Shown piece by piece: positions 1 through 64,000 of a DNA stretch of 64,000 nt (position 1 is its first letter; each line of letters begins with the position of its first letter). The stretch lies in the NCBI RefSeq assembly GCF_004785955.1, contig NZ_ML214300.1:609223-673222 (forward strand), given 5' to 3'. The position numbers and the translations under genes are program-made. The notes below the pieces were generated by a model. That model did no database searches, was not told the DNA's origin, and worked only from the letters and a program-made list of their open reading frames with translations. This DNA comes from Halostella litorea. GTDB lineage: Archaea; Halobacteriota; Halobacteria; Halobacteriales; Natronoarchaeaceae.

Positions 1-363
1 TCCTCCCGCGAGCACGCGGCGCTCTGTCCGATGTACCTCGGCGTAGAGGGCGTGCTGGCCCAGAGCTTCGCCCGCATCCACAAGGCGAACCTCTTCAACT
101 TCGGCCTGATCCCGCTCACCATCGACGAGGACACCTACGAGAAGATCGAGCAGGGCGACGACATCGAGATCGTCGACGACGTCCGCGAGGCCGTCGAGAG
201 CGGGCAGGAGGAGTTCACCGTCCGCGTCAACGACGACTGGGAGGCGACCGCCCACCTCGACGCCTCCGAGCGCGAGCGCCGCATCCTCTCGGCCGGCGGC
301 AAGCTCGCCTGGACGAAGGAGCAGGCGGAAGGCGGCAGCGGCGCGGCTCCCGCCGACGACTGA
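1..363 (+). CDS. acn: Aconitate hydratase, C-terminal part (5' end outside window)
   Basis: The frame is open from the first base and holds the last 120 residues of aconitase, the citrate/isocitrate isomerase of the TCA cycle. It opens inside the conserved loop SSREHAALCP, whose Ser and Arg contact the substrate carboxylates in the family's C-terminal swivelling domain. The stretch that follows (FARIHKANLFNFGLIPL) is also typical of this domain. The Fe-S cysteines lie upstream and cannot be seen. The protein ends in a short Gly/Ala/Asp tail. A T-run about 140 bases downstream may end the transcript. The family assignment is secure; the symbol (acn or acnA) is conventional. Confidence 0.93.
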   Translation, partial: SSREHAALCPMYLGVEGVLAQSFARIHKANLFNFGLIPLTIDEDTYEKIEQGDDIEIVDDVREAVESGQEEFTVRVNDDWEATAHLDASERERRILSAGGKLAWTKEQAEGGSGAAPADD

Positions 364-501
364 TCGGCGGCGAGTCTCGTCTCGCCGCTGCGGTCGCGGC
401 GGGACGATGCTGACGACTGATCGGTCGAAGGACTCGTCCCGGGACCGCAGTCTCCGCGGGACGAGGTCGACGACTGATCGGCGGCTCTGGCGGTCTGCGG
501 A

Positions 502-507
502 TTTTTT
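502..507 (+). terminator. T-run, possible terminator after aconitase
   Basis: Six consecutive T lie in otherwise GC-rich DNA between the aconitase stop and the rimI start. Archaeal transcription commonly ends at such U-tracts without a hairpin. Confidence 0.4.
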
Positions 508-601
508 CGTCTCCGTCCCGGAAGCCACAGGCAGGTCGCTCCAGTCAGCCGGACGGGGTGTGGCCGCGGAACTGATTACGGACCGTCCCGTACGGCCGCG
601 T

Positions 602-1114
602 GTGACGACCGCACCGGAGACACGGGGGGACGTCGAGATCAGGAGCGCGGAGCGCGCGGACCTGCTCGCGGTCAAGCGGATCGAGAACGCCTCGTTCCCG
701 CAGCCGTGGCCGTACGACGCGTTCGAGCGCTACCTCGACGCGCCCGGTTTCCTCGTCGCCGTCGAGCCGGACGGGGGGCGGGACGCCGACGGGGGCGACG
801 CCCTCGATTCGGCGGACGTGGTCGGCTTCGTCGTCGCGGACCTCGTCCCGAACCACGGCGAGGGGCTGGGCCACGTCAAGGACCTCGCCGTCCACCCCGA
901 CCGGCGGGGCGACGGCGTCGGCGAGTCGCTGCTCGCGGCGGCGCTCGGCACGCTCTCGGCCCGGTCGGCCGCGAGCGTGAAACTGGAGGTCAGAGAGAGC
1001 AACGAGGCGGCCCGGTCGCTGTACGAGAAGTTCGGCTTCCAGCCGCTCCGGCGGGTGCCGCGGTACTACGACGACGGGGAGGACGCACTGATTCTAGTGC
1101 GAGAGCTTCGCTAG
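602..1114 (+). CDS. rimI: RimI-type GNAT protein N-acetyltransferase
   Basis: A 170-residue GNAT acetyltransferase of the RimI/Ard1 type, which acetylates protein N-termini using acetyl-CoA. The acetyl-CoA loop is HPDRRGDGVGESLL (motif RRxxGxG), preceded by the beta-strand VKDLAV. The SFPQPWPYDAF segment matches the substrate-side helix of archaeal NAT. The end EVRESNEAARSLYEKFGF is the family's diagnostic C-terminal motif. An acidic insertion of about 18 residues (GGRDADGGDALDSAD) sits between strands, a common halophilic loop expansion. The frame is open further upstream, but family homology begins just after the GTG at 602, so that start is used. Confidence 0.85.
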   Translation: MTTAPETRGDVEIRSAERADLLAVKRIENASFPQPWPYDAFERYLDAPGFLVAVEPDGGRDADGGDALDSADVVGFVVADLVPNHGEGLGHVKDLAVHPDRRGDGVGESLLAAALGTLSARSAASVKLEVRESNEAARSLYEKFGFQPLRRVPRYYDDGEDALILVRELR

Positions 1115-1181
1115 CCCGGGATGCGTGGTATCCGGGCCGCGATACCCTTTTACCCGCGCGACGGCTACGGTATTCGATACG

Positions 1182-2594
1182 ATGGTGGGGACGGACCCGG
1201 ACGGCGCGTTGCTCGATCACGCCCAGGACAAGATAGTCGTGATCGACGCCGACGGGACGTTCACCTACCTGAACCGCGCGACGGAGCGCATCCTGGGGTA
1301 CGACCCGGAGGCGCTCGTCGGCGAGAACGCGTTCGACTACATCCACCCCGACGACGTGGACCGCGTCCGGGCGACGTTCGAGCGGACGGTCGCGGCCGAG
1401 GACGAGGTCGTCGAGACGTCGATCGAGTACCGCCACCGCGCGAGCGATGGCTCCTGGGTGCAACTGGAGAGCCGGTTCTCGAACCGGGCCGTCCCGGAGA
1501 TGGGCGGCTACGTCGTCAGCTCCCACGACGTCTCCGACCGCGTCGAAGCCGAGCGCGAGCGCGACGAGACGGAGGCGCGCCTCCGGGAGATCGCAGCGAA
1601 GACCGCCGACGTGCTCTGGATGTTCTCGGCGGACTGGGACGAGCTACTGTTTCTCAACGACGCGTTCGAGCGCGTGTACGGCGGGTCCGTCGGGGGCGTC
1701 GAGGCGGACCCCCGGGCCTTCCTGGACGCCGTCCACCCGGACGACCGCCCGGGGGTCGAGGAGGCGATGGCGCGGCTGTCGGCCGGCGAGTCCGTCGACA
1801 TCGAGTACCGCGTCAACCCGGAACAGAACTTCAACCAGTGGGTCTGGGCGCAGGGCGAGCCGATCGTCGATGACGGCGAGGTAGTCCGGGTCGTCGGGTT
1901 CAGCCGCGACATCACGGACCGCCGCCGCCGCGAGCGCCAGCTCTCGGTCCTCGACAACATCCTGCGGCACAACCTCCGCAACGACCTCAACACGGTGCTC
2001 GGGCAGGCCGACCTGATCGCCGAGAACCCGGACGAGGCGGCGACCGAACGGACGGCGGTGATCCGGGAGGTCGGCGAGGACCTCCTGCAAACGGCCGAGA
2101 AGCAACGCGAGACCATCGAGTTACTGACGGGGCCGACCGGCTCCGAGACCCTCGAACTCGGGACGCTCGTCGACCACGTCGTCGCGGACGCCCGGGACCG
2201 GTTCCCGGGGGCGGACATCCAGACGGTGCTGCCCGAGACGCTCCGTGGCTGTGCCCTCCCGGAGGTGGAGGTCGCGCTGTCCGAACTGGTCGAGAACGCG
2301 GTGAAACACAGCGGTAGCGACCGGCCGAGCGTCCGGATCACCGGCGCCTACCGGGGCGACGAGGTGGCGGTCTCGGTCCACGACGACTGCTCGCCGCTCC
2401 CGGAGTACGAGTACCGGGTGCTGACCGGCGACCACGAGATGGACGACATCTACCACAGCAGCGGCCTCGGTCTGTGGCTGGTGTACTGGGTGGCCGACCT
2501 CTCCGGAGGGAGCGTCGACTTCTCCAGCGGGGACTCGGGCAACACGGTCACGCTCGTACTGCCGAGGCCGAGCGGTTCCACGTCGGCGTACTGA
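1182..2594 (+). CDS. PAS-PAS sensor histidine kinase
   Basis: A soluble 470-residue sensor kinase. Two PAS domains (about residues 10-130 and 140-255; each has the YDPEALVG/IHPDD-type or VHPDD signature) precede a haloarchaeal HisKA-like segment with the phospho-acceptor H in RHNLRNDLNTVLGQ. A HATPase_c domain follows, with N-box ELVENAVKHS and G-box SGLGLWLVYWV. No membrane segment is visible, so the signal is probably cytoplasmic. Neither PAS domain carries the NCRxLQ cysteine motif of LOV photosensors. No receiver or response regulator gene is adjacent, which is usual in haloarchaea. The ATG at 1182 was preferred over a GTG 57 bases earlier because homology begins there. Confidence 0.88.
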   Translation: MVGTDPDGALLDHAQDKIVVIDADGTFTYLNRATERILGYDPEALVGENAFDYIHPDDVDRVRATFERTVAAEDEVVETSIEYRHRASDGSWVQLESRFSNRAVPEMGGYVVSSHDVSDRVEAERERDETEARLREIAAKTADVLWMFSADWDELLFLNDAFERVYGGSVGGVEADPRAFLDAVHPDDRPGVEEAMARLSAGESVDIEYRVNPEQNFNQWVWAQGEPIVDDGEVVRVVGFSRDITDRRRRERQLSVLDNILRHNLRNDLNTVLGQADLIAENPDEAATERTAVIREVGEDLLQTAEKQRETIELLTGPTGSETLELGTLVDHVVADARDRFPGADIQTVLPETLRGCALPEVEVALSELVENAVKHSGSDRPSVRITGAYRGDEVAVSVHDDCSPLPEYEYRVLTGDHEMDDIYHSSGLGLWLVYWVADLSGGSVDFSSGDSGNTVTLVLPRPSGSTSAY

Positions 2595-2797
2595 CGGGGG
2601 TGTCGGGGGGCGGGAAAAGCGACCGCCCCTCGATCAGCGCGGGATCTGGGGGTCGTCGGGGTACTCCAGTTGATCCCAGTTCAGTTACTGAAACCGGACA
2701 CCATCGGTCCAATGGCGTAGCCAATCGTCAGCGTCGGACTACGGCGGAGCCGACCTCCGTATGAAGCGTTTTGACGCTGGAGGCGCTCCCTCGGGGT

Positions 2798-3280
2798 ATG
2801 GGATACGCCTGTCCGGTCTGCGAGACGCCCCAGGCGGACGCCGAACACCTCGCCAACCACCTCGCCTTCACGGCGATGCTCGGCCGCGACGACCACGAGG
2901 CGTGGCTGGACGACCACGCCCCGGGCTGGGACGAGGACGACCCGGAGACGCTCGGCGAGCGGGTCGCCGAGTTCGCCGACGACGCGGAATACCACGAGGT
3001 GTTCGAGGAGAGCGGCACCGGCCACGACCACGGCGCGACCTTCGAGGACGAACTGGAGCGGCAGGTCGGCGGGCGCGGCGCGGCGGGCCGCGGAGCGGCC
3101 GGGCGGGGCGACCTCACCGGCGACGCGCGCGAGGTCATGGCCGAGGCGCGGGCGATGACCGAGCGGATGTACGACGACGGCGACGAGGCGACCGAGGACG
3201 CCGAGGGGGACGACGGGGACGCCGACGCTGACGGCGACGCGACCGACGGCGACGGGAACGGCCCGGACGGAAAGGGGTAA
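2798..3280 (+). CDS. Haloarchaeal zinc-finger-like protein of unknown function (DUF5810-like)
   Basis: A 160-residue protein whose first 40 residues form a CPVC ... HLANH pattern, able to bind a metal in a CxxC/HxxxH arrangement. The middle is charged, and the last 70 residues are very rich in Asp, Gly and Glu and probably disordered. It resembles a haloarchaeal family known to me as DUF5810; no function is known. It lies 25 bases before another small haloarchaeal unknown on the same strand, so the two are probably co-transcribed. The ATG at 2798 directly precedes the CxxC motif and is preferred over an earlier in-frame start. Confidence 0.7.
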   Translation: MGYACPVCETPQADAEHLANHLAFTAMLGRDDHEAWLDDHAPGWDEDDPETLGERVAEFADDAEYHEVFEESGTGHDHGATFEDELERQVGGRGAAGRGAAGRGDLTGDAREVMAEARAMTERMYDDGDEATEDAEGDDGDADADGDATDGDGNGPDGKG

Positions 3281-3305
3281 CTACCTCCCCCGGCGAGTGG
3301 GGGGT

Positions 3306-3713
3306 ATGCAGACCACAGGGTTTCTCTCGCCGGGCAGCGAGGAGGAGGTCGCCGAACTCGCGGACGACGTGGGGCCGGCGGCACAGGTCGTCGTCCGCGA
3401 GACGGCGAAGGCCATGGAGTTCGACCGCGAGGAGTACGACGAGCGGGTGACCGGCGACGTGGTACTGACCGCGCGGGACGCGCTGTTCGCGTCGCTGCTG
3501 GAGGTGCGGGTCGGCACGCGCGAGGAGTTCGAGGAGTGGGCCGACGGGTTCGACGGCGAGGTCGTCGAGACGGGCAGCGACAACGTCGACAACGTCGTCT
3601 GGCACGCGTTCGGCGACACCGCGGTCGCCGCGACGTTCCAGGACGAGACGGACGCCGCCGTGTCGACGCTCCGGCGGCAGGCGTTCGGCCGTCTGTACGA
3701 CGACCTCGTGTAG
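3306..3713 (+). CDS. Haloarchaeal protein of unknown function (DUF5809-like)
   Basis: A 135-residue soluble acidic protein with a well-formed core including GPAAQVVVRETAKAMEFD and DVVLTARDALFASLL. It looks like the conserved haloarchaeal family DUF5809, but I cannot assign a function. No metal site, membrane segment or signal peptide is visible. It follows the zinc-finger-like gene at 2798-3280 by 25 bases, and that pairing is its only contextual clue. A T-run lies just after the stop. The start at 3306 (ATG) was chosen over a GTG three codons earlier. Confidence 0.68.
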   Translation: MQTTGFLSPGSEEEVAELADDVGPAAQVVVRETAKAMEFDREEYDERVTGDVVLTARDALFASLLEVRVGTREEFEEWADGFDGEVVETGSDNVDNVVWHAFGDTAVAATFQDETDAAVSTLRRQAFGRLYDDLV

Positions 3714-3722
3714 CGGAACGGC

Positions 3723-3727
3723 TTTTT
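3723..3727 (+). terminator. T-run after the two-gene unit
   Basis: Five T lie 9 bases after the stop codon of the preceding gene and 25 bases before the Nudix start, in a GC-rich setting. This is a plausible archaeal U-tract terminator. Confidence 0.4.
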
Positions 3728-3752
3728 CCGACCGGCACGACCGTGCGACCAC

Positions 3753-4406
3753 ATGACTGACAAGGACGACGCAGCCGCGACCGACCGACCCGCCGTCCGC
3801 GCGGACGGCGGGACCGACCCGGACGCAGCCGACCACGACTGGCCGGTGGTAGAGTCGGTGACGGAGTACGACACGCCGTGGTACCGGGGCGGCTACGACC
3901 TCGTCGAACAGCCCGACGGGAGCCGGAAGCGCTACTACTGGGCCGAACTCCCGCCGGCAGTGGTCGTCGTCGCGGTGACGGAAGGGGAGATGGTGTTCGT
4001 CGAGCAGTACCGGCCCACGGTCCGGGAGGCACAGCTCGAACTCCCCGCGGGCATCGTCGAGGGCCACACCGACGGCGACGCCCACGGCGAGGGCGTCGTA
4101 CCGCGGGAGGGCGGCGAGAGCTACGAGAGCGCCGCCGCCCGCGAACTACGGGAGGAAACCGGCTACGCCCCCGACGAGACGACGCTGCTCCAGCGCTACG
4201 ACGTCGCCACGGGCATCATGCGCCACGAGCGCGGGATCGTCTTCGCGGAGGGGCTGACCGAAGTGGGGACGGACCTCGACGACAACGAGTTCCTCTCCGT
4301 CGAGCACGTCCCGGTCGACGCGGCGCTGGAGGCCGCGCGGACGCTCCCGACGAACGACGCCACCGTCGAGGGCGTCCTGCTCGCGAAGGAGGACGGCTAC
4401 CTGTAG
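3753..4406 (+). CDS. Nudix hydrolase, ADP-ribose pyrophosphatase-like
   Basis: A 217-residue Nudix hydrolase. The Nudix helix is ESAAARELREETGY, with the metal-binding REL-EE-G core, and upstream VEQYRPTVREAQLELPAGIVEG is typical of ADP-sugar pyrophosphatases. Between the opening Gly (PAG) and the helix Glu, where five residues are normal, about 16 extra residues are inserted (a Gly/Asp/His-rich loop ending VVPREGG). The N-terminal 40 residues are an acidic extension. The likely role is hydrolysis of a nucleoside diphosphate-linked metabolite; the substrate cannot be set from sequence. A T-run terminator precedes it, so it is probably its own transcript. Confidence 0.85.
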   Translation: MTDKDDAAATDRPAVRADGGTDPDAADHDWPVVESVTEYDTPWYRGGYDLVEQPDGSRKRYYWAELPPAVVVVAVTEGEMVFVEQYRPTVREAQLELPAGIVEGHTDGDAHGEGVVPREGGESYESAAARELREETGYAPDETTLLQRYDVATGIMRHERGIVFAEGLTEVGTDLDDNEFLSVEHVPVDAALEAARTLPTNDATVEGVLLAKEDGYL

Positions 4407-4466
4407 CCACCGGCCCCGACCGTCCGGTATCGCCGGGCTTTTCGACGCGCTCGCCGAGCGGAGCGT

Positions 4467-4811
4467 ATGGACGCCGAGATACCGCCCGAGCGGGTGCGGG
4501 AGCTACTGGCCGGCGACGAACGGGTCGCGGTCGTCGACATCCGCTCGCCGACCGCGTTCCGGCGCGGCCACGTGCCGGGTAGCGTCAACGTGCCGTTCCC
4601 GCAACTCGCCACGCGGGCCGCGGAGTTCGGGGACGCCGACCACGTCGTGACCGTCTGTCCGCACGGGAAATCGAGCGTCAGGGCCGCGCGGCTCGTCGCC
4701 GCACACGAGGCCGTCGACGCCGCGGTGTACAGCATGGCCGGCGGGCTGGAGGCGTGGGACGCCGAACTCGACCGCGAGAATGGAGGGGAAGCCCCCGACG
4801 CGCCGTTCTAA
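4467..4811 (+). CDS. Rhodanese-domain sulfurtransferase
   Basis: A single-domain rhodanese of 114 residues. The fold landmarks are VVDIRSPTAFRRGHVPGSVNVPF and the active-site loop VTVCPHGKSS, with the sulfur-carrying cysteine at residue 64. The C-terminal GGLEAWDAEL is the classic end of the domain. It probably moves sulfane sulfur in the cytoplasm for thio-cofactor or tRNA thiolation chemistry; the partner is unknown. An ncsA tRNA thiolase lies about 19 kb away, but that distance gives no functional link. Confidence 0.88.
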   Translation: MDAEIPPERVRELLAGDERVAVVDIRSPTAFRRGHVPGSVNVPFPQLATRAAEFGDADHVVTVCPHGKSSVRAARLVAAHEAVDAAVYSMAGGLEAWDAELDRENGGEAPDAPF

Positions 4812-4853
4812 CCGGGCCGGCAGTCGGGACCGGTCGGGCTACCCGGGAGGCGA

Positions 4854-5171
<318 letters not shown>

Positions 5172-5173
5172 CT

Positions 5174-5181
5174 ATTAAACA
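5174..5181 (-). promoter_or_regulatory. TATA box of the aIF1 gene
   Basis: GTTTAATA on the minus strand lies 27-34 bases upstream of the ATG, as expected for a leaderless haloarchaeal transcript. Confidence 0.5.
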
Positions 5182-5293
5182 CTGTCGGGACCTGTCCCCG
5201 TCGCGGGCGTTCTCGGGAAGCGACCGCAACGAGGCATCCGGCGAGGTGCCGGTCGGCGACGGCGAGTGCGGGTGCCGACCGGTCGTCCGCGGC

Positions 5294-5386
5294 TCACACG
5301 CCGTAGACCGCCATCCCGATGCCGACGACGATGAGCGCGAAGATCAGTAGCGTCACGACGAGGAAGAAGGTGTCAGCGCCGTCCAT
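5294..5386 (-). CDS. Small single-span membrane protein (30 residues)
   Basis: A short frame encodes MDGADTFFLVVTLLIFALIV followed by VGIGMAVYGV and a stop. It has an acidic N-terminus and one hydrophobic helix filling almost the whole protein. The ATG, lack of rare codons and compact end fit a real small gene; haloarchaeal genomes encode many such one-helix proteins. It lies between the aIF1 gene and rpl15e, all on the minus strand. I cannot assign a function. Confidence 0.5.
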   Translation of the reverse strand: MDGADTFFLVVTLLIFALIVVGIGMAVYGV

Positions 5387-5523
5387 AGTTTCGCCAACGG
5401 GAACACGTCACATAAGCGTGGCCCCGCGCGGGGTCGCCGCCGGGCAGTCCCGCGGGCGGCGGACGCCGCGACGGGAGCCGCCGCTACGGGAGCGGAAAAC
5501 GAAGGATTCGTTCCGCGACGGCG

Positions 5524-6114
5524 TTACTTCGCGCGACCCTGGTCGGAGGAGTTGCTCGGGCGGGTGTGCTCGGTGCCCTTGCCCTTCTCCGAGAGGCCGC
5601 GGTTCTTCGTGCCGGCGCTCGTGAGGCCGCGGAACGCGCGGTTCTTGTGCGCGTCGTCGCAGATCCAGTTGAGGTCGTCGTCGTTCTCGATCGCGGGGTG
5701 CTCGGGGTCGAGCATGATTACCTCGAACCACTTCTGGCTGCCGTCCTCGCCGACCCAGTAGGAGTTGAGGACGCGCAGGTTGCGGAACTTCCGGGAGGAG
5801 CGCTCCTCGGCGATCCGCTGGAGGTTCTTGCGGCGGGTGATCGCGTTGACACCCTGGCGCTTCGTCCGGCGGCCGGCGCGGAACCGCTCCTTGCGGGCCG
5901 AGCCCTTGCGGACGCTGACGCGGGCGACGACGACGCCCTGCTTCGCCTTGTAGCCCAGTTCGCGGGCCTTGTCGAGGCGGGTCGGGCGCTCGACGCGCTC
6001 GATGGCGCCCTGGTCGCGCCACTCCTGTTTTCGCTGCCACTGGAGTTCGGCGAGATCGCCGTCCTCCGGGTCCTTCCACGCTTCCTTGATGTGTGAGTAG
6101 AAGCTTCGTGCCAT
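5524..6114 (-). CDS. rpl15e: 50S ribosomal protein L15e
   Basis: A 196-residue L15e, the usual archaeal length. It starts MARSFYSHIKEAWKDP and contains the basic RNA-binding core (RRTKRQGVNAITRRKNLQRI) and the VLNSYWVGEDGSQKWFEVI segment conserved from archaea to eukaryotes. It is the least acidic protein in the region, as expected for a ribosomal protein. The ATG at 6114 fits the universal N-terminus. The nearest TATA-like element is about 120 bases upstream, implying a long untranslated leader. Confidence 0.96.
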   Translation of the reverse strand: MARSFYSHIKEAWKDPEDGDLAELQWQRKQEWRDQGAIERVERPTRLDKARELGYKAKQGVVVARVSVRKGSARKERFRAGRRTKRQGVNAITRRKNLQRIAEERSSRKFRNLRVLNSYWVGEDGSQKWFEVIMLDPEHPAIENDDDLNWICDDAHKNRAFRGLTSAGTKNRGLSEKGKGTEHTRPSNSSDQGRAK

Positions 6115-6234
6115 GGTTATCACCACGGGCGCTTGTGGTTCAGCCGGTCGAACCGGCCACATTCCGTCCCGAGTACACGGGTGCCCGCTGGTGCCCGTCG
6201 TCCAGCGAGTTGTCGGACGTACTCGACTTCAGCG

Positions 6235-6240
6235 CTTAAG
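6235..6240 (-). promoter_or_regulatory. Candidate TATA box for rpl15e
   Basis: CTTAAG with flanking AT lies about 120 bases before the L15e ATG. Initiation about 25 bases downstream would leave a leader near 95 bases, which contains the 10-base tandem GGTGCCCGCT/GGTGCCCGTC at 6179-6198. Confidence 0.35.
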
Positions 6241-6267
6241 GCCTTCGAAACGACCGTCGGCGGGGGC

Positions 6268-6546
6268 TCAGGACTCGGCGGAGGTGGCGTCCGCCGGCTC
6301 GACCGTGACCGACCCGTCGGCCTCGACGACGACGACGTAGCCGTCGTACCGGAACTCGACGCGTCCGACCGCGCGCGGGACGCCGCCGACGGGGGCAAAC
6401 AGCGCGTCGAGCGCGTCCAGGTCGACGACGTCGTTCAGGGGCGGGGTGAGGTCGACGGGGTCGACCCCCTCGGCCTCGGCCACCGATTCGACGACCCGCT
6501 CGCTCGGTTGCCACTTCGAAGTTAGCTCCGCCTCGGCGTCACTCAT
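6268..6546 (-). CDS. HalOD1 output-domain protein
   Basis: A 92-residue stand-alone HalOD1 domain, a small haloarchaeal module often attached to receiver or bacterioopsin-activator proteins. Recognisable parts are SERVVESVAEAEGVDPVDLTP, the central LDALDALF helix and the final beta hairpin FRYDGYVVVVEADGSVTVEP. It is transcribed divergently from a winged-helix gene with a 117-base shared promoter region. The role is inferred as signalling output; no partner is visible. Confidence 0.78.
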   Translation of the reverse strand: MSDAEAELTSKWQPSERVVESVAEAEGVDPVDLTPPLNDVVDLDALDALFAPVGGVPRAVGRVEFRYDGYVVVVEADGSVTVEPADATSAES

Positions 6547-6570
6547 TGTCCGTACTGTAACGTAGCGCAG

Positions 6571-6576
6571 TATAAA
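6571..6576 (-). promoter_or_regulatory. TATA box of the HalOD1 gene
   Basis: TTTATA on the minus strand lies 25-30 bases before the ATG at 6546, consistent with leaderless transcription. Confidence 0.5.
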
Positions 6577-6604
6577 TTCGACGGCCGATTTCGCCGCCGA
6601 CCCG

Positions 6605-6618
6605 CCTAGGTGCCTAGG
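6605..6618. repeat. Paired CCTAGG palindromes in a divergent promoter
   Basis: Two copies of CCTAGG separated by two bases lie midway between the divergent HalOD1 and winged-helix genes. The whole 14-base block is itself nearly symmetrical, so it could be an operator. Confidence 0.4.
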
Positions 6619-6663
6619 CTGATCGTTCTTTGTCACGGGCATTGTAGGATTCGACGTCCGGAG

Positions 6664-7053
6664 ATGAGCGACGACCACGACGGCGACTCCCCCGGCGACG
6701 CCCGCCCGGACGGCGGCGGCACGACCCCGCCCTCGCTGGACACCGTCTTCGACCTGCTGTCCGACCGGCGGCGGCGGTACGCTCTCTACCACCTCGTCGA
6801 GGCGGGGCCGACCACCGTCGAGTACACGAGCCTCGCCGAGCGGGTCGCCGACTGGGAAGCCGACGGTGACGAGGCGTCCGCGGACCGCGTGGAGACGGTC
6901 GCGGCCGACCTGTACCACTCGCACCTGCCGAAACTGGACGCCGAGAACGTCGTCGACTTCGACCCGCGGTCCGGCGTCGTCCGGTACCGGGGCCAGCCGA
7001 CCGTCGAGGAGTACGCGGAACACGCCGCCCACCAGGAGCTCCCCGAGGGCTGA
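6664..7053 (+). CDS. Winged-helix transcriptional regulator (DUF7344-like)
   Basis: A 129-residue haloarchaeal winged-helix protein. After an acidic Gly-rich N-terminus comes the signature LDTVFDLLSDRRRRYALYHLVE, the first helices of the DUF7344-type fold. The family ending LPKLDAENVVDFDPRSGVVRY is the wing region. Such proteins bind DNA in haloarchaea, but the target is unknown. It is divergent from the HalOD1 gene. Its stop is about 80 bases before the nitric oxide reductase gene on the same strand, so control of denitrification is possible but not shown. The ATG at 6664 was chosen over a GTG 54 bases earlier. Confidence 0.75.
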   Translation: MSDDHDGDSPGDARPDGGGTTPPSLDTVFDLLSDRRRRYALYHLVEAGPTTVEYTSLAERVADWEADGDEASADRVETVAADLYHSHLPKLDAENVVDFDPRSGVVRYRGQPTVEEYAEHAAHQELPEG

Positions 7054-7056
7054 CCC

Positions 7057-7068
7057 CGAACACGTTCG
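7057..7068. promoter_or_regulatory. Inverted repeat CGAAC-N2-GTTCG upstream of nitric oxide reductase
   Basis: CGAAC AC GTTCG lies 67-78 bases before the norB start. The half-sites match the CGAAC/GTTCG element reported upstream of denitrification genes under NarO control in Haloferax, although that motif has a four-base spacer and this one has two. Confidence 0.4.
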
Positions 7069-7134
7069 CCGAGGTTTCCAGCGGGTGGGAAGCCGCCGGC
7101 CCTACAAGGCCGGGAGGTGCGAACCCCCGCCTGT

Positions 7135-9423
7135 ATGAAGGTACAGCGACAGACCATCGCGAAGGTGCTCGTCGTCGTCTTCGTGGCGAACCTGGTCGTC
7201 ATGGGGGCCGGCGCGTGGCTCTCCTACCAGGCCGCCCCGCCGATACCCGACGCCGTCGAAAACGAGAACGGCGAGACGGTCGTCACCGACGAGAACGTTC
7301 GCGAGGGCAAGAAGGCGTTCCAGCAGTACGGGCTGATGAACCACGGGTCGATCCTCGGCAACGGCGCGTACTACGGCGTGGACTACACCGCCGACACGCT
7401 GGACTTGAAAGTCCAGCACATGCGGGACTACTACGCCGAGCAGCGCCACGGGACGGCGTACGACGACCTCTCGGCCGAGCGGCAGGCCGCGATCGACGAG
7501 CGGGTCGAGCAGGACCTCGACGGCGACGGGTCCGAGCGCGAGTACACCGCCGCCGAGACGTACGCCCACGAGCAGGTGCGCGAGACGTACGTCGAGCGCT
7601 ACCACGAGGGCGACGCCGAGCGCGGCGTGCCGGCGGGGATGATCGAGTCCGAGGAGGACGCCCGCCAGTTCGCCGACTTCGCGCTGTGGACGGCGTGGAT
7701 CTCCCACACCGATCGGCCGGCCGGCGACCACTCCTACACCAACGAGTGGCCGTACCAGCCCGCCGCTGGCAACGAACCGACCGCGGGGACGATGACCTGG
7801 AGCGTCATCTCGGTCGTCCTGCTCGTCGCGGGGGCGGGGATCGGCGTCTGGCTCTACCGCTCGGTCGACCTCCCCGAACCGGACACCGACGGGATCGAGG
7901 TTCCGAGCCCGGACGACGTCGACGTGTTCCCCAGCCAGATCGCCGCCTCGAAGTTCGTGCTGGTGGCGGCGGGGCTGTTCCTCGGGCAGGTGTTGCTCGG
8001 CGGGCTACTCGCTCACTACTACATCGAGCGCGACGCCTTCTTCGGGCTTGGCGAACTGCTCGGGATCGACTTCCTCTCCCTGATCCCCTTCGCCATGGCC
8101 AAGACCTGGCACCTCGACCTGGGGATCCTCTGGATCGCCACGCTGTGGCTCGGGGCGGGCCTGTTCCTCCCCGCGCTGCTGACGGGCTACGAGCCGAAAA
8201 ACCAGGCGAAGTACGTGAAGGGCCTGCTCGCCGCCTTGGTCGTGGTCTCGGTCGGCGGCCTCGCCGGCATCTGGCTGGGCGCGAACGGCTACATCGACGG
8301 CGACCTCTGGTGGATCCTCGGCAACGAGGGGCTGGAGTACCTCGAAGTCGGCCGGCTCTGGCAGTTCGGCCTGCTCGCCGGCTTCGTCGGCTGGGCGGCG
8401 CTGGTCGCCCGCGGGTTCAAGCCGCTGCTGGACCGCGAGCCCCGTTACGGCCTCGCGCACATGATCCTCTACGCCGGCGGCTCCATCGCGCTGCTGTTCA
8501 CCGCCGGCATGCTGTACACCCCCGACACGAACATCGTCGTCACGGAGTTCTGGCGCTGGTGGGTCGTCCACATGTGGGTCGAGGGGGCCTTCGAGTTCTT
8601 CATCGTCGCCATCGTCGGCCTGACGCTGGTGTCGATGAACCTGCTGAAGAAGTCCTCCGCGGAGAAGGCCGTCGCCTTCGAGGCCATGCTCGTGATGGGC
8701 AGCGGCGTCATCGGCGTCTCCCACCACTACTGGTGGATCGGCCAGCCCGACGTGTGGCTCCCCCTCGGGAGCATCTTCTCGACGCTGGAGCTGATCCCGC
8801 TGGTGTTCATCCTCTACGAGGCGCTCGGCGAGTACCGCGCGATGCGGGGCGCGGGCGAGTCGTTCCCCTACACGCTCCCGTTCGCGTTCATCGTCGCCAG
8901 CGGGCTGTGGAACTTCGTCGGCGCAGGCGTGCTCGGCTTCTTCATCAACCTCCCGATCATCAACTACTACGAGCACGGCACCTACCTCACCGTCGCCCAC
9001 GCCCACGCCGCGATGTTCGGCGCGTTCGGCTTCCTCGCCATCGGGATGGCGACGTACCTCCTCCGGGTCACCACCCGGAGTGCGGCCTGGAGCAGCCGCC
9101 GGCTCTGGTGGGCGTTCTGGACGTGGAACGTCGGCCTCGCGCTGATGGTCGTCGTCTCCCTGCTCCCGGTCGGCTTCCTCCAGCTGGAAGCCGCCTTCGC
9201 CGGGAACTACGCCGCCGCGCGGAGCCTGGCGTTCTACGACGGTTCGCTCATCCAGTTGCTGTTCTGGGCCCGGATGCCGGGCGACGCGCTGATCATCCTC
9301 GGCACCGCCATCTTCGGCTACGACGTGGCGGTGAAGCTCCGCCACCAGCGGACGCCGGTCGGCGACGACGAGAAGCAACGCACCCCGATCTCCGACAGGG
9401 TGTTCGCCGAGAGCGACGACTGA
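7135..9423 (+). CDS. norB: Quinol-dependent nitric oxide reductase (qNOR)
   Basis: A 762-residue single-subunit quinol nitric oxide reductase that reduces two NO to N2O in the membrane. The N-terminal helix is followed by a soluble NorC-like part of about 200 residues (REGKKAFQQYGLMNHGSILG) without a haem c CxxCH motif, as in qNOR. The 12-helix heme-copper oxidase core then has the heme and FeB ligands in TWHLDLGILW, HMWVEGAFEFF (His plus the catalytic-site Glu), SHHYWW and AHAHAAMFGAFGF. Electrons should come directly from the menaquinol pool. A NarO-like inverted repeat lies upstream. The ATG at 7135 is six codons after another possible start. Confidence 0.93.
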   Translation: MKVQRQTIAKVLVVVFVANLVVMGAGAWLSYQAAPPIPDAVENENGETVVTDENVREGKKAFQQYGLMNHGSILGNGAYYGVDYTADTLDLKVQHMRDYYAEQRHGTAYDDLSAERQAAIDERVEQDLDGDGSEREYTAAETYAHEQVRETYVERYHEGDAERGVPAGMIESEEDARQFADFALWTAWISHTDRPAGDHSYTNEWPYQPAAGNEPTAGTMTWSVISVVLLVAGAGIGVWLYRSVDLPEPDTDGIEVPSPDDVDVFPSQIAASKFVLVAAGLFLGQVLLGGLLAHYYIERDAFFGLGELLGIDFLSLIPFAMAKTWHLDLGILWIATLWLGAGLFLPALLTGYEPKNQAKYVKGLLAALVVVSVGGLAGIWLGANGYIDGDLWWILGNEGLEYLEVGRLWQFGLLAGFVGWAALVARGFKPLLDREPRYGLAHMILYAGGSIALLFTAGMLYTPDTNIVVTEFWRWWVVHMWVEGAFEFFIVAIVGLTLVSMNLLKKSSAEKAVAFEAMLVMGSGVIGVSHHYWWIGQPDVWLPLGSIFSTLELIPLVFILYEALGEYRAMRGAGESFPYTLPFAFIVASGLWNFVGAGVLGFFINLPIINYYEHGTYLTVAHAHAAMFGAFGFLAIGMATYLLRVTTRSAAWSSRRLWWAFWTWNVGLALMVVVSLLPVGFLQLEAAFAGNYAAARSLAFYDGSLIQLLFWARMPGDALIILGTAIFGYDVAVKLRHQRTPVGDDEKQRTPISDRVFAESDD

Positions 9424-9517
9424 GGCCGCGTGCTCTCGCCGGTTCCCGGCGATCACCCGCACCGCTACCGGGGAACGGTGAGAGCAGACGCGACGGGCCA
9501 CCCTCTTTTCGCCGCCG

Positions 9518-10345
9518 TCACCCGCCGCGGTCGTAGGGCGTAACGCCCCACGCCGCGACCCCCGCCGCCAGGAGCGACAGGACGACCCAGAGCGCGAGGG
9601 AGGCGGCGCTCACCAGCGGCGCGGCGGGCCGGGAGACCGTCTCGGCGACGGGCGCGACGACGTAGGTCACCACCAGCCCGCGGTACGCGCTCGCGGGGCT
9701 CACCGCGAGATACCACGGCAACGCCGCCCCGCCGACGACGCCCCGGCCGAGGCCGACCACGACCAGCAGGTCAGCGCCGAGCGACACCGCGACGACGAGC
9801 GTGAGGGCGGCGACGAGGCCGCGCCGGGCGGTCCGGACGAGCGCCGACAGGAGGACGACCAGCGCGAGCACGACGGCGGCGAAGGCCGCGGTCAGGACGA
9901 CGAAGCGCAGGTAGTACACCGGCGAGTCGAGCCCGCGGTACTGGGCCAGCACGTCGGCGGGCGGGTCGGCCGTCGACACCGTCAGCCCCGCCACGAGCAG
10001 CGACCCGACGACGACGAGCAGCGTCCACGCGAGCCGCCCGCAGTAGACGCCCGCGACGTACGTCCCGGAGCCCAACGGGAACGTCCGGAGGACGGCCGTC
10101 TCCCCGCGGGCGCGGTCCGCGAGCACCGCGCGGTAGCCGACCGCGGCCGCCAGCACCGGGACGAGGAGTTCGACCGGCGTCAGCAGCGTCAGCGCGAGCG
10201 GCACGTAGCCGTTCGGCGCACTCGCGACGCCGAGCCCGACGACCGCCGCGAGGAAGCCAGCGGCGAGCAGCCAGACCGCCCGGCTCCGCCGCAGCGTCGC
10301 GAGTTCCCGCTCGAAGACCTTGGTGAACCGCTCCGCGTCGACCAC
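9518..10345 (-). CDS. nosY: NosY-type ABC transporter permease
   Basis: A 275-residue ABC-2 type permease with about six hydrophobic helices, a short cytoplasmic N-terminus (FTKVFERELATLRRSRAVWL) and the ADRARGETAVLRTFPLGSG loop typical of NosY. With NosF and NosD it forms the transporter needed to mature the copper centre of nitrous oxide reductase. It starts two bases after the nosF stop and is therefore co-transcribed with it. The Nos assignment rests on the adjacent nosD gene; alone it would be only an ABC-2 permease. Confidence 0.83.
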   Translation of the reverse strand: MVDAERFTKVFERELATLRRSRAVWLLAAGFLAAVVGLGVASAPNGYVPLALTLLTPVELLVPVLAAAVGYRAVLADRARGETAVLRTFPLGSGTYVAGVYCGRLAWTLLVVVGSLLVAGLTVSTADPPADVLAQYRGLDSPVYYLRFVVLTAAFAAVVLALVVLLSALVRTARRGLVAALTLVVAVSLGADLLVVVGLGRGVVGGAALPWYLAVSPASAYRGLVVTYVVAPVAETVSRPAAPLVSAASLALWVVLSLLAAGVAAWGVTPYDRGG

Positions 10346-10347
10346 GG

Positions 10348-11091
10348 TCAGGTCACCCCCGTCCGGACCGTCGCCTCCGTCCCGACCGCCTCGAAGAAGG
10401 CGGCGGCAAGCGAGTCCGTCCCGGTCCGCTCGACCAGTTCCGCCGGGCTCCCGCGGGCGACGACCCCGCCCCGGTCGAGGACGAGCACGCGGTCGGCGTC
10501 GGCCGCGGCGGTCAGGTCGTGGGTCGTCAGGAGCACGGCCGTCCCGCCCTCGGCCCGCGTCGCGGCGGCCTCGAACACCCGCCGGGTCATCCGGGGGTCG
10601 AGCCCGCTCGTCGGCTCGTCGAGCACGGCGAGCGCAGGGTCGCCGAGGAAGCCAGTCGCGAGCCCGAGCAGCCGCCGCATCCCGCCCGACAGCGCGTCGA
10701 CCCGCCGGTCGGCGGCGCCCGCCAGCCCGACCCCCGCCATCGCGGCCTCGACGTCCGTCGGGCCGTCGAGGAGGTCGGCGTAGAAGCGGAGCGTCTCCGC
10801 GACGGTGAGGGAGGGGCGGAACCGCGGGGCCTGCGGGAGGAAGCCGACCGGGCGCTCGCCCGTCGCGGCCAGGGCGACGTCGCCCGCGTCGGGGCGGCGC
10901 AGGCCGGCGACGACTTCGGCGAGCGACGTCTTCCCCGAGCCGTTCGGGCCGACGAGCGCCGTCACCGTGCCGGGCGGAAAGCGGGCGGAGACGTCCTCGA
11001 AGACCGTCACCTCGCCGAACGAGAGGGACACGCCGTCGACCGCGAGGACCGGGTCGGCCTCCGGGCGACGGTCGGCTGTCCGATCAGTCAT
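10348..11091 (-). CDS. nosF: NosF-type ABC transporter ATP-binding protein
   Basis: A 247-residue ABC ATPase with Walker A GPNGSGKTS, signature LSGGMRRLLGLA, Walker B LAVLDEPTSGLDP and an H-loop TTHD. It pairs with the NosY permease directly downstream and is divergent from nosD. In the Nos system ATP hydrolysis by NosF energises copper or sulfur delivery to NosZ. Its start lies 107 bases from the nosD start across a shared promoter. Confidence 0.87.
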   Translation of the reverse strand: MTDRTADRRPEADPVLAVDGVSLSFGEVTVFEDVSARFPPGTVTALVGPNGSGKTSLAEVVAGLRRPDAGDVALAATGERPVGFLPQAPRFRPSLTVAETLRFYADLLDGPTDVEAAMAGVGLAGAADRRVDALSGGMRRLLGLATGFLGDPALAVLDEPTSGLDPRMTRRVFEAAATRAEGGTAVLLTTHDLTAAADADRVLVLDRGGVVARGSPAELVERTGTDSLAAAFFEAVGTEATVRTGVT

Positions 11092-11168
11092 CCGTCCGTC
11101 GCTTCGGACGCGGGCGACCTAAGCGTGCTGCCGCGGGCGCGGCCGCCGCCACGGCGTCGCCGGTGTGC

Positions 11169-11175
11169 CTTTATC
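11169..11175 (+). promoter_or_regulatory. TATA box of nosD
   Basis: CTTTATC lies 24-30 bases before the nosD ATG in the nosF/nosD divergent region, so nosD is probably leaderless. Confidence 0.45.
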
Positions 11176-11198
11176 GCCGGCAGCCGTAGCCCACGGTG

Positions 11199-13145
11199 AT
11201 GCACTCGCGGCACCTGGCCGTGGCCGTCGCCGCCCTCGTCGTGCTCGGCGCGGTCCCGTTCTGGGTCGCGCCGGACCGCGGGGCGGCGACGGTCCCCTTC
11301 GAGCAGACCAAACAGACCGGGCTGCCGGAACACGTCGTCCGCGAGGCCGAGACCACCCCGCTCGTGATCCCGCGGGCGGAGGTGTACTACTCGCAGTACC
11401 GCTACGTCGTCGGCTACCACGGCGTCACGTCGCTGGTCGCGTCGCTCCGGGCACAGGGGAAGGCGGCGTTCGGCCCGCCGATGCGGACGTACGTCTCCGA
11501 CTTCTCCGGGATCGACCTCTCGCTGACCGACGAGGGGCACCTCCGTGCCCCGGAGGCCGCGCCGACGAAGTGGGTACCGGCCCGGGAGGCGTACTTCGTC
11601 GTCGGCAGCGACGCGTCGATCCCGACCCGCGACGCCGCCATCGTGCCGTTCTCGGAGCGGCGGGACGCCGCCGCCTTCGCCGACCGGCACGGCGGCGAGG
11701 TGCGGCGGTGGGCGGGCGCGAAGCGGGCGGGGGTCGGCCGCCTCGACCGGACGACCGCGGAGTGGGAGCGGACCGTCGCGGGGCGACTGGCCGACGCGAA
11801 CGCGACCGCGTCACGGGCGGCCGACCTGCTCGACCGCCCCGTCTCCGTCGTCGTCGGCCGGGACGCGCCGACGCTCGCCGCCGCCGTCGAGCGGGCACCG
11901 CCCGACACCACCGTCCGCGTGCCCGCCGGCACCTACCGCGTCGACGGCCTCCGGGTCGACAAGCCGCTCACGATCCGCGGCGCGGGGGCAAACGAGACGC
12001 GCGTCGTTGGCGACGGCAACGGGAGCGTCGTCACGGCCGGCGCGGCGCGGACCGCCGTGGCGGACCTCGCGCTCGCCGGGGTCGGCGGGAACCGCAGCGG
12101 GGCCGACCGCGACGTCGACGTGCCCGTCGCCGAGGACGCCTGGAACTACGATATCTGGAAGGTCCACGGCTACGGCGACGCCGCGGTCGTGTTCGACGCC
12201 GCGGGCGGGTCGCTCGTTGCAGACGTCCGGGTCAACACCACGTCGAACGGCGTGATCGCCCGCAACAGCCCGAACGTGACCGTGTCGAACCTCACGCTGT
12301 ACGGGACGAAGCGGTGGGACGACGGGTTCATCGGCGTCGTCGCGCTCGGCGGCCGCGCGGTCGTCCGGGACTCGACGTTCCGCGGCGGCAAGGTCGGCGT
12401 GTACGCCCACGAGTCCGACGGCGTCGTCGTCTCGAACGCCCGGATGGAGGGGATGATGGTCGGCGTGTTCGACTTCTACGGGGTCCGGACGACGGTGACG
12501 AACTCCACGGTCGAGGACACCTGGAACGCCGTCTACGTCGAACACCGGTCGTACGGCACGGTGGTCCGGGGGAACCGCCTGCGGAACAGCCGCAACGGCG
12601 TCCTCGTCGCCGGGCAGGCCAACTACGTCGCCGAAAACACGCTGGTCCACAACCGCAACGGGATCGCCGTCCGCGGGGGGTTCTCCCGATACGAACGCAA
12701 CGTGGTGGCGTACAACCGGCGCGGGTTCCGCGCGATGTCGTTTTTCCCGACCAACCGGGTGAGCGGGAACGACGTCGTCGGGAACGGTCGCCCCGCCGAG
12801 ATAGACGCGTTCAACGTGCTCCACGTCTGGCGCGGGAACCACTGGGCGGGCGCGCCGGGCGTCGACGCCGACGGCGACGGGCGGCTCTCCCGGTCCTACC
12901 GGCCGACCGGCACCGTCGACAGCCGCGTCGCGGACGCCCCCGGCACGCCGACGCTCGCCCGGTCCCCGACCGTCTCGTTCATCCGGGCGCTCCGGGACGT
13001 GGTCCCGGGGATCCGCGGCGGGGGACTGGTCGACGCCGGGCCGCGCGCCCACCCGACGCGCCCCGGCACGGTCGCCCGCGTCGTCGGGGCGTACGACGGC
13101 GTCGGGCAACACGCCGACGACGACCCGTGGGACTTCCGGCAGTGA
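11199..13145 (+). CDS. nosD: NosD copper-insertion protein with N-terminal NosL-like region
   Basis: A 648-residue exported protein. Residues about 5-25 form a signal or anchor helix. Residues about 40-190 resemble NosL (YVSDFSGIDLSLTDEG, REAYFVVGSD, and PFSERRDAAAFADRHGGE). Residues about 210-600 are a right-handed beta-helix with repeated Asn/Gly turns (VRVPAGTYRVDGLRV, NSRNGVL), the NosD/CASH fold. NosD with NosFY matures the copper-sulfide centre of nitrous oxide reductase outside the membrane. I see no cysteine in the NosL-like part, unlike free NosL lipoproteins. No nosZ follows in this window. The ATG at 11199 is preceded immediately by an alternative GTG. Confidence 0.87.
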   Translation: MHSRHLAVAVAALVVLGAVPFWVAPDRGAATVPFEQTKQTGLPEHVVREAETTPLVIPRAEVYYSQYRYVVGYHGVTSLVASLRAQGKAAFGPPMRTYVSDFSGIDLSLTDEGHLRAPEAAPTKWVPAREAYFVVGSDASIPTRDAAIVPFSERRDAAAFADRHGGEVRRWAGAKRAGVGRLDRTTAEWERTVAGRLADANATASRAADLLDRPVSVVVGRDAPTLAAAVERAPPDTTVRVPAGTYRVDGLRVDKPLTIRGAGANETRVVGDGNGSVVTAGAARTAVADLALAGVGGNRSGADRDVDVPVAEDAWNYDIWKVHGYGDAAVVFDAAGGSLVADVRVNTTSNGVIARNSPNVTVSNLTLYGTKRWDDGFIGVVALGGRAVVRDSTFRGGKVGVYAHESDGVVVSNARMEGMMVGVFDFYGVRTTVTNSTVEDTWNAVYVEHRSYGTVVRGNRLRNSRNGVLVAGQANYVAENTLVHNRNGIAVRGGFSRYERNVVAYNRRGFRAMSFFPTNRVSGNDVVGNGRPAEIDAFNVLHVWRGNHWAGAPGVDADGDGRLSRSYRPTGTVDSRVADAPGTPTLARSPTVSFIRALRDVVPGIRGGGLVDAGPRAHPTRPGTVARVVGAYDGVGQHADDDPWDFRQ

Positions 13146-13149
13146 CTGG

Positions 13150-13407
13150 CTATCCCTCCCCTTCGGACTGGTACGGTTCGCCCACGGCGTTGCGCGGCAG
13201 CAGGTTCATCAGTTCGCTCTCCAGTTCGTCCGCGCTGTCGAACCGCTCCGCGCTGGAGCCGTCGAGCACCTCGCTCATGTTCGCCTCGCCGTCGGCGAGG
13301 CTGAGCGTCACGTCGTCGTACTCGTCGATGGCCGCTTCGCGCGAGACGGGGTAGTCGAGGTCCGAAAGGAGCGCGTCGGTCTCGTTCAGCTTGACGGTCC
13401 GAGCCAT
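13150..13407 (-). CDS. Small haloarchaeal protein (DUF5789-like)
   Basis: An 85-residue acidic protein with the pattern LSDLDYPVSREAAIDEYDDVTLSLADGE, which matches the small haloarchaeal family I know as DUF5789. It may be distantly related to the DUF2795 helical domain. No function is known. It lies tail-to-tail with nosD (4 bases apart) and downstream of the multicopper oxidase gene on the same strand, separated from it by a T-run. Confidence 0.7.
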   Translation of the reverse strand: MARTVKLNETDALLSDLDYPVSREAAIDEYDDVTLSLADGEANMSEVLDGSSAERFDSADELESELMNLLPRNAVGEPYQSEGEG

Positions 13408-13472
13408 ATGGCCGGGTACGCCGCCCAGCGGCTTAGGCGTGTACCGGTGGCTACCGTACCTGTCGCGAACCG

Positions 13473-13477
13473 AAAAA
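13473..13477 (-). terminator. T-run after the multicopper oxidase gene
   Basis: Five T on the minus strand lie 11 bases after the stop of the multicopper oxidase gene, flanked by GC-rich DNA. It is a plausible archaeal terminator. Confidence 0.4.
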
Positions 13478-13487
13478 GAGGCCGCCC

Positions 13488-14624
13488 TCAGCCCTCGTAG
13501 CCCGCGTACTCCATCAGGTCCGCGAAGATGTCGGAGTCCATCGCCGACTCGTAGACGATGCCGCCGACCATCCCGCCGGGGTAGACGTCGCCGTTCATGG
13601 CGTGGCTGACCTTGTGGCAGTGCATGAGGTAGATGCCGGGGTCGGCGTCGGCCTCGAACTCGAGGGTGTGGCGTTCCGCGGGCGCGATGTTCGTGATGTC
13701 CATCTCGTGCTGTGCGGCCTCCGGGACCTGCCCGCCGTCCTTCGCCACGCGCCGGAACCGGTGGTTGTGCATGTGGATCGGGTGGGACATGTACCCGTTG
13801 TTGGCGATGTGCACCCGGACGGTGTCACCCTCGGAGACGATGAGCGGCGACCCGTCCTCGGGGTGGAGCGTGCGCGGCGCGACCTTCCCGTTTATCGTGA
13901 ACACGTCGGGGTCGCGGTCCCGGGGGCTGTAGCTCACGTCCTCGCCGGCGAACTGGCGGTTGATCCGCGAGTCCCAGTCCTTGACCGTCAGGAAGTACTC
14001 CCGGTCGGCCGGTTCGTACCCCTCGGGGTCGACACGGAAAATGCCGTACATCCCCATGTCGATGTGCCGGTGGGTCTGGTAGTGGCAGTGGTACACGTGG
14101 GTCCCGGGGGTGTTGGCCGGGATCTCGTAGGTGTGTTTCTCGCCCGGCGGCACGGTGATGCCCGTGGTCGTCGGGACGCCGTCGTTCTCCCAGGTCTTGC
14201 GCACGCCGTGGAAGTGGACCGTGTGCGGGTGGTTGCCGTCAGTGTTGTCGAGGGTCACTTCCATGTCCTCGCCCTCCGTCGTCCGGATGATCGGCCCGGG
14301 GACGCTGGGGTCGCGGTCGTCGGCCTGCCACGCCCACACCTGCGGCAGTTCGACCGGGCCGCCCATCGTCTCGATGGGGTGAGCCTGGTGGACCGCGGGC
14401 ACCGAGGACAGCGTCAGCTGATTGTCCTGCTCGTCGACGTTGACGATCTCCGGCGGGGAGGTGGTCGGCAGGTCCTGTGCCGCCGCGGTGGCCGTCGTAC
14501 TGGTCGACCCCGTGTTGCTGGTCGGGGCCGAACAGCCGGCCACCGCGCCGACGCCCGTCGCGCCGGTCGCCGCGATGAATGCTCGCCGTGACATACCGTC
14601 TCCAGGGGCACCGATGTCCGTCAT
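13488..14624 (-). CDS. Two-domain multicopper oxidase, Tat-exported lipoprotein
   Basis: A 378-residue exported cuproprotein. A Tat motif SRRAFI and a lipobox-like AGC end the signal near residue 31. It has two cupredoxin domains and all four copper motifs: HTVHFHG and HVYHCHYQTH in domain 1, HPIHMH and YLMHCHKVSH in domain 2. Type-1 ligands are complete in domain 1 (H134, C180, H185, M190). In domain 2 H281, C336 and H341 are present, but position +10 after the cysteine is Asp, with M343 or M352 as possible axial ligands. The HxH pairs for a trinuclear cluster are all present, so it is laccase-like and not a classical NirK. A TTTTAT box 27-32 bases upstream supports the ATG at 14624 over the one at 14594. 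Confidence 0.88.
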   Translation of the reverse strand: MTDIGAPGDGMSRRAFIAATGATGVGAVAGCSAPTSNTGSTSTTATAAAQDLPTTSPPEIVNVDEQDNQLTLSSVPAVHQAHPIETMGGPVELPQVWAWQADDRDPSVPGPIIRTTEGEDMEVTLDNTDGNHPHTVHFHGVRKTWENDGVPTTTGITVPPGEKHTYEIPANTPGTHVYHCHYQTHRHIDMGMYGIFRVDPEGYEPADREYFLTVKDWDSRINRQFAGEDVSYSPRDRDPDVFTINGKVAPRTLHPEDGSPLIVSEGDTVRVHIANNGYMSHPIHMHNHRFRRVAKDGGQVPEAAQHEMDITNIAPAERHTLEFEADADPGIYLMHCHKVSHAMNGDVYPGGMVGGIVYESAMDSDIFADLMEYAGYEG

Positions 14625-15021
14625 TGTACACCTGAACGTGAGAACTCCGCATAAAAGAGGGCGATCCGGATTCCTGAGATCTGAGAATAGCCCTCCCGCC
14701 GCGTCGACGGGCGGACGTGCGGGACGGTCCGCGCCGCCTCGGTGCCCCTGGAGAGAGCGACGGCCGGACGACTGCCCCGCTGTTTGCGGATACGTACCAC
14801 GCCCGGGTGAGTCCTACGCCGTACGTGTTCGTCCGCGGCCGACGAACGGTCACACCGAGTTCAGTAATACATAGTTAATCGGTAAAATCCATGCGTCCGT
14901 TAACTATTTCTGCCAATCTCGTGATCGAGCATTCGTAAAAAGTGAGAATAAACAGCTACTCGGCCAGCAGCCGGTCTGCGGCCGAGCGGGCGACGGCGAC
15001 GAACCGCCGCCGACGCGACGC
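14625..15021. other. Intergenic region: multicopper oxidase promoter and AT-rich block
   Basis: No gene is seen in these 397 bases. Near 14651-14656 is the TATA element of the multicopper oxidase. From about 14860 to 14955 the DNA becomes unusually AT-rich, with TAATACATAGTTAAT and GTTAACTATT forming loosely mirrored TTAACTAT/ATAGTTAA elements, probably the promoter or operator of the downstream channel-like gene. Confidence 0.5.
14651..14656 (-). promoter_or_regulatory. TATA box of the multicopper oxidase gene
   Basis: TTTTAT on the minus strand lies 27-32 bases before the ATG at 14624; this supports a leaderless transcript and the upstream start codon. Confidence 0.5.
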
Positions 15022-15777
15022 ATGAACGGCCCCGGTCGGCTCGTCGAGGCGCTCGCACGGCGGACGCTGCTCCGTCGAACGCTGCGACCCGTCGTCGCGT
15101 TCGCGGCCGTCGTCGTGGCCGGCGTCGCGGGCTTTAGCGCCCTCGGTGGCGTCGGTGTCGTCGACGCGCTGTTCTGGCTGCTCGACCCGACGAGCATCGA
15201 GCTTCACTTCCGGGAGCACGACGGCCCGGCGCGACCGGTCAAGGCCTACGCCATCGTCGTGCTCTCCGGGCTGGTCGTCGCCGGCCTGTGGATCGGCGAG
15301 ACGCTGTTGTCCGCCGCGTTCGGCGGGCGGATACGGGAGGAACTCAGGGACATGCAACTCGAAGGGAACATCGACGCGCTAGAGGACCACGTCGTGATCT
15401 GCGGGTACGGCACGTTCGGGAAGACCGTCGCCGGCCGGCTCCGCGAGGCGGACCGCGACGTGGTCGTCGTCGAACGGCAGGAGGCACAGTACGAGCGGGC
15501 GATAGAGGACGGCGTCCTCGCCGTCAGCGGCGACGCCCGGCGGGACGAGACGCTCGTCGACGCCGGCGTCAAACGGGCCGACACCGTCGTCGGCGCGATC
15601 GACGACTCCAACGCGAACATCCAGATCTCCATCGCCGCGAGCCAGCTCGCCCCGACGGTCACCCTCGTCGTGCGCGCGGGTGACGAGCGCGACGAGACGC
15701 TCGCCCGGCGCGCGGGCGCGGACGAAGTCGTCATCCCGGAGGTCGTCAGCGGCGAACAGGTGTCGACCGACATCTGA
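15022..15777 (+). CDS. Ion-channel-like membrane protein with RCK/TrkA-N domain
   Basis: A 251-residue protein with the two-helix plus RCK layout of potassium channels. The helices lie at about residues 21-42 and 74-98, and a TrkA-N Rossmann domain runs from about 123 (VVICGYGTFGKTVAGRL, GxGxxG) to the end. The region between the helices, where K+ channels carry TVGYG, instead reads DALFWLLDPTSIELH. This recalls CASTOR/POLLUX-type channels, which also lack the classical filter. It could be a channel of altered selectivity or a membrane NAD sensor. It stands alone, with no trk genes adjacent; TrkH is 14 kb away. The ATG at 15022 starts just after an AT-rich promoter. Confidence 0.75.
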   Translation: MNGPGRLVEALARRTLLRRTLRPVVAFAAVVVAGVAGFSALGGVGVVDALFWLLDPTSIELHFREHDGPARPVKAYAIVVLSGLVVAGLWIGETLLSAAFGGRIREELRDMQLEGNIDALEDHVVICGYGTFGKTVAGRLREADRDVVVVERQEAQYERAIEDGVLAVSGDARRDETLVDAGVKRADTVVGAIDDSNANIQISIAASQLAPTVTLVVRAGDERDETLARRAGADEVVIPEVVSGEQVSTDI

Positions 15778-15872
15778 CGCCGCTGACGCCGCCGCGAACG
15801 ACGTGCCGTTCGTCCTCAAGGTCCATGGGCACCGCGACGACGAGCAAGCTGTTTCATATATCGGGATATGAT

Positions 15873-16787
15873 TTACAGCCCGAGCAACGACCGCGCTCGG
15901 TCCCCGTCCCCGTCGGCGACAGCGGCGGCGATGCCCGGGACGTCGGCGTCGTCGGGCACGAGCTGGGGGTATTTGCGCCGGAAGTAGCCGACCACGTTGT
16001 CGACGTCGCGTTCGAGGAACTCCTCGGCGTTCTCGTGGTCGGTCGGGACCGACTGGGGCCAGTCGAAGATCGTGATCCCCTGCTCGTTGACGAAGACGTT
16101 GTACTCGCTCATGTCGGCGTGGACCCGCCCCTGGTCGTACGCCTCCGCCAGTTCGTCGAGGATCAGCCCGAGCACCGGGAGGACCTGCTCGTCCTCCAGC
16201 CTGGTCCGGGACAGCTCCACCCCGTCTATCTTCTCCATCACGATAGCGTGGCGGTTCTGGTCGACCGGCCTGGGGACGGAAACGTCGGGGTAGACGGCTT
16301 CGAGCGCCTCGTACTCGCGCTCGGCCGCCTTGCGCGCGGTGTACAGCCACGAGACGTGTTCGCGGTCGGACGTGTAGTCCCGTTCCTTCATCACCTCGCG
16401 GAAGTTGGTGAAGCCCTCGCGGTGATACTTCAGGGCGAGGGGCTTGTACGACTGAACCTCGTACACGTCGCTTTCCTTCCCGACGCCCAGGGAGGAGCCG
16501 AATCCGGAGATCGTATCGCGCTCGACGAAGGCATGGAGCGCCAGCGCGTCGTACCCCTCGAACTTCAGCCGGTAACCCTCGTACTGGATCGTCTTGCGCT
16601 CTATCAGGTCGCGGTCGAGACACCGGTCGAGGCGGTAGTCGACGTCCTCCTGTGTCAGCCGCGAGAACTCCGGGAGCTTCTCGCGTCGCACCCACTCCGA
16701 GAACCGCATCCCCTGTTCGACGCCCGACAGCAGGTAGAAGTCCTCGGGTTCGAGGTCGGGGAGCATCTCGGCGACGTTCTGCACCAT
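15873..16787 (-). CDS. rio2: RIO2-family serine/threonine protein kinase
   Basis: A 304-residue RIO2 kinase, an ancient atypical kinase that helps finish the small ribosomal subunit. The N-terminal winged helix (residues about 1-85) is followed by the kinase domain. That domain has an ATP loop FGSSLGVGKESDVYEV, the lysine in ALKYH, the catalytic loop VHADMSEYNVFV (Asp and Asn) and the metal-binding Asp in IFDWPQ, the RIO equivalent of DFG. The ATG at 16787 (MVQNVAEML) matches the family N-terminus; the longer frame upstream has no homology signal. Confidence 0.93.
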   Translation of the reverse strand: MVQNVAEMLPDLEPEDFYLLSGVEQGMRFSEWVRREKLPEFSRLTQEDVDYRLDRCLDRDLIERKTIQYEGYRLKFEGYDALALHAFVERDTISGFGSSLGVGKESDVYEVQSYKPLALKYHREGFTNFREVMKERDYTSDREHVSWLYTARKAAEREYEALEAVYPDVSVPRPVDQNRHAIVMEKIDGVELSRTRLEDEQVLPVLGLILDELAEAYDQGRVHADMSEYNVFVNEQGITIFDWPQSVPTDHENAEEFLERDVDNVVGYFRRKYPQLVPDDADVPGIAAAVADGDGDRARSLLGL

Positions 16788-16933
16788 AGGGAGCCGTAGC
16801 GGGCGGGCGGGTTTAAGCCCGGTGCGTCGGGGCTGTGGGGACGGGTAAACCACTATCGGCTATATGAAATATGGGTTCGGCGGTCGCGCGCCGCTGCACA
16901 ACGCATTTGCCGCGACCCGCCGTATCGGAGTGC

Positions 16934-17764
16934 ATGACCGACGATTCCGGGCTTGGGTCCCCGCTTTCCGACGACGACTGGCGGCTCGTCCGCGAGGAAC
17001 GGCGCTCCGGCGCGATGAACATGGCGCTGGACGAGGTCGCCGCGGCGACCGCCTCGTCGGGCGGGCCGCGAACGGTCAGGGTGTACCAGTGGGGCCCGAG
17101 CTGTCTCTCGCTCGGCTACCGGCAGGACCCCGACACGGTCGACTGGGCGTACTGCGACCGGAGCGGCGTGGACGTGGTCCGCCGGCAGACCGGCGGCGGC
17201 GGGATCTACCACGACACGGTGGCCGACATCTCCTACTCCATCGTCGCGCCGGCCGACGAACTGCCGGGCGACCTCATGGAGTGTTACGACCTGCTCTGTA
17301 CGCCGATCGTCGAGACGTTCCGCCGGCTGGGCGTGTACGCGGAGTTCGCCGAGGACGACCTGCCGGCGATCCACGAGCCGGCCTGCTACCTCCGGGCGGT
17401 CCACCCCGCCCACGACCTGCTCTGTGGCGGGCGCAAGATCAGCGGCAACGCCCAGTACCGCCGGAAGGACGCCGTGATCCAGCATGGGTCGCTGCGGTTC
17501 GACCTCGACGTCGACCGGCACCTGAGCGTCTTCTCGAACCCCGAGGCCAGCCGCGAGGAGTTCTCCGGCCGTGTGACGAGCATCACCGACCACGCCGACG
17601 TGTCGCGGGAGGAGACCGTCGAGACGCTGGAGGAGTGCCTCGCCGAGTGGGCCGACGCCCGCGACGGCGGCTGGAGCGACCAGGAACTCGACGACGCACG
17701 GCTCCGCGCCGAGCGGAAGTACGAGAGCGAGTCGTGGAACCGCCACCGCGAGGACCCGACGTAG
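16934..17764 (+). CDS. lplA: Lipoate-protein ligase A family protein
   Basis: A 276-residue member of the BPL/LplA acyltransferase fold. Signatures are [28 protein letters not shown] (substrate-binding Gly-rich loop) and [14 protein letters not shown], with the invariant lysine that activates the acyl-AMP. It would attach lipoate or octanoate to carrier domains of 2-oxoacid dehydrogenases or GcvH; no such target is adjacent. A C-terminal accessory helical region with an acidic tail follows. The start at 16934 (ATG) fits the beginning of homology. Octanoyltransferase activity is the main alternative. Confidence 0.85.
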
Positions 17765-17837
17765 GCGGGCGGCGGGCCGCGACGCGCCGGCGGCGCGGAA
17801 CGAAGTACCTTTGCCGGTCCGGTCGCTCCCCGTACAC

Positions 17838-18668
17838 ATGCGAGTCGGAGCACACGTGTCGATCGCCGGCGGCGTCGACAACGCCGTCGAGCGACAGCGC
17901 GACGTCGGCGGGAACTGCGGTCAGATATTCACCCACTCCCCACAGGTGTGGCAGGACCCCAACATCGGCGACGACGAGGCCGAGGCGTTCCGGGCGGGGA
18001 CGGCCGAGAAACTCGACGGGCCGTGGGTGATCCACTCCTCGTACCTCGTGAACCTCTGTACGCCGAAGGACGACCTGCGGGAGAAGTCGATCGACTCGAT
18101 GCAGAAGGAGGTCGACGCGGCCGACACACTCGGCATCGAATACGTCAACGTCCACCTCGGAGCCCACACCGGCGCGGGCGTCGACGGCGGCCTCGACAAC
18201 GCCGCGAGCGCGCTGGACGAACTGGACGTGCCCGACGGCGTCACGGTGCTGGTCGAGAGCGACGCGGGGAGCGGCACGAAACTGGGCGGCGACTTCGAGC
18301 ACCTCGCGGAAGTGCTCGACCGCTCCGAGCAGGACCTGGACGTCTGTCTCGACACCGCCCACGCGTTCGCCGCGGGCTACGACCTCTCGACCGCCGAGGG
18401 CGTCGAGGAGACGGTCGCGGAGTTCGACGAGGTCGTCGGGCTGGAGCACCTGGAGTGCGTCCACCTCAACGACTCCAAACACGACTGTGGCACGAACAAG
18501 GACGAACACGCCCACATCGGCGAAGGCCTGATCGGCGAGGAGGGGATGCGCGCGTTCATCAACCACCCCGACCTCGCGGACGTGCCGCTCGTGCTGGAGA
18601 CGCCCAACGAGGACGGCAAGGGCTTCGCCTGGAACGTCGACCGCGTCCGCGAACTCCGCGAGGACTGA
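17838..18668 (+). CDS. nfo: Endonuclease IV (AP endonuclease)
   Basis: A 276-residue TIM-barrel AP endonuclease that cuts DNA 5' of abasic sites in base-excision repair. It begins [19 protein letters not shown], as the family does. Candidate zinc ligands lie in [49 protein letters not shown] and VLETPN, covering the trinuclear site. The length is normal. The upstream frame extends nine codons, but ATG 17838 is the conserved start. Confidence 0.95.
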
Positions 18669-18739
18669 CGCCGGCAGGTAGCGGGGCACCGCCGGCCGCG
18701 AGCCAGTTCGCTTTTACTCGCCGGGGGGCAATCCCGGTT

Positions 18740-19537
18740 GTGCGACAGTTCGACGCCGAGTACCTCGAACACACCCGCCGCGGGATGTGGGCCGACTCCC
18801 GCGCGGCGCTGGCCCCGCTGGGGCTGTCCGACGCCGACCGCGTCCTCGACGTGGGCTGCGGCACGGGGGAACTGAGCCGCGTCCTCGCCGAGGAGTGCCC
18901 CGGCGAGGTCGTCGGCGTCGACGCCGACCCGGGGCTGCTGGCCGTCGCCGGCGAGCACGTCCCCGTCGTCGCGGGCGACGCGACGCGGCTCCCCTTCCCC
19001 GACGACTCCTTCGACCTGGTGACCTGCCAGGCGCTTTTGATCAACCTGCCCGACCCCGCGGCGGCGGTCCGGGAGTTCGCGCGCGTCTCCCGGGACCGCG
19101 TCGCCGCCGTGGAGCCGGACAACGGCGCTGTCAGCGTCGAGTCGACGGTCGACGCGGAGGCCCGACTGGAGGGCCGGGCGCGCGACGCCTACCTCGCCGG
19201 CGTGCCGACCGACGTGTCGCTGGGCGGGACCGGCACCCGGCGGGCGTTCGACGAGGCCGGCCTGACCGACGTCGAGACGCGGCGCTACGACCACGAGCGG
19301 ACCGTCGCGCCGCCGTACTCCGAGCCGGCGCTGGCGGACGCGAAACGGAAGGCCAGCGGCGCGGGGCTGGCCGACGACCGCGCGACGATGCTCGACGGCG
19401 ACCTCTCGGCGGAGGCGTTCGACGCGCTCCGGAGCGAGTGGCGCGCGATGGGCCGGGACGTGGTCGAGCAGATGCGGGACGGCGACTACCGCCGGACCGA
19501 GGTCGTCCCCTTCTTCGTCACCGTCGGGCGGGTGTAA
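18740..19537 (+). CDS. Class I SAM-dependent methyltransferase
   Basis: A 265-residue methyltransferase of the Methyltransf_11 type. Motif I VLDVGCGTGELS binds S-adenosylmethionine, EVVGVDADPGLL supplies the acidic residue at strand 2, and DLVTCQALLINLPDP follows the catalytic strand. The C-terminal 90 residues form a family-specific cap. The substrate is unknown. The GTG at 18740 is used because no ATG precedes the fold and it lies close after the endonuclease IV gene (71 bases), with which it may be transcribed. Confidence 0.82.
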   Translation: MRQFDAEYLEHTRRGMWADSRAALAPLGLSDADRVLDVGCGTGELSRVLAEECPGEVVGVDADPGLLAVAGEHVPVVAGDATRLPFPDDSFDLVTCQALLINLPDPAAAVREFARVSRDRVAAVEPDNGAVSVESTVDAEARLEGRARDAYLAGVPTDVSLGGTGTRRAFDEAGLTDVETRRYDHERTVAPPYSEPALADAKRKASGAGLADDRATMLDGDLSAEAFDALRSEWRAMGRDVVEQMRDGDYRRTEVVPFFVTVGRV

Positions 19538-19640
19538 ACGGCGGCAGGCGGCGCGCCGTCCGCCTGCAGCGGGGACGGTCCGCCGGCCGCGCTCCGAACC
19601 GGAAGCGTTGAACCCCCGGCGTCGGACGGGTCGGTAAGGG

Positions 19641-20636
19641 ATGCGCGTCAGCCACTACTTCGAGTGGGAAGAGCAGATCACCGGCGGGCACGCCCAGTCG
19701 GTGCGCCAGCAGCGCCAGATACTCGACCGGCTCGGCATCGAGTACACGACCGAACCGGACCTGTCGGCCGACGTGCTCCACCTCAACAACATGGGGCCCA
19801 AGTCCGTCTACTACGCGCGGAAGGCCCGAAAGCGGGGCGTGCCCGTCGTCGTCCACGCTCACCAGACCGCCGAGGACTTCGAGGAGAGCTTCGCGTTCTC
19901 GAACGCGCTCGCGAAGCCGCTCCGGCCGTACCTGGAGTACGCGTACTCGCTGGCGGACCTGCTCGTCTGTCCCTCCGAGCACAACCGCGCGGTGATAGAG
20001 GAGTACGTCGACGTCCCGACGGTCGTCGTCAGCAACGGGTTCGACCCGGACCGGCTGACCGACTTCGCGGACCTGCGGGCGGAGTACCGCGAGCGGTACG
20101 ACCTCGACGGCCTCGTCGCGTTCATGGTCGGCCACGTCATCGAGCGCAAGGGGCTGTCCGCGTTCGTCGAGACGGCCCGGGCGATGCCCGACGTCGAGTT
20201 CGTCTGGTTCGGCTACCTCGACCCGACGGGCGGCGGCGCGATAGACCGCCTGCTGCGGAGCCGCGAGACGACGAAGACCGTCGAGCGCGCGCCGGCGAAC
20301 TGCACGTTCACGGGGTACGTCGAGGACATCCGGGGGGCGTTCGCCGCCGGCGACGCCTTCTTCTTCCCGACGAAAAACGAGAACGAGGGGATGGCGCTGC
20401 TGGAGGCGATGGCCTGCGGCAAGCCGCCCGTCGTCCGGGACATCCCCACGTTCGAGTGGCTGGAGGACGGCACGCACTGCCTCAAGGCCGAGCGCGACTT
20501 CGTCGACCCGCTGGACCGCCTCCGGGACGCCGACCTCCGCGACCGGATCGGCGGGAACGCCGCCGAGAAGAGCGAGCGGTTCGAGATAGCGCAGATCGCC
20601 GAGAAGTACGAGGACGTGTACGGCCGCGTGACGTGA
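19641..20636 (+). CDS. GT4-family glycosyltransferase
   Basis: A 331-residue GT-B glycosyltransferase. The N-terminal domain begins MRVSHYFEWEEQITGGHAQS and contains VVVHAHQTAEDFEESF. The C-terminal GT4 domain has MVGHVIERKGLSAFVE and the nucleotide-sugar motif NENEGMALLEAMACGKPPVV (E-x7-E). It should transfer a sugar from a nucleotide sugar in the cytoplasm, perhaps to a lipid, since haloarchaea make glycolipids with such enzymes. Donor and acceptor cannot be read from sequence. It is not in an obvious glycosylation cluster. Confidence 0.83.
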   Translation: MRVSHYFEWEEQITGGHAQSVRQQRQILDRLGIEYTTEPDLSADVLHLNNMGPKSVYYARKARKRGVPVVVHAHQTAEDFEESFAFSNALAKPLRPYLEYAYSLADLLVCPSEHNRAVIEEYVDVPTVVVSNGFDPDRLTDFADLRAEYRERYDLDGLVAFMVGHVIERKGLSAFVETARAMPDVEFVWFGYLDPTGGGAIDRLLRSRETTKTVERAPANCTFTGYVEDIRGAFAAGDAFFFPTKNENEGMALLEAMACGKPPVVRDIPTFEWLEDGTHCLKAERDFVDPLDRLRDADLRDRIGGNAAEKSERFEIAQIAEKYEDVYGRVT

Positions 20637-20740
20637 CCGGCGGGCCGCCGGCGGACGGGAATTTCGCCCGCTGACCCGCCCGGACGCGACCGCCGCCCGT
20701 TCCGCGCGGCCGGACAAATGTCAACGTACCGTCGCGGTGA

Positions 20741-20747
20741 TTTATAT
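20741..20747 (+). promoter_or_regulatory. TATA box of the MinD-like gene
   Basis: TTTATAT lies 25-31 bases before the ATG at 20772, which supports that start over an in-frame ATG at 20718 located upstream of the box. Confidence 0.55.
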
Positions 20748-20771
20748 CGTCCGGCGAGAGATTCGTTGCCG

Positions 20772-21845
20772 ATGACGGGGGTGTACGCGGTCATCGGGGG
20801 TAGCGACGGCGTCGGAACGACGACGGCGACGGCGGCGCTCGGCGCGTCGCTGGCCGAGCGAACGCACCGGGTCGCGGTGATAGACGGCGACCGGGACGGA
20901 CCGTCACTGGGCGGGGCGGTCGGCGTGACGGCCGACGGGCCGACCGTCGAGACGGCGTTGCGGGGACGAGCGTCGCTGTTGGACGCGACGTACCGGGTCT
21001 CGCGGAACCTGGACGCCGTGCCCGGCGACGGGTCGGACGACGGGAACGGGACGCGCCTCGGCGCGGCGGCGGACCTGGTCGCCGCGGCGCGGGAGCGATA
21101 CGACGAGGTTCTGGTCGACGTGGGCGCCGGCGAGACCCTGGAGACGGCGCTGTGGGCGGCGCTCGCCGACCGCGCGCTGTTCGTGTCGACGCCCGACGAC
21201 GACGCGCTGGCGGGCGTCGCGACCGGCCGGCACGCCGTCGAGTACCTCGGGACGCCGGTCGAGGGCGTCGTGCTGAACCGGGTCGCGGCGGACGACGCCC
21301 CGGACGTGGACGCCGTCGCGGCCCGGGTCGACGCGCCGGTCGTCGCCGCCCTGCCGTACGACGAGGCCGCGGTGGCCAGTTCGGCGGTTGGCGCGCCGGT
21401 CATCGACCACGACCCTGACAGCCCGGTGGCCGCCGCCTGCTGGGAGCTGGCCGGGCGGCTCGGCGACGGCGACCTCGCGGACGACCCCGTCGTCCCTGCG
21501 GCGCTTGCCGACGGCCCCGTGGAGGGGACTGCGGCCGAGGACGACGACCCGACGGCCTCGGAGGACGCGGGGCGGTCCGACGACGGGTTCGACTGGGCCG
21601 CCCGCGAGTCCGGGGACGACGGGCCGGCGAACGCCGACTCCGGGCCGGGGACCGACGAGCAAGCGGATGTCGCCACTGCGCAGGACGGCGAAGACGGGGG
21701 TGCGACGCCGACCGACGAGGAGGCGGTCGCCGCGGCGTTCAAAGAGCGGATGGACAACGTGCGGGACCAGCAGGGGTCCGACCGGGAGGCGGAGCAGGGC
21801 CGCCCCGGCGAGGGGCGGGGCCTCCTGACCCGCCTGCTCGACTAA
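20772..21845 (+). CDS. MinD/ParA-like protein with degenerate P-loop
   Basis: A 357-residue protein with the deviant-Walker fold of MinD/ParA ATPases over residues 1-240: VAVIDGDRDGPSLGGAVGV (switch I region), YDEVLVDVGAGE (Walker B region) and EGVVLNRV. The P-loop reads GGSDGVGTTTA, so both the signature lysine and the catalytic GK(T) lysine are replaced (S11 and T16). It may bind nucleotide poorly and act as a scaffold. Residues about 240-340 are an acidic low-complexity linker, and a short helix (RGLLTRLLD) resembling a membrane-targeting tail ends the protein. It overlaps the next gene tail-to-tail by four bases. Confidence 0.8.
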   Translation: MTGVYAVIGGSDGVGTTTATAALGASLAERTHRVAVIDGDRDGPSLGGAVGVTADGPTVETALRGRASLLDATYRVSRNLDAVPGDGSDDGNGTRLGAAADLVAAARERYDEVLVDVGAGETLETALWAALADRALFVSTPDDDALAGVATGRHAVEYLGTPVEGVVLNRVAADDAPDVDAVAARVDAPVVAALPYDEAAVASSAVGAPVIDHDPDSPVAAACWELAGRLGDGDLADDPVVPAALADGPVEGTAAEDDDPTASEDAGRSDDGFDWAARESGDDGPANADSGPGTDEQADVATAQDGEDGGATPTDEEAVAAAFKERMDNVRDQQGSDREAEQGRPGEGRGLLTRLLD

Positions 21846-22495
21846 ACCACGTCGCCCCGGACCGTCGCACCCTCCTGCTCGGCGCGCCAGGCGTGGATCT
21901 CGCCCGCGGCGGTCTCGGCCTCCTCGGGGTCGAGGCCGAGCATTTCGAGGGATTCCGACAGCGTCGGGAAGGGGAGTTCGCTCGCCCGCAGTTTCGCCAT
22001 GGCGTCCTCGCTCCGGGTCCCGTCGACCCACAGGCACGCGCCGCGGGGGTCCAGTATCTCCTCGTACGCGCCGCGGTCGACGGCACCGCGGAGCCGCTGG
22101 GTGACGTTGTCCTCGAAGCTCGCGTTGCACACCTCCAGGTGGATCGGCTCGTCGTCGTCGACCAGGTGGGCGGCGAGGCACTTCTCGGGCGCGGCGTGGC
22201 CGTTCGGGTTCGCCCGCAGCAGGTCGGGGTGTTCGTCGGCCCACTCGGCGCGGACGGACTTCCCGACCCCCTGAATCCCGTGGGAGTCGACGAACTCCGC
22301 CTCGCGGTCGGCGTCGCCGTCCATGAGGATGTCCTTGGTGAGGTACACGTCCAGCCGCTCGACGGGGTCGAGGCCGAGCGCCACGTCGCCGTACACCCAC
22401 ACCTCGCGGACGGGGACGGGCATCGGCTCGGTCTCGACGGCGTCGACGATCGCCTCGACGCGGTCGAGCGCGTCGTCGCGGTCCAGGCCGGTCAT
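21842..22495 (-). CDS. Conserved haloarchaeal protein of unknown function
   Basis: A 217-residue acidic soluble protein. Visible features are the N-terminal helix DRDDALDRVEAIVDAVETEP, a strand VREVWVYGDVALGLDPVERLDVYLT with the pattern of a nucleotidyltransferase-like or ligand-binding sheet, and the conserved LEVCNASFEDNVTQRL segment. I recognise it as a haloarchaeal family (perhaps DUF7095) but cannot name a function. It is convergent with the MinD-like gene and divergent from the hydrolase at 22627. Confidence 0.72.
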   Translation of the reverse strand: MTGLDRDDALDRVEAIVDAVETEPMPVPVREVWVYGDVALGLDPVERLDVYLTKDILMDGDADREAEFVDSHGIQGVGKSVRAEWADEHPDLLRANPNGHAAPEKCLAAHLVDDDEPIHLEVCNASFEDNVTQRLRGAVDRGAYEEILDPRGACLWVDGTRSEDAMAKLRASELPFPTLSESLEMLGLDPEEAETAAGEIHAWRAEQEGATVRGDVV

Positions 22496-22626
22496 TGCCC
22501 GCCGGTAGTGCCCCGACCGGCAAAACGCCTTCGTGCTGGTGTCACCGTGGAGTCTCCGCGCCGCTCGGGACCGCGGCGATGGGACCCACCAGACTGTTTT
22601 TGTAAGCTACCGTCGAAGACGACGCC

Positions 22627-23337
22627 ATGGAGCGACGCACGTTCGGCGGGGACGCCGACGGCGCCGAGGACCTCGTGTTCGTCCTCGGCTGGGGGAACAA
22701 GCTGTTCCACGAGAACGTCCGCTGGCTGGTCGACGAACTGGTCGACGCCGGCTACCGCGTCCACGCCTTCCGCATCCCGACGACGATCCGCGACTTCCGG
22801 AGCGAGTACGTCGAACCCGTCGCGGAGTTCGTGCGCGACCTGGACGGCTACCGCCTGCTCTCCCACAGCACGGGCGGGCTGATCGCCGCCCACCTCGACG
22901 GCGCGACGCGGCGCGTCTACCTCAGCCCGTTCTGGGGGTTCCCGGAGGGACCGGAGGAGCCGCTGTACGACCTGCTGGCGAAGCTGCCGGTGAGCGCCGA
23001 ACTGCTCCCCGCGGGGACCGCCGACCGCGAGGCCCTCGGCGACCTGGCGACGGACCGCCAGCTGGAGACCGGGGCCGACGCCGCCGCGCCGACGTGGATC
23101 CGGGAGTGTCTGGACGCGCAGGCGAACCTGCCGCCGATCGACGACGACGCCGTCGTCTTCTGCAGCCTGCGGGACCGCGTCGTCAGCACGCGGGCCATCG
23201 GGGAGCGCGTCCCCGCGGACCGGGTCGTGCTGTACGACGGCGGCCACGAGCTGTTCTCCTCGTCGTCGCGGGAGCGCCACCTGCCGACGCTGCTCGCCGC
23301 GCTGGAGGAGGGCGCGGCGGCCGTCCGGGAGCGGTAA
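22627..23337 (+). CDS. Alpha/beta hydrolase
   Basis: A 236-residue alpha/beta hydrolase. The nucleophile elbow is LSHSTGG (Ser in G/S-x-S-x-G form, here HST), with a candidate acid in CSLRDRVVS and the histidine in GGHELFSS near the C-terminus. The opening VFVLGWGNKLFHENVRWLV carries the oxyanion strand. The cap is short. It is likely a small-molecule esterase or thioesterase; the substrate is unknown. Its promoter faces the gene at 21842-22495. Confidence 0.8.
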   Translation: MERRTFGGDADGAEDLVFVLGWGNKLFHENVRWLVDELVDAGYRVHAFRIPTTIRDFRSEYVEPVAEFVRDLDGYRLLSHSTGGLIAAHLDGATRRVYLSPFWGFPEGPEEPLYDLLAKLPVSAELLPAGTADREALGDLATDRQLETGADAAAPTWIRECLDAQANLPPIDDDAVVFCSLRDRVVSTRAIGERVPADRVVLYDGGHELFSSSSRERHLPTLLAALEEGAAAVRER

Positions 23338-23415
23338 GCTCGGGCCAAGGCGGGGGATACGGAGGCCCCTCCCGAGACGAAACCGTGATGGGCGGCGCTC
23401 GGCAAGGGACCGGTA

Positions 23416-24387
23416 ATGGACTGCGACAAGTGCGACCGCGAGGCGGTGATGCACGCGGCCTACTCCGGGTCGCACCTCTGTGACGCCCACTTCGCCGAGT
23501 CTGTCGAGCGCCGGGTCCGGAGCCGGGTCCGGGAGGACAACCTCCTGCCGCGGTCGGCGACGCCCGAGGACCCCGAGACGTGGGTGATCGGCCTCTCCGG
23601 CGGGAAAGACAGCGTGGTACTCACGCACATCCTCGACGAGACGTTCGCCGAGGACCCCCGCGTCGAGATGGTCGCGCTGACGATCCACGAGGGGATCGAG
23701 GGGTACCGCGACGAGAGCGTCGCCGCCTGCGAGGAACTGGTCGCCGACCTCGACCTGCGCCACGAGATGGTGTCCTACGCCGAGGAGTTCGGCGTCCGGA
23801 TGGACGACGTGGTCGAGGACGACCCCGAGAACATGGCCCCGTGTGCCTACTGCGGCGTGTTCCGGCGCGACCTGCTGTCGCGCTACGCCGCGGAGTTCGA
23901 CGCGGACAAGCTCCTGACGGGCCACAACCTCGACGACGAGGCCCAGACCGCGCTGATGAACTTCCTGGAGGGCGACGTGGCCCAGATGGCGAAACACTAC
24001 GACGCCAGCCTCGGCCCGTTCGGCGACGGCCCCGACGCCCGCAACGCAGGCAGCGAGTTCGTCCCCCGCGCCAAGCCGCTCCGGGACGTGCCCGAGAAGG
24101 AGGTCGCGCTGTACGCCCACCTCGCCGACCTGCCCGCCCACATCACGGAGTGTCCCCACGCCAGCGAGGCCTACCGCGGCGAGATCGGCGACCTGCTGCT
24201 CGGCCTGGAGGAGAACCACCCGGGCGCGCGCCACTCCATCGTGGCCGGCTACGAGGAGCTGGCGTCGATGGCGTCCGAGCGCTACGCCGACGCCGGCGAG
24301 CGCGACACGAACGAGTGCGAGGAGTGCGGCGCGACGACGACGCGGGACCGCTGTCGGAAGTGCTCGCTGCTGGACGCGCTGGCCTAA
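23416..24387 (+). CDS. ncsA: tRNA 2-thiolation protein NcsA (Ncs6/Ctu1 family)
   Basis: A 323-residue PP-loop ATPase that adenylates U34 for 2-thiolation of wobble uridine in Lys, Glu and Gln tRNAs. The order is an N-terminal zinc finger (CDKC ... CDAH), PP-loop GLSGGKDSVVLTHI, the catalytic pair CAYCGVFRRDLL, TGHNLDDEAQTALMNFL, and a C-terminal zinc finger CEECG ... CRKCSLL. In haloarchaea the SAMP ubiquitin-like proteins are thought to supply sulfur; none is adjacent here. It ends overlapping a convergent membrane-protein gene by four bases. Confidence 0.94.
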   Translation: MDCDKCDREAVMHAAYSGSHLCDAHFAESVERRVRSRVREDNLLPRSATPEDPETWVIGLSGGKDSVVLTHILDETFAEDPRVEMVALTIHEGIEGYRDESVAACEELVADLDLRHEMVSYAEEFGVRMDDVVEDDPENMAPCAYCGVFRRDLLSRYAAEFDADKLLTGHNLDDEAQTALMNFLEGDVAQMAKHYDASLGPFGDGPDARNAGSEFVPRAKPLRDVPEKEVALYAHLADLPAHITECPHASEAYRGEIGDLLLGLEENHPGARHSIVAGYEELASMASERYADAGERDTNECEECGATTTRDRCRKCSLLDALA

Positions 24388-25769
24388 CTCGGGCGTCCGG
24401 CCGTCGCGGCCGCGACGTACCCCCCGACCGCGCCGAACAGGGCGGGGTAGAGCAGGCCGGCGACCAGCACCGCGCCCACCGGGTCCGCCCCGAACTCGAC
24501 CGCGTAGGTGACCGGCTCCGAGCCGGCCCGCGTGGCCGACGCCTCCCAGGAGAGCAGGACCGCGCTCGCCGCCGACAGCGCCGCGTAGCCCAGCCCGACG
24601 CTCATCCCCGCCTTCACCGCCCGCTTCTCCGCGCGGTAACCGAGGTAGCGGGCGGCGAGGAACCCGCCGACGGCCAGCGCGAGCGGCGGGAGGACGTAGA
24701 GGACGGCGTCGGGACCGTACTCCATCACGACGTCGTAGGACGCCGACTGCCCGCCGCCCTCCGCGGAGAAGGTCCCGGCGGGTGCGACGCCGTGGAGGTC
24801 GTGGTAGAGCCACGCGACGAGCTGGGTCGTCCCGGGCGGGTCGACGCCGATCCCGTCGAGGAACGCGGACTCGATCCCGCTCCGTGCGGTGGAGTCCCGC
24901 ACGAACAGGAGGTCGCCCGACGCCATCGCGTCGTCGAGCGGGTCGCTCGCCAGCAGATAGGTACCGAGAAAACCAAACAGGAACGCGACCGCGCCCGCCG
25001 CGGCCCCGGCGAGCGGGAGCGACTGGGGCGTGCCGTACCGGGCCGCCCAGCCTCGCCCGCCGCCCCCGGACCGTCCACGGGTCGCCCGCCGGGCGGCCCG
25101 CTGTGCCGCATCCACCGGACGGGACCACGGGGACTCGCCGCGGCGGTCCGACCCGCCCGTGCGGCCCCCGCGGTTCCGGGAATCCGAGTCGCCCCTGGCG
25201 CGACGGCCGCCGTTCGCGGCCGTCCCACCCCCGCGACCGCCGGTCCCGTCGTCCGGGGCGGCGTTCCCGTCGACCCCGCTCGCGACCGCCGACCCGCTGC
25301 TCTGCTCCGGTTTCGCTCCGTCCCGGCGCGACGGCTCGGCGTCGTCGTCCCGGTCGCCGTCCGGCGCGGGGTCGGTGGCCGCGGCGTCGGCCGTCCCCTC
25401 CGCCGCGTCTCCGCCGGCCGGGTCGGGCGTCACCGACGCGACCGTCGGCGCGCCCATGAGGTGCCGGCGGGCCGTCTCCGGGTCGACCGCCGCCGCGTAC
25501 AGCGTCGTGACGGTCTCGCCGGCGTCGAGCCGCCGCTCGTACTCGACGGTCCGGTCGCCCGTCGCCCGCCAGTTGTCGGCGTCGAACTCCGGGTGGAACT
25601 TGACCGCGTCCGTCGGGACGGCCGTCGGGACCGGATCGCTTACGGTCACCGTAACCGGGTCGTTGCGGAGCGACTGGATGCGAAACACGACGACCGGGTC
25701 GGGAAACCGCTCGGCGTCGAACGCCTTCCGAACCCACACCCCGTCCCGCGATGCCTCGGCCGTACTCAT
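24384..25769 (-). CDS. Haloarchaeal multi-span membrane protein with soluble N-terminal domain
   Basis: A 461-residue protein. Residues about 1-115 form a beta-rich domain (WVRKAFDAERFPDPVVVFRI, FHPEFDADNW, VEYERRLDAGETVTTLYAAA) of the type seen in haloarchaeal halophilic adhesion-like proteins. Residues about 120-245 are low-complexity Gly/Asp/Arg linker. Residues about 250-460 contain about five hydrophobic helices. No function is recognised. It lies just downstream of ftsZ2 on the same strand, but a T-rich element between them also serves as its TATA box, so co-transcription is uncertain. Confidence 0.72.
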   Translation of the reverse strand: MSTAEASRDGVWVRKAFDAERFPDPVVVFRIQSLRNDPVTVTVSDPVPTAVPTDAVKFHPEFDADNWRATGDRTVEYERRLDAGETVTTLYAAAVDPETARRHLMGAPTVASVTPDPAGGDAAEGTADAAATDPAPDGDRDDDAEPSRRDGAKPEQSSGSAVASGVDGNAAPDDGTGGRGGGTAANGGRRARGDSDSRNRGGRTGGSDRRGESPWSRPVDAAQRAARRATRGRSGGGGRGWAARYGTPQSLPLAGAAAGAVAFLFGFLGTYLLASDPLDDAMASGDLLFVRDSTARSGIESAFLDGIGVDPPGTTQLVAWLYHDLHGVAPAGTFSAEGGGQSASYDVVMEYGPDAVLYVLPPLALAVGGFLAARYLGYRAEKRAVKAGMSVGLGYAALSAASAVLLSWEASATRAGSEPVTYAVEFGADPVGAVLVAGLLYPALFGAVGGYVAAATAGRPS

Positions 25770-25795
25770 TCGATGTATAACGGGAAGCTGCCGTG

Positions 25796-25802
25796 ATAAA
25801 AA
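25796..25802 (-). promoter_or_regulatory. TATA box of the membrane-protein gene, also T-run after ftsZ2
   Basis: TTTTTAT on the minus strand lies 27-33 bases before the ATG at 25769 and about 32 bases after the ftsZ2 stop. It may serve both as promoter and as terminator. Confidence 0.45.
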
Positions 25803-25833
25803 CTCCGACGACCGGCCGTGGGAAGCGACGACG

Positions 25834-27024
25834 TCAGCGGATGACGTCGAGCCCGTTGTTCCGGTCGACCTCGTTCCGGCCGCCGTCGCTCTGTGCGCCG
25901 GTGCCGTGGACGTGGTCACCCCCGACGTTCTGACTGGCGTCGAAGTCGGTCTCGTCGACGCCCTCCAGGCTCTCCCGGGACTTGTTGGCCTGCTTCTGGG
26001 TGGTCGGGCCGAGCACCTGGGCGCTCTGGACGCCCGTCATGATCGCCATCACCCGGACCTTCCCCTTGTAGTTCTCCTGGATGCGCGCGCCCCAGATGAC
26101 GTTCGCGCTCGCCTCCAGTCGCTCGGTGATGTTGTCGGCGATGCCCTCGGCCTCCTTCAGCGTGAGGTCGGGGCCGCCGGTGATGTGGACCAGCCCGCCG
26201 CTCGCGCCGCGGTAGTCCACGTCCAAAAGCGGGTGGCTCATCGCGTCGTTGACCACCTCGCGGGTCTTGTTCTTGTCCTGGGTCTCGCCGACGAGCATGA
26301 CCGCGACGCCGCCCTGGTTCATGATCGTCGTCATGTCCGCGTAGTCCAGGTTGATCAGGCTTGGCTGGGTGATGGTCTCGCTTATCCCCTTGACGGTCTC
26401 GGCGATGATCTGGTCCATCACCGAGAACGCCTTGCCGATCGGGAGGTTCGGAACGTAGTCGAGCAGGCGGTTGTTGTCGAGCACGATGATCGAGTCGGCC
26501 TCCTCGCGGAGTCGCTCCAGGCCCTCCTCGGCTTTCACCGTGCGGGCGCGCTCGACGTTGAACGGCGTCGATACCATGCCGACGACGATCGCACCCTGTT
26601 CGCTGGCGATCTTCGAGACGACGGGCGCTGCGCCGGTGCCGGTGCCGCCGCCCATGCCCGCTGTGACGAACACGAGGTCGGCGTCGCCGAGCACTTCCTT
26701 GATGGTCCCCTGGGCCATCTCGGTGGCGCGCTCGCCCATCGACGGGTCGCCGCCCGCGCCGAGGCCGTTCGTGAGCGACTTGCCCACGAGGATCTTCGTG
26801 TCGGCCTCGATCATCTTCAGGTGCTGTTTGTCGGTGTTGATGGCGACGGTTTCGGCCCCGTCGACGCCGATGTTGTACAGGCGATTGACCGTGTTGTTGC
26901 CCGCGCCGCCGGCGCCGACGATGACGATACGGGGGTCGCCGAACTCGTCGTCGTCGGCGTCGACGCTCATCTCGCGTTGCTCCTGTTCGGCGTTTTCGAG
27001 GGCGTCCTGGACGATGTCCTGCAT
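25834..27024 (-). CDS. ftsZ2: Cell-division GTPase FtsZ2
   Basis: A 396-residue tubulin-superfamily GTPase of the division ring. It has [18 protein letters not shown], the tubulin signature [10 protein letters not shown], and the catalytic T7 loop NLDYADM, so GTPase and polymerisation sites look intact. The N-terminal extension [19 protein letters not shown] and the C-terminal end match haloarchaeal FtsZ2, which constricts the ring in Haloferax, rather than FtsZ1. It follows cdrS by two bases and shares its promoter. The C-terminal 50 residues are an Asn/Asp/Gly-rich linker. Confidence 0.95.
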
Positions 27025-27026
27025 CG

Positions 27027-27206
27027 TTACACCTTCGCCCAGGTGCGCTTCCCCGAGCCGTCCTGGGTCTTTTCGCCCTGTTCGTTGATCATCTCGCGGA
27101 CGGCCGACCGGATCGCCTCGCTCCGGTTCGGAAACTCACCCGTCTCGACTAGCTGTTCGACCTCGTCGATCTGCTGTTTCGGGATTCGCAGTGTCACACG
27201 CTCCAT
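27027..27206 (-). CDS. cdrS: CdrS ribbon-helix-helix transcription factor
   Basis: A 59-residue RHH protein. The beta-strand [20 protein letters not shown] contacts DNA, and the helices [17 protein letters not shown] dimerise. It directly precedes ftsZ2 with a two-base gap. In Haloferax and Halobacterium the equivalent gene, cdrS, is co-transcribed with ftsZ2 and regulates division genes. The C-terminus is a short Gly/Lys tail. The promoter region holds several inverted repeats suited to RHH dimers. Confidence 0.92.
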
Positions 27207-27224
27207 GGTTGGGTTCCCCTCTGG

Positions 27225-27266
27225 GTAAGACGCGCGTGTGATCTCCTCACACGCATTCTGTCTTAC
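27225..27266. promoter_or_regulatory. Long inverted repeat in the cdrS leader (GTAAGAC ... GTCTTAC)
   Basis: GTAAGAC (27225-27231) and GTCTTAC (27260-27266) flank an inner inverted pair GTGTGA/TCACAC (27236-27241 and 27247-27252). The element lies 19-60 bases before the cdrS start, in the leader, and could be an operator or an RNA hairpin. Confidence 0.6.
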
Positions 27267-27283
27267 ACGCCGTAACACCGGTA

Positions 27284-27298
27284 CGAAACCGGGTTTCG
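27284..27298. promoter_or_regulatory. 15-base palindrome CGAAACC-G-GGTTTCG
   Basis: A perfect palindrome around a central G between the two GTAAGAC elements of the cdrS promoter. Its sequence differs from the flanking operators, so it may bind another protein. Confidence 0.45.
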
Positions 27299-27316
27299 GC
27301 CACACGCGCCGGGTGT

Positions 27317-27334
27317 GTAAGACGACCGTCTTAC
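27317..27334. promoter_or_regulatory. 18-base operator-like palindrome GTAAGACG-AC-CGTCTTAC
   Basis: Perfect eight-base arms around two bases. It sits about 26 bases downstream of the TATA element at 27360-27367, so it should cover the transcription start of cdrS-ftsZ2. That position suits repression, for instance by the RHH proteins CdrS or CdrL. Confidence 0.6.
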
Positions 27335-27359
27335 GCGGGTCTACACAGCATACCATATG

Positions 27360-27367
27360 TAATAAAA
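27360..27367 (-). promoter_or_regulatory. Candidate TATA box of cdrS-ftsZ2
   Basis: TTTTATTA on the minus strand is the only clear AT-rich box in the 217-base gap before cdrS. Initiation near 27335-27340 would give a leader of about 130 bases. Confidence 0.5.
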
Positions 27368-27423
27368 GTACCGACGGTCGTATGACACGGCCGTTTACGG
27401 CCGCCTCAGGCGCTGATAGCGGG

Positions 27424-27945
27424 TTACGACGAGTCGAGCACGTCCGCCGCCGGCGTCCGACGGCCGCAGCTCGGGCAGAACGCCCAGTCGGTCCGGAGCT
27501 CGTCGCCGCAGTCGCAAAACACCCTGTGGGTCGCTTTCTCGCCGCAGTTCGGGCAGTACACGTGGTCGGCGTCGACCGATTCGCCGCACTGACCGCACGT
27601 ATTACTCCCGTCGGACGGCTCACGTGGCTCGGCCGCGGCCGTCTTACTCGGCGTCGCGTCCGCGTCGGCGGTCCTCGCGTCCCCCTCCAGCGTGACGTTT
27701 ACGTTGATGTCCTGCCCGCCGCTCGACCGCTCCTGCAGCCGGCGTTCGACGATAGCGTCGACGCGCTCGGCGACCAGGTCGTCGATGCTCCCGCCGTTTC
27801 CCCGTGACGGCCCGTCGTCGGCCGACGGCTCCCGGCCCTCGAGGTACTCGCGGAGCGCTCGGCGCAACACCTCGCTCTTCGAGGCGTCGAACCGGTCGAG
27901 TTCGTCGACGAGCTCGTCGTCGGCGCGGAACGTGATCTTGCTCAT
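27424..27945 (-). CDS. cdrL: CdrL-like ribbon-helix-helix protein with zinc ribbons
   Basis: A 173-residue protein. Residues 1-42 are an RHH DNA-binding domain ([20 protein letters not shown] then [13 protein letters not shown]). A charged linker follows, then two zinc ribbons at the C-terminus: [19 protein letters not shown] and [18 protein letters not shown]. This layout and its place upstream of cdrS-ftsZ2 match CdrL, the long partner regulator of the division locus. It has its own promoter, separated from cdrS by 217 bases of operator-rich DNA. The symbol is assigned from position and domains. Confidence 0.82.
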
Positions 27946-28042
27946 CGCCTGCTCCTTTCAGCGATCTAACCCCACCTATTTCAATCTTCCCGCGATGTCC
28001 GACGCGTGTCTGTCGCCGAGGGCGTCGCCCCGAATAACAATC

Positions 28043-28048
28043 CTTAAG
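28043..28048 (+). promoter_or_regulatory. Box A (TATA) of tRNA-Tyr
   Basis: CTTAAG lies 32-37 bases before the tRNA 5' end in otherwise GC-rich DNA, as for haloarchaeal tRNA promoters. Confidence 0.45.
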
Positions 28049-28079
28049 TCCGACTCGGGGACTACGTGTAATCGCCTGC

Positions 28080-28153
28080 CCGCCCTTAGCTCAGACTGGT
28101 AGAGCAGTCGACTGTAGATCGACTTGCCCCCCGTTCAAATCGGGGAGGGCGGA
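28080..28153 (+). tRNA. tRNA-Tyr (anticodon GTA)
   Basis: A 74-base cloverleaf without intron. The acceptor stem is CCGCCCT/AGGGCGG with C1-G72, as in archaeal tyrosine tRNAs, and discriminator A. The D-arm is GCTC ... GAGC, the anticodon stem GTCGA/TCGAC around loop CTGTAGA (anticodon GTA), and the T-arm CCCCG TTCAAAT CGGGG. No CCA is encoded. Confidence 0.95.
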
Positions 28154-28626
28154 CCTTCTCTCGACCCGATTCCGAGCAGAGTCCGAACAGCACGCCGTCT
28201 TGCGACTTCGCCCCGAAATCAACGGCGGAAATCCCGAGTTGACCTTATCTCATGGCGCGGGGCTTCGCCGTCGGACGATTTCTGTAGCAGACGGAGGTGG
28301 TTCCTGATACTCCACTGCGAGTGCGGCGGTCCCGTCGAAGTCACCGACGCGCGAACCGAGCCGAAGTCGAGCCGCTGTTTCTCGTTACAGAGGAGTCCGA
28401 TTTCGTCGGGACAGTAGTCCTGCTCAGCGCCGAGGTTGCCGGCCTCGCCTTTGAGCGATGGGTCCCTGTCGTACTCACCGATCCCGACTGCGTTGCGTTC
28501 GTGAGGACCACTGCATGGCGGTGAACCAGACAGGAGTGGTGACGGCTGGCGGTGTTGCACTCTCCATGGATGGAGCTTGGTTCGGTGTTCCAGCTACTCT
28601 GGACTGCTCACCTTGACAGGTGCAGA
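28154..28626. other. Unassigned stretch downstream of tRNA-Tyr
   Basis: 473 bases with no gene I can assign. A minus-strand frame at 28219-28560 (113 codons) has GC-rich third positions over its last 80 codons, including YDRDPSLKGEAGNLGAEQ and QRLDFGSVRASVT, and could be a gene remnant. It has no recognisable domain or convincing promoter. The segment is poorer in GC than its surroundings and directly follows a tRNA, a common integration point. Confidence 0.4.
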
Positions 28627-29253
28627 TTAGGAGTTACCCACCTCGCAGTAGGCACTATCGATAAACGAAGTGCAAGTGAGCGACACCTCGTAGCTGGCGA
28701 CATCCCCGAATTCTACCTCCTGATCTTCGTCGGTGGGCACTGCAATCGTGACCGTCGCGCTCTCGCCTGGGGCAGCTTGGCCTTCCCCATATATCGCCGC
28801 CCCCCCGTCGTAGAGCGTCTCGCCGTCCTCGCCGGTCAGGACCAAGTCGTATCTGTAGTTGATCAATTTTGTCTCCTGATCTCCCGTGTTTTCGACGGTA
28901 ACGTCCGTGACCCAGTATCCCTCGGACTCCCCCTGTGAGCCGACGTGGGAATTCAACCCGATGATACTGAGCTCTGCCACTCCGACTTCGCCGACAGAAC
29001 CTGCCGGATCACCGAGATCACGGGATTGGGTGGTCGTCTCCCCACTTGAATCGTCGTCATCACCGTCCGTGTTCGATCCGTCTCCATCTCCCGACGTGTT
29101 CGATTCGCCCCCATCTTCCGACGACGTACTATCGTCTCCACCGGACTCGCTCGTCTCTCCCTCAGTGCCGTTGCCATTCCCGTCGGAACAACCGGCTATT
29201 CCACTCGTGACCCCGGCCACAACAAGCCCGAGGTAATGTCGCCGTCGAACCAT
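28627..29253 (-). CDS. Secreted lipoprotein with beta-sandwich domain
   Basis: A 208-residue exported protein. The N-terminus MVRRRHYLGLVVAGVTSGIAGC has an Arg-rich start and a lipobox ending at Cys 22. A Ser/Asp/Gly/Thr-rich linker of about 55 residues follows, then a domain with WVTDVTVENTGDQETKLINY and PGESATVTIAVPTDEDQEV, resembling the FxLYD/DUF4352 immunoglobulin-like folds. It probably sits on the outer face of the membrane. Base composition is less GC-rich than neighbours, suggesting transfer. A TATAATA element 28-34 bases upstream supports the ATG at 29253 over one 42 bases earlier. Function unknown. Confidence 0.75.
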   Translation of the reverse strand: MVRRRHYLGLVVAGVTSGIAGCSDGNGNGTEGETSESGGDDSTSSEDGGESNTSGDGDGSNTDGDDDDSSGETTTQSRDLGDPAGSVGEVGVAELSIIGLNSHVGSQGESEGYWVTDVTVENTGDQETKLINYRYDLVLTGEDGETLYDGGAAIYGEGQAAPGESATVTIAVPTDEDQEVEFGDVASYEVSLTCTSFIDSAYCEVGNS

Positions 29254-29595
29254 GATGATCGTTTCATTAATCCCATACCTTATAATATCTTTCATATTCC
29301 TTGCTTAACTCAGCGGTACACACTGTATCAGGAGCGTTAATCGATGCTAGCCGACGTATCCAGAACCGTCATCAGTTACCGCCCCAGTCCTCCCTCGGCT
29401 TCCGGTCGCGCTCTTTTGCCCGTTTCGCCCCTTCCTCGGACCGGACACCGGCCTTGGTCGGCGCTTCGTCGCTGGTGACTGTTTCAAGAACTCGTCCATC
29501 CCCGACGGGGGTCGAGGGCCAGTCTACGGGGACCCGAACTGATGAGCGATGCCGAAACGACCTTTGCGGTTCCCCCGTTCGGAGGTACGTACCCG
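29254..29595. other. Intergenic region before trkH
   Basis: The first 35 bases hold the AT-rich lipoprotein promoter. The rest shows no gene or clear motif; the GC level rises to the chromosomal norm by about 29380. An in-frame ATG at 29542 could extend trkH upstream. Confidence 0.4.
29281..29287 (-). promoter_or_regulatory. TATA box of the lipoprotein gene
   Basis: TATTATA on the minus strand lies 28-34 bases before the ATG at 29253, in a markedly AT-rich patch. Confidence 0.5.
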
Positions 29596-31143
29596 ATGGT
29601 CCGTACGTCCCGTACGCACGTCGACTACCGTGTTAGCGTCGCGCTGGTCGGAACGGTTCTCAAGTACATCGGCGTGACGCCGCTGGTCCCGCTCGCTCTG
29701 GCGCTGTCGCTCGGCGAGGACCCGCTGCCGTTCGTCGCGGCGAGCGCCGTCATGGTCGGCCTCGGGAGTGCCCTCGAACGGGTCCGCGGGGACGGCGATC
29801 TGGGAAGCCGGGAGGCGTTCCTGTTGGTGAGTCTCGCGTGGCTCGCCGTCCCGCTCGTGGGGACGGTCCCGTACCTCGTGGCCGGGACCGGGACGGTTGC
29901 GGACCCGGTCAACGCCGTGTTCGAGAGCATGAGCGGGTTCACGACGACCGGTGCGACCGTCCTCGGCGAGATATCGACCGAGCGCCACGGTCACGCGATG
30001 TTGCTGTGGCGACAGCTCACCCAGTGGCTCGGCGGCATGGGGATCCTCGTGTTGATGGTCGCCATCCTGCCGCAGCTGTCGGTCGGCGGCGCCCAGGTGA
30101 TAAACCAGGAGGCACCGGGCCTTTCGATGGAGAAGCTGACCCCGCGGATCCAGGAAACCGCTCGCGCGCTGTGGGCCATCTACGCCGGGTTCACGGTGCT
30201 TGCCGCGATGGTGTACTACGGGCTTCACCTCGCGGGGTACGCACCGAACATGGGGCTCTACAACGCCGTCGCACACGCGCTGACGACGTTGCCCACCGGG
30301 GGGTTCTCGCCGGAGGCCCGGAGCGTCGAGGCGTTCGCCCCGGCCGTCCAGTGGGCGATCATGCCGTTCATGCTCGTCGCGGGGACGAACTTCGCGCTGT
30401 TCTGGTACGTGCTCAGAGGGGAGCCGCGCCGGTTGCTCCGCAACGCGGAGTTCCGTTCGTACCTGCTTGCGGTCGTCGGCTTCGGTGCCGTCATCTCGGC
30501 GGTGCTGTACGCCGGCGTCGGCCTGGCCGAAACCCCGGCGAACGTCGGCGTCATCCCGGGCAACGTCGAGGATTCGCTCCGACAGGGGCTGTTTCAGGTG
30601 ATCGCCATGGTGACGACGACCGGCTACGCGAGCATGGACTTCAACACGTGGGACGCGTCCGTACGGACGATACTGCTGTTTACCTTCTTCCTCGGCGGGT
30701 CCGCGGGGTCGGCGGCCGGATCGATCAAGATCGTGCGCTGGGTGCTCGTCAAGCGGACGCTCGACCAGTCGCTGTTCACGTCGATTCACCCCCAAGCAAT
30801 CCGGCCGATCCGACTGGGGGACGAGGTGATCGACGACGGAATTATCCGGGACGTGCTCGCGTTCGTGTTACTGTTTATCCTGCTGTTCGCGCTGTCGACA
30901 ATACTGCTGTACCTCGACAGCCTGCGCACGGCCGACCTGTCCATGTCGGGGCTGGAGGCGATGAGCGTCGCCATCGCCACGCTTGGCAACGTCGGCCCGG
31001 GGTTCGGCGTCGTCGGGCCGATGAACAGCTTCCAGCCCTTTTCCGACGCCGCGAAGCTCTACATGGTGTTTCTGATGTGGATCGGCCGGCTGGAGATACT
31101 GTCGGTGCTGGTCATCCTCACGCCGACGTTCTGGTTCGATTGA
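29596..31143 (+). CDS. trkH: Potassium uptake protein TrkH
   Basis: A 515-residue TrkH/KtrB-type K+ translocating subunit with about ten membrane helices. All four pore-loop filters are visible in order: SGFTTTGATV, TTLPTGGFS, VTTTGYASMD and ATLGNVGPG, each with the K+-coordinating glycine. It would import potassium, the main compatible solute of haloarchaea. No trkA gene is adjacent, so its RCK partner must be elsewhere. The start at 29596 matches the usual N-terminus (HVDYRVSVALVGTVLKYIG); an ATG at 29542 would add 18 residues. Confidence 0.93.
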   Translation: MVRTSRTHVDYRVSVALVGTVLKYIGVTPLVPLALALSLGEDPLPFVAASAVMVGLGSALERVRGDGDLGSREAFLLVSLAWLAVPLVGTVPYLVAGTGTVADPVNAVFESMSGFTTTGATVLGEISTERHGHAMLLWRQLTQWLGGMGILVLMVAILPQLSVGGAQVINQEAPGLSMEKLTPRIQETARALWAIYAGFTVLAAMVYYGLHLAGYAPNMGLYNAVAHALTTLPTGGFSPEARSVEAFAPAVQWAIMPFMLVAGTNFALFWYVLRGEPRRLLRNAEFRSYLLAVVGFGAVISAVLYAGVGLAETPANVGVIPGNVEDSLRQGLFQVIAMVTTTGYASMDFNTWDASVRTILLFTFFLGGSAGSAAGSIKIVRWVLVKRTLDQSLFTSIHPQAIRPIRLGDEVIDDGIIRDVLAFVLLFILLFALSTILLYLDSLRTADLSMSGLEAMSVAIATLGNVGPGFGVVGPMNSFQPFSDAAKLYMVFLMWIGRLEILSVLVILTPTFWFD

Positions 31144-31184
31144 AGGCGAGATGACCGCGCGAACCCCGTCGGACGGCCCTGGGG

Positions 31185-32111
31185 TTACGACAGCAGTTCG
31201 TCGAGGATGCGAAGCTCCTCGGCCTCGGAGATCGCCTCCGACTCCAGACACGCGTGGACGACCTTGTGCACGAGTTCCGGGTCCGCGAACGGCGAGTCGC
31301 CGTCCGACGCCGGGCCCGCGTTCCCGTTGGCTTCCAGGGCGGCGACGCGCTCCTCCAGGCGATCGACCGCGGCTCCGAGGTCGGCGGCCGAGTCCGGGTC
31401 GGCCTCGGACGGGTCGGTGTCCGCTTGCGGGGCCCCGTCGGAATCCGACCCGACCGTCTGGCCGCCGTCGGCCGTCACGGCGGCCGGGGCCGGCCCCGGG
31501 AGGACGGCGTCGACGAACGCCTCGCGCTCGCTCCAGTCGAACCCCTCGATGCCGTTCGCGCGGTTGCTCACGGTCGCGCCCGACACGCCGATCCGCTCGC
31601 CGATCGCCCGCTGTGTGGCCGTCGGGTCGCGGGCGACGGCCTCCAGCACCTCGCGCTGTTTCTCCGAGAGGTCGGCTGCCGATGGCCACTCCGCAGTCGC
31701 GTCGACGTCGCCCGTGTCGGTTTCGGCCGGGCCATCGGCCGTATCCGCGTCGGTGTCGTCCGGTTCGGTAGCGTCCGGGGCGCTCCCAGCCGCCCCGCTT
31801 GACTCGTTGGGGGCCTGGACCGACTCGGTCGCGTCGGCGTCGTCCGTGTCGGCCGCAGTCCCGGACTCCGAGTCGGTCGACGGTGTATCCTCGTCCGACG
31901 CAGCCGAGGGCGTCGGTTGATCTACCGTCGTCCCGTCATCGGCGGGATCGCCGTACTTCTCCAGGATACGCTCGACCAGGTCCGCCGTCGCGCTGGGCAC
32001 CTCGGCGGCGAGTTCGTCCAGCGACGCGTCGGGCCGCTCCGCAGCGAGGTCCAGGATCCGCTTGTGCCGCATCGACTTGGGAGGTGACTTGCTATCGTCG
32101 TCCGCACTCAT
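31185..32111 (-). CDS. Helix-turn-helix protein with two DNA-binding segments and coiled coil
   Basis: A 308-residue acidic protein. The N-terminus (residues about 12-60, HKRILDLAAERPDASLDELA) is a helix-turn-helix-like domain. A long Asp/Ser/Thr linker follows, then a clear winged helix at about 140-200 (LSEKQREVLEAVARDPTATQ with ERIGVSGATVSNRANGI as the recognition helix). After another linker comes a coiled coil (AAVDRLEERVAALEANG) and a C-terminal helical end. It looks like a haloarchaeal transcription regulator; the target is unknown. It is convergent with trkH. Confidence 0.72.
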   Translation of the reverse strand: MSADDDSKSPPKSMRHKRILDLAAERPDASLDELAAEVPSATADLVERILEKYGDPADDGTTVDQPTPSAASDEDTPSTDSESGTAADTDDADATESVQAPNESSGAAGSAPDATEPDDTDADTADGPAETDTGDVDATAEWPSAADLSEKQREVLEAVARDPTATQRAIGERIGVSGATVSNRANGIEGFDWSEREAFVDAVLPGPAPAAVTADGGQTVGSDSDGAPQADTDPSEADPDSAADLGAAVDRLEERVAALEANGNAGPASDGDSPFADPELVHKVVHACLESEAISEAEELRILDELLS

Positions 32112-32221
32112 GGGAAGTGGTAATCCACCGGAGCCATAAATGTTACACGGCCAATATCTTCTCGCCGGGACGCACGATGTAAATCAAGCTATCCGCTGTA
32201 GCACCCGTTTAGCATGCAGAT

Positions 32222-32554
32222 CTAGTGAGCCGACATCCCGGAGACGACGTTGACGAAATACACGCCGACGAGGATGAGGGAGATCCCAACAGCGCCCGCG
32301 AGATCGACTTCCTCACCGAACACGACGACGCCGATGGCGGCGACGCCGACGATCCCCAGCGCGGCCCAGGTCCCATAGACGACCCCGACGGGGAGGTCCT
32401 CCAGGGTCAACGACACCAGATAGAACGCCACCCCGTACCCGACGAGAACGCCGAGACTGGGGAGCGGGCGCGAAAACCCGTCGGAGAGTTTCAGGGCTGT
32501 CGTGCCGAGGAGTTCGGATACGATCGCGACGCCGAGGAGGGCATACGGGTTCAT
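32222..32554 (-). CDS. SMR-family multidrug/quaternary ammonium exporter
   Basis: A 110-residue four-helix small multidrug resistance protein, the same length as EmrE. The essential membrane glutamate is at position 14 (MNPYALLGVAIVSELLGTTA), and the loop/helix GVVYGTWAALGIVGVAAIG carries the conserved GxxYAxW-type motif. As a dual-topology dimer it would exchange protons for cations such as quaternary ammonium or guanidinium. A single gene is present, so it is likely a homodimer. Confidence 0.88.
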   Translation of the reverse strand: MNPYALLGVAIVSELLGTTALKLSDGFSRPLPSLGVLVGYGVAFYLVSLTLEDLPVGVVYGTWAALGIVGVAAIGVVVFGEEVDLAGAVGISLILVGVYFVNVVSGMSAH

Positions 32555-32660
32555 CGGTCACCGCCAAACTGCTCCCCCGTGCTTGCTATACTTTCCGACT
32601 GCGTCCGCCGCGGCTCCGCGGAGGCAGTACACCTATCAGGGCATCGACGAACGATTAGGC

Positions 32661-33077
32661 GTGACGACTACCGACGACGCGTACGAGACGACGGTCACCG
32701 TCAGGTTCCGCGACCTCGACCCGATGGGACAGGTACACAACGGCGTCGTCCTCCAGTACGTCGAGGAAGCGCGCGTCCGCTACTTCCGGGACGTGCTGGA
32801 CGTCGACATCACGGATATCAACGGCGCGATCGCCGGGCAGGACATCGACTACCGTGCGCCGATCACTTACGGGGCGTCGGTCGCCGTCCGCTACCGGGTC
32901 ACCGAGATCGGCGAGTCGAGTCTCACGATGGCCTTCGAAGTCCGCGCGGACGGCGAACTCGCCGCGGAGGGCGAAGTCGTCCACGTCGCACTCGACGACG
33001 CGGACGCGCCGACGGGGATCCCCGAGTCGTGGGTCGAACGGATCCGTGCCTTCGAAGGTGGCGACGTGGATCGCTGA
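32661..33077 (+). CDS. Hotdog-fold acyl-CoA thioesterase (4HBT)
   Basis: A 138-residue 4-hydroxybenzoyl-CoA thioesterase-type protein. The family start VRFRDLDPMGQVHNGVVLQYVEEARVRYF holds the catalytic Asp (DLDPMGQVHN) and the long hotdog helix. The strands DIDYRAPITYGASVAVRY and SSLTMAFEV follow. It would hydrolyse acyl-CoA thioesters in the cytoplasm; the substrate is unknown. The GTG at 32661 is used because homology starts shortly after it. Confidence 0.83.
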   Translation: MTTTDDAYETTVTVRFRDLDPMGQVHNGVVLQYVEEARVRYFRDVLDVDITDINGAIAGQDIDYRAPITYGASVAVRYRVTEIGESSLTMAFEVRADGELAAEGEVVHVALDDADAPTGIPESWVERIRAFEGGDVDR

Positions 33078-33144
33078 CCGGCGACGGGCCGCGGACAGCA
33101 GTCGACGAGCGGCCGCCTGCCGGACGGCGACGGTGGACCCCCAG

Positions 33145-34173
33145 TCAGCGGGGGTCGATCCCGACGCCGTCGGCGATCAGTTCGTGCGAGCGGAGCGCGT
33201 CCTCGTGGTCGGCGACGACGTGCTGGATCATCACCTCGTCGACGCCGACGCGGTCGGCGAGCTGGCGGAGCAGGCCGTCGAGCGTTTCCGGGCTACCGGA
33301 GATCGCACGCGGCCACTCGTCGGCGTCGAGCGTCGCCGGGGTCGGCTCGGGGACGCCGCCCAGTTCGTCGATCGCTTCCTCGACGGACGGAGTGGTGCCG
33401 ACCTCGCCGCGGGCCATCCGCTGGTACGACGCCTCGGCCATCGCCCGGAGCCGGGCGGCCTCGGCGTCGGTCTCGGCGCAGACGGCGTTGACCGCGACCA
33501 TCCCCCGGGGTTCGTCCAACCCGTCGGCCAGCCGCGACGGCTCGAAGCGCTCGCGGTACTCCTCGAACGCGGGGACGGCGAAGTTCGGGCGGATGAATGC
33601 CGCGAAGCAGTAGCGCAGCCCGAGTTCGCCGGCGATCGCGGCGCTCGACGGGCTGGAGCCGAGCACCCACGGCACCGGCTCGGCCGCGCCGGACCGGGGG
33701 ATCTCGACGTCGCCGTAGGGGTGGTCGGCCGGGTAGTCGTCGTAGAGGTGGTCGACGACGGCCTCGATCTTCTCGGCGTGGTCCTCGTCGGGGTTCTCGA
33801 CGCGGCGCTCCGTCCCGAGCGCGCGGTCGACCGCGGGCGACCCGTTTGCCCGCCCCAGCCCGGCGTCGATCCGGCCGGGCGCGAGCGCGTCCAGCGCGCC
33901 GAACTGCTCCGCGACCTTCAGCGGGCTGTAGTGGTTGAGCAACACCGCGCCGGAGCCGAGCCGGATCGCGTCCGTCTCGGCGGCGAGGTGACCGAGCAAC
34001 ACCTCCGGGGTCGTCCCGGCGAGCGTGTCGCCCATGCCGTGGTGTTCGGCCACCCAGAACCGCGAGTAGCCGAGCCGTTCGGCCTGCCGCGTGGCGGCGA
34101 CGGTGTTCGCGTAGGCGTCGGTCGCGGTGCCGCCGGCGGGGACTGGGGAGAGGTCGACGATGGAGAGGTCCAT
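33145..34173 (-). CDS. LLM-class flavin-dependent oxidoreductase
   Basis: A 342-residue luciferase-like monooxygenase fold protein. Recognisable parts are MDLSIVDLSPVPAGGTATDA, RFWVAEHHGMGDTLAGTTPE (the EHH motif), IRLGSGAVLLNHYSPLKVAE and GRIDAGLGRANG, which mark the subgroup of MsnO8/YhbW-like oxidoreductases. It binds FMN or F420 and acts on an unknown substrate. It is a single gene convergent with the thioesterase, with 67 bases between stops. Confidence 0.87.
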   Translation of the reverse strand: MDLSIVDLSPVPAGGTATDAYANTVAATRQAERLGYSRFWVAEHHGMGDTLAGTTPEVLLGHLAAETDAIRLGSGAVLLNHYSPLKVAEQFGALDALAPGRIDAGLGRANGSPAVDRALGTERRVENPDEDHAEKIEAVVDHLYDDYPADHPYGDVEIPRSGAAEPVPWVLGSSPSSAAIAGELGLRYCFAAFIRPNFAVPAFEEYRERFEPSRLADGLDEPRGMVAVNAVCAETDAEAARLRAMAEASYQRMARGEVGTTPSVEEAIDELGGVPEPTPATLDADEWPRAISGSPETLDGLLRQLADRVGVDEVMIQHVVADHEDALRSHELIADGVGIDPR

Positions 34174-34267
34174 GGCGGAACACGGGGCCAGCCGTGGAAA
34201 ACGGTTCGGCTACCGGCGGAACGAGGGGTGGGGCGGCCGTCCCGCCCGGGTCGACCCGCGATCCGGG

Positions 34268-35317
34268 TCAGTCCTCGCTCTCGTAGGACTCGCCGACGGC
34301 GTCGGGCATGCGCGTCGACCCCCAGACCGTCAGCACCACGACCACGGCAACGTAGGGGAACAGGTTGACCAGCCGGTTCGGGAGGTCGATGCCGGCCGTC
34401 TGGAACTGGATCTGGAGCATGTCGAGCCCGCCGAACAGCAGCGCGGCGGCGGCCGCGCCGAGCGGGTTGTAGTTGCCGAACAGGTAGGCGACGATGCCGA
34501 TCCAGCCGCGGCCGTTGACCATCGTGTCGCCGGTGCCGGTAAAGGACCCCGCGTGCGCGAGCAGGACCGCGCCGGCCAGCCCGGCCATCGCGCCGGAGAA
34601 GATCACCGCGGCGTACCGGACGCGGGTGACGGAGACGCCTGCCGTGTCCAGCGCCTCGGGGTTCTCGCCGGCGGCCTGGATCCAGTAGCCGTAACGGGTG
34701 CGGTAGAGGAACAGCCAGGCGACGACGGCGAGGACGACCGTCAGCAACACCAGCGGCGACGTGTCGAAGAGGATCGGGCCGACCACCGGTATCCCCGAGA
34801 GGAGCGGGACCGTCAGGTCGTTGACGCTCGCCAGCCCCGGGCTGTTCCGGTTGCCCCACAGCAGGACCGCCGTGAAGGGGCCGAACCCGAGGGCGACGAA
34901 CCACACCGCCAGCCCCGCGACGATCTGGTCGGCCTTGTACCGGATCAGCAACACGGCGAATATGACGGTGTACGCCAGGGTGATCCCGACCGAGGCGACT
35001 ATCGCCATCCAGAGGTCGGCCTGCGTCGGCGAGCTACCGCCGACGAGGTACATCATGGCCGCCGCGTTGGCCGCCCCGAAGATCATGAACCCCTCCAGCC
35101 CGATGTTGAACACGCCGCTTTTCTCGGCGTACAGCCCGCCGATCGCCGCGATGGCGATGGGGGTCGCCGCCTGGAGCGAGCGCTCGACGAACCCGACGGT
35201 CACCACGTCCGCGACCGGCACGTCCGCCGCCAGCGCGGCCACGGCGGCGAGCGCGACCAGCGCAACCGCCCCGCCGACCCGGAGCCGGTTCCGGGCGGCG
35301 TAGTCGGCGACGCTCAT
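34268..35317 (-). CDS. BMP-type ABC transporter permease (second permease)
   Basis: A 349-residue permease of the BPD_transp_2/RbsC-like class with about eight helices, including AIGGLYAEKSGVFNIGLEGFM and NPEALDTAGVSVTRVRYAAVIFSG. It is the last gene of a four-gene unit with the other permease (4-base overlap), the double ATPase and the BMP lipoprotein. Transporters of this composition import nucleosides or purines, and in some archaea sugars. Confidence 0.87.
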   Translation of the reverse strand: MSVADYAARNRLRVGGAVALVALAAVAALAADVPVADVVTVGFVERSLQAATPIAIAAIGGLYAEKSGVFNIGLEGFMIFGAANAAAMMYLVGGSSPTQADLWMAIVASVGITLAYTVIFAVLLIRYKADQIVAGLAVWFVALGFGPFTAVLLWGNRNSPGLASVNDLTVPLLSGIPVVGPILFDTSPLVLLTVVLAVVAWLFLYRTRYGYWIQAAGENPEALDTAGVSVTRVRYAAVIFSGAMAGLAGAVLLAHAGSFTGTGDTMVNGRGWIGIVAYLFGNYNPLGAAAAALLFGGLDMLQIQFQTAGIDLPNRLVNLFPYVAVVVVLTVWGSTRMPDAVGESYESED

Positions 35318-36447
35318 CGCCGCTCACCCCCGAGGCCGGTCCGCTCGGCCGCCATCCGGAACAGCTCCGGCGCGGCCACGAACAGCACGACGAGCCCGAT
35401 GATCCCGTCGATCAGCTGGACGGGCACGTCGCTGTTGATGCCGATGTGGGTACCGGCGGAGTCCAGCCCGCCGAACAGCAGCCCCGCCGGGACGACGCCG
35501 AGCGGGTTGTTCGCCGCCAGCAGGCTCACCGCGATGGCGTCGAAGCCGTACGTGCCGATGCCGCTCGGGTCGCTGTAGTAGCCCTGGATCATGATCGCAA
35601 ACACCGCGCCGGCGACCCCGGCGACCATGCCGGAGAGCGCCATCGTCCGGACGATAGTCCGATCGGCGTCGACGCCGGAGTACGTCGCCGCCGACTCCTG
35701 GTGGCCGCTGGTCACCATGTCGTAGCCGACGTTCGTGCGGGCCATGACCACGGCGATGGCCGCGACGACCGCGAGCGCGACCCCGAGGCCGACCAGCGAG
35801 AAGTCGGGCACGTCGAACACCAGCGACGGGAACTCGGCGTAGTCGGGGATCCGGTCGGTGTTCGGGGCGCGGTTGCCCTCGCCGCGGAGCGGCCCCTCGA
35901 CGAGGTAGCCGACCACGCCGACCGCGATGAAGTTGAGCATGATCGTCGTGATGATCTCGTTGGCGTCGGCGTAGGCCTTCAGCGCGCCGGGGATCGCCGC
36001 GTAGAGGCCGCCGGCGACGACGGCCGCAAGCGTCCCGAGCAGGATCAGCGCGACGCCGCCGACCGCGCCTTCGGGCAGCACCGGCGCGAGCCGGAGGATG
36101 GCGACGACGCAGGCGAAGCCGCCGACGACGAACTGCCCCTGGACGCCGATGTTGAACACGCCCGCGCGGAACGCGACCGCCACGGCGATGCCGGTCAGGA
36201 CGAACACCGTCGTGAACTTCAGCGTCCGCGCGGTGGCGGTGCGGTCGCCGAACGCCCCCTCGACGACGTTGAGCAGGAAGGCGGCCGGGTCGTAGCCAGC
36301 CGCCGCCACGACGACCAGCCCGACGAGCAGGGCGAGCGCCGTCGACGCCGTCGCGATGGCGACCCGCTGGAGGACGGAGGCGTTCAGCATCAGGGACGCG
36401 GCACGGTCGAGCGCCGCGCGCGCGCCGCCCGAGTCGGCGTCGCTCAT
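35314..36447 (-). CDS. BMP-type ABC transporter permease (first permease)
   Basis: A 377-residue permease of the same class. The family hallmark GVFNIGVQGQFVVGGFA is present, as are EIITTIMLNFIAVGVVGYLV and the coupling segment SGHQESAATYSGVDADRTI. Its start overlaps the end of the ATPase gene and its end overlaps the next permease, each by four bases, so the pair is translationally coupled and should form the membrane heterodimer. Confidence 0.88.
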   Translation of the reverse strand: MSDADSGGARAALDRAASLMLNASVLQRVAIATASTALALLVGLVVVAAAGYDPAAFLLNVVEGAFGDRTATARTLKFTTVFVLTGIAVAVAFRAGVFNIGVQGQFVVGGFACVVAILRLAPVLPEGAVGGVALILLGTLAAVVAGGLYAAIPGALKAYADANEIITTIMLNFIAVGVVGYLVEGPLRGEGNRAPNTDRIPDYAEFPSLVFDVPDFSLVGLGVALAVVAAIAVVMARTNVGYDMVTSGHQESAATYSGVDADRTIVRTMALSGMVAGVAGAVFAIMIQGYYSDPSGIGTYGFDAIAVSLLAANNPLGVVPAGLLFGGLDSAGTHIGINSDVPVQLIDGIIGLVVLFVAAPELFRMAAERTGLGGERR

Positions 36448-38027
36448 CGCTCGGCACCCCCTTCGACGGCGTCGGCTTCCCCGACCGCCGCGGGGTCGTG
36501 CCCGGCCATCAGCAGGCCGAGTTCCTCCTCGGTGACGGTCTCGGGGTCGACGACGTCGACGAACTCGCCCTCGTACATGACCGCGATCCGGTCCGAGAGC
36601 TTCCGGATCTCCTCAAGCTTCGAGGAGACAAAGAGGATCGCGAGCCCCTCCTCGCGCAGGTCCAGCAGCCGGTCGTGGATGAACTCGATCGAGCCGATGT
36701 CGACGCCCCGCGTCGGGTGCGAGGCGACCATCACGTCGGGGTCGTGTTCTATCTCGCGGCCGACGATGAACTTCTGCTGGTTCCCGCCCGAGAGCGAGGA
36801 GGCCTCGGCGCGCGGGTTCGGCGGCTGGACGTCGTACTCCTCGACGATGTCGGCGGCGTGCTCGCGGACGGTGGGCCAGTCGACGAACCCGCGGGAGACG
36901 TAGGGGTGGATCGTCTGGTTCCCCAGCAGCGCGTTCTTCACGAGGTCGTAGTCCTGCACCAGCCCCTCGGCCTGGCGGTCCTCGGGGACGTACGCGATCC
37001 CCGACTCGATGCGGCTCCGGCGGCTCGTGTCGGTCACGTCCTCGCCGTGGAACCGGACGGTGCCGGCGTCGACCGAGCGGAGGCCGGTGACCGCCTCGAC
37101 GAGTTCGGTCTGGCCGTTGCCCTGCACGCCCGCGATTCCGAGGATTTCGCCCTCGCGGACCGTGAGGTCGACGCCGCGCACGCGTTCGAGGTCGCGGTCG
37201 CCCCGGACCCGCAGGTCCTCGGCTGCGAGCACCGGGTCGCCCGGCTCGGTCGTCCGCTCGCGGCGCTCGAACAGCACCTCCCGGCCGACCATCATCCGGG
37301 CCAGTTCCTGCTCGGTGGTGCCGGCCGCGGCGACCGTGCCGACGGCCTCGCCGTCGCGGAGCACGGTGACCTCGTCGGCCGCCCGGAGCGCCTCGTCCAA
37401 CTTGTGGGTGATGAAGATGAGCGACCGGCCGTCCGCGGTCAGTTCCTCCATCACGTCGAACAGGCCCTCGACCTCCTGGGGGGTCAGCACGGCGGTCGGC
37501 TCGTCGAGGACGAGTATCTCCGCGCCGCGGTAGAGGCTCTTGACGATCTCCACGCGCTGGCGGACCCCCAGGTCGAGGTCCCGCACGGGCGTGTCGAGGT
37601 GGCGGTCGACGTCGAAGTCGTACCGCGAGCTGATCGCCTCGATCTCCTCGCGGGCGGCCGCCTCGTCGACGAACCCGTTCTCGGTCGGCTCGTGGCCCAG
37701 GATGACGTTCTGCAGGACGGTCATCGGCTCCACCAGCTGGAAGTGCTGGTGGATCATGCCGACGCCGGCGTCCATGGCGTCCCGCGGGCTGTCGAACTCC
37801 CGGGGCTCGCCGTCGATGCGGATCGTGCCGGCGTCCTCGTCGTACAGCCCGTATAGGACGCTCATCAGCGTCGTCTTCCCCGAACCGTTCTCGCCGAGCA
37901 GGGCGTGGACGCTGCCACGTTCCAGCCGGAAGTCGACGCCGTCGTTGGCCACGACGTCGCCGAACCGCTTGGTGATGCCCGTCATCTCGACGGCGGTCGG
38001 GCCCTCCGTGCGCGCGTTCTCAGCCAT
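36444..38027 (-). CDS. Double-cassette ABC ATPase of the BMP-type transporter
   Basis: A 527-residue protein with two ABC domains. The first has Walker A GENGSGKTTLMSV and Walker B LVLDEPTAVLTPQE. The second has a degenerate A loop around GVQGNGQTELVEAV (no GKT lysine), signature LSGGNQQKFIVGRE and VASHPTRGVDIG. This RbsA/YufO pattern, with a non-canonical second site, is normal for the family. It powers the two permeases downstream. The gene begins 50 bases after the binding-protein gene. Confidence 0.9.
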   Translation of the reverse strand: MAENARTEGPTAVEMTGITKRFGDVVANDGVDFRLERGSVHALLGENGSGKTTLMSVLYGLYDEDAGTIRIDGEPREFDSPRDAMDAGVGMIHQHFQLVEPMTVLQNVILGHEPTENGFVDEAAAREEIEAISSRYDFDVDRHLDTPVRDLDLGVRQRVEIVKSLYRGAEILVLDEPTAVLTPQEVEGLFDVMEELTADGRSLIFITHKLDEALRAADEVTVLRDGEAVGTVAAAGTTEQELARMMVGREVLFERRERTTEPGDPVLAAEDLRVRGDRDLERVRGVDLTVREGEILGIAGVQGNGQTELVEAVTGLRSVDAGTVRFHGEDVTDTSRRSRIESGIAYVPEDRQAEGLVQDYDLVKNALLGNQTIHPYVSRGFVDWPTVREHAADIVEEYDVQPPNPRAEASSLSGGNQQKFIVGREIEHDPDVMVASHPTRGVDIGSIEFIHDRLLDLREEGLAILFVSSKLEEIRKLSDRIAVMYEGEFVDVVDPETVTEEELGLLMAGHDPAAVGEADAVEGGAER

Positions 38028-38077
38028 AGTGGTAGTGTTGGGAACTGCTCATAAAACGCTGTAGGAAGGTCCGCGGC

Positions 38078-39211
38078 TCAGTTACAGCCGGCGGCGGTAC
38101 ACGGCACCTCGATGTCGCCGTCGGCGATGCCCTGCTTCGCGTCCTCGAGGTTCTGGGAGACGGCGTCGGGGAGTTCACCCTCGAACGCCTGCCCGATGAC
38201 GCAGTCGACGCCCTCCTCGGCGAGCCCCAGGGTGTTGGCGCCGGTGACGCTGTCGAAGTTCCCCTCGGCGACGGCCGTCGCCACCTCGCGGGTCCCCTCG
38301 TTGATGTACTTCACCGCGGAGCCCAGGATGACGTCCTGGAAGTCCGGGAGCGTCTGCGACTGGTCGGCGTCGACGCCGATGGCGAAGCGGCCGTTGTCCT
38401 GTGCGGCCTCGAACACGCCCCGGCCCGCGGCCGCGGCGGCGTGGTAGACGATGTCAGCGCCGTCGTCGTACTGCGAACTGGCGATGTCGGCCGCGGTGTC
38501 GGTGTCGGTGTAGTTGCCGATGTAGCCGACGTTGACGTCGACGTCGCCGTTGACCCACTCCGCGCCCGCGACGTAGGCGCGCTGGAAGGCGTTGATGAGC
38601 GACTCGTCGATGCCGCCGACGAAGCCGATCTGGGCGTTGCCGGCGTCGGTCTCGCTGCCCTCGTGGGAGAGTTCCTCGGTCGTCATCGTCCCGCCGAGCA
38701 CGCCAGCGAGGTAGGACATCTCGTGGTTGGCCCACGTGTAGCCGGCGACGTTGGGCTCGTCGACGTGGTCGTTTATCAGCATCCAGTTCTGGTCGGGGTA
38801 GTCGGCGGCGTTCTGCGTCAGCGCCTCGGTGTGGTTGTACGACACCAGCACGATGAGGTCGTAGTCGCCGCTCTGGGCCAGTTCGGACTGCGTCGACTGG
38901 TACTGGGCCTGCTCGGTCTCCTCGACCTCGTTGATCTCGATGTCGTAGTCCTCGGCCGCGGTCTCCAACCCCTCCAGCGCGAGGTCGTTGAACGCGTTGT
39001 CGTCGAAGCCGGCGGGGCTGGAGACGATGGCGACGTTCGTCGTCCCGTCGGAGCCGTCGGAGCCGTCGTCCTCGCTGAGACAGCCCGCCACCGTCGCGCT
39101 GCCGAGGACGGCCGCGCCGGAGGCGAGCACCGTACGTCGGTCGATCGCAGTCGTCGGCTCGTCGCTGTTCGGATCGCCGTCCCCGCCGTCCGCGTCCGAT
39201 CGTGGTGTCAT
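38078..39211 (-). CDS. BMP/PnrA-family substrate-binding lipoprotein
   Basis: A 377-residue exported binding protein. A DRRTVLASGA Tat-type motif and lipobox VAGC (Cys near residue 44) anchor it outside the membrane. The BMP domain includes VAIVSSPAGFDDNAFNDLALEG, GFVGGIDESLINAFQRAYVAGA and YHAAAAAGRGVFEAAQD, as in PnrA nucleoside-binding proteins. It ends in an unusual cysteine pair, VPCTAAGCN. It heads the transporter unit, and an AT-rich TATA region just upstream suggests a strong leaderless promoter. The likely ligand is a nucleoside or purine. Confidence 0.9.
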   Translation of the reverse strand: MTPRSDADGGDGDPNSDEPTTAIDRRTVLASGAAVLGSATVAGCLSEDDGSDGSDGTTNVAIVSSPAGFDDNAFNDLALEGLETAAEDYDIEINEVEETEQAQYQSTQSELAQSGDYDLIVLVSYNHTEALTQNAADYPDQNWMLINDHVDEPNVAGYTWANHEMSYLAGVLGGTMTTEELSHEGSETDAGNAQIGFVGGIDESLINAFQRAYVAGAEWVNGDVDVNVGYIGNYTDTDTAADIASSQYDDGADIVYHAAAAAGRGVFEAAQDNGRFAIGVDADQSQTLPDFQDVILGSAVKYINEGTREVATAVAEGNFDSVTGANTLGLAEEGVDCVIGQAFEGELPDAVSQNLEDAKQGIADGDIEVPCTAAGCN

Positions 39212-39220
39212 TGTACCACC

Positions 39221-39230
39221 TAAATTAATA
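39221..39230 (-). promoter_or_regulatory. TATA region of the BMP transporter operon
   Basis: TATTAATTTA on the minus strand lies about 10-19 bases before the ATG. A second box, TTTATTAATG, lies at 39234-39243. The pair makes this the most AT-rich promoter in the window, and the farther box has the better spacing. Confidence 0.45.
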
Positions 39231-39409
39231 TCCATTAATAAATAGTCTCGGTATTTCCTCATCGGTTTTTACTCGCATATTAAACAATAGTTCGAAGTCG
39301 GCGCTATCGGGCGGTTTCGTTTCGTTCCCGACGCCGATAAAGCTATCCGCGTTCCGACGTATTGCCGATAGTTACTTGCCGGATACATGCGAACGTCCCC
39401 CGTAGAACC

Positions 39410-40048
39410 ATGGCAGATGCGCTCACAACCGCGTTCCTCCTGGTCGTCGGCGTCGCGCTCGCTGCCGGCGGGTTCCTGTTTTTCAAGACGGCGCTGTACC
39501 TGCTCGGCCTGTTGCTGGGGGCCGGGATGGGGCTGATGGCGGCGGACGCGCTGGCACTGGAGATGACGGCGACGCTCGTCGCCGCGGGCGTCGGCGCGGT
39601 GTTCGGGCTCGGGATCGCGAGTACGATACGGACGCTGCTGGTGGTCGTCCCCGGGGTGTTGACCGGAGTCGGCGCGGCGATACTGCTGACCGACGTCACG
39701 CTCGCCGACCCGGCGAGCCTGGTCGACCCTATGATCGCCGGCGGCGCGGTCGCGGGCGTCGTCGCCGCCTGGCTGCTGGAGACGGTCATTCTGGTGCTCG
39801 TCTCCGCCTCGTGGGGCGCGACGCTCGTCTCTATCGCGCTCGGAGCCACGCTGGCGGCGTCGCCCGGCGAACTGGACGTGACGGTGGAGGGCCTCCTGAC
39901 GACGGGCTTCTGGGCCGTCTTCGCCGTCGGCGTGGTCGTCCAGACCGGCGTCTGGTACTACCTCCGGGTCCACGTCGACGACGGCGAGAACGCCCGCGAC
40001 GTCCTGCTGCGAAAGGCCGGGCGGTCGGTCGGCTCCAGTCGGCAGTGA
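39410..40048 (+). CDS. Multi-span membrane protein of unknown function
   Basis: A 212-residue hydrophobic protein with about six helices, rich in Ala, Gly, Val and Leu (TTAFLLVVGVALAAGGFLFF, ATLVAAGVGAVFGLGIAS). It ends in a charged cytoplasmic tail. It resembles DUF4203/TMEM198-like membrane proteins in its Gly-rich helices, but I cannot confirm that. No partner is adjacent, and the arylsulfotransferase-like gene is convergent. The ATG at 39410 precedes the first helix closely. Confidence 0.7.
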   Translation: MADALTTAFLLVVGVALAAGGFLFFKTALYLLGLLLGAGMGLMAADALALEMTATLVAAGVGAVFGLGIASTIRTLLVVVPGVLTGVGAAILLTDVTLADPASLVDPMIAGGAVAGVVAAWLLETVILVLVSASWGATLVSIALGATLAASPGELDVTVEGLLTTGFWAVFAVGVVVQTGVWYYLRVHVDDGENARDVLLRKAGRSVGSSRQ

Positions 40049-40079
40049 GAGAGCGGGCGCGCGGCCCGCCGGTCGAGCG

Positions 40080-41501
40080 CTATTCGTCGGTCGTGTCGTC
40101 GTCCGCGGCGTCCGCCCCGCGGCGGTACACGGGCAACCGGAACCTGACGCCCCGCGACCGGAGCGCCCACCGCGTCTCCATGCCGCCCCACGCCAGCCCC
40201 GTGAGCACGGCTATCGTCGCCGCGCCGAACTCCGGCCGGCCCATCCACACCGGGCCGATGTAGATGATGCCGTTGACGATCCGCGGCGGGAGCACCCCGC
40301 GGACCACGTCCGACACCGTCGACATGATCCCCAGCGAGAACCCGCCGTCGCCGCCGTCGCCCCCGCCGCCGGTCCGGGACTCGTAGCCGAGCGAGCGGGC
40401 GCTCTCGCCGCCGGTGCTCTCGTCGCCCGTCTCGAGGCGCTCGGCCTCGTAGGGGTGGGAGAGTTCGACCTCCCAGACTATCTCGCCCTCCGGGGTCACC
40501 TCGATGAGGCGCTTCCCGTTCGTGTCGGTGATGAGGGTGTTGCCGTTGGGGAGGCGGTCGGCGTCGCGGGGCCACTGCATCTGCGCGTCCGACCACTCCC
40601 AGGTGCGGACCCACTCGCCGTCCTCGCGCTGGAACTCCTCGACGCGACCGTTCTCCGAGTCGGCCACGACGACCGCCGGCCCGCCGCGCTCCTCGGGGAT
40701 GTAGTCCGGGTTGTGCTGCTCGTACTGGATGTCGTGGTTGTCCTCCTCGCCGAGCGTCCAGGACTCGTTCAGCCCGGTCTCGGGGTCGATGAAGACGACC
40801 TGGTCCTGGTTTCGCAGGCTCACCATCACCCGCCCGTCGTCGAGCAGACTCACGTCGTTGATGTGCGCCCAGTCGCCGGGGTACGAGCCGCCGCCCTCGA
40901 CGGGGAAGTCGCTCTGGGCGTTCCAGGCCCACTCCCGGACGCCCGACTCGGTATCGAGCATGAACACCTGGTCGTCCGCGATGTCGGCGACGATGACGTG
41001 CGTCTCGTTGACCCGGACGTGGTCGTGCCACTCGCCGGCGTTCTCGCGGTGGTCGTAGCGGACGACCATCTCGGTCACCTCGCCGGTCGAGATGTTCGCC
41101 CGCTCGATCACGTTGCGGGAACAGGGCGGGTCGCCGCAGTTCGGCCCCGACGTGTGGATCGTGTCCGTCGCGGTGTACTCGACGGTCAGCGACTCGTTCT
41201 CGACGGGGTCGACGTCGAAGTACTTCGTGTGGCTGTTGTTGTAGTAGGCGACGCTCCCGTCCGGCGCGTACGCGATTATCGTGCCGAACTTGGCCGACTC
41301 GGTGACGACGGTGTGGTTCTCCGTCGGCGGTGCTTCGGGGACCCCCTCCTCGGTGGCCGTCGTGACGCCGGTCAGCGCGCCGTACGCCAGGTACGCGCCA
41401 CAGATCAGCAGGACCGCGAGACACGCGACGCGGAGGCGACGCCGCGTGACCCCCGAGCGCACCCGGGCGACCGTCTCCCGGGCGCTGGATGATCCGTTCA
41501 T
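40080..41501 (-). CDS. Membrane-anchored arylsulfotransferase-like (ASST) beta-propeller protein
   Basis: A 473-residue protein. An N-terminal helix (about residues 24-45) is followed by an external beta-propeller of the arylsulfotransferase family: WHDHVRVNETHVIVADIADD, EWAWNAQSDFP, DWAHINDVSLLDDGRVMVSL, ITDTNGKRLIEVTPEGEIVWE. One or two hydrophobic helices near the C-terminus anchor it again. A cysteine pair (NCGDPPC) lies in the propeller. ASST enzymes move sulfate between phenols, but haloarchaeal members are uncharacterised, so the activity is inferred from fold only. Confidence 0.8.
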   Translation of the reverse strand: MNGSSSARETVARVRSGVTRRRLRVACLAVLLICGAYLAYGALTGVTTATEEGVPEAPPTENHTVVTESAKFGTIIAYAPDGSVAYYNNSHTKYFDVDPVENESLTVEYTATDTIHTSGPNCGDPPCSRNVIERANISTGEVTEMVVRYDHRENAGEWHDHVRVNETHVIVADIADDQVFMLDTESGVREWAWNAQSDFPVEGGGSYPGDWAHINDVSLLDDGRVMVSLRNQDQVVFIDPETGLNESWTLGEEDNHDIQYEQHNPDYIPEERGGPAVVVADSENGRVEEFQREDGEWVRTWEWSDAQMQWPRDADRLPNGNTLITDTNGKRLIEVTPEGEIVWEVELSHPYEAERLETGDESTGGESARSLGYESRTGGGGDGGDGGFSLGIMSTVSDVVRGVLPPRIVNGIIYIGPVWMGRPEFGAATIAVLTGLAWGGMETRWALRSRGVRFRLPVYRRGADAADDDTTDE

Positions 41502-41589
41502 ACTCCCACCTGTGAGGGGGGCGTATTAGGGTTGTCCACTTCGCCCGAGCCGCCGCGGGGAAGCCCCTGACGCTGGGGCGCGGTCGGAC

Positions 41590-41760
41590 TCACTCCATCG
41601 GGTCGCTCCAGGCCGTCCGCTCGATCCGGTAGCAGCCACACTGCGGGCAGGTCTGGCGCTGGAGTTCGAACCGCTGGCCGCAGGACAGACACTGGTACGG
41701 CCGCTGCGCGTCGGGGCGGTCGGCACGGACCATGCGGCGGAGCCGCCGGACGAGACTCAC
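41590..41760 (-). CDS. Small zinc-ribbon protein (56 residues)
   Basis: A short frame with basic N-terminus (SLVRRLRRMVRADRPDA) and one zinc ribbon, YQCLSCGQRFELQRQTCPQCG, giving two CxxC pairs. It resembles a numerous haloarchaeal class of zinc microproteins. The GTG at 41760 gives the conserved basic lead; an ATG at 41733 would remove nine residues. Function unknown. Confidence 0.65.
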   Translation of the reverse strand: MSLVRRLRRMVRADRPDAQRPYQCLSCGQRFELQRQTCPQCGCYRIERTAWSDPME

Positions 41761-41957
41761 GGTGGGGACCTCCGGTGACTACCCCTGGTCGCCGTCGGGG
41801 AATAAGAGGAGGGTTTCGTTCAACCGCGGTACTGCGGCGGTGTCCCCGGACCCCCGACCCCCCGCCGACGCCGGTCGAACCGCACGGTCGCCTCGGGAGA
41901 TCGAACTGTCCGTTCCGCGTCGCCGTGCGGCCGGCCGCGCGGACCCGACGGCCCGCG

Positions 41958-42119
41958 CTACAGCCCCGTCCGGGCTTCCACGTTGTCGAGGCCGGCCCCG
42001 TTCTTGACGGCTGTCGCCCCGACGCAGTCGAGGCAGCCGTACACCTCGTCCTCGTTCCCCCCGAACACGCGGACGAACTCCGGCGTCACGAACGAACCAC
42101 AGTTGTTGCATTTCGGCAT
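41958..42119 (-). CDS. Small zinc-finger protein (DUF7563-like)
   Basis: A 53-residue protein with the pattern MPKCNNCGSFVTPEFVRVFG followed by YGCLDCVGATAV: two CxxC pairs, 30-odd residues apart, bind one zinc. It looks like the haloarchaeal family DUF7563. Small zinc proteins of this kind affect motility or biofilm in Haloferax in some cases, but nothing here points to a specific role. The ATG at 42119 fits the family start. Confidence 0.72.
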   Translation of the reverse strand: MPKCNNCGSFVTPEFVRVFGGNEDEVYGCLDCVGATAVKNGAGLDNVEARTGL

Positions 42120-42383
42120 TGTGAACCCAGTCGACGCCAACTCACAGAACGGGCATAGTTATACGCCGGATAACGGGGAGTAAACGCCGCCTTACGGCCG
42201 CGTTCGATCGCCGATCCGAACTGTTGTGCCGCGTTCACGTCCGTCTCGTTCCCCGCCACGGCGGCCGGTCGGCGACGGCGCGCGCTCCCGCCCGCCGGCT
42301 CGTCTCGGGGGAGTGACACCCGCCGGCCGGGGGGTTCCCCGGCGAAGCGAACCCCCTTTACCTGCGCGGCTCGTTCCGATCCC

Positions 42384-42995
42384 ATGGACTACGAAGCCAG
42401 CCTCGACCGCGCGCTCGACGCGGTCCCCGACTACGCCGGCTCCGACGACCGACTGTCGGTGCCCGACGCGAACGCCCAGAAGGACGGCGCGTTCACCCGG
42501 TTCACGAACCTCGGCGAGATCGCCGACGCCCTCTCGCGCGACCCCGAGCACCTCCACAGCTCGATCCAGCGCGAGCTCGGGACGGCCGGCCAGTTCGAGG
42601 ACGGCCGCGCCCGCTACAACGGGTCGTTCACCGGGAGCGACTTCGACGCCGCCGTCGACAGCTACGTCGACGAGTTCGTCACCTGCTCGCAGTGTGGCCT
42701 GCCCGACACGCGGCTGACGACGGAGAACCGCACGCTGATGCTCCGCTGTGAGGCCTGCGGGGCGTTCCGGCCCGTCACGAAGCGCCAGACCTCCGACGCC
42801 ACCCAGCAGCGCGACGCGGTCGAGGAGGGCGAGACCTACGAGGTGAAGATCACCGGCACCGGCCGCAAGGGCGACGGCGTCGCCGAGAAGGGCGAGTACA
42901 CCATCTTCGTCCCCGGCACGCAGGAGGGGCAGGTCGTCGACATCTACATCAAGAACATCAGCGGCAACCTCGCGTTCGCCCGCCTGGCGAACTGA
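42384..42995 (+). CDS. Translation initiation factor aIF2 subunit beta with TRAM domain
   Basis: A 203-residue haloarchaeal aIF2-beta. Residues 1-135 are the usual subunit: KDGAFTRFTNLGEIADALSR, HLHSSIQRELGTAGQ, and a C-terminal zinc ribbon CSQCGLPDTRL ... CEACGAF. Residues about 140-200 add a TRAM domain (VKITGTGRKGDGVAEKGEYT and FARLAN), a beta-barrel that binds RNA. This fusion is common in halobacteria. It helps deliver initiator tRNA to the small subunit with aIF2 alpha and gamma, which are not in this window. Confidence 0.93.
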   Translation: MDYEASLDRALDAVPDYAGSDDRLSVPDANAQKDGAFTRFTNLGEIADALSRDPEHLHSSIQRELGTAGQFEDGRARYNGSFTGSDFDAAVDSYVDEFVTCSQCGLPDTRLTTENRTLMLRCEACGAFRPVTKRQTSDATQQRDAVEEGETYEVKITGTGRKGDGVAEKGEYTIFVPGTQEGQVVDIYIKNISGNLAFARLAN

Positions 42996-43013
42996 TCCCG
43001 TCGGGCCGTTTTC

Positions 43014-43406
43014 TCACTCGTGGCCGGGCACCATCACCGGCCGGTCCGCGTTGAGGATCACCGCCTGCGTGACGCTCCCGAACAGCGCCTTCCCGGTCGG
43101 CGTGTGCTTGCGCCCGCCCATACAGACCAGGTCGACGTCCATCTCCTCGGCCGTGTCGAGGACGCCGTCGGCCGGGTCGCCGCTGTCCTCGTGCAGGCTC
43201 ACTTCGACGCCCGCCTCCTCCAGTCGCTCCCGTGCGCGGCGGACGCCGGTGATCTGTGACGCGGACGCGCCCGACGGGTTGTCCGTGAAGCAGTGAAACA
43301 CCGTCGCGCGAACCGACTCCGGCGCGTCCGGGAGGTCCGCGACGGCCTCGGCCTGTCGCTCCGACCGGTCCTCGGCTTCGTCCACGGCGACGAGTACGTG
43401 GTACAT
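43014..43406 (-). CDS. Universal stress protein UspA family
   Basis: A 130-residue Usp fold protein: MYHVLVAVDEAEDRSERQAE at the start, LVCMGGRKHTPTGKALFGSV with the ATP-binding GxxRH/GxxG-like segment, and VMVPGHE at the end. ATP binding is likely because the Gly-rich loop is kept. It is divergent from the cobalamin operon with 127 bases between starts. The role is usually in stress tolerance, undefined here. Confidence 0.88.
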   Translation of the reverse strand: MYHVLVAVDEAEDRSERQAEAVADLPDAPESVRATVFHCFTDNPSGASASQITGVRRARERLEEAGVEVSLHEDSGDPADGVLDTAEEMDVDLVCMGGRKHTPTGKALFGSVTQAVILNADRPVMVPGHE

Positions 43407-43533
43407 ATCCGACCGTTCGACGGCCGGGTTGAAAGGGATTACTTCGATCCCGGCGCGCCGGAACGGCCGAAAGCCGTCCCTAGCCGGCGCGGTCACCGAG
43501 CGATTCAAGTGAAATTGCACTAGCTACACGGGA

Positions 43534-44163
43534 GTGGCAGTTTCGTTCGACCTCTTCGGCACGCTGGTGGACGCCGACCGCCCGTCGGACCCGGGCGCGG
43601 CCGTCGCCGACGAACTCGCGGCGCGCGGCGTCGCGGTCCCGGCGGACTGGGCCGACGCCTACCGCGAGGTCCACGTCGACGCGCCGGACGGGGCCGAAGT
43701 GCCCCTCGCCGCCCACGTGAGCGCCGCGCTGTCGAGCCGCGGCGTCGACGCGCCGAACAACGCGCCGCGCCGCGCGGTCGTCGCGGCGTTCGACCCCGAG
43801 GTGCGGACCCGCGACGGCGCAGTCGAGGCGGTCCGGGCGGCCGCCGAGCGCGGCCCCGTCGCGGTCTGCTCGAACTGCGCGGTCCCGGAACTCGCGCGGC
43901 GGGCGCTGGTGCGCTCGGCGTTCGACCGGGACGCGTTCGACGCCGTCGTCACCAGCGTCGCCTGCGGCTGGCGCAAGCCCCACGAGCGCGCGTTCGAGGC
44001 GGTCGCGGACCGCCTCGGGGTCGCCCCCGCCGACCTGGTCCACGTCGGCGACGACCACCGCACCGACGGCGGCGTCCGGTCGCTCGGCGCGACGTTCGTC
44101 CACACGGAGGAGGTGCCCCTGCCGGAGTTCCCCGACTGGCTGGAGGGTCGCCCGTGCCCCTGA
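43534..44163 (+). CDS. HAD-family hydrolase heading the cobalamin operon
   Basis: A 209-residue HAD phosphatase-like protein of the haloacid dehalogenase type: motif I VSFDLFGTLVD (nucleophile Asp 6), motif II AVCSNC, motif III WRKPHERAF (Lys) and motif IV HVGDDHRTDGG. The GTG at 43534 is the only start before motif I. Its last ten bases overlap cbiB, so it is part of the cobalamin operon. The operon lacks cobZ, the archaeal alpha-ribazole phosphate or cobalamin-phosphate phosphatase, so this enzyme is a candidate replacement. That is inference from context. Confidence 0.8.
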   Translation: MAVSFDLFGTLVDADRPSDPGAAVADELAARGVAVPADWADAYREVHVDAPDGAEVPLAAHVSAALSSRGVDAPNNAPRRAVVAAFDPEVRTRDGAVEAVRAAAERGPVAVCSNCAVPELARRALVRSAFDRDAFDAVVTSVACGWRKPHERAFEAVADRLGVAPADLVHVGDDHRTDGGVRSLGATFVHTEEVPLPEFPDWLEGRPCP

Positions 44164-45056
44164 CCGCGACCGCCGCGGTCGTCGCCGCCGCGGCGCTGGA
44201 CCGCACGGTCGGGGAGCCGCCCACCCGCCTCCACCCGGTCGCGTGGTTCGGCCGGCTCGTCGCGCCGATCGACCGCGAGTGGCCCGCGCCGCGGGCGGTC
44301 GGGCTGGCCGTCGCCGTTGCACTCTCGCTGCTCGCCGCCGGCGTCGCGTGGGGCCTCGTCCGCGCCGCGGCGCTCGCCCACCCCGCCGCGACGGCGCTGG
44401 CCGCCGGGGCGGTGCTGTTCCTCACGACGAGCCTGCGGATGCTGCTGACCGAGGCCCGCGGCGTGGTGCGGGCGAGCGACGGCGACCCGGCGACCGCCCG
44501 CGAGCGCCTGCCGGCGCTTGCCGGGCGCGACCCGGCCGACCTCTCGCCCGGCCACCTGCGCAGCGCCGCCGTCGAGAGCGCCGCGGAGAACCTCGCGGAC
44601 GGGCTCGTCGCGCCGCTCGCCGCCTTCGCCGCGCTGGCCGCGGTGTCGCTGCCGCTGGCGGCCGCGGCCGCGGCGTGGGTGAAGGCCGTGAACACGCTCG
44701 ACTCCATGCTGGGCTACCGCTCGAAGCCGGTCGGCTGGGCGAGCGCGCGGCTGGACGACCTCGTCATGTGGCTCCCGGCGCGGGCGAGCGCCGCGCTGAT
44801 CACGGTCGCGGCGGCGGCCCCGGACGCCCCGCTGACCGCGCGGCGCTGGGCGCGCGCGCCGCCCTCGCCGAACTCGGGGTGGCCGATGGGGACGCTGGCC
44901 GCCGCGCTCGGGGTCCGGCTGGAGAAGCCCGGCGCGTACGACCTGAACGCGATGGCGACCCTGCCGGACGCGGCGGCGGCCGAGCGCGGCGTCGCCGTCG
45001 TCGGGCGCGCTGGCCTGCTCGCCTACGGCGTCGCGGGGGTGGTCGCGTGGCCGTGA
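44154..45056 (+). CDS. cbiB: Adenosylcobinamide-phosphate synthase CbiB
   Basis: A 300-residue membrane enzyme that joins adenosylcobyric acid to aminopropanol phosphate. It has about five hydrophobic helices and the conserved stretches GEPPTRLHPVAWFGR, SAAVESAAENLADGLVAPL, VKAVNTLDSMLGYRS and RWARAPPSPNSGWPMG. It starts with GTG inside the HAD gene and ends with the TGA that overlaps the cobS start (GTGA). Confidence 0.92.
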   Translation: MPLTATAAVVAAAALDRTVGEPPTRLHPVAWFGRLVAPIDREWPAPRAVGLAVAVALSLLAAGVAWGLVRAAALAHPAATALAAGAVLFLTTSLRMLLTEARGVVRASDGDPATARERLPALAGRDPADLSPGHLRSAAVESAAENLADGLVAPLAAFAALAAVSLPLAAAAAAWVKAVNTLDSMLGYRSKPVGWASARLDDLVMWLPARASAALITVAAAAPDAPLTARRWARAPPSPNSGWPMGTLAAALGVRLEKPGAYDLNAMATLPDAAAAERGVAVVGRAGLLAYGVAGVVAWP

Positions 45057-45823
45057 ACCGCCCGGCCGGTCGCGCCGTCGCCGCGCTCCGCGGGGCCGTC
45101 GGCTTCCTGACGCGGCTCCCGGTCGGCCGCGACGAGCGCGCGTGGCGGGCGTTCCGCGCGACGCCCGCCGCGTTCCCGCTGGCGGGCTACCTCGTCGGCG
45201 CGCTCGTCGCGCTCCCGTTCGTCGCCGCTCCCTTCCTCCCGGCGGCGACCGTCGCGTTCGCGTACGTCGTCGCGGTGTACGCCGTCACCGGGATCAACCA
45301 CGTCGACGGCGTTGCCGACCTGGGCGACGCGGCGGTCGTCCACGGCGACGCCGCCGAGCGCCGCGAGGTCATGCGGGACACGACAGTCGGCGTCGGGGCG
45401 GCCCTCGCGGTCGGCGGCGTCCTGCTCGGACTCGGACTCGGCGCGCTCGCGCTCGCCGCCGCGCCGGTACGGGCCGCGGCCGCCGTCGTCGTCGCCACGG
45501 AGGTCGGCGCGAAGGCCGGGATGGCCGCCGTCGCCTGCGTCGGGACGGCGACTCACGAGGGACTGGGCTCCGCGCTCACCCGGAACGCCGCGCCGCGGTC
45601 GTTCGCGCTCCCGGCGCTGCTTTCCGCGCCCGCCGCCCTGCTGGCGTGGCCCGGGGTCGCTCCGGCCGCCGCGCTCGGGGGCGCACTCGCGGCCGGCGCG
45701 GCCGTCGTCGGCTGGGCGCGGGCGGCGCTGGGCGGCGTGAGCGGCGACGCCTTCGGCGCGGTCAACGAGGTCGGCCGCGTCGCCGGCCTGCACGCGGGGG
45801 TGATCGCGTGGACGCTCTCCTGA
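45053..45823 (+). CDS. cobS: Adenosylcobinamide-GDP ribazoletransferase (cobalamin synthase) CobS
   Basis: A 256-residue membrane protein that condenses AdoCbi-GDP with alpha-ribazole. The family motif is [13 protein letters not shown], with the metal-binding Asp residues, and FLTRLPVGR is the usual N-terminus. About seven helices follow. The GTG at 45053 overlaps the cbiB stop as GTGA; another GTG two codons earlier is possible. Its last 16 bases overlap cobY. Confidence 0.92.
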
Positions 45824-46368
45824 TGTGCGGCGGCCGCGGCACCCGCCTCGACGCCGACGCCGAGAAGCCGCTGTTCGAGGTCGGCGGCGAGCCGATGGTC
45901 GACCGCGTGGCCGACGCGCTCGCGGCCAGCGCCGCCGGGACGACGTACGCGGTCACCTCGCCCCACGCCCCGGAGACGGCCGCACACGTCCGGGACCGTG
46001 GGCTGGCGACGGTCGGGACGCCCGGCGACGGCTACGTCGCGGACCTGACCGCCGCGCTCGCCGACGACCGTATCCGGCCACCCGTCCTGACCGTCGCCGC
46101 GGACCTCCCGCTGCTCGCGGGCGACGCCGTCGACGCCGTCCTCCGGACGCACGGCGGCGGCTCGCTGACGGTCTGTGTGCCGACCGCGCTGAAGGAGATG
46201 CTCGGCGTCAGCGCCGACGCCGCGGCGGACGGCCGCGCCCCGACCGGACTGAACGTCGTCGCGGACGACGAACGCGATACCATGTACACGACCTACGACG
46301 CACGCCTGGCGGTGAACGTGAACCGGACGGAAGACGCCGCGGTCGCGGAGGCGCTGCTGTGCGACTGA
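45808..46368 (+). CDS. cobY: GTP:adenosylcobinamide-phosphate guanylyltransferase CobY
   Basis: A 186-residue nucleotidyltransferase that activates AdoCbi-phosphate with GTP, the archaeal replacement for bacterial CobU. The nucleotide motif is [20 protein letters not shown], and TVAADLPLL is the metal-site strand. Unlike CobU it has no kinase activity, matching the presence of CbiZ in the same operon for salvage. The GTG at 45808 gives the shortest complete motif. Confidence 0.92.
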
Positions 46369-47351
46369 TCCTCGCCGCGGGGGCGACCCGCACGGCCGAA
46401 ATCGAGGGCATCAGCGCTGCCGGCGCGGACCCGGACCTGCGCTACCACACGCCGAGCGCCGACGCCGAGATAGTCGCCTACGGCGAGCCGGTCCGCGCGA
46501 CGGTCGTCCCGGTGAGCCCGACGGGCTGTCCGACGCCCGCGGTCGTCACCCGCGCGGTCCGGGAGGGACTGGGGTTCGACCTGACCGTCGTCGACGCCGG
46601 CCTCGCGGAGCCGACGGCCGCGCCGACCGTCACCGTGGGCGCGTCGCCCGGCGACGACATCCGCGAGCCGGACCCCGTCCCGACCGGCCCCGGCGCGTTC
46701 GCCGCCGCGCGGCAGTTCGGGCGGGCGCTGCCCGACGACGAACTGTTCGTCGGCGAGACGATACCGGGCGGGACGACGACGGCACTGGGCGTCCTGACCG
46801 CACTGGGCGAGGACGTCGCCGTCTCCTCGTCGCTCCCGGAGAACCCCATCGAGCGCAAGCGCGCGGTCGTCGAGGCCGCGCTCGCCGCGAGCGATGCCGA
46901 ACCGGGCGAGTTCGCGGGCGACCCGCGGGGTGCGGTCCGCTACCTCGGCGACCCCGTGCTGGCGGTCGTTGCGGGGCTGACGGCGGGCGCGCTCGACACG
47001 GACACCCCCGTCACGCTGGCCGGCGGGACCCAGCTGCTCGCGGCCGCCGCACTCGTGCGTCACGCCGGCGTCGACGCGCCGCTCTCGCTGGCGACCACGT
47101 CGTTCGTCGCCGACGACGGGCGCGTCGACCTCCCGGGCGCGGCCGACTCGCTCGACCTGGACCTGACGGTCACGGACCCCGGGTTCGACCGTAGCGACCA
47201 CCCGGCGCTCGCGCGGTACGTCGCCGGCGAGGCGAAGGAGGGCGTCGGGATGGGCGGCGCGCTCGCGCTGGCCGACCGCGCCGGCGTGCCGATGGCGGAC
47301 GTGCGCGACCGCGTCGAGGCGCTGGCCGACTACCTCGGGGGTGAACCGTGA
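46359..47351 (+). CDS. cobT: CobT-like nicotinate-nucleotide phosphoribosyltransferase
   Basis: A 330-residue protein of the archaeal CobT family, which makes alpha-ribazole phosphate from nicotinate mononucleotide and a lower-ligand base. Landmarks are [60 protein letters not shown] and [11 protein letters not shown]. It overlaps cobY by ten bases and the next gene by four. It is longer-diverged from bacterial CobT, so the assignment rests on motifs and operon context together. Confidence 0.85.
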
Positions 47352-48358
47352 ACCCCGACGCCGCGGCGGCGGTCGGCCGGGTGCCCCACGGCGGGAGCGA
47401 CGACCCCGACGACGTGGACTTCAGCGCGAACGTCAACCCCGAGAAACCGCCCGGCACCGCCGACGCCTACGAGTCGGCCTACGACGACATCGGCCGATAC
47501 CCCGACGACGGGTACCCCGCGTTCCGCGCCGCCGCCGCCGACGCCGTCGGCTGCGACCCGGCGCAGGTCGTCCCGACCGCCGGCGGGCTGGAGGCGATCC
47601 GGCTGGCCGTCGAGACGGCCGTGAGCGCCGGCGACTCCGTCCTCGTGCCCGCGCCCGGTTTCGGCGAGTACGCCCGCGAGGTGCGGCTCCAGGGCGCGGA
47701 GCCGACGTTCGTCTCTCCGGGGGCGGTGCTCGACGCCGACCCCGCTCCCCACGCGCTGGCGGTCGTCTGCAACCCGAACAACCCGACCGGCCATGCGTAC
47801 GACGACGGGGACCTGCGCGACTTCGCCGCGCGCTGCCGGGCGGCCGGAACGACCCTGCTCGTCGACGAGGCGTTCCTCGGCTTCACCGAGCGCCCGTCGC
47901 TCGCCGGCGCGGACGGCGTCGTCGTCGCGCGTTCGCTGACGAAACTGTACGGCACGCCCGGCCTCCGCGCGGGGTTCGCCGTCGCGACCGGCGACCGCCT
48001 GAGCCGGCTGGAGAGCGCCCGCCGCGCCTGGACCCTCGGCGCGCCCGCGGCGGCCGTCGGGGCGTACTGCCTGCGCCAGCAGGCGTTCGTCGCGGAGACG
48101 TGCGAGCGCGTCGAGCGCGAGCGCGAGCGACTTCGCGCGGCGCTGAACGAGCGGTTCGACGTACGACCCTCGGCGGCCCCGTTCCTGCTCGTCGACGTGG
48201 GCGAGCGCGACGTGGGGGCGCTGGTCGCCGCCCTGCGCGAGCGTGGCGTCGCCGTCCGCGACGCGACGACGTTCCGCGGGCTGGACTCGCACGTCCGCGT
48301 CGCCGTCCGCACGCCGGAGGAGAACGACCTGCTCGCGGAGGCGATGCTGGATGTTTGA
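47348..48358 (+). CDS. cobD: Threonine-phosphate decarboxylase-like aminotransferase CobD
   Basis: A 336-residue PLP enzyme of fold type I related to histidinol-phosphate aminotransferase. It has [36 protein letters not shown] and the PLP-lysine segment [16 protein letters not shown]. In cobalamin synthesis it makes aminopropanol phosphate for CbiB. The GTG start overlaps the upstream stop (GTGA) and its end overlaps cbiZ by eight bases. HisC is the alternative, but the operon favours CobD. Confidence 0.9.
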
Positions 48359-49061
48359 GACGGCCGTCAGCGAGGGCGTCACGCGCCTCCGCCGGCCCGG
48401 GGTGCGCTGGCTCAGCACCGGCTTCGACGGCGGCGAGCGGGTCGCCGACGCCGCGTACAACGTGACGGTCCCGGAGGGGTGGGACCGGACGGACCTGGCG
48501 GCGTACGTCGCCGAGCGCCGGGAGGCGGCCGGGTTCGCCGACGACGGGCCGGCGCTGCTGACGGGCGTCGCCCAGCGCCACGCCCGCGGCGCGCGCCACG
48601 GGCCGGTCGAAGCGGTCGTCACTGCGGGGCTGTCGAACCCCGCACCGCTGGCGGCGGACGGCCCGGACGGGAGCGGCGGGGGCGACGACGACCCGGCCGG
48701 CGACCATCCGCCGACGGGCACGGTCAACGTCGTCGTCGGCACGGCGCGCTCGCTCGCGCCCGGCGCGCTCCCGAACCTCGTCGCCGTCGCCGCGGAGGCG
48801 AAGGCGGCGACGCTCCTCCGGGAGACCGGCTTTCCCGGCACCACGACCGACGCCGTCGTCGCGGCCTGCGACCCCGACGGCGAGCGCGCCGCGTTCTCCG
48901 GGAGCGGGACCGAGGTGGGGCGGGCCGCGCGGGCCTGCGTCCGGGACGCGCTTCGCGCCAGCCTCGCGTCGCGCTACGCCGACGAGGCGCTCCCGGAGTC
49001 CGTCGCGGAGGCCCGCCACGGCGTCGACCCCGTCGCCGAGACGGAGGTGTTCGAGCCGTGA
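48351..49061 (+). CDS. cbiZ: Adenosylcobinamide amidohydrolase CbiZ
   Basis: A 236-residue CbiZ, which cleaves the aminopropanol side chain of salvaged cobinamide to give cobyric acid. Recognisable parts are VRWLSTGFDGGERVADAAYN, VEAVVTAGLSNPA, GTVNVVVGTARSLAPGALPN and FPGTTTDAVVAAC. A short Asp/Gly insertion (SGGGDDDPAGD) is a halophilic loop. Together with CbiP, CbiB and CobY it routes imported corrinoids back into the pathway. Confidence 0.9.
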   Translation: MFETAVSEGVTRLRRPGVRWLSTGFDGGERVADAAYNVTVPEGWDRTDLAAYVAERREAAGFADDGPALLTGVAQRHARGARHGPVEAVVTAGLSNPAPLAADGPDGSGGGDDDPAGDHPPTGTVNVVVGTARSLAPGALPNLVAVAAEAKAATLLRETGFPGTTTDAVVAACDPDGERAAFSGSGTEVGRAARACVRDALRASLASRYADEALPESVAEARHGVDPVAETEVFEP

Positions 49062-50371
49062 GGGGCGTCGTCATCGGCGGGACGGCCTCCGGCGTCGGCA
49101 AGACCGTGGCGGCGCTGGCGACGCTCCGAGCGCTCGACGCGGCGGGCTACGACCCGCGCCCGGCGAAGGCCGGCCCGGACTTCATCGACCCGAGCCACCA
49201 CGCCGCCGTCGCGGGCCGCCCCTCGCGGACGCTCGACCCGTGGCTGGAGGGCGAGGACGGCCTCCGCCGGAACTACTACCGGGGGGCCGACGGGACCGGG
49301 GACGAGGTCTGCGTCGTCGAGGGGATGATGGGGCTGTACGACGGCGACGCCGCGAGCACCGCGGCCGTCGCGGCGGCCCTCGGCCTCCCCGTCGTCCTCG
49401 TCGTCGACGCGTCGGCCGGCATGGAGAGCGTCGCCGCCACGGCGCTCGGCTTCCACGAGTACGCCGACCGGGTCGACGCCGACGCGGACGTGGTCGGCGT
49501 CCTCGCCCAGCGGGCCCACGGCGGCCGCCACGAGGCGGGGATCCGCGACGCGCTCCCGGACGAACTGGCGTACCTCGGGCGGGTCCCGCCCGACGACGCC
49601 CTCGAACTCCCGGACCGCCACCTCGGGCTGTACGGCGGCCGCGAAGCGACGGTGCCGGAGGACGCGCTCGACACGGCCGCGGAGTCGGTCCGCGCCGAGC
49701 GGCTGGTCGAGTTGGCGCGAGCGCCGCCGAGGCCGGAGTCCGCGGGGCGGGAGCGGCCCGCCCGTGACCGCACCGTCGCCGTCGCGCGGGACGACGCGTT
49801 CCGGTTTTGCTACCCGACGACGGTCGAGCGCCTGCGGGAGCGCGCCGACGTCGTGACGTTCGCCCCGGCCGCCGGGGACGACCTGCCCGAGTGCGACGGC
49901 GTCTACCTGCCGGGCGGCTACCCGGAGCTCCACGCCGCTGAACTGGCGGATGGCCCGGCCCTCGCGACGCTCGCCGACCGGGCCGCCGAGGGGCTGCCGG
50001 TGCTGGGCGAGTGCGGCGGGCTGATAGCGCTGTCGCGCTCGCTGACGACGACCGACGGGGGGACACACGCGATGGCGGGCGTCCTCCCCGCGGACGTGAC
50101 GATGCGGGAGCGCTACCGGGCGCTCGACCACGTCGAACTCCGGGCGCGCGAGGGGACGCTGACCGCCGCCGCGGGCGACCGGCTCCGCGGCCACGAGTTC
50201 CACTACTCCGACTGCGCCCCTGACCGGGACGCCCGCTTCGCGTTCGACGTCGTCCGCGGCGAGGGCGTCGACGGCGAGCGCGACGGGCTGGTCGAGCACC
50301 GCACGCTCGGCACCTACGCGCACGTCCACCCCGAGAGCGGCGCGTTCGACGCGTTCGTCGACGAACTGTGA
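49058..50371 (+). CDS. cbiA: Cobyrinate a,c-diamide synthase CbiA
   Basis: A 437-residue glutamine-dependent amidase that makes cobyrinate a,c-diamide. The ATPase half has GGTASGVGKTVAALA, KAGPDFIDPSHHAAVAG and VVEGMMGLYDG. The glutaminase half has YLPGGYPELHA, the nucleophile Cys in VLGECGGLIAL and the His in YAHVHPES. Its GTG start overlaps the cbiZ stop (GTGA), and its own stop overlaps the next start the same way. Confidence 0.93.
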   Translation: MRGVVIGGTASGVGKTVAALATLRALDAAGYDPRPAKAGPDFIDPSHHAAVAGRPSRTLDPWLEGEDGLRRNYYRGADGTGDEVCVVEGMMGLYDGDAASTAAVAAALGLPVVLVVDASAGMESVAATALGFHEYADRVDADADVVGVLAQRAHGGRHEAGIRDALPDELAYLGRVPPDDALELPDRHLGLYGGREATVPEDALDTAAESVRAERLVELARAPPRPESAGRERPARDRTVAVARDDAFRFCYPTTVERLRERADVVTFAPAAGDDLPECDGVYLPGGYPELHAAELADGPALATLADRAAEGLPVLGECGGLIALSRSLTTTDGGTHAMAGVLPADVTMRERYRALDHVELRAREGTLTAAAGDRLRGHEFHYSDCAPDRDARFAFDVVRGEGVDGERDGLVEHRTLGTYAHVHPESGAFDAFVDEL

Positions 50372-51009
50372 CACCCGACGAAACCCGACCCATGACACGA
50401 GACGACTCCACCGACACGGTCGACGCACAGCCGATCGAACCGTCCGCCCCCGAGGAGTTCGGCCTGGTCCAGGCCTTCTGGGGCGACGGCAAGGGCAAGA
50501 GCACGGCGGCGATGGGCATGGGGTTCCGGGCGGCCGGCCACGGCTACCGGGTCCACATGGTCCAGTTGATGAAAGGCGGGACGAGCACCGTCGAGGACGT
50601 CCGCGGCGAGTACAACGCCATCGCCGAGATGCCGCGGTACTCCTTCGAGAACAGCGGCCACTACGGCTGGCACGGTTTCGGGGCCAGCGACGACGACGAG
50701 CACGAGGCCCGCGCGAGGGGCGGCCTCGCCCGGGCGCGGGAACTGGTCGACGACCCCGAAATCGACGGCGAGCGCGTCCACATGCTGATCGTCGACGAGA
50801 TACTGTACGCGGCCAACCGCGGCCTCGTCGACCCCGGGGACGTGGTCGACCTGATCGAGCGGAAGGCCGACGGCCTCGAACTCGTCCTGACGGGCGGCCA
50901 CGAGCGCCCCGACTACGTGACCGACCACGCCGACCTCGTCACCGAGATCCGTAAGGGGAAACACCCCATCGACGCCGGCCAGCCCGCCCGGAAGGGGACG
51001 GAGTACTGA
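50368..51009 (+). CDS. cobA: Cob(I)alamin adenosyltransferase (CobA/CobO type)
   Basis: A 213-residue P-loop adenosyltransferase that adds the 5'-deoxyadenosyl group to Co(I). The nucleotide loop is AFWGDGKGKSTAAMGMGFRA, with VHMVQLMKGG, ILYAANRGLV and LVLTGGHERPDY typical of CobA/CobO. A 30-residue acidic N-terminus precedes it. The GTG at 50368 overlaps the cbiA stop, following the operon's pattern; an ATG at 50392 is also possible. Confidence 0.92.
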   Translation: MTPDETRPMTRDDSTDTVDAQPIEPSAPEEFGLVQAFWGDGKGKSTAAMGMGFRAAGHGYRVHMVQLMKGGTSTVEDVRGEYNAIAEMPRYSFENSGHYGWHGFGASDDDEHEARARGGLARARELVDDPEIDGERVHMLIVDEILYAANRGLVDPGDVVDLIERKADGLELVLTGGHERPDYVTDHADLVTEIRKGKHPIDAGQPARKGTEY

Positions 51010-51015
51010 GGGCGA

Positions 51016-52515
51016 ATGGCGCGGACGATACTCGTCGCCGGCACCGCCTCCCACGTCGGCAAGAGCACCGTCGCGGCCGGGCTCTGTCGCCTGCTGGCGC
51101 GCGACGGCGTCGACGTCGCCCCGTTCAAGGCACAGAACATGAGCAACAACGCCCGGGCGGTGCCGACCGCCGGCCCGGACGGCGACGGCTTCGGGGAGAT
51201 CGGCGTCTCGCAGTGGGTGCAGGCCCGCGCCGCGGCGGTGCCCGCGACGACGGACCACAACCCCGTCCTGCTGAAGCCCCGCGGCGAGGGCGAGAGCCAA
51301 CTGGTCGTCCACGGCGAGGCGGTCGGCCACTACGCGGCGGGCGACTACTACGACGAATACTGGGAGCGGGCCCGGAGCGCCGCGGTCGAGGCCCACCGCC
51401 GGCTGGCGGCCGCCCACGACGTGGTCGTCGCGGAGGGCGCGGGCTCCATCGCCGAGATCAACCTCCACGACCGCGACCTGGCGAACGTCGAGACGGCCCG
51501 CTTCGCCGACGCCGACGTCATGCTCGTTGCGGACATCGAGCGCGGCGGCGTCTTCGCCAGCCTCGTCGGGACGCTCGAACTGCTGCCCGACGACGTCCGC
51601 GACCGGGTCGTCGGCTGCGTCGTCAACAAGTTCCGCGGCGACGCCTCGCTGCTGGAGCCCGGGATCGCCGAGTTCGAGGACCGCACCGGCGTCCCCGTCC
51701 TCGGCGTCCTGCCCCACGACGACCCGGGCCTGCCCGCGGAGGACAGCCTCTCGCTCCCGCCCGTCGGCGAGCGGGCGGTCCGCGGGGCCGACGACGGCGT
51801 GCCCGAGCGCGAGGCCGTCACGGTCGCGGTTCCGCGGACGCCGCGGGCCTCGAACGTCACCGACCTCGAACCGCTGGCCCGGGAGCCGGGGGTCCGGGTC
51901 GCGTACGTTCCGCCGGACGCCGCGCTGGATGTGGCGGACGCGGTCGTCCTCCCCGGGTCGAAGAACACGGTCGACGACCTGCTGGCGCTCCGCGAGGCGG
52001 GGTTCGGCGACGCGCTGGCCGCCTTCGAGGGCCCGGTCGTCGGCCTCTGTGGCGGCTACCAGATGCTCGGCGAGCGCATCGAGAACGCGGGCGTCGAGCG
52101 GGCGACCGACGGGGGCGACGTCGTCGAGGGGTTCGGACTGCTGCCGGTCGTCACCCGCTTCTCCCGGGAGAAACGCGTGACCCGGGCGACCCGCCGCCTC
52201 CGCGGGGTCGGCCCCCTCGCAGAGGCCGACGCCGCCGTGACGGGGTACGAGATCCACGCGGGCGAGACCCGCGCGGTCGGCCCCGTCGAGCGCCCCTTCG
52301 CCGACCGCGGGGCCGCACGGGGGAACGCGCTCGGCACGTACCTCCACGGCCTGTTCGGGAACGCCGCCGCGCGGACGGCGCTGCTCCGGCCGCTGTTCGA
52401 CGGGAAGCGCCCCTCCGGCGACCGCGAGCGGACGCCGTACGACGACGCCGCGGCGCTGGTCGACGGGAACCTCCCGCTCGATCCCGGCGATATCGCCCGG
52501 GGGGAGTGGGAGTGA
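51016..52515 (+). CDS. cbiP: Cobyric acid synthase CbiP
   Basis: A 499-residue amidase that adds four amides to adenosylcobyrinate a,c-diamide. The ATP site is [15 protein letters not shown], followed by [15 protein letters not shown] and [11 protein letters not shown]. The glutaminase half has [10 protein letters not shown], the Cys in [11 protein letters not shown] and the His in [10 protein letters not shown]. It is the last gene of the operon, seven bases after the adenosyltransferase gene. Sequence after its stop contains a strong GC hairpin at 52653-52669. Confidence 0.94.
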
Positions 52516-52652
52516 CCGACCATATCGGCCAAAACATTTACACTTACGCCGTTTCACCCCTTTCATGTGGCAGTCGCCGACTTCCCCCCTTCCCCCCACC
52601 CCCGGCGACGCCACGCTGCCGGGGCGGTATCTCCCCGGATCGTTCCCCCTTT

Positions 52653-52669
52653 CCCCACGCGGCGTGGGG
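52653..52669. repeat. GC hairpin CCCCACGC-G-GCGTGGGG
   Basis: A perfect inverted repeat lies within a C-rich stretch between the cobalamin operon and the MinD-like gene. It could end the operon transcript or act as an operator; its 3' side has no T-run. Confidence 0.45.
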
Positions 52670-52707
52670 CCCCTATCACGCTCCTTTCGCGGTAGTGCTA
52701 CGACGGA

Positions 52708-52715
52708 AATTTTAA
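52708..52715 (+). promoter_or_regulatory. TATA box of the MinD-like gene
   Basis: AATTTTAA lies 28-35 bases before the ATG at 52743, so the transcript is probably leaderless. Confidence 0.5.
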
Positions 52716-52742
52716 CACCGAAACCGCCCGTATCGAACACCG

Positions 52743-53516
52743 ATGGTCGAGGCGTTCGCCGTGGCGAGCGGAAAGGGCGGGACCGGGAAGACGACGAGCA
52801 CGCTGGCCCTCGGGATGGCGCTGGCCGCGGACCACGAGGTGACGGTCGTCGACGCCGACACCGGCCTGGCGAACCTGCTGTTTCACGCCGGCCTCGCCGA
52901 CGTCGACGTGACGCTGCACGACCTGCTTCTGGCCGATACCGACGCGGCCGTCGACGACGCCACCTACGAGCGGTTCGGGATGCGGGTCGTCCCCTGTGGC
53001 ACGAGCCTCGCCGACTTCGAGGCGGCCGACCCGACGCGGCTCCGGGAGGTGGTGGCGAGGCTGGCGGCCGACGCGGACGTGCTCCTGCTGGACTCGCCGG
53101 CCGCGCTCGGGTCGAAAAGCGCCGTCCTCCCCATCGTGCTGGCGGACCGCATCGTCACCGTGCTCCAGCCGACGATACCGGCGCTGTCGGACGCGCTGAA
53201 GGTCGGCGAGTACGCCAGGTCGTACGGCACGGGGAGCGCGGGCGTCCTGTTCAACAAGGTCCGCGACGAGGGGGCGGTCGACCGCGTCGCCGAGCGGACC
53301 GAGCGGTACTTCGACGGCCCGACGCTGGCGACGGTGCCCGACAGCCAGGCGGTCCGCGACGCCCGCGACGCCGGCGAGCCGCTGCTGGCCCACGCGCCCG
53401 ACTCGCCGGCGGCCGGGGCGTTCCGTGAGGCGGCCGACGCGCTGACCGTCGAACCCGGCGACTCCGCGGCCGTCGCCGACCGGTTCCGGAGCGCCGTCGT
53501 CCCGGACAGACCATGA
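52743..53516 (+). CDS. MinD/ParA-family ATPase
   Basis: A 257-residue deviant-Walker ATPase with a complete P-loop ASGKGGTGKTTSTLALG, including both lysines. Switch I is VVDADTGLANLLFHAGL and Walker B is LLLDSPAALGSKS. It lacks an obvious C-terminal amphipathic membrane helix. Haloarchaeal MinD homologues position surface structures rather than the division ring. Here it is coupled to a partner gene by an ATGA overlap, suggesting they act as one unit. Confidence 0.87.
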   Translation: MVEAFAVASGKGGTGKTTSTLALGMALAADHEVTVVDADTGLANLLFHAGLADVDVTLHDLLLADTDAAVDDATYERFGMRVVPCGTSLADFEAADPTRLREVVARLAADADVLLLDSPAALGSKSAVLPIVLADRIVTVLQPTIPALSDALKVGEYARSYGTGSAGVLFNKVRDEGAVDRVAERTERYFDGPTLATVPDSQAVRDARDAGEPLLAHAPDSPAAGAFREAADALTVEPGDSAAVADRFRSAVVPDRP

Positions 53517-54088
53517 GGCTGCCCCGCGGCCAACTGGTGCGCTCCCGCGTCGTCGGCGACCCGGCGACGGCGCTGTCGGCCGCGCTCGACCGAGCGCTGA
53601 CCGGCTACGTCGTGTTCGAACCCGGGGAGTCGCTGCTGCTCGACGCGGACGGCCGGGGCGTGCTCACGTTCGAGGACGGCGTGCCGGTGCTTGCCTACCA
53701 CACTGGCACCGACGCCGGCGGCGCGGACGCCATCGCCGACTTCGCGGTCCCCGGCCCCTACAGCGTCGACGCGTTCGAACTCAACCGGGACGCGCTCGCC
53801 GACCTCCACGACACGCCGGAACTGCGGGTGCCGCCGGGGCTGCCCGCCGAGCGCCTCGCCGGCGACCCGGACCTCGCGGACCGGACCCGCGCCGTCGCGC
53901 CGGACGAGCGCGTCGGGGCCGACGAGGACGCGTCGTCGCCGGTCGCCGCGTTCCTCGACGACGAGGAGAAGGTCGCGGCGATCCGCGAGCAGGCCCGGGC
54001 CGAGGCCCGTGACCGCGCGGAGGAGTGGGGGCTGACCGACGCGCTGGCCGACTCACCCGGCGCGGAGGCCGACGACGGCGGCGACTAG
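53513..54088 (+). CDS. Protein of unknown function coupled to the MinD-like ATPase
   Basis: A 191-residue acidic protein. The first 110 residues form a compact alpha/beta domain (VVGDPATALSAALDRALTGY, VVFEPGESLLLDADGRGVLT, VPVLAYHTG). The rest is a helical, Glu/Ala/Asp-rich tail (EKVAAIREQARAEARDRAEE). No family name can be given with confidence. The ATGA overlap with the MinD-like gene indicates translational coupling. Its end overlaps the convergent surface-protein gene by 36 bases. Confidence 0.7.
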   Translation: MRLPRGQLVRSRVVGDPATALSAALDRALTGYVVFEPGESLLLDADGRGVLTFEDGVPVLAYHTGTDAGGADAIADFAVPGPYSVDAFELNRDALADLHDTPELRVPPGLPAERLAGDPDLADRTRAVAPDERVGADEDASSPVAAFLDDEEKVAAIREQARAEARDRAEEWGLTDALADSPGAEADDGGD

Positions 54089-55630
54089 CAGCGAGAGGAC
54101 CGCGCCGACCAGCAGCGTCGGCGGGACCGCCCCGTCGGCGGCGAACGTGCCGTCGCCGCCCCCGTCCCCCTCCACGACGAGTTCCTGCTCGGCGTCGCCG
54201 ACGGCGACGTCGTACGTCCCTGGCGACTCGACGGCCCGGGAGAACGTCACCGTGCGCGTCTCCCCCGGCGGGACCCGGACCTGTTGCCGGTCGACCGTCT
54301 GCCCGAACATCGAGAGGCGCACCTCGCGGGTCCCGTTGCCCTCGCCGTCGTTTGCCACCGTGGCCGTTACCGACACGTCCTCGTGCGGATCGACCTCGGT
54401 CGGCGACAGCGAGAGGTTCGTCACCCGGATCGACGGCCGTAACAGCCCGACCGCGACCGGTCCACTCTCGTTCGCGTCCGCCGTCCGGAACCGCACCGCG
54501 TCGCCGTCGCGCTCCGTCCGGTGGTCCAGGCGCCGCCACTCGCCGTCGCGGTACTGGAACAGCGCGACGTCGCCGACGCTCCGGTCGACTTCCTCGAACC
54601 GGTCGCGCGCGACCGAGAAGGCGTACGCGACGTCGCCGGCGTTGTCCGCCGTCGGACCCTCCGGAGCGACCGTCAACAGCGGGTCCGCGGGCAGCGGCGC
54701 GTCGGCGGCCGCGGTCGCGTTCGTGCGGTTCAGCCCGAACCGGAACCAGTCGGCGTCGCCGTGCCCGACGCTGACGCCGTCGAGAGCCGCACCGCGGTCC
54801 GACGCGATGGAGGGGTCGAACGTCGTCTCGTCGGCCGCGGGGGCGTTGCGCACGGTCGCGTCGTAGCGCTCCGTGTCGTTTCGCGCGACCTGAACTGACG
54901 CGTCGTCACACCGCCCGGGGCGGATCGTCACCGGGCGGTCCATCGCGAGCCGGACCGTCCGGCCGTCGGCGCTCCGGAGCAGCCAGTCGTCTATCGTCGC
55001 ACTCGTGTCGAGCGTGGCGTAGGGCGCGTCGCGGTTGAACGCCGGCTCGATGGTTATCTCCCCGTAGGCGCCGCGTTCGAGGCCGCGGAACGCGCCGCCG
55101 TCGGTGCGGTTGCGCTCCCACCACCAGTCGGCCCGGGCGGTCGAGCCCTCGTGCGTGAAATTGTCCATCCGGTTCGTGTAGTTGTCGTCCCTGACGGCCC
55201 ACTCGCCGCCGGACGGAAGGCCGGACATGCGCACCGTCGCCACGCTGCCGCCGGTCTCGCTGCCGGCCGCGCCGTGGATGAAGACGACGCTCCCACCCTC
55301 GCTCCCGTCGTAGAGCAACAGTTGGCTCTCGTCGTACGACTGGAGCTCCCGGGTCCCCTGTGAACTGTACAGCCCGGTGTGGAGGCCGTACTCGTAGAAG
55401 TCGGACACGGACCGGGCGTCGTCGCCGAACGGCGTCACCTCGACGCAGTTGCCGCCCTGCGTGACGGCGTAGACATCGGCGTCCGGCGGGGTCTGTACGT
55501 CGCTTGCGCTCGCCGCGCCGGGCACCCCGGCAGCGCCGGCCGCGGGCAGCGCCGCGAGCGCGACGCCGACGGCGGTGGCCGCGAGCGCGAGCGATACGAG
55601 CCGTCCCTCCGCGTGACTGTCGTCGCCCAT
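54053..55630 (-). CDS. Cell-surface glycoprotein-like protein with CARDB-like domain
   Basis: A 525-residue exported protein. A signal peptide (VSLALAATAVGVALAALPAA) is followed by a large beta-rich ectodomain with several N-glycosylation sequons (for example NYTN, NFTH, NRTD, NDTE). A CARDB-like module runs at about 415-500 (VTNLSLSPTEVDPHEDVSVT, VPPGETRTVTFSRAVESPG). After a Gly/Asp linker, a C-terminal membrane helix (PTLLVGAVLSLLVAAVVGLR) anchors it. Its ligand is unknown. ATG 55630 starts closer to the signal than the codon at 55639. Confidence 0.78.
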   Translation of the reverse strand: MGDDSHAEGRLVSLALAATAVGVALAALPAAGAAGVPGAASASDVQTPPDADVYAVTQGGNCVEVTPFGDDARSVSDFYEYGLHTGLYSSQGTRELQSYDESQLLLYDGSEGGSVVFIHGAAGSETGGSVATVRMSGLPSGGEWAVRDDNYTNRMDNFTHEGSTARADWWWERNRTDGGAFRGLERGAYGEITIEPAFNRDAPYATLDTSATIDDWLLRSADGRTVRLAMDRPVTIRPGRCDDASVQVARNDTERYDATVRNAPAADETTFDPSIASDRGAALDGVSVGHGDADWFRFGLNRTNATAAADAPLPADPLLTVAPEGPTADNAGDVAYAFSVARDRFEEVDRSVGDVALFQYRDGEWRRLDHRTERDGDAVRFRTADANESGPVAVGLLRPSIRVTNLSLSPTEVDPHEDVSVTATVANDGEGNGTREVRLSMFGQTVDRQQVRVPPGETRTVTFSRAVESPGTYDVAVGDAEQELVVEGDGGGDGTFAADGAVPPTLLVGAVLSLLVAAVVGLRAG

Positions 55631-55902
55631 CTGGGTCACCGAGGACTCTCAACGGCATCCGTTGTGAATACCGGGGGAGGTGAAACGTTGGGTTCGATAC
55701 GGCACGATCGCGCGCGAGAGGCACTCTACGCGGCACTATCGCGGTCGAAGCCGTCTCGGGACTGGTTGGGTATCGGAGGGGTTCGCGCCGGTCGTCGGCG
55801 GGAGACAGGTCCCCGCGCCGGGAGGAGCCGGAACCGGTGTGCCGACCCCGCGCCGGCGCGCCCGGAGCCGACGGGCACCGCCCCCGCCGGCGTCGGTGAC
55901 GG

Positions 55903-57834
55903 CTACCGGAACAGGGTCGTCGGCGGCTTCGCGGCGTTGGCCACCGATTCGTCGGGGCGGATCGCCGGCAGCCGGAGGACCGCGACGGTCCCGGACGGCG
56001 TCGGGTCGATCTGGAACGAGCCGCCGTACCGCGTCGCGATCCAGTTGACCAGCCACAGGCCCAGCCCGGTCCCGTGTTCCAGCGGCGTCTCGCGCCCGCT
56101 CTCGATGACGGCCGCCTCCTCGGCCGGGATGCCGGCGCCGTCGTCGACCACCGCGAGTTCGACCCACTCGCCGTCGGCGTCTGCACGCAGCGTCACCTCG
56201 GTCGGCGGGTCGGGGTCGTGCCGGACCGCGTTGTCGACGAGCTCCCGAACGGCGCGCTCCAGTTCGATCCCGGCACAGACGTCGGCGGCGTCGGCGGCGT
56301 CGACGGTCAGGCGCGCGCCGTCGGCGTCGCGGTACTCGTCTGCGACCCGCGTCAGCAGCGACGCCGTGTCGATCCGCTCCGGGCTGGCGTCCGCGGTCGC
56401 GTACGACTCCAGGACGCGGGCGCGCTCGCTGAGGCGCACCAGGTCCTCGGTCGACTCCCGGATCCGGGCGGCGTGGGCGGCGACGTCGCCCCCGGACTCG
56501 ATGAGGTCGACGTACCCCTGGACCGCGTTCATCCCGTTGCGGAGGTTGTGCCGGAGCACGCGGTTCAACACCTCGATGAGCCGCGTCGTCCGCCGCGTTG
56601 CGGTGACGTCCCGCTGGAACCCGACGAAGTGGGTGACGGCTCCGTTGCCGTCGGTGACGGGCGTGATCGACACCCGATTCCAGAACGGCGTCCCGCCGTC
56701 GCGGTAGTTCAACAGTTCGACGACCGCGGGCTCCCGGGCCTCGACCGCCTCCTGGAGGCGCCGGACCGGCTCCTCGGCGGTCCCCGGCCCCTGCAGGATC
56801 CGGCAGTTCCGCCCGACGATCTCGTCGGTGTCGTACCCGGTCAGCTCCCGGAACGCCTCGTTCGCGTACACCACCGGGTCGCCGTCGGCGGTCACGTCGA
56901 CGATGGTGACGCCGACGCGGGCGGCGTCGACCGCGCTGTTTTTGAGGCGGAGGTCCCGGATCCGCTCCTCCCGTTCGGTCACGTCGCGGGCGATCCCCTG
57001 AATCGCGAACTCGTCGTCGGCCGAGACGAGCGACGAGTTCACCTCGACGGGCACCCGCTCGCCGTCGGCGGCCAGCAGTTCGAACTGCGCGTTCCGCACC
57101 GGGTGGCGCTCGGCCGCGTTCTCCAGCAGGTCGGCCGCCCGCTCGCGGTCCCGCTCCGCGACGAGCGCCCGCAGCGGCTCACCGACGGGTTCGTCCGGCG
57201 AGTACCCGAGCATCCGCTCGACGGCCGCGGAGACGTACGTGAACCGACCGTCGGCGTCGACCCGGTAGATCACGTCGGGGCTCGCGTCGGCGATCCCCTC
57301 GAACTGCCGCCGCTCCCGCTCGATGCGTGCGAGCCGTTCGTCCCGCCGCCGGTCCCGCCGGCGTCGCTCTATCGCCGCACCGGTGAGCCGCGCGACGAGT
57401 TCGACGAACAGCTCCTCGGCCTCGGAGAACGGCCGGTCGCGCTCGGCCCCGTCCGCGAAACACACCGTCCCGTACACCGCGTCGTCGACGACGACTTTCC
57501 CGCCGATGTAACAGCCGAAGCCGAACCGGTCGTAGGCGACGTCCTTCACGAGGTCGGAGGCCCCGGCGTCCTGAACGCTCGTCAGCCCCTCCGTCTCGAC
57601 GGTCCGGCGGCAGTACGCCTCGTCGAGCGGACACCGCTCGCCGGGGGCGATGCCGTCGTGCGAGCCGACCGATCGCTCGATCGTCTGGACGCCGTCCTCC
57701 ACCCGCGTGAGAAACCCGACTCCGACGCCGAGTTTCTCCCGACCGGCCTCCAGCGCCCGGCGTATCGCCGTCTCCACCGTGACGCTCCGGTCCGCGAACG
57801 CGTCGTACACGCGCTCGCGATGCTCGCCGGTCAT
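55903..57834 (-). CDS. GAF-PAS-LOV sensor histidine kinase (candidate blue-light receptor)
   Basis: A 643-residue soluble kinase. Domains in order are GAF (about 15-155), PAS (175-290), LOV-type PAS (300-412), HisKA with RHNLRNGMNAVQG (phospho-His 429), and HATPase (about 500-630; ELVDNAVRHD, GTGLGLWLVNWI). The LOV motif is GRNCRILQG with the photo-adduct cysteine C344. The flavin contacts N376 (NYRDG), N386 (TPFWN) and Q407 (VGFQRD) have nearly the spacing found in YtvA and phototropin LOV domains. It should therefore bind FMN and respond to blue light. ATG 57834 was chosen because the GAF domain follows; upstream codons show no homology. Confidence 0.9.
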   Translation of the reverse strand: MTGEHRERVYDAFADRSVTVETAIRRALEAGREKLGVGVGFLTRVEDGVQTIERSVGSHDGIAPGERCPLDEAYCRRTVETEGLTSVQDAGASDLVKDVAYDRFGFGCYIGGKVVVDDAVYGTVCFADGAERDRPFSEAEELFVELVARLTGAAIERRRRDRRRDERLARIERERRQFEGIADASPDVIYRVDADGRFTYVSAAVERMLGYSPDEPVGEPLRALVAERDRERAADLLENAAERHPVRNAQFELLAADGERVPVEVNSSLVSADDEFAIQGIARDVTEREERIRDLRLKNSAVDAARVGVTIVDVTADGDPVVYANEAFRELTGYDTDEIVGRNCRILQGPGTAEEPVRRLQEAVEAREPAVVELLNYRDGGTPFWNRVSITPVTDGNGAVTHFVGFQRDVTATRRTTRLIEVLNRVLRHNLRNGMNAVQGYVDLIESGGDVAAHAARIRESTEDLVRLSERARVLESYATADASPERIDTASLLTRVADEYRDADGARLTVDAADAADVCAGIELERAVRELVDNAVRHDPDPPTEVTLRADADGEWVELAVVDDGAGIPAEEAAVIESGRETPLEHGTGLGLWLVNWIATRYGGSFQIDPTPSGTVAVLRLPAIRPDESVANAAKPPTTLFR

Positions 57835-57844
57835 CCCGGCCGAG

Positions 57845-57889
57845 CTATCGACGGATAACAGTTCACTCGCATCATCAACGCGTCGATAG
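57845..57889. repeat. Inverted repeat CTATCGACG ... CGTCGATAG before the LOV kinase
   Basis: Nine-base arms at 57845-57853 and 57881-57889 separated by 27 bases lie between the LOV kinase start and its TATA box. They are operator- or hairpin-like. Confidence 0.45.
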
Positions 57890-57902
57890 TTTCGCGACGC
57901 GG

Positions 57903-57910
57903 ATATAAAT
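57903..57910 (-). promoter_or_regulatory. TATA box of the LOV kinase gene
   Basis: ATTTATAT on the minus strand lies about 70 bases before the start codon, predicting a leader of about 45 bases that includes the inverted repeat. Confidence 0.5.
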
Positions 57911-58024
57911 ATCGGTGGGTGAAGCCGATTAACTACCGTTCGGACGGCGTGAAACACCGGACGGCAAGCCGGGGGTGGAACGGCGGCGCGGAACACGTAT
58001 CCCCCCGCAGGCCGTACTACGACC

Positions 58025-58168
58025 GTGAACTACCGCCACAATCCTGGAAGCGACTCGGGGTCGACGGCCGACGGCACGGGAAAGCGCGGCATCGCCCGCA
58101 AACTGCTCCTCGCACTTGCGCTCGCGGCGTTCTCGTATCTCGCGTCGCGGTGGAGCGAGGCGAGATAG
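58025..58168 (+). CDS. Small possible membrane protein (47 residues)
   Basis: A GTG-started frame encodes a Ser/Gly/Asp-rich N-terminus then a basic helix GKRGIARKLLLALALAAFSY ending in SRWSEAR. One amphipathic or membrane helix is visible. It lies in the space between the divergent LOV kinase and the end of the pilus operon. Codon use fits the genome, but the case rests on composition alone. Confidence 0.35.
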   Translation: MNYRHNPGSDSGSTADGTGKRGIARKLLLALALAAFSYLASRWSEAR

Positions 58169-58170
58169 CT

Positions 58171-58758
58171 TCAGTTCGACCGGGCGACGCGCGGCGACGG
58201 CGACCGGGTTCCGGCGTCGGCGGCCGACCGCCCTCCCGCTCGCACGACCAGCGTCGCCCGCGACCGCCCGTCGTCGCTCGTCACGCGCACGTCGAACGCC
58301 GCCGCCAGCACCGCCGTCTCGCCCGCGCGGTCCTGGACGACGACGCCGTCTATCGCCTCGCAGTCGCCGAACCGCCTGTCCGGTCCCGACGGACAGCGCC
58401 GGGCGGCCCACGCCGCCGCGGCGCTGTGGTTGTACGCCACCTCGTAGGCCGTCCCGCGGTCGACGCGGGCCGAACGGAGCGTCTCCAGCCGCGGGGCGAG
58501 GCCCGCCCGCACCTCGGCGACGGCGTCCTCGCGCTGCCACCACTCGTACTCCCCCCGGACGGGCGCGCTCGCCTCGTAGGTCCCGCGTTCGAGCAGGCGC
58601 TCGGCGTTGCGCGCCGGGTCGTCGTAGCCCGCGCCCGCCCGGACGTCGGCGTGGTAGCCCAGTTGGAGGTACGCGAAGGCGATCGGCACCAGCGCGAGCG
58701 CCAGCACGCCGGCCGCGACGAGGACGAGCTGGCCGCGGTCGCCGTCGTCGCGGATCAC
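58171..58758 (-). CDS. Pilus-operon envelope protein (DUF7261-like)
   Basis: A 195-residue protein that begins with a short charged lead DDGDRGQ and a hydrophobic helix (LVLVAAGVLALALVPIAFAYL), the pattern of type IV pilin-like N-termini. A soluble domain of about 150 residues with one cysteine pair follows. It is the last gene of the pilus operon, and its GTG overlaps the upstream stop as GTGA. It resembles haloarchaeal DUF7261; its role is probably structural or in assembly. Confidence 0.72.
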   Translation of the reverse strand: MIRDDGDRGQLVLVAAGVLALALVPIAFAYLQLGYHADVRAGAGYDDPARNAERLLERGTYEASAPVRGEYEWWQREDAVAEVRAGLAPRLETLRSARVDRGTAYEVAYNHSAAAAWAARRCPSGPDRRFGDCEAIDGVVVQDRAGETAVLAAAFDVRVTSDDGRSRATLVVRAGGRSAADAGTRSPSPRVARSN

Positions 58759-59162
58759 GCGTACCACACCCGTACCGTCACGTCGCCGTTCGCGGTCGTC
58801 ACCGTCGCCGAGCCCACCGCGACGCCGGGCGGCCGCTCGTAGCCGACCGCCCCCCGGGGCGTCTCGACGCGGAACAGCAGGTTGTCCGGGAGGATGCGGT
58901 CGACCCGCCGTTCGAGCGCGTCCCGCTCGCGCTCGAAGCTCCCGGGCGTCCGGACCACCTCGGCCAGCCGCGTCGCGCCGGCGTGGCGAGGCGACTCGTC
59001 CGACAGCACCGTCGCGGCGTCCTCGGCGTACGCGTCCAGTTGTGGCTCCCGGGTGTCGGCGTCCGGCACGCCCAGCGCGAACGTCGTCATGACGCCCACG
59101 ACCAGCACGACGCCGACCCCGACCTCAACCGCCGGGAGCGACAGCTGTGCCCGGCTATCCAT
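58755..59162 (-). CDS. Pilin-like protein (DUF7262-like)
   Basis: A 135-residue protein: MDSRAQLSLPAVEVGVGVVLV followed by a helix to about residue 30, then a small soluble domain ending VTTANGDVTVRVWYA. The polar lead of about eight residues plus hydrophobic helix is pilin-like. It overlaps the upstream gene by eight bases and the downstream one by four. Its small size fits a minor pilin. Confidence 0.7.
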   Translation of the reverse strand: MDSRAQLSLPAVEVGVGVVLVVGVMTTFALGVPDADTREPQLDAYAEDAATVLSDESPRHAGATRLAEVVRTPGSFERERDALERRVDRILPDNLLFRVETPRGAVGYERPPGVAVGSATVTTANGDVTVRVWYA

Positions 59163-59835
59163 CGACGGTCACCCCCAGGACGGCCTTCCGCGTCCGCGAC
59201 GGGTAGTAGGTCACCGATACGCTCCCCGCGGGGAGCCGGGCACTCGACTCGACGGTGAGCGTCGCCGTCTCGAACCGCGACAGGTCGACGGTCGCAGTGC
59301 CCGTGATCCCGGACGCGTTGTGCAACACGACCCGGTCGTTCGCCCGGACCGTGTCCACCGTCGTACCGTTCGGCGGCGACAGCGTCAGCGTCGCGTTCGG
59401 CGTCCGCCGCGGGAGCGTCACCGACTGCTCGCGGTTCGTCCCGAGCGACGGGGTGCGGGTCACGCGCTCGCGGCGCTCGACGAGCACGACCCGCCGGATC
59501 GTCGTGCCCCCGTCTGCGTCGCCGGTGCGGACGAGCGTCTCGCCGTCGATGGTCACGCGCACCGCGCGGTCGCGGGCGACGGGGTACTGCGACTCGAACG
59601 CGGCGTCGTCGAGCGACGCCACGGCGCCGGCGTCGAGCACGTTCCCGCGGACGGCCAGCGGCCCGTCGGCGCTCACGAGGCGCTCGGAGAGGGCGACGGC
59701 GACGCGGCGCTCGCCGGCGTCCCGCGTGGCGCTCCCGACCGCGTCGTCCGCGACGAACAGCCCGACGCCGGCGACCGTCGAGAGCGCGAGCAGCGCCACC
59801 AGGAGCGCCGGCATGTTCGCCTGGCCCCGGGTCAT
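59155..59835 (-). CDS. Pilin-like protein (DUF7263-like)
   Basis: A 226-residue protein starting MTRGQANMPALLVALLALST, a GQ-type lead then a hydrophobic helix, as in haloarchaeal pilin-like proteins. A beta-rich ectodomain follows (VVLVERRERVTRTPSLG, VDLSRFETATLTVESSARLP). It overlaps the genes on both sides, so it is translated with them. The precise role is unknown. Confidence 0.7.
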   Translation of the reverse strand: MTRGQANMPALLVALLALSTVAGVGLFVADDAVGSATRDAGERRVAVALSERLVSADGPLAVRGNVLDAGAVASLDDAAFESQYPVARDRAVRVTIDGETLVRTGDADGGTTIRRVVLVERRERVTRTPSLGTNREQSVTLPRRTPNATLTLSPPNGTTVDTVRANDRVVLHNASGITGTATVDLSRFETATLTVESSARLPAGSVSVTYYPSRTRKAVLGVTVDG

Positions 59836-60320
59836 GCGTCGCCCTCCAGTCGGACCGCGAAGCCGCCGTCGACCCGCTCGACGACGACGGCGGTTTCGCC
59901 GTCGCTCGCCCACGTCCCGTTCACCGAGTCGACCGAGGCGGGGAGCGCGAGCCGCGACCGCCCGCCGACCGCAGGATCGGGGTGGTCGAGGACGAGCGCC
60001 TCGCCGTCGGCCCGGACCCGGTACCGGTCGCCGCGGATCCGGTCCGGGAGGTCGATACGGACGCGCGCCGAGTCGACGGCCGGGCTCGACGGCACCGCCC
60101 GCTGGACGCCGTGGGCCGCCGTCGCCAGCGCCCGGTCCCCGAGTTCGGCCCCCGCCGCGTTCCGGTACTCCGGCACCGCGTTGCCGTACAGCGACGCGGT
60201 CAGCAGCGAGACGTAGAGGACGACGACCGCGACCTCCAGCGCCTTCCCGACGACGGGGGTCACGCCGCGGTCGGCCGCCCGCCCGCGGCGGCCGTTCGTC
60301 CCCGGGGGGCGGTCAGCCAT
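59832..60320 (-). CDS. Pilus-operon protein (DUF7266-like)
   Basis: A 162-residue protein. A cytoplasmic basic lead (RGRAADRGVTPVVG) precedes one helix (KALEVAVVVLYVSLLTASLYG), and a beta-rich domain follows. The RGVTPVVG sequence resembles the start of haloarchaeal pilin domains. It overlaps its neighbours by four and eight bases. Role unknown. Confidence 0.7.
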   Translation of the reverse strand: MADRPPGTNGRRGRAADRGVTPVVGKALEVAVVVLYVSLLTASLYGNAVPEYRNAAGAELGDRALATAAHGVQRAVPSSPAVDSARVRIDLPDRIRGDRYRVRADGEALVLDHPDPAVGGRSRLALPASVDSVNGTWASDGETAVVVERVDGGFAVRLEGDA

Positions 60321-61071
60321 GGCCCACCTCCAGGCGCACGTCGTGGACCACGAGGTACGCCGTCCGGTCGCCGGGGAACCGCGCGACGACGCTCCCGACG
60401 CCGTCGCCGTCGAAGTCGCGATCTGCGGCGACGACGGTGGCGTTCAGCCGCTCGAAGTGCGAGCGCCACGCCGCCGGCGTCCGCGTCTCGACGGCGACGC
60501 GGTACGTCCCGTTCCCGAGCGCCCGCCGGTCGTGGCTGACGTTCGTCCGGAGGACGAGGTCGGTGCCGGCGTTGCCCCCGACCGAGTAGTCGTCGGCGTT
60601 CAACCGCGCCGCGCCGACGACGAGGACGCCGCCGGCCCGCCGGCTGGCGGTGATCGGCGGCGGCCGGTACATCCGGGAGCCGCCGCCGTCGCCGCGGACG
60701 ACGGCCCCCGAGAGCGTCCGCACCGTCCGGTCGCCGGACTCGTACACCAGCGCGTCCACGGCCACCGTCGCGGCGACGCCGGAGCCGTTCAGCACCCGCA
60801 GGTCGCGGTCAGCGGTCGAGAACGTGCCGCCGGAGACGGCGACCCGGCCGCGCCGGTGGCCGGTCGTCTCGACCGGGCGGATCGCCTCCTCGAAGCCGTC
60901 GGCGACGCGGTCGGCGTCCGCCGTCGCCGCGTTGCTCTGAACGACCGCGCCGATGCTCGCCGTCAGCGCGCCGAGCGCGATCACCGTGATCCCGAGGAGG
61001 ACGGCGACGCCGACGACGTTCGACTGGCCGCGGCCGGCCGCCCCGTTCGGTGCGTCACGGCCGCGAATCAC
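60313..61071 (-). CDS. Pilin/archaellin-like protein (DUF7289-like)
   Basis: A 252-residue protein with the strongest pilin N-terminus of the group: RGQSNVVGVAVLLGITVIAL then ALTASIGAVVQS. Processing by a prepilin peptidase at the polar/hydrophobic border is plausible. The C-terminal 200 residues are extracellular beta-rich sequence with NxS/T sequons. The GTG start at 61071 overlaps the pilC stop as GTGA. It may be the major subunit of the system. Confidence 0.75.
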   Translation of the reverse strand: MIRGRDAPNGAAGRGQSNVVGVAVLLGITVIALGALTASIGAVVQSNAATADADRVADGFEEAIRPVETTGHRRGRVAVSGGTFSTADRDLRVLNGSGVAATVAVDALVYESGDRTVRTLSGAVVRGDGGGSRMYRPPPITASRRAGGVLVVGAARLNADDYSVGGNAGTDLVLRTNVSHDRRALGNGTYRVAVETRTPAAWRSHFERLNATVVAADRDFDGDGVGSVVARFPGDRTAYLVVHDVRLEVGHG

Positions 61072-62981
61072 GTCATCCCCACCCCCGCGAACACGAAGTA
61101 CGCGACCAGCACGAGCAGGCCGGAGTGCAGCAGCGCGTCGTACCGGCCGCGGCTCGCCATGCCGGCGAACCAGCCGCTCGCGAGCATCGTCGCCTGCGTG
61201 ACGACGTAGAAGCGTCGGCGCTCCCGGGCGGGGTCTATCGCGTTCGGGTCGAACGTCGAGACGTCCCCGACGGCCGATAGCTGGGCGAAGCCGTCGATGA
61301 CGTAGCCGTCGACGGCGACGACGATGCCGACGATGAGCAGGGCGGTCGTCCACCCGACCGCGACGTAGACGAGCATCGCGTTCCGCAGCGCCTTCTTCTC
61401 GTGGTAGAGCCGCCCCACCTCGGTCTGGAGCGTGTCGAACACGTCCTCGGCGTCGCTGCCGGCCTCGAGCGCGCCGGTGACCAGTCCCATCGTCTGCTCG
61501 GCCAGCGGCGTGCCGACGCGGTCGACGAACCGGTCGAGCGCCGCGGTCCGGAGGTCGCCGTCGTACGTCGTGAGGTTGGCGTTGAACGCCAGGTCCGCCA
61601 CGTCGTCGTCCAGGGCCCCGAGGTCGACGTCCCGCGCGACGACGGCGACCGCTTCCGAGAGCGGCCGGCCCAAACTGACGTGGCTGGACACCGCGTGGAC
61701 GAAGTCCTTTATCTCGCGGTCCTTCGCGTCGTCGATCCGCGCCCGCCGCGCCGCGACCAGCCCGACGGGGACGGCGAACGTCGCGTAGCCGAGCACCGCG
61801 ACGTCGACCGGGTCGTACGCCAGTGCGAGGAGGAGTCCCGCGACCGCGACGGCCAGCGGAGTCGCCGCGAGCGTCGCGCTCGCCGGGTTCGTCGTGACCG
61901 AGCGGAGCGTCGCCAGCGCGCCCTCGGGGCGGCGGTAGCGGGGCAGCGACTGCCCCGGCGGCCTGAGCGCGCCGACCAGCCAGGCGGCGGTCGCGCCGAC
62001 GACGAGGACGAACGCCGCGCTGCCGTACACGAGCAGGCCGCGGACCGTCGCCGTCCCGACCGGCGTCGCCACGGGCGCGCTCAGTTCGGGCGAGAGCACG
62101 CTCATCACCGTCAGGACGATGACGAGCAGCGCCGGGAGGACCAGCAGGACGATGAACAGCTCCGCGAGCAGTTCGAGAAAACCCTCGGCCTGCTCGCGGG
62201 CGCGCTGCTGGCGGTGGGAGAGCATCCGGCTCTCAAGCCGCAGGTAGGAGGCCAGCTCGTCCGCGCCCTGGTCGGCGTGTTCGCGGAACTTCAGCAGGAA
62301 CGGGGCCAGGGTGTCCCGCGAGGGCGTGTCGCGGGCGACGATCCGGAGGCCCTCGTCCAGGCTCCCCGTCAGCGCCGCCTTGTTCAGCGCCTTCCGGCAC
62401 GCGACGGCGGTGTCGCCGTACGCGCTCCGGTTGTCGGCGACCTTGCGCAGCATCGTCCGCGGGCTGTCGCTCCCCGTCGAGAGCGCGTGGAGGTAGCGGA
62501 CCGCGCCGGGGAGCGTCCGTCGGACGTTCGCACGCCGGGAGCGCGCCAGCCAGCCCAGATACCGGCTGCCGAGCGCGACCGTCGCCCGCTTCCCGAGCGC
62601 GCCGGCGAGCGCCGCGCCGCCGGCCGCGAGGACGACCCGGGGGACGCCGCCGACCGCGACCCGGTTCACCACGGGCAGGCCGTCGTGGACGAACGCGGCG
62701 ACCGCCGCCACGCGCTCCGCCGGCACCGTCATCCCGACGGCGAACGCGGCGGCGGCGAGCGCGGCGAAGGCGACCCACGAGAGCGCGTACACACGGGCGA
62801 CGTACACGCCGAAGCTCACCTGCAGGTCCGTTCCCCGGTACTGCTTGCGGTCGGCGTCGTGGCGCGCCCCGTCCGCGTGTCTGGAGAACAGCGCGTACAG
62901 CAGCCGGTCGAGCGCGGCCATCGGCCGGCCGAGCCGACGGGACGACGCGTTCGACCGGCCGGCGGCCTCCGCGCCGGTCAT
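61068..62981 (-). CDS. pilC: Type IV pilus/type II secretion membrane protein PilC (TadC/GspF family)
   Basis: A 637-residue polytopic membrane protein with two T2SF domains. The first (about residues 150-300, including VRYLHALSTGSDSPRTMLRK) and the second (about 440-560, with VHAVSSHVSLGRPLSEAVAV) are separated and flanked by membrane helices, as in archaeal PilC/FlaJ. It is the platform on which the PilB ATPase drives pilin assembly. Its start overlaps the pilB stop by four bases. Confidence 0.88.
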   Translation of the reverse strand: MTGAEAAGRSNASSRRLGRPMAALDRLLYALFSRHADGARHDADRKQYRGTDLQVSFGVYVARVYALSWVAFAALAAAAFAVGMTVPAERVAAVAAFVHDGLPVVNRVAVGGVPRVVLAAGGAALAGALGKRATVALGSRYLGWLARSRRANVRRTLPGAVRYLHALSTGSDSPRTMLRKVADNRSAYGDTAVACRKALNKAALTGSLDEGLRIVARDTPSRDTLAPFLLKFREHADQGADELASYLRLESRMLSHRQQRAREQAEGFLELLAELFIVLLVLPALLVIVLTVMSVLSPELSAPVATPVGTATVRGLLVYGSAAFVLVVGATAAWLVGALRPPGQSLPRYRRPEGALATLRSVTTNPASATLAATPLAVAVAGLLLALAYDPVDVAVLGYATFAVPVGLVAARRARIDDAKDREIKDFVHAVSSHVSLGRPLSEAVAVVARDVDLGALDDDVADLAFNANLTTYDGDLRTAALDRFVDRVGTPLAEQTMGLVTGALEAGSDAEDVFDTLQTEVGRLYHEKKALRNAMLVYVAVGWTTALLIVGIVVAVDGYVIDGFAQLSAVGDVSTFDPNAIDPARERRRFYVVTQATMLASGWFAGMASRGRYDALLHSGLLVLVAYFVFAGVGMT

Positions 62982-64000
62982 CCCTCACCACCGACGGGGC
63001 CGCGGTCGCTCGCCGCCCGCTCGACCGTCGCCGCCTCGTTTGTCTCCAGGTCAGCGAGGAAGTCAAACAGCGCGTCGAAGTCGCGGACGCCCTCCCTGAC
63101 GAGGTACTGGACGTAGCCGTGCTTGCGGTGGAACTCCGCCTCGACGGCCTCGACCGACCGGTCCGTGCGGTCGGCGAGCCGGTGGAACACGCGGAGGCCG
63201 TTGTGCCGCTCCGCGGCGTCGGTCCCGGGCATGTCTGGGTGGGCGTAGTCGAACGTGAACCCGCCGTCGCTCCCGCGGCTGGCGACCGTGTTCCAGCAGA
63301 CCGTCGTGTCGCCCTTCTCGACGGTGCCGCGGTCGGAGCCGTCGCCGAGGTCGTCGAACGCCTCGCCGCCGAGGAACTCCACGACGCGGCCAGCGTAGCG
63401 CTCGCCGTCGACGTGTTTCGGGAACACGACGAGGTCGATCTCGGTGAGCAGGTACGGCGGGAGCCCCTGCTCGACGACGCGGTTGACGAGCTTCTCGACG
63501 TCCTCGGCGTGGGTCGTCCCGATGACCCCGTGGCCGGTGTTCAGCGTCTCCGCGAACGTCTCGAAGCTCGCCGGCGTGTTGATCTCGGCGATCACCTCGA
63601 CGTCGGGGTTGAGGTAGTTGCATTCGGTCATCAGGTCGGCCATCGACACCTGCTTGAACTCGTTCTCGTGGTCGCGGGTCGTCAGCGAGACGCCGGTCTC
63701 GTGGGGCAGGCGGACCTCCCGGGAGCCCTCGTCGATGCTGATCGGGCGGTCCTCGAAGGGGATGAAGGGCATGTGTGCATTCATCAGCGTCGTCTTGCCG
63801 ACGCCGGTCGGGCCGGAGAACAGCACGACGCAGTGGTGCTCGTACAGCATCCACAGCAGCGCCACCAGTTCGGTCGGGAGGCTGTTCCCCTCCACGAGGT
63901 CGACCGGGGTCATCGCATCGGGCGCTTGCTTGCGGATCGAGACGTGGGGGCCGTCCTCGCTGATGACGGGGAGCGCGACCGCACAGCGGATCGTCACGTC
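62978..64000 (-). CDS. pilB: Type II/IV secretion ATPase PilB, C-terminal part (5' end outside window)
   Basis: The last 340 or so residues of an assembly ATPase; the frame stays open to the window edge. Visible motifs are Walker A SGPTGVGKTTLMNAH, the Asp box SIDEGSREVRLPHE, Walker B VIAEINTPASFETFAETLNT and the His box GVIGTTHAEDVEKLV. The C-terminal 110 residues are a haloarchaeal extension. It powers pilin extrusion with PilC directly downstream. Confidence 0.9.
   Translation of the reverse strand, partial: DVTIRCAVALPVISEDGPHVSIRKQAPDAMTPVDLVEGNSLPTELVALLWMLYEHHCVVLFSGPTGVGKTTLMNAHMPFIPFEDRPISIDEGSREVRLPHETGVSLTTRDHENEFKQVSMADLMTECNYLNPDVEVIAEINTPASFETFAETLNTGHGVIGTTHAEDVEKLVNRVVEQGLPPYLLTEIDLVVFPKHVDGERYAGRVVEFLGGEAFDDLGDGSDRGTVEKGDTTVCWNTVASRGSDGGFTFDYAHPDMPGTDAAERHNGLRVFHRLADRTDRSVEAVEAEFHRKHGYVQYLVREGVRDFDALFDFLADLETNEAATVERAASDRGPVGGEG

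Follow-up and report, generated by a model that had tools for sequence, protein, structure and literature searches.

A conserved, putatively folded mRNA leader overlapping a probable CdrL operator in the haloarchaeal cdrS-ftsZ2 promoter

How FtsZ-based division is controlled in archaea is poorly understood. The operators of ribbon-helix-helix (RHH) proteins such as Arc, Omega and CopG are composed of short repeated words. The closest described system is the CdrL-cdrS-ftsZ2 locus of Halobacterium salinarum, where the region upstream of cdrS was the sole reproducible CdrL site in ChIP-seq (PMC7439475). The regulon of CdrS, the RHH regulator encoded in the same operon, has been described in Haloferax volcanii, in which ChIP-seq returned 18 CdrS sites, none of them at the cdrS promoter (PMC8406309 Table 1), and a monocistronic cdrS mRNA of about 250 nt was seen by Northern analysis in Haloferax (PMC8406309). 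Leaderless mRNAs make up 72% of the coding transcripts of H. volcanii (PMC4983044). In H. salinarum, growth is accompanied by a rise in cdrS-ftsZ2 mRNA that is not matched proportionally by ribosome footprints (PMC8303175). Candidate structured cis RNAs were identified by genome comparison in a 2010 survey, which lists mraW (RF01746) for Actinomycetales and whose text mentions neither ftsZ nor halo (PMC2864571).

The window, that is, the whole 64-kb stretch of DNA analysed, adjoins Halostella in the FtsZ2/CdrS tree and carries the same genes in the same order as the H. salinarum locus, with cdrL, the promoter, cdrS and ftsZ2 following one another on the minus strand (Table 1). The cdrL product matches Pfam RHH_1 and DZR above the cut-offs and CdrL_M slightly under its cut-off, and its beta-strand SKITFR is near-invariant. 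The cdrS product also matches RHH_1 and, as in H. volcanii, belongs to the operon itself; an earlier sequence-only reading had noted RHH regulators on both sides of the region. A tRNA gene (28084-28157, plus strand) lies divergent from cdrL and is assigned to Tyr from the anticodon GTA read from the sequence; in an Rfam scan, a tRNA was found in 15 of 20 related loci, mostly about 1 kb upstream and on the strand opposite to cdrS.

Table 1. Features of the cdrL-cdrS-ftsZ2 locus in the window. Half-sites are numbered in transcription order; the leader and its pairings (P1 to P3) are predicted.
Feature	Position	Strand	Description
cdrL	27424..27945	-	ORF; N-terminal ribbon-helix-helix and double zinc ribbon
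Upstream half-site	27380-27386	-	GTCATAC on minus strand (1 mismatch; GTATGAC as + strand); upstream of TATA and 52 nt ahead of half-site 1
TATA box	27360..27367	-	TTTTATTA; its TTTA gives the spacing to half-site 1
Whole cdrS leader	27207..27334	-	128 nt by prediction; three-way junction
18-bp palindrome	27317..27334	-	GTAAGACGGTCGTCTTAC; candidate CdrL operator over the predicted transcription start
Half-site 1	27328..27334	-	GTAAGAC; predicted mRNA 5' end; P1 5' strand; left half of the 18-bp palindrome
Half-site 2	27317..27323	-	GTCTTAC; right half of the 18-bp palindrome; P2 5' strand
Palindrome CGAAACC-G-GGTTTCG	27284..27298	-	CGAAACCCGGTTTCG on minus strand; possible P2 apical hairpin
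Half-site 3	27260..27266	-	GTAAGAC; P2 3' strand; P2 is 9 bp in the window (GUCUUACAC / GUGUAAGAC)
P3 hairpin	27234..27254	-	GCGUGUGA-GGAGA-UCACACGC; folding of the segment between half-sites 3 and 4
Inner pair	27234-27241 / 27247-27254		GCGTGTGA / TCACACGC; in P3 hairpin
Half-site 4	27225..27231	-	GTCTTAC; P1 3' strand, shortly before SD-like GAGGGG
SD-like sequence	27216-27221		GAGGGG; a few nt past P1
cdrS	27027..27206	-	ORF, 59 aa, RHH; Pfam RHH_1
ftsZ2	25834..27024	-	Pfam Tubulin and FtsZ_C

The sequence-only reading had described the promoter as an operator array, with four GTAAGAC/GTCTTAC half-sites in two inverted pairs within 110 nt, an inner GTGTGA/TCACAC pair and a separate CGAAACC-G-GGTTTCG palindrome, and all of these repeats are present. 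Counted on either strand, the 64 kb contain five exact heptamers, and four of these fall within 110 nt, compared with 2.9 per 64 kb and at most two in any 110 nt when the window is dinucleotide-shuffled. Of the 34 alternating four-copy 7-mer matches in the window, GTAAGAC is the sole A+T-containing word not of the GC type. Across Halobacteria, the words are conserved in 80 of the 80 named cdrS upstream regions compared and recur there at near-fixed places, some lineages being without an exact half-site 3. Half-site 1 is identical in 106 of 107 leaders, half-site 2 is exact in 100 of 107, and, of the 103 leaders that possess half-site 4, 101 have it in exact form. The exact palindrome GTAAGAC-N4-GTCTTAC is found once each in 185 of the 243 genomes of the order and twice in none. 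It is single in this genome too, where near-palindromes elsewhere showed no excess over a reversed-pattern control (19 versus 27). We consider it fairly probable that the array combines two overlapping control layers, a leader RNA and a CdrL operator in the DNA, of which the RNA layer is the best supported.

The position of the promoter elements bears on both layers. Of the 76 upstream regions in which a TTTA word was located, 74 have it 32-33 nt ahead of half-site 1, and in comparison psmB genes a TATA-like word precedes the ATG by about 29-32 nt, with the ATG at the place of a leaderless start. From this spacing, the predicted start of cdrS transcription is half-site 1 itself or a position up to about 4 nt ahead of it, which would place all four heptamers inside the transcribed 5' leader. 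The 18-bp palindrome overlaps this predicted start, in agreement with the sequence-only reading. That reading had omitted a further half-site, GTATGAC, which lies outside the predicted transcript because it is upstream of the TATA box and which recurs at position -52 across genera. The size of the Haloferax mRNA counts against the predicted extent of the leader, since it is smaller than the leader plus gene predicted for the window (about 300 nt).

Folding of single leaders gave a three-way junction, in which P1 joins half-sites 1 and 4, P2 joins half-sites 2 and 3 and continues into an extended stem, and P3 forms between half-sites 3 and 4. Tandem hairpins were rejected as the main structure, the junction being the more stable fold for 73 of the 78 leaders, with a mean advantage of 5.2 kcal/mol. 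Compared with dinucleotide shuffles, folding was stronger in the segment separating half-sites 2 and 3 (mean z -1.97 in 38 genera) and in the one separating half-sites 3 and 4 (mean z -1.47), and control stretches after half-site 4 and upstream of the TATA box showed no folding excess (+0.23 and -0.22). The CGAAACC palindrome showed no sequence conservation across relatives; in the sister genome (L204), two of its A-U pairs are replaced by G-C and one pair is lost. Both folds of the heptamers are possible and are close in energy in some species, as would suit a leader in which a ligand, a protein or transcription speed gates the switch from tandem hairpins (pairs 1-2 and 3-4) to the junction (1-4 and 2-3) and back. 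Such a bistable leader is nevertheless unlikely, because the junction is favoured by the above mean energy, the extension pairs after half-site 3 and before half-site 4 show no excess (z -0.8), and the repeated word in P2 has been lost in some lineages.

Plain MAFFT and RNAalifold over all leaders recovered chiefly P1, and word-anchored tests were therefore used to assess the junction fold. In an alignment of 50 leaders, 90.8% of cells are paired under this structure, versus 87.1% after shuffling and 32-50% in slid registers. In simulations along the FtsZ2/CdrS tree, covariation went beyond phylogeny, as in structured cis-regulatory mRNA leaders, for the P2 extension (61.7% paired versus a null of 48.1 ± 5.0%, 0 of 300 simulations) and for P1 pairs 8-9 (90.8% versus 82.0 ± 5.8%, 5 of 300 simulations). 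Support for P1 comes from these two pairs, because its heptamer is almost invariant and so yields no covariation; at pair 8, A-U takes the place of G-C in L170, L171, L173, L180 and L186, at no fewer than three separate places of the tree. The paired fraction of slid-register controls was not above the tree-simulated null. A weakness is that a cross-register control, pairing the nucleotides after half-site 2 with those before half-site 4, exceeded the null in the count of pairs changed on both sides (5/300), but not in paired fraction.

The substitutions of half-site 3 point in the same direction. With counts that are not independent by descent, 20 of its 31 substitutions retain a standard pair with half-site 2, and in other species all changes at its positions 3 and 6 are A to G, whereas the untranscribed heptamer copies show a single A to G change in 35 substitutions; half-site 3 therefore appears to drift mainly in a G-U-tolerant manner, unlike those copies. 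These data bear on the view that the array is a DNA operator only, on which CdrL and/or CdrS dimers act cooperatively at four heptamers and RNA pairing is a by-product of the inverted repeats. The near-invariance of half-sites 1 and 4, the recurrence of untranscribed heptamers upstream of the TATA box, the CdrL ChIP signal at the cdrS promoter (PMC7439475) and the direct repeats at 10-bp steps in Haloquadratum would all fit it. We regard it as improbable, since it accounts neither for the covarying pairs outside the heptamers and the folding of the inter-word segments nor for the G-U rule obeyed by half-site 3, and leaders remain in genomes without CdrL. In addition, half-sites 3 and 4 are separated by 27-38 nt across loci, a range that rules out a common helical phase. 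The operator reading holds in part: the array is conserved, overlaps the predicted start and probably contains a CdrL site, but half-sites 3 and 4 behave as strands of RNA structure and not as phased operators, and the same holds for the inner pair and the CGAAACC palindrome. That reading had also missed that the four words would belong to one RNA fold together with the inner pair and probably with the CGAAACC palindrome as well.

A DNA layer beside the RNA fold is indicated by the heptamers upstream of half-site 1. With at most one mismatch, such a heptamer is found in 97 of the 100 CdrL-bearing loci and four of the eight that lack CdrL (20% in shuffles), and an exact one is found in 81 of 100 and one of eight, respectively (0.8% in shuffles). 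These positioned, untranscribed words in most CdrL loci, and their rarity in exact form where CdrL was not found, argue against a leader RNA only, in which the heptamers would be nothing but P1 and P2 strands and CdrL would recognise another promoter feature. The exact half-site 2 retained in L189, L190, L209 and L210, where half-site 3 is gone, also speaks against it. A single cis RNA would likewise predict one palindrome per genome, and the palindrome persists without CdrL in L179, L184, L187 and L188; taken together, we give this possibility a low probability. Under the two-layer reading, CdrL would set transcription of the operon through an operator formed by the heptamer ahead of the TATA box and, probably, by the palindrome that covers the start.

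The two layers seem separable by lineage. In L189, L190 and L191, which have CdrL, the palindrome (with one change in L191) and the upstream heptamers are kept and half-sites 3 and 4 are lost, while L181, L182 and L186, in which CdrL was not found, keep P1 without half-site 2. The link between CdrL and the heptamer is correlative, because the palindrome is kept in complete genomes without a CdrL match (the above four loci; G003, G012, G039 and G100, listed as complete and without a match, keep both palindrome and leader) and because L168 has exact upstream heptamers yet no CdrL match in a genome that is 99% complete; absence of CdrL from incomplete genomes is weak evidence. The candidate CdrL sites resemble the operators of Arc, Omega and CopG in their heptamer-size words and in the steps of about 11 bp within the palindrome. 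The array as a whole differs from those operators in its variable spacing and in that half of its words would be RNA-paired, and the 2 to 5 nt between half-sites 1 and 2 across loci is odd for a rigid protein site.

As to the protein, the array probably includes a binding site for one of the flanking RHH proteins, CdrL, as the sequence-only reading had proposed and as the H. salinarum ChIP-seq suggests (PMC7439475). A term search of the full text of that study found no CdrL motif and no leader RNA, and no later CdrL paper was found in the literature searched, which omitted preprints and most subscription journals. The window thus adds to the H. salinarum locus a putative RNA layer and a candidate sequence for the operator of CdrL. 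The further proposal of an autoregulatory switch by both RHH proteins finds no support: the heptamer is absent from the cdrL promoter in the window and present in that of only six of 100 other loci, and the H. volcanii CdrS sites omit its own promoter. Hence action of CdrL on cdrS is supported by the literature, and a mutual autoregulatory switch is not. CdrS was also rejected as the reader of the array, since the upstream regions of dacZ and psmB, which are other CdrS targets, share no conserved GTAAGAC word in relatives.

The fold is common to almost the whole haloarchaeal group and absent from the RNA catalogues searched. A covariance model (R1) matched 77 of the 81 haloarchaeal genomes, and the 312 other genomes of the phylum gave no match; like structured cis-regulatory leaders, the fold has a fixed place upstream of one gene, with one locus per genome, and all matches comparable for place precede cdrS. 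When the window and 20 loci were searched against Rfam 15, only tRNA was found at gathering scores, the leader had no match, and the sub-threshold matches of the window were those of chance. The cdrS leader is, like the candidates of the 2010 survey (PMC2864571), a candidate structured cis RNA found by comparison, and differs from them in having no Rfam 15 match and in its restriction to haloarchaea.

P1 would close a few nucleotides ahead of GAGGGG, the SD-like sequence of cdrS, and this closeness is most simply explained by an effect on the start of translation or on the stability of the mRNA; the fold may thus tune translation or stability of the cdrS-ftsZ2 mRNA. The mismatch between mRNA and footprints in H. 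salinarum (PMC8303175) is only consistent with such post-transcriptional control, for which a conserved leader on the division-tubulin operon provides a testable candidate. It is also conceivable, with little likelihood in our view, that the leader is a haloarchaeal regulatory RNA that governs division by sensing a ligand or protein. The heptamer would then have two readings, one as DNA recognised by CdrL and one as RNA strands within the leader of cdrS, and CdrL or CdrS might bind both. More generally, inverted repeats in promoters can be misread as operators alone.

Some lineages carry variants of the array. Natrialbales leaders (L007, L014, L036 and others) contain an extra GTCTGAC between half-sites 3 and 4, and some have another at -46. 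In the Haloquadratum group (L008, L010 and L165), half-site 2 is GTATGAC and half-site 3 is lost, and the palindrome is replaced by a direct repeat, GTATGAC-tgc-GTAAGAC-ggt-GTATGAC, in 10-bp steps.
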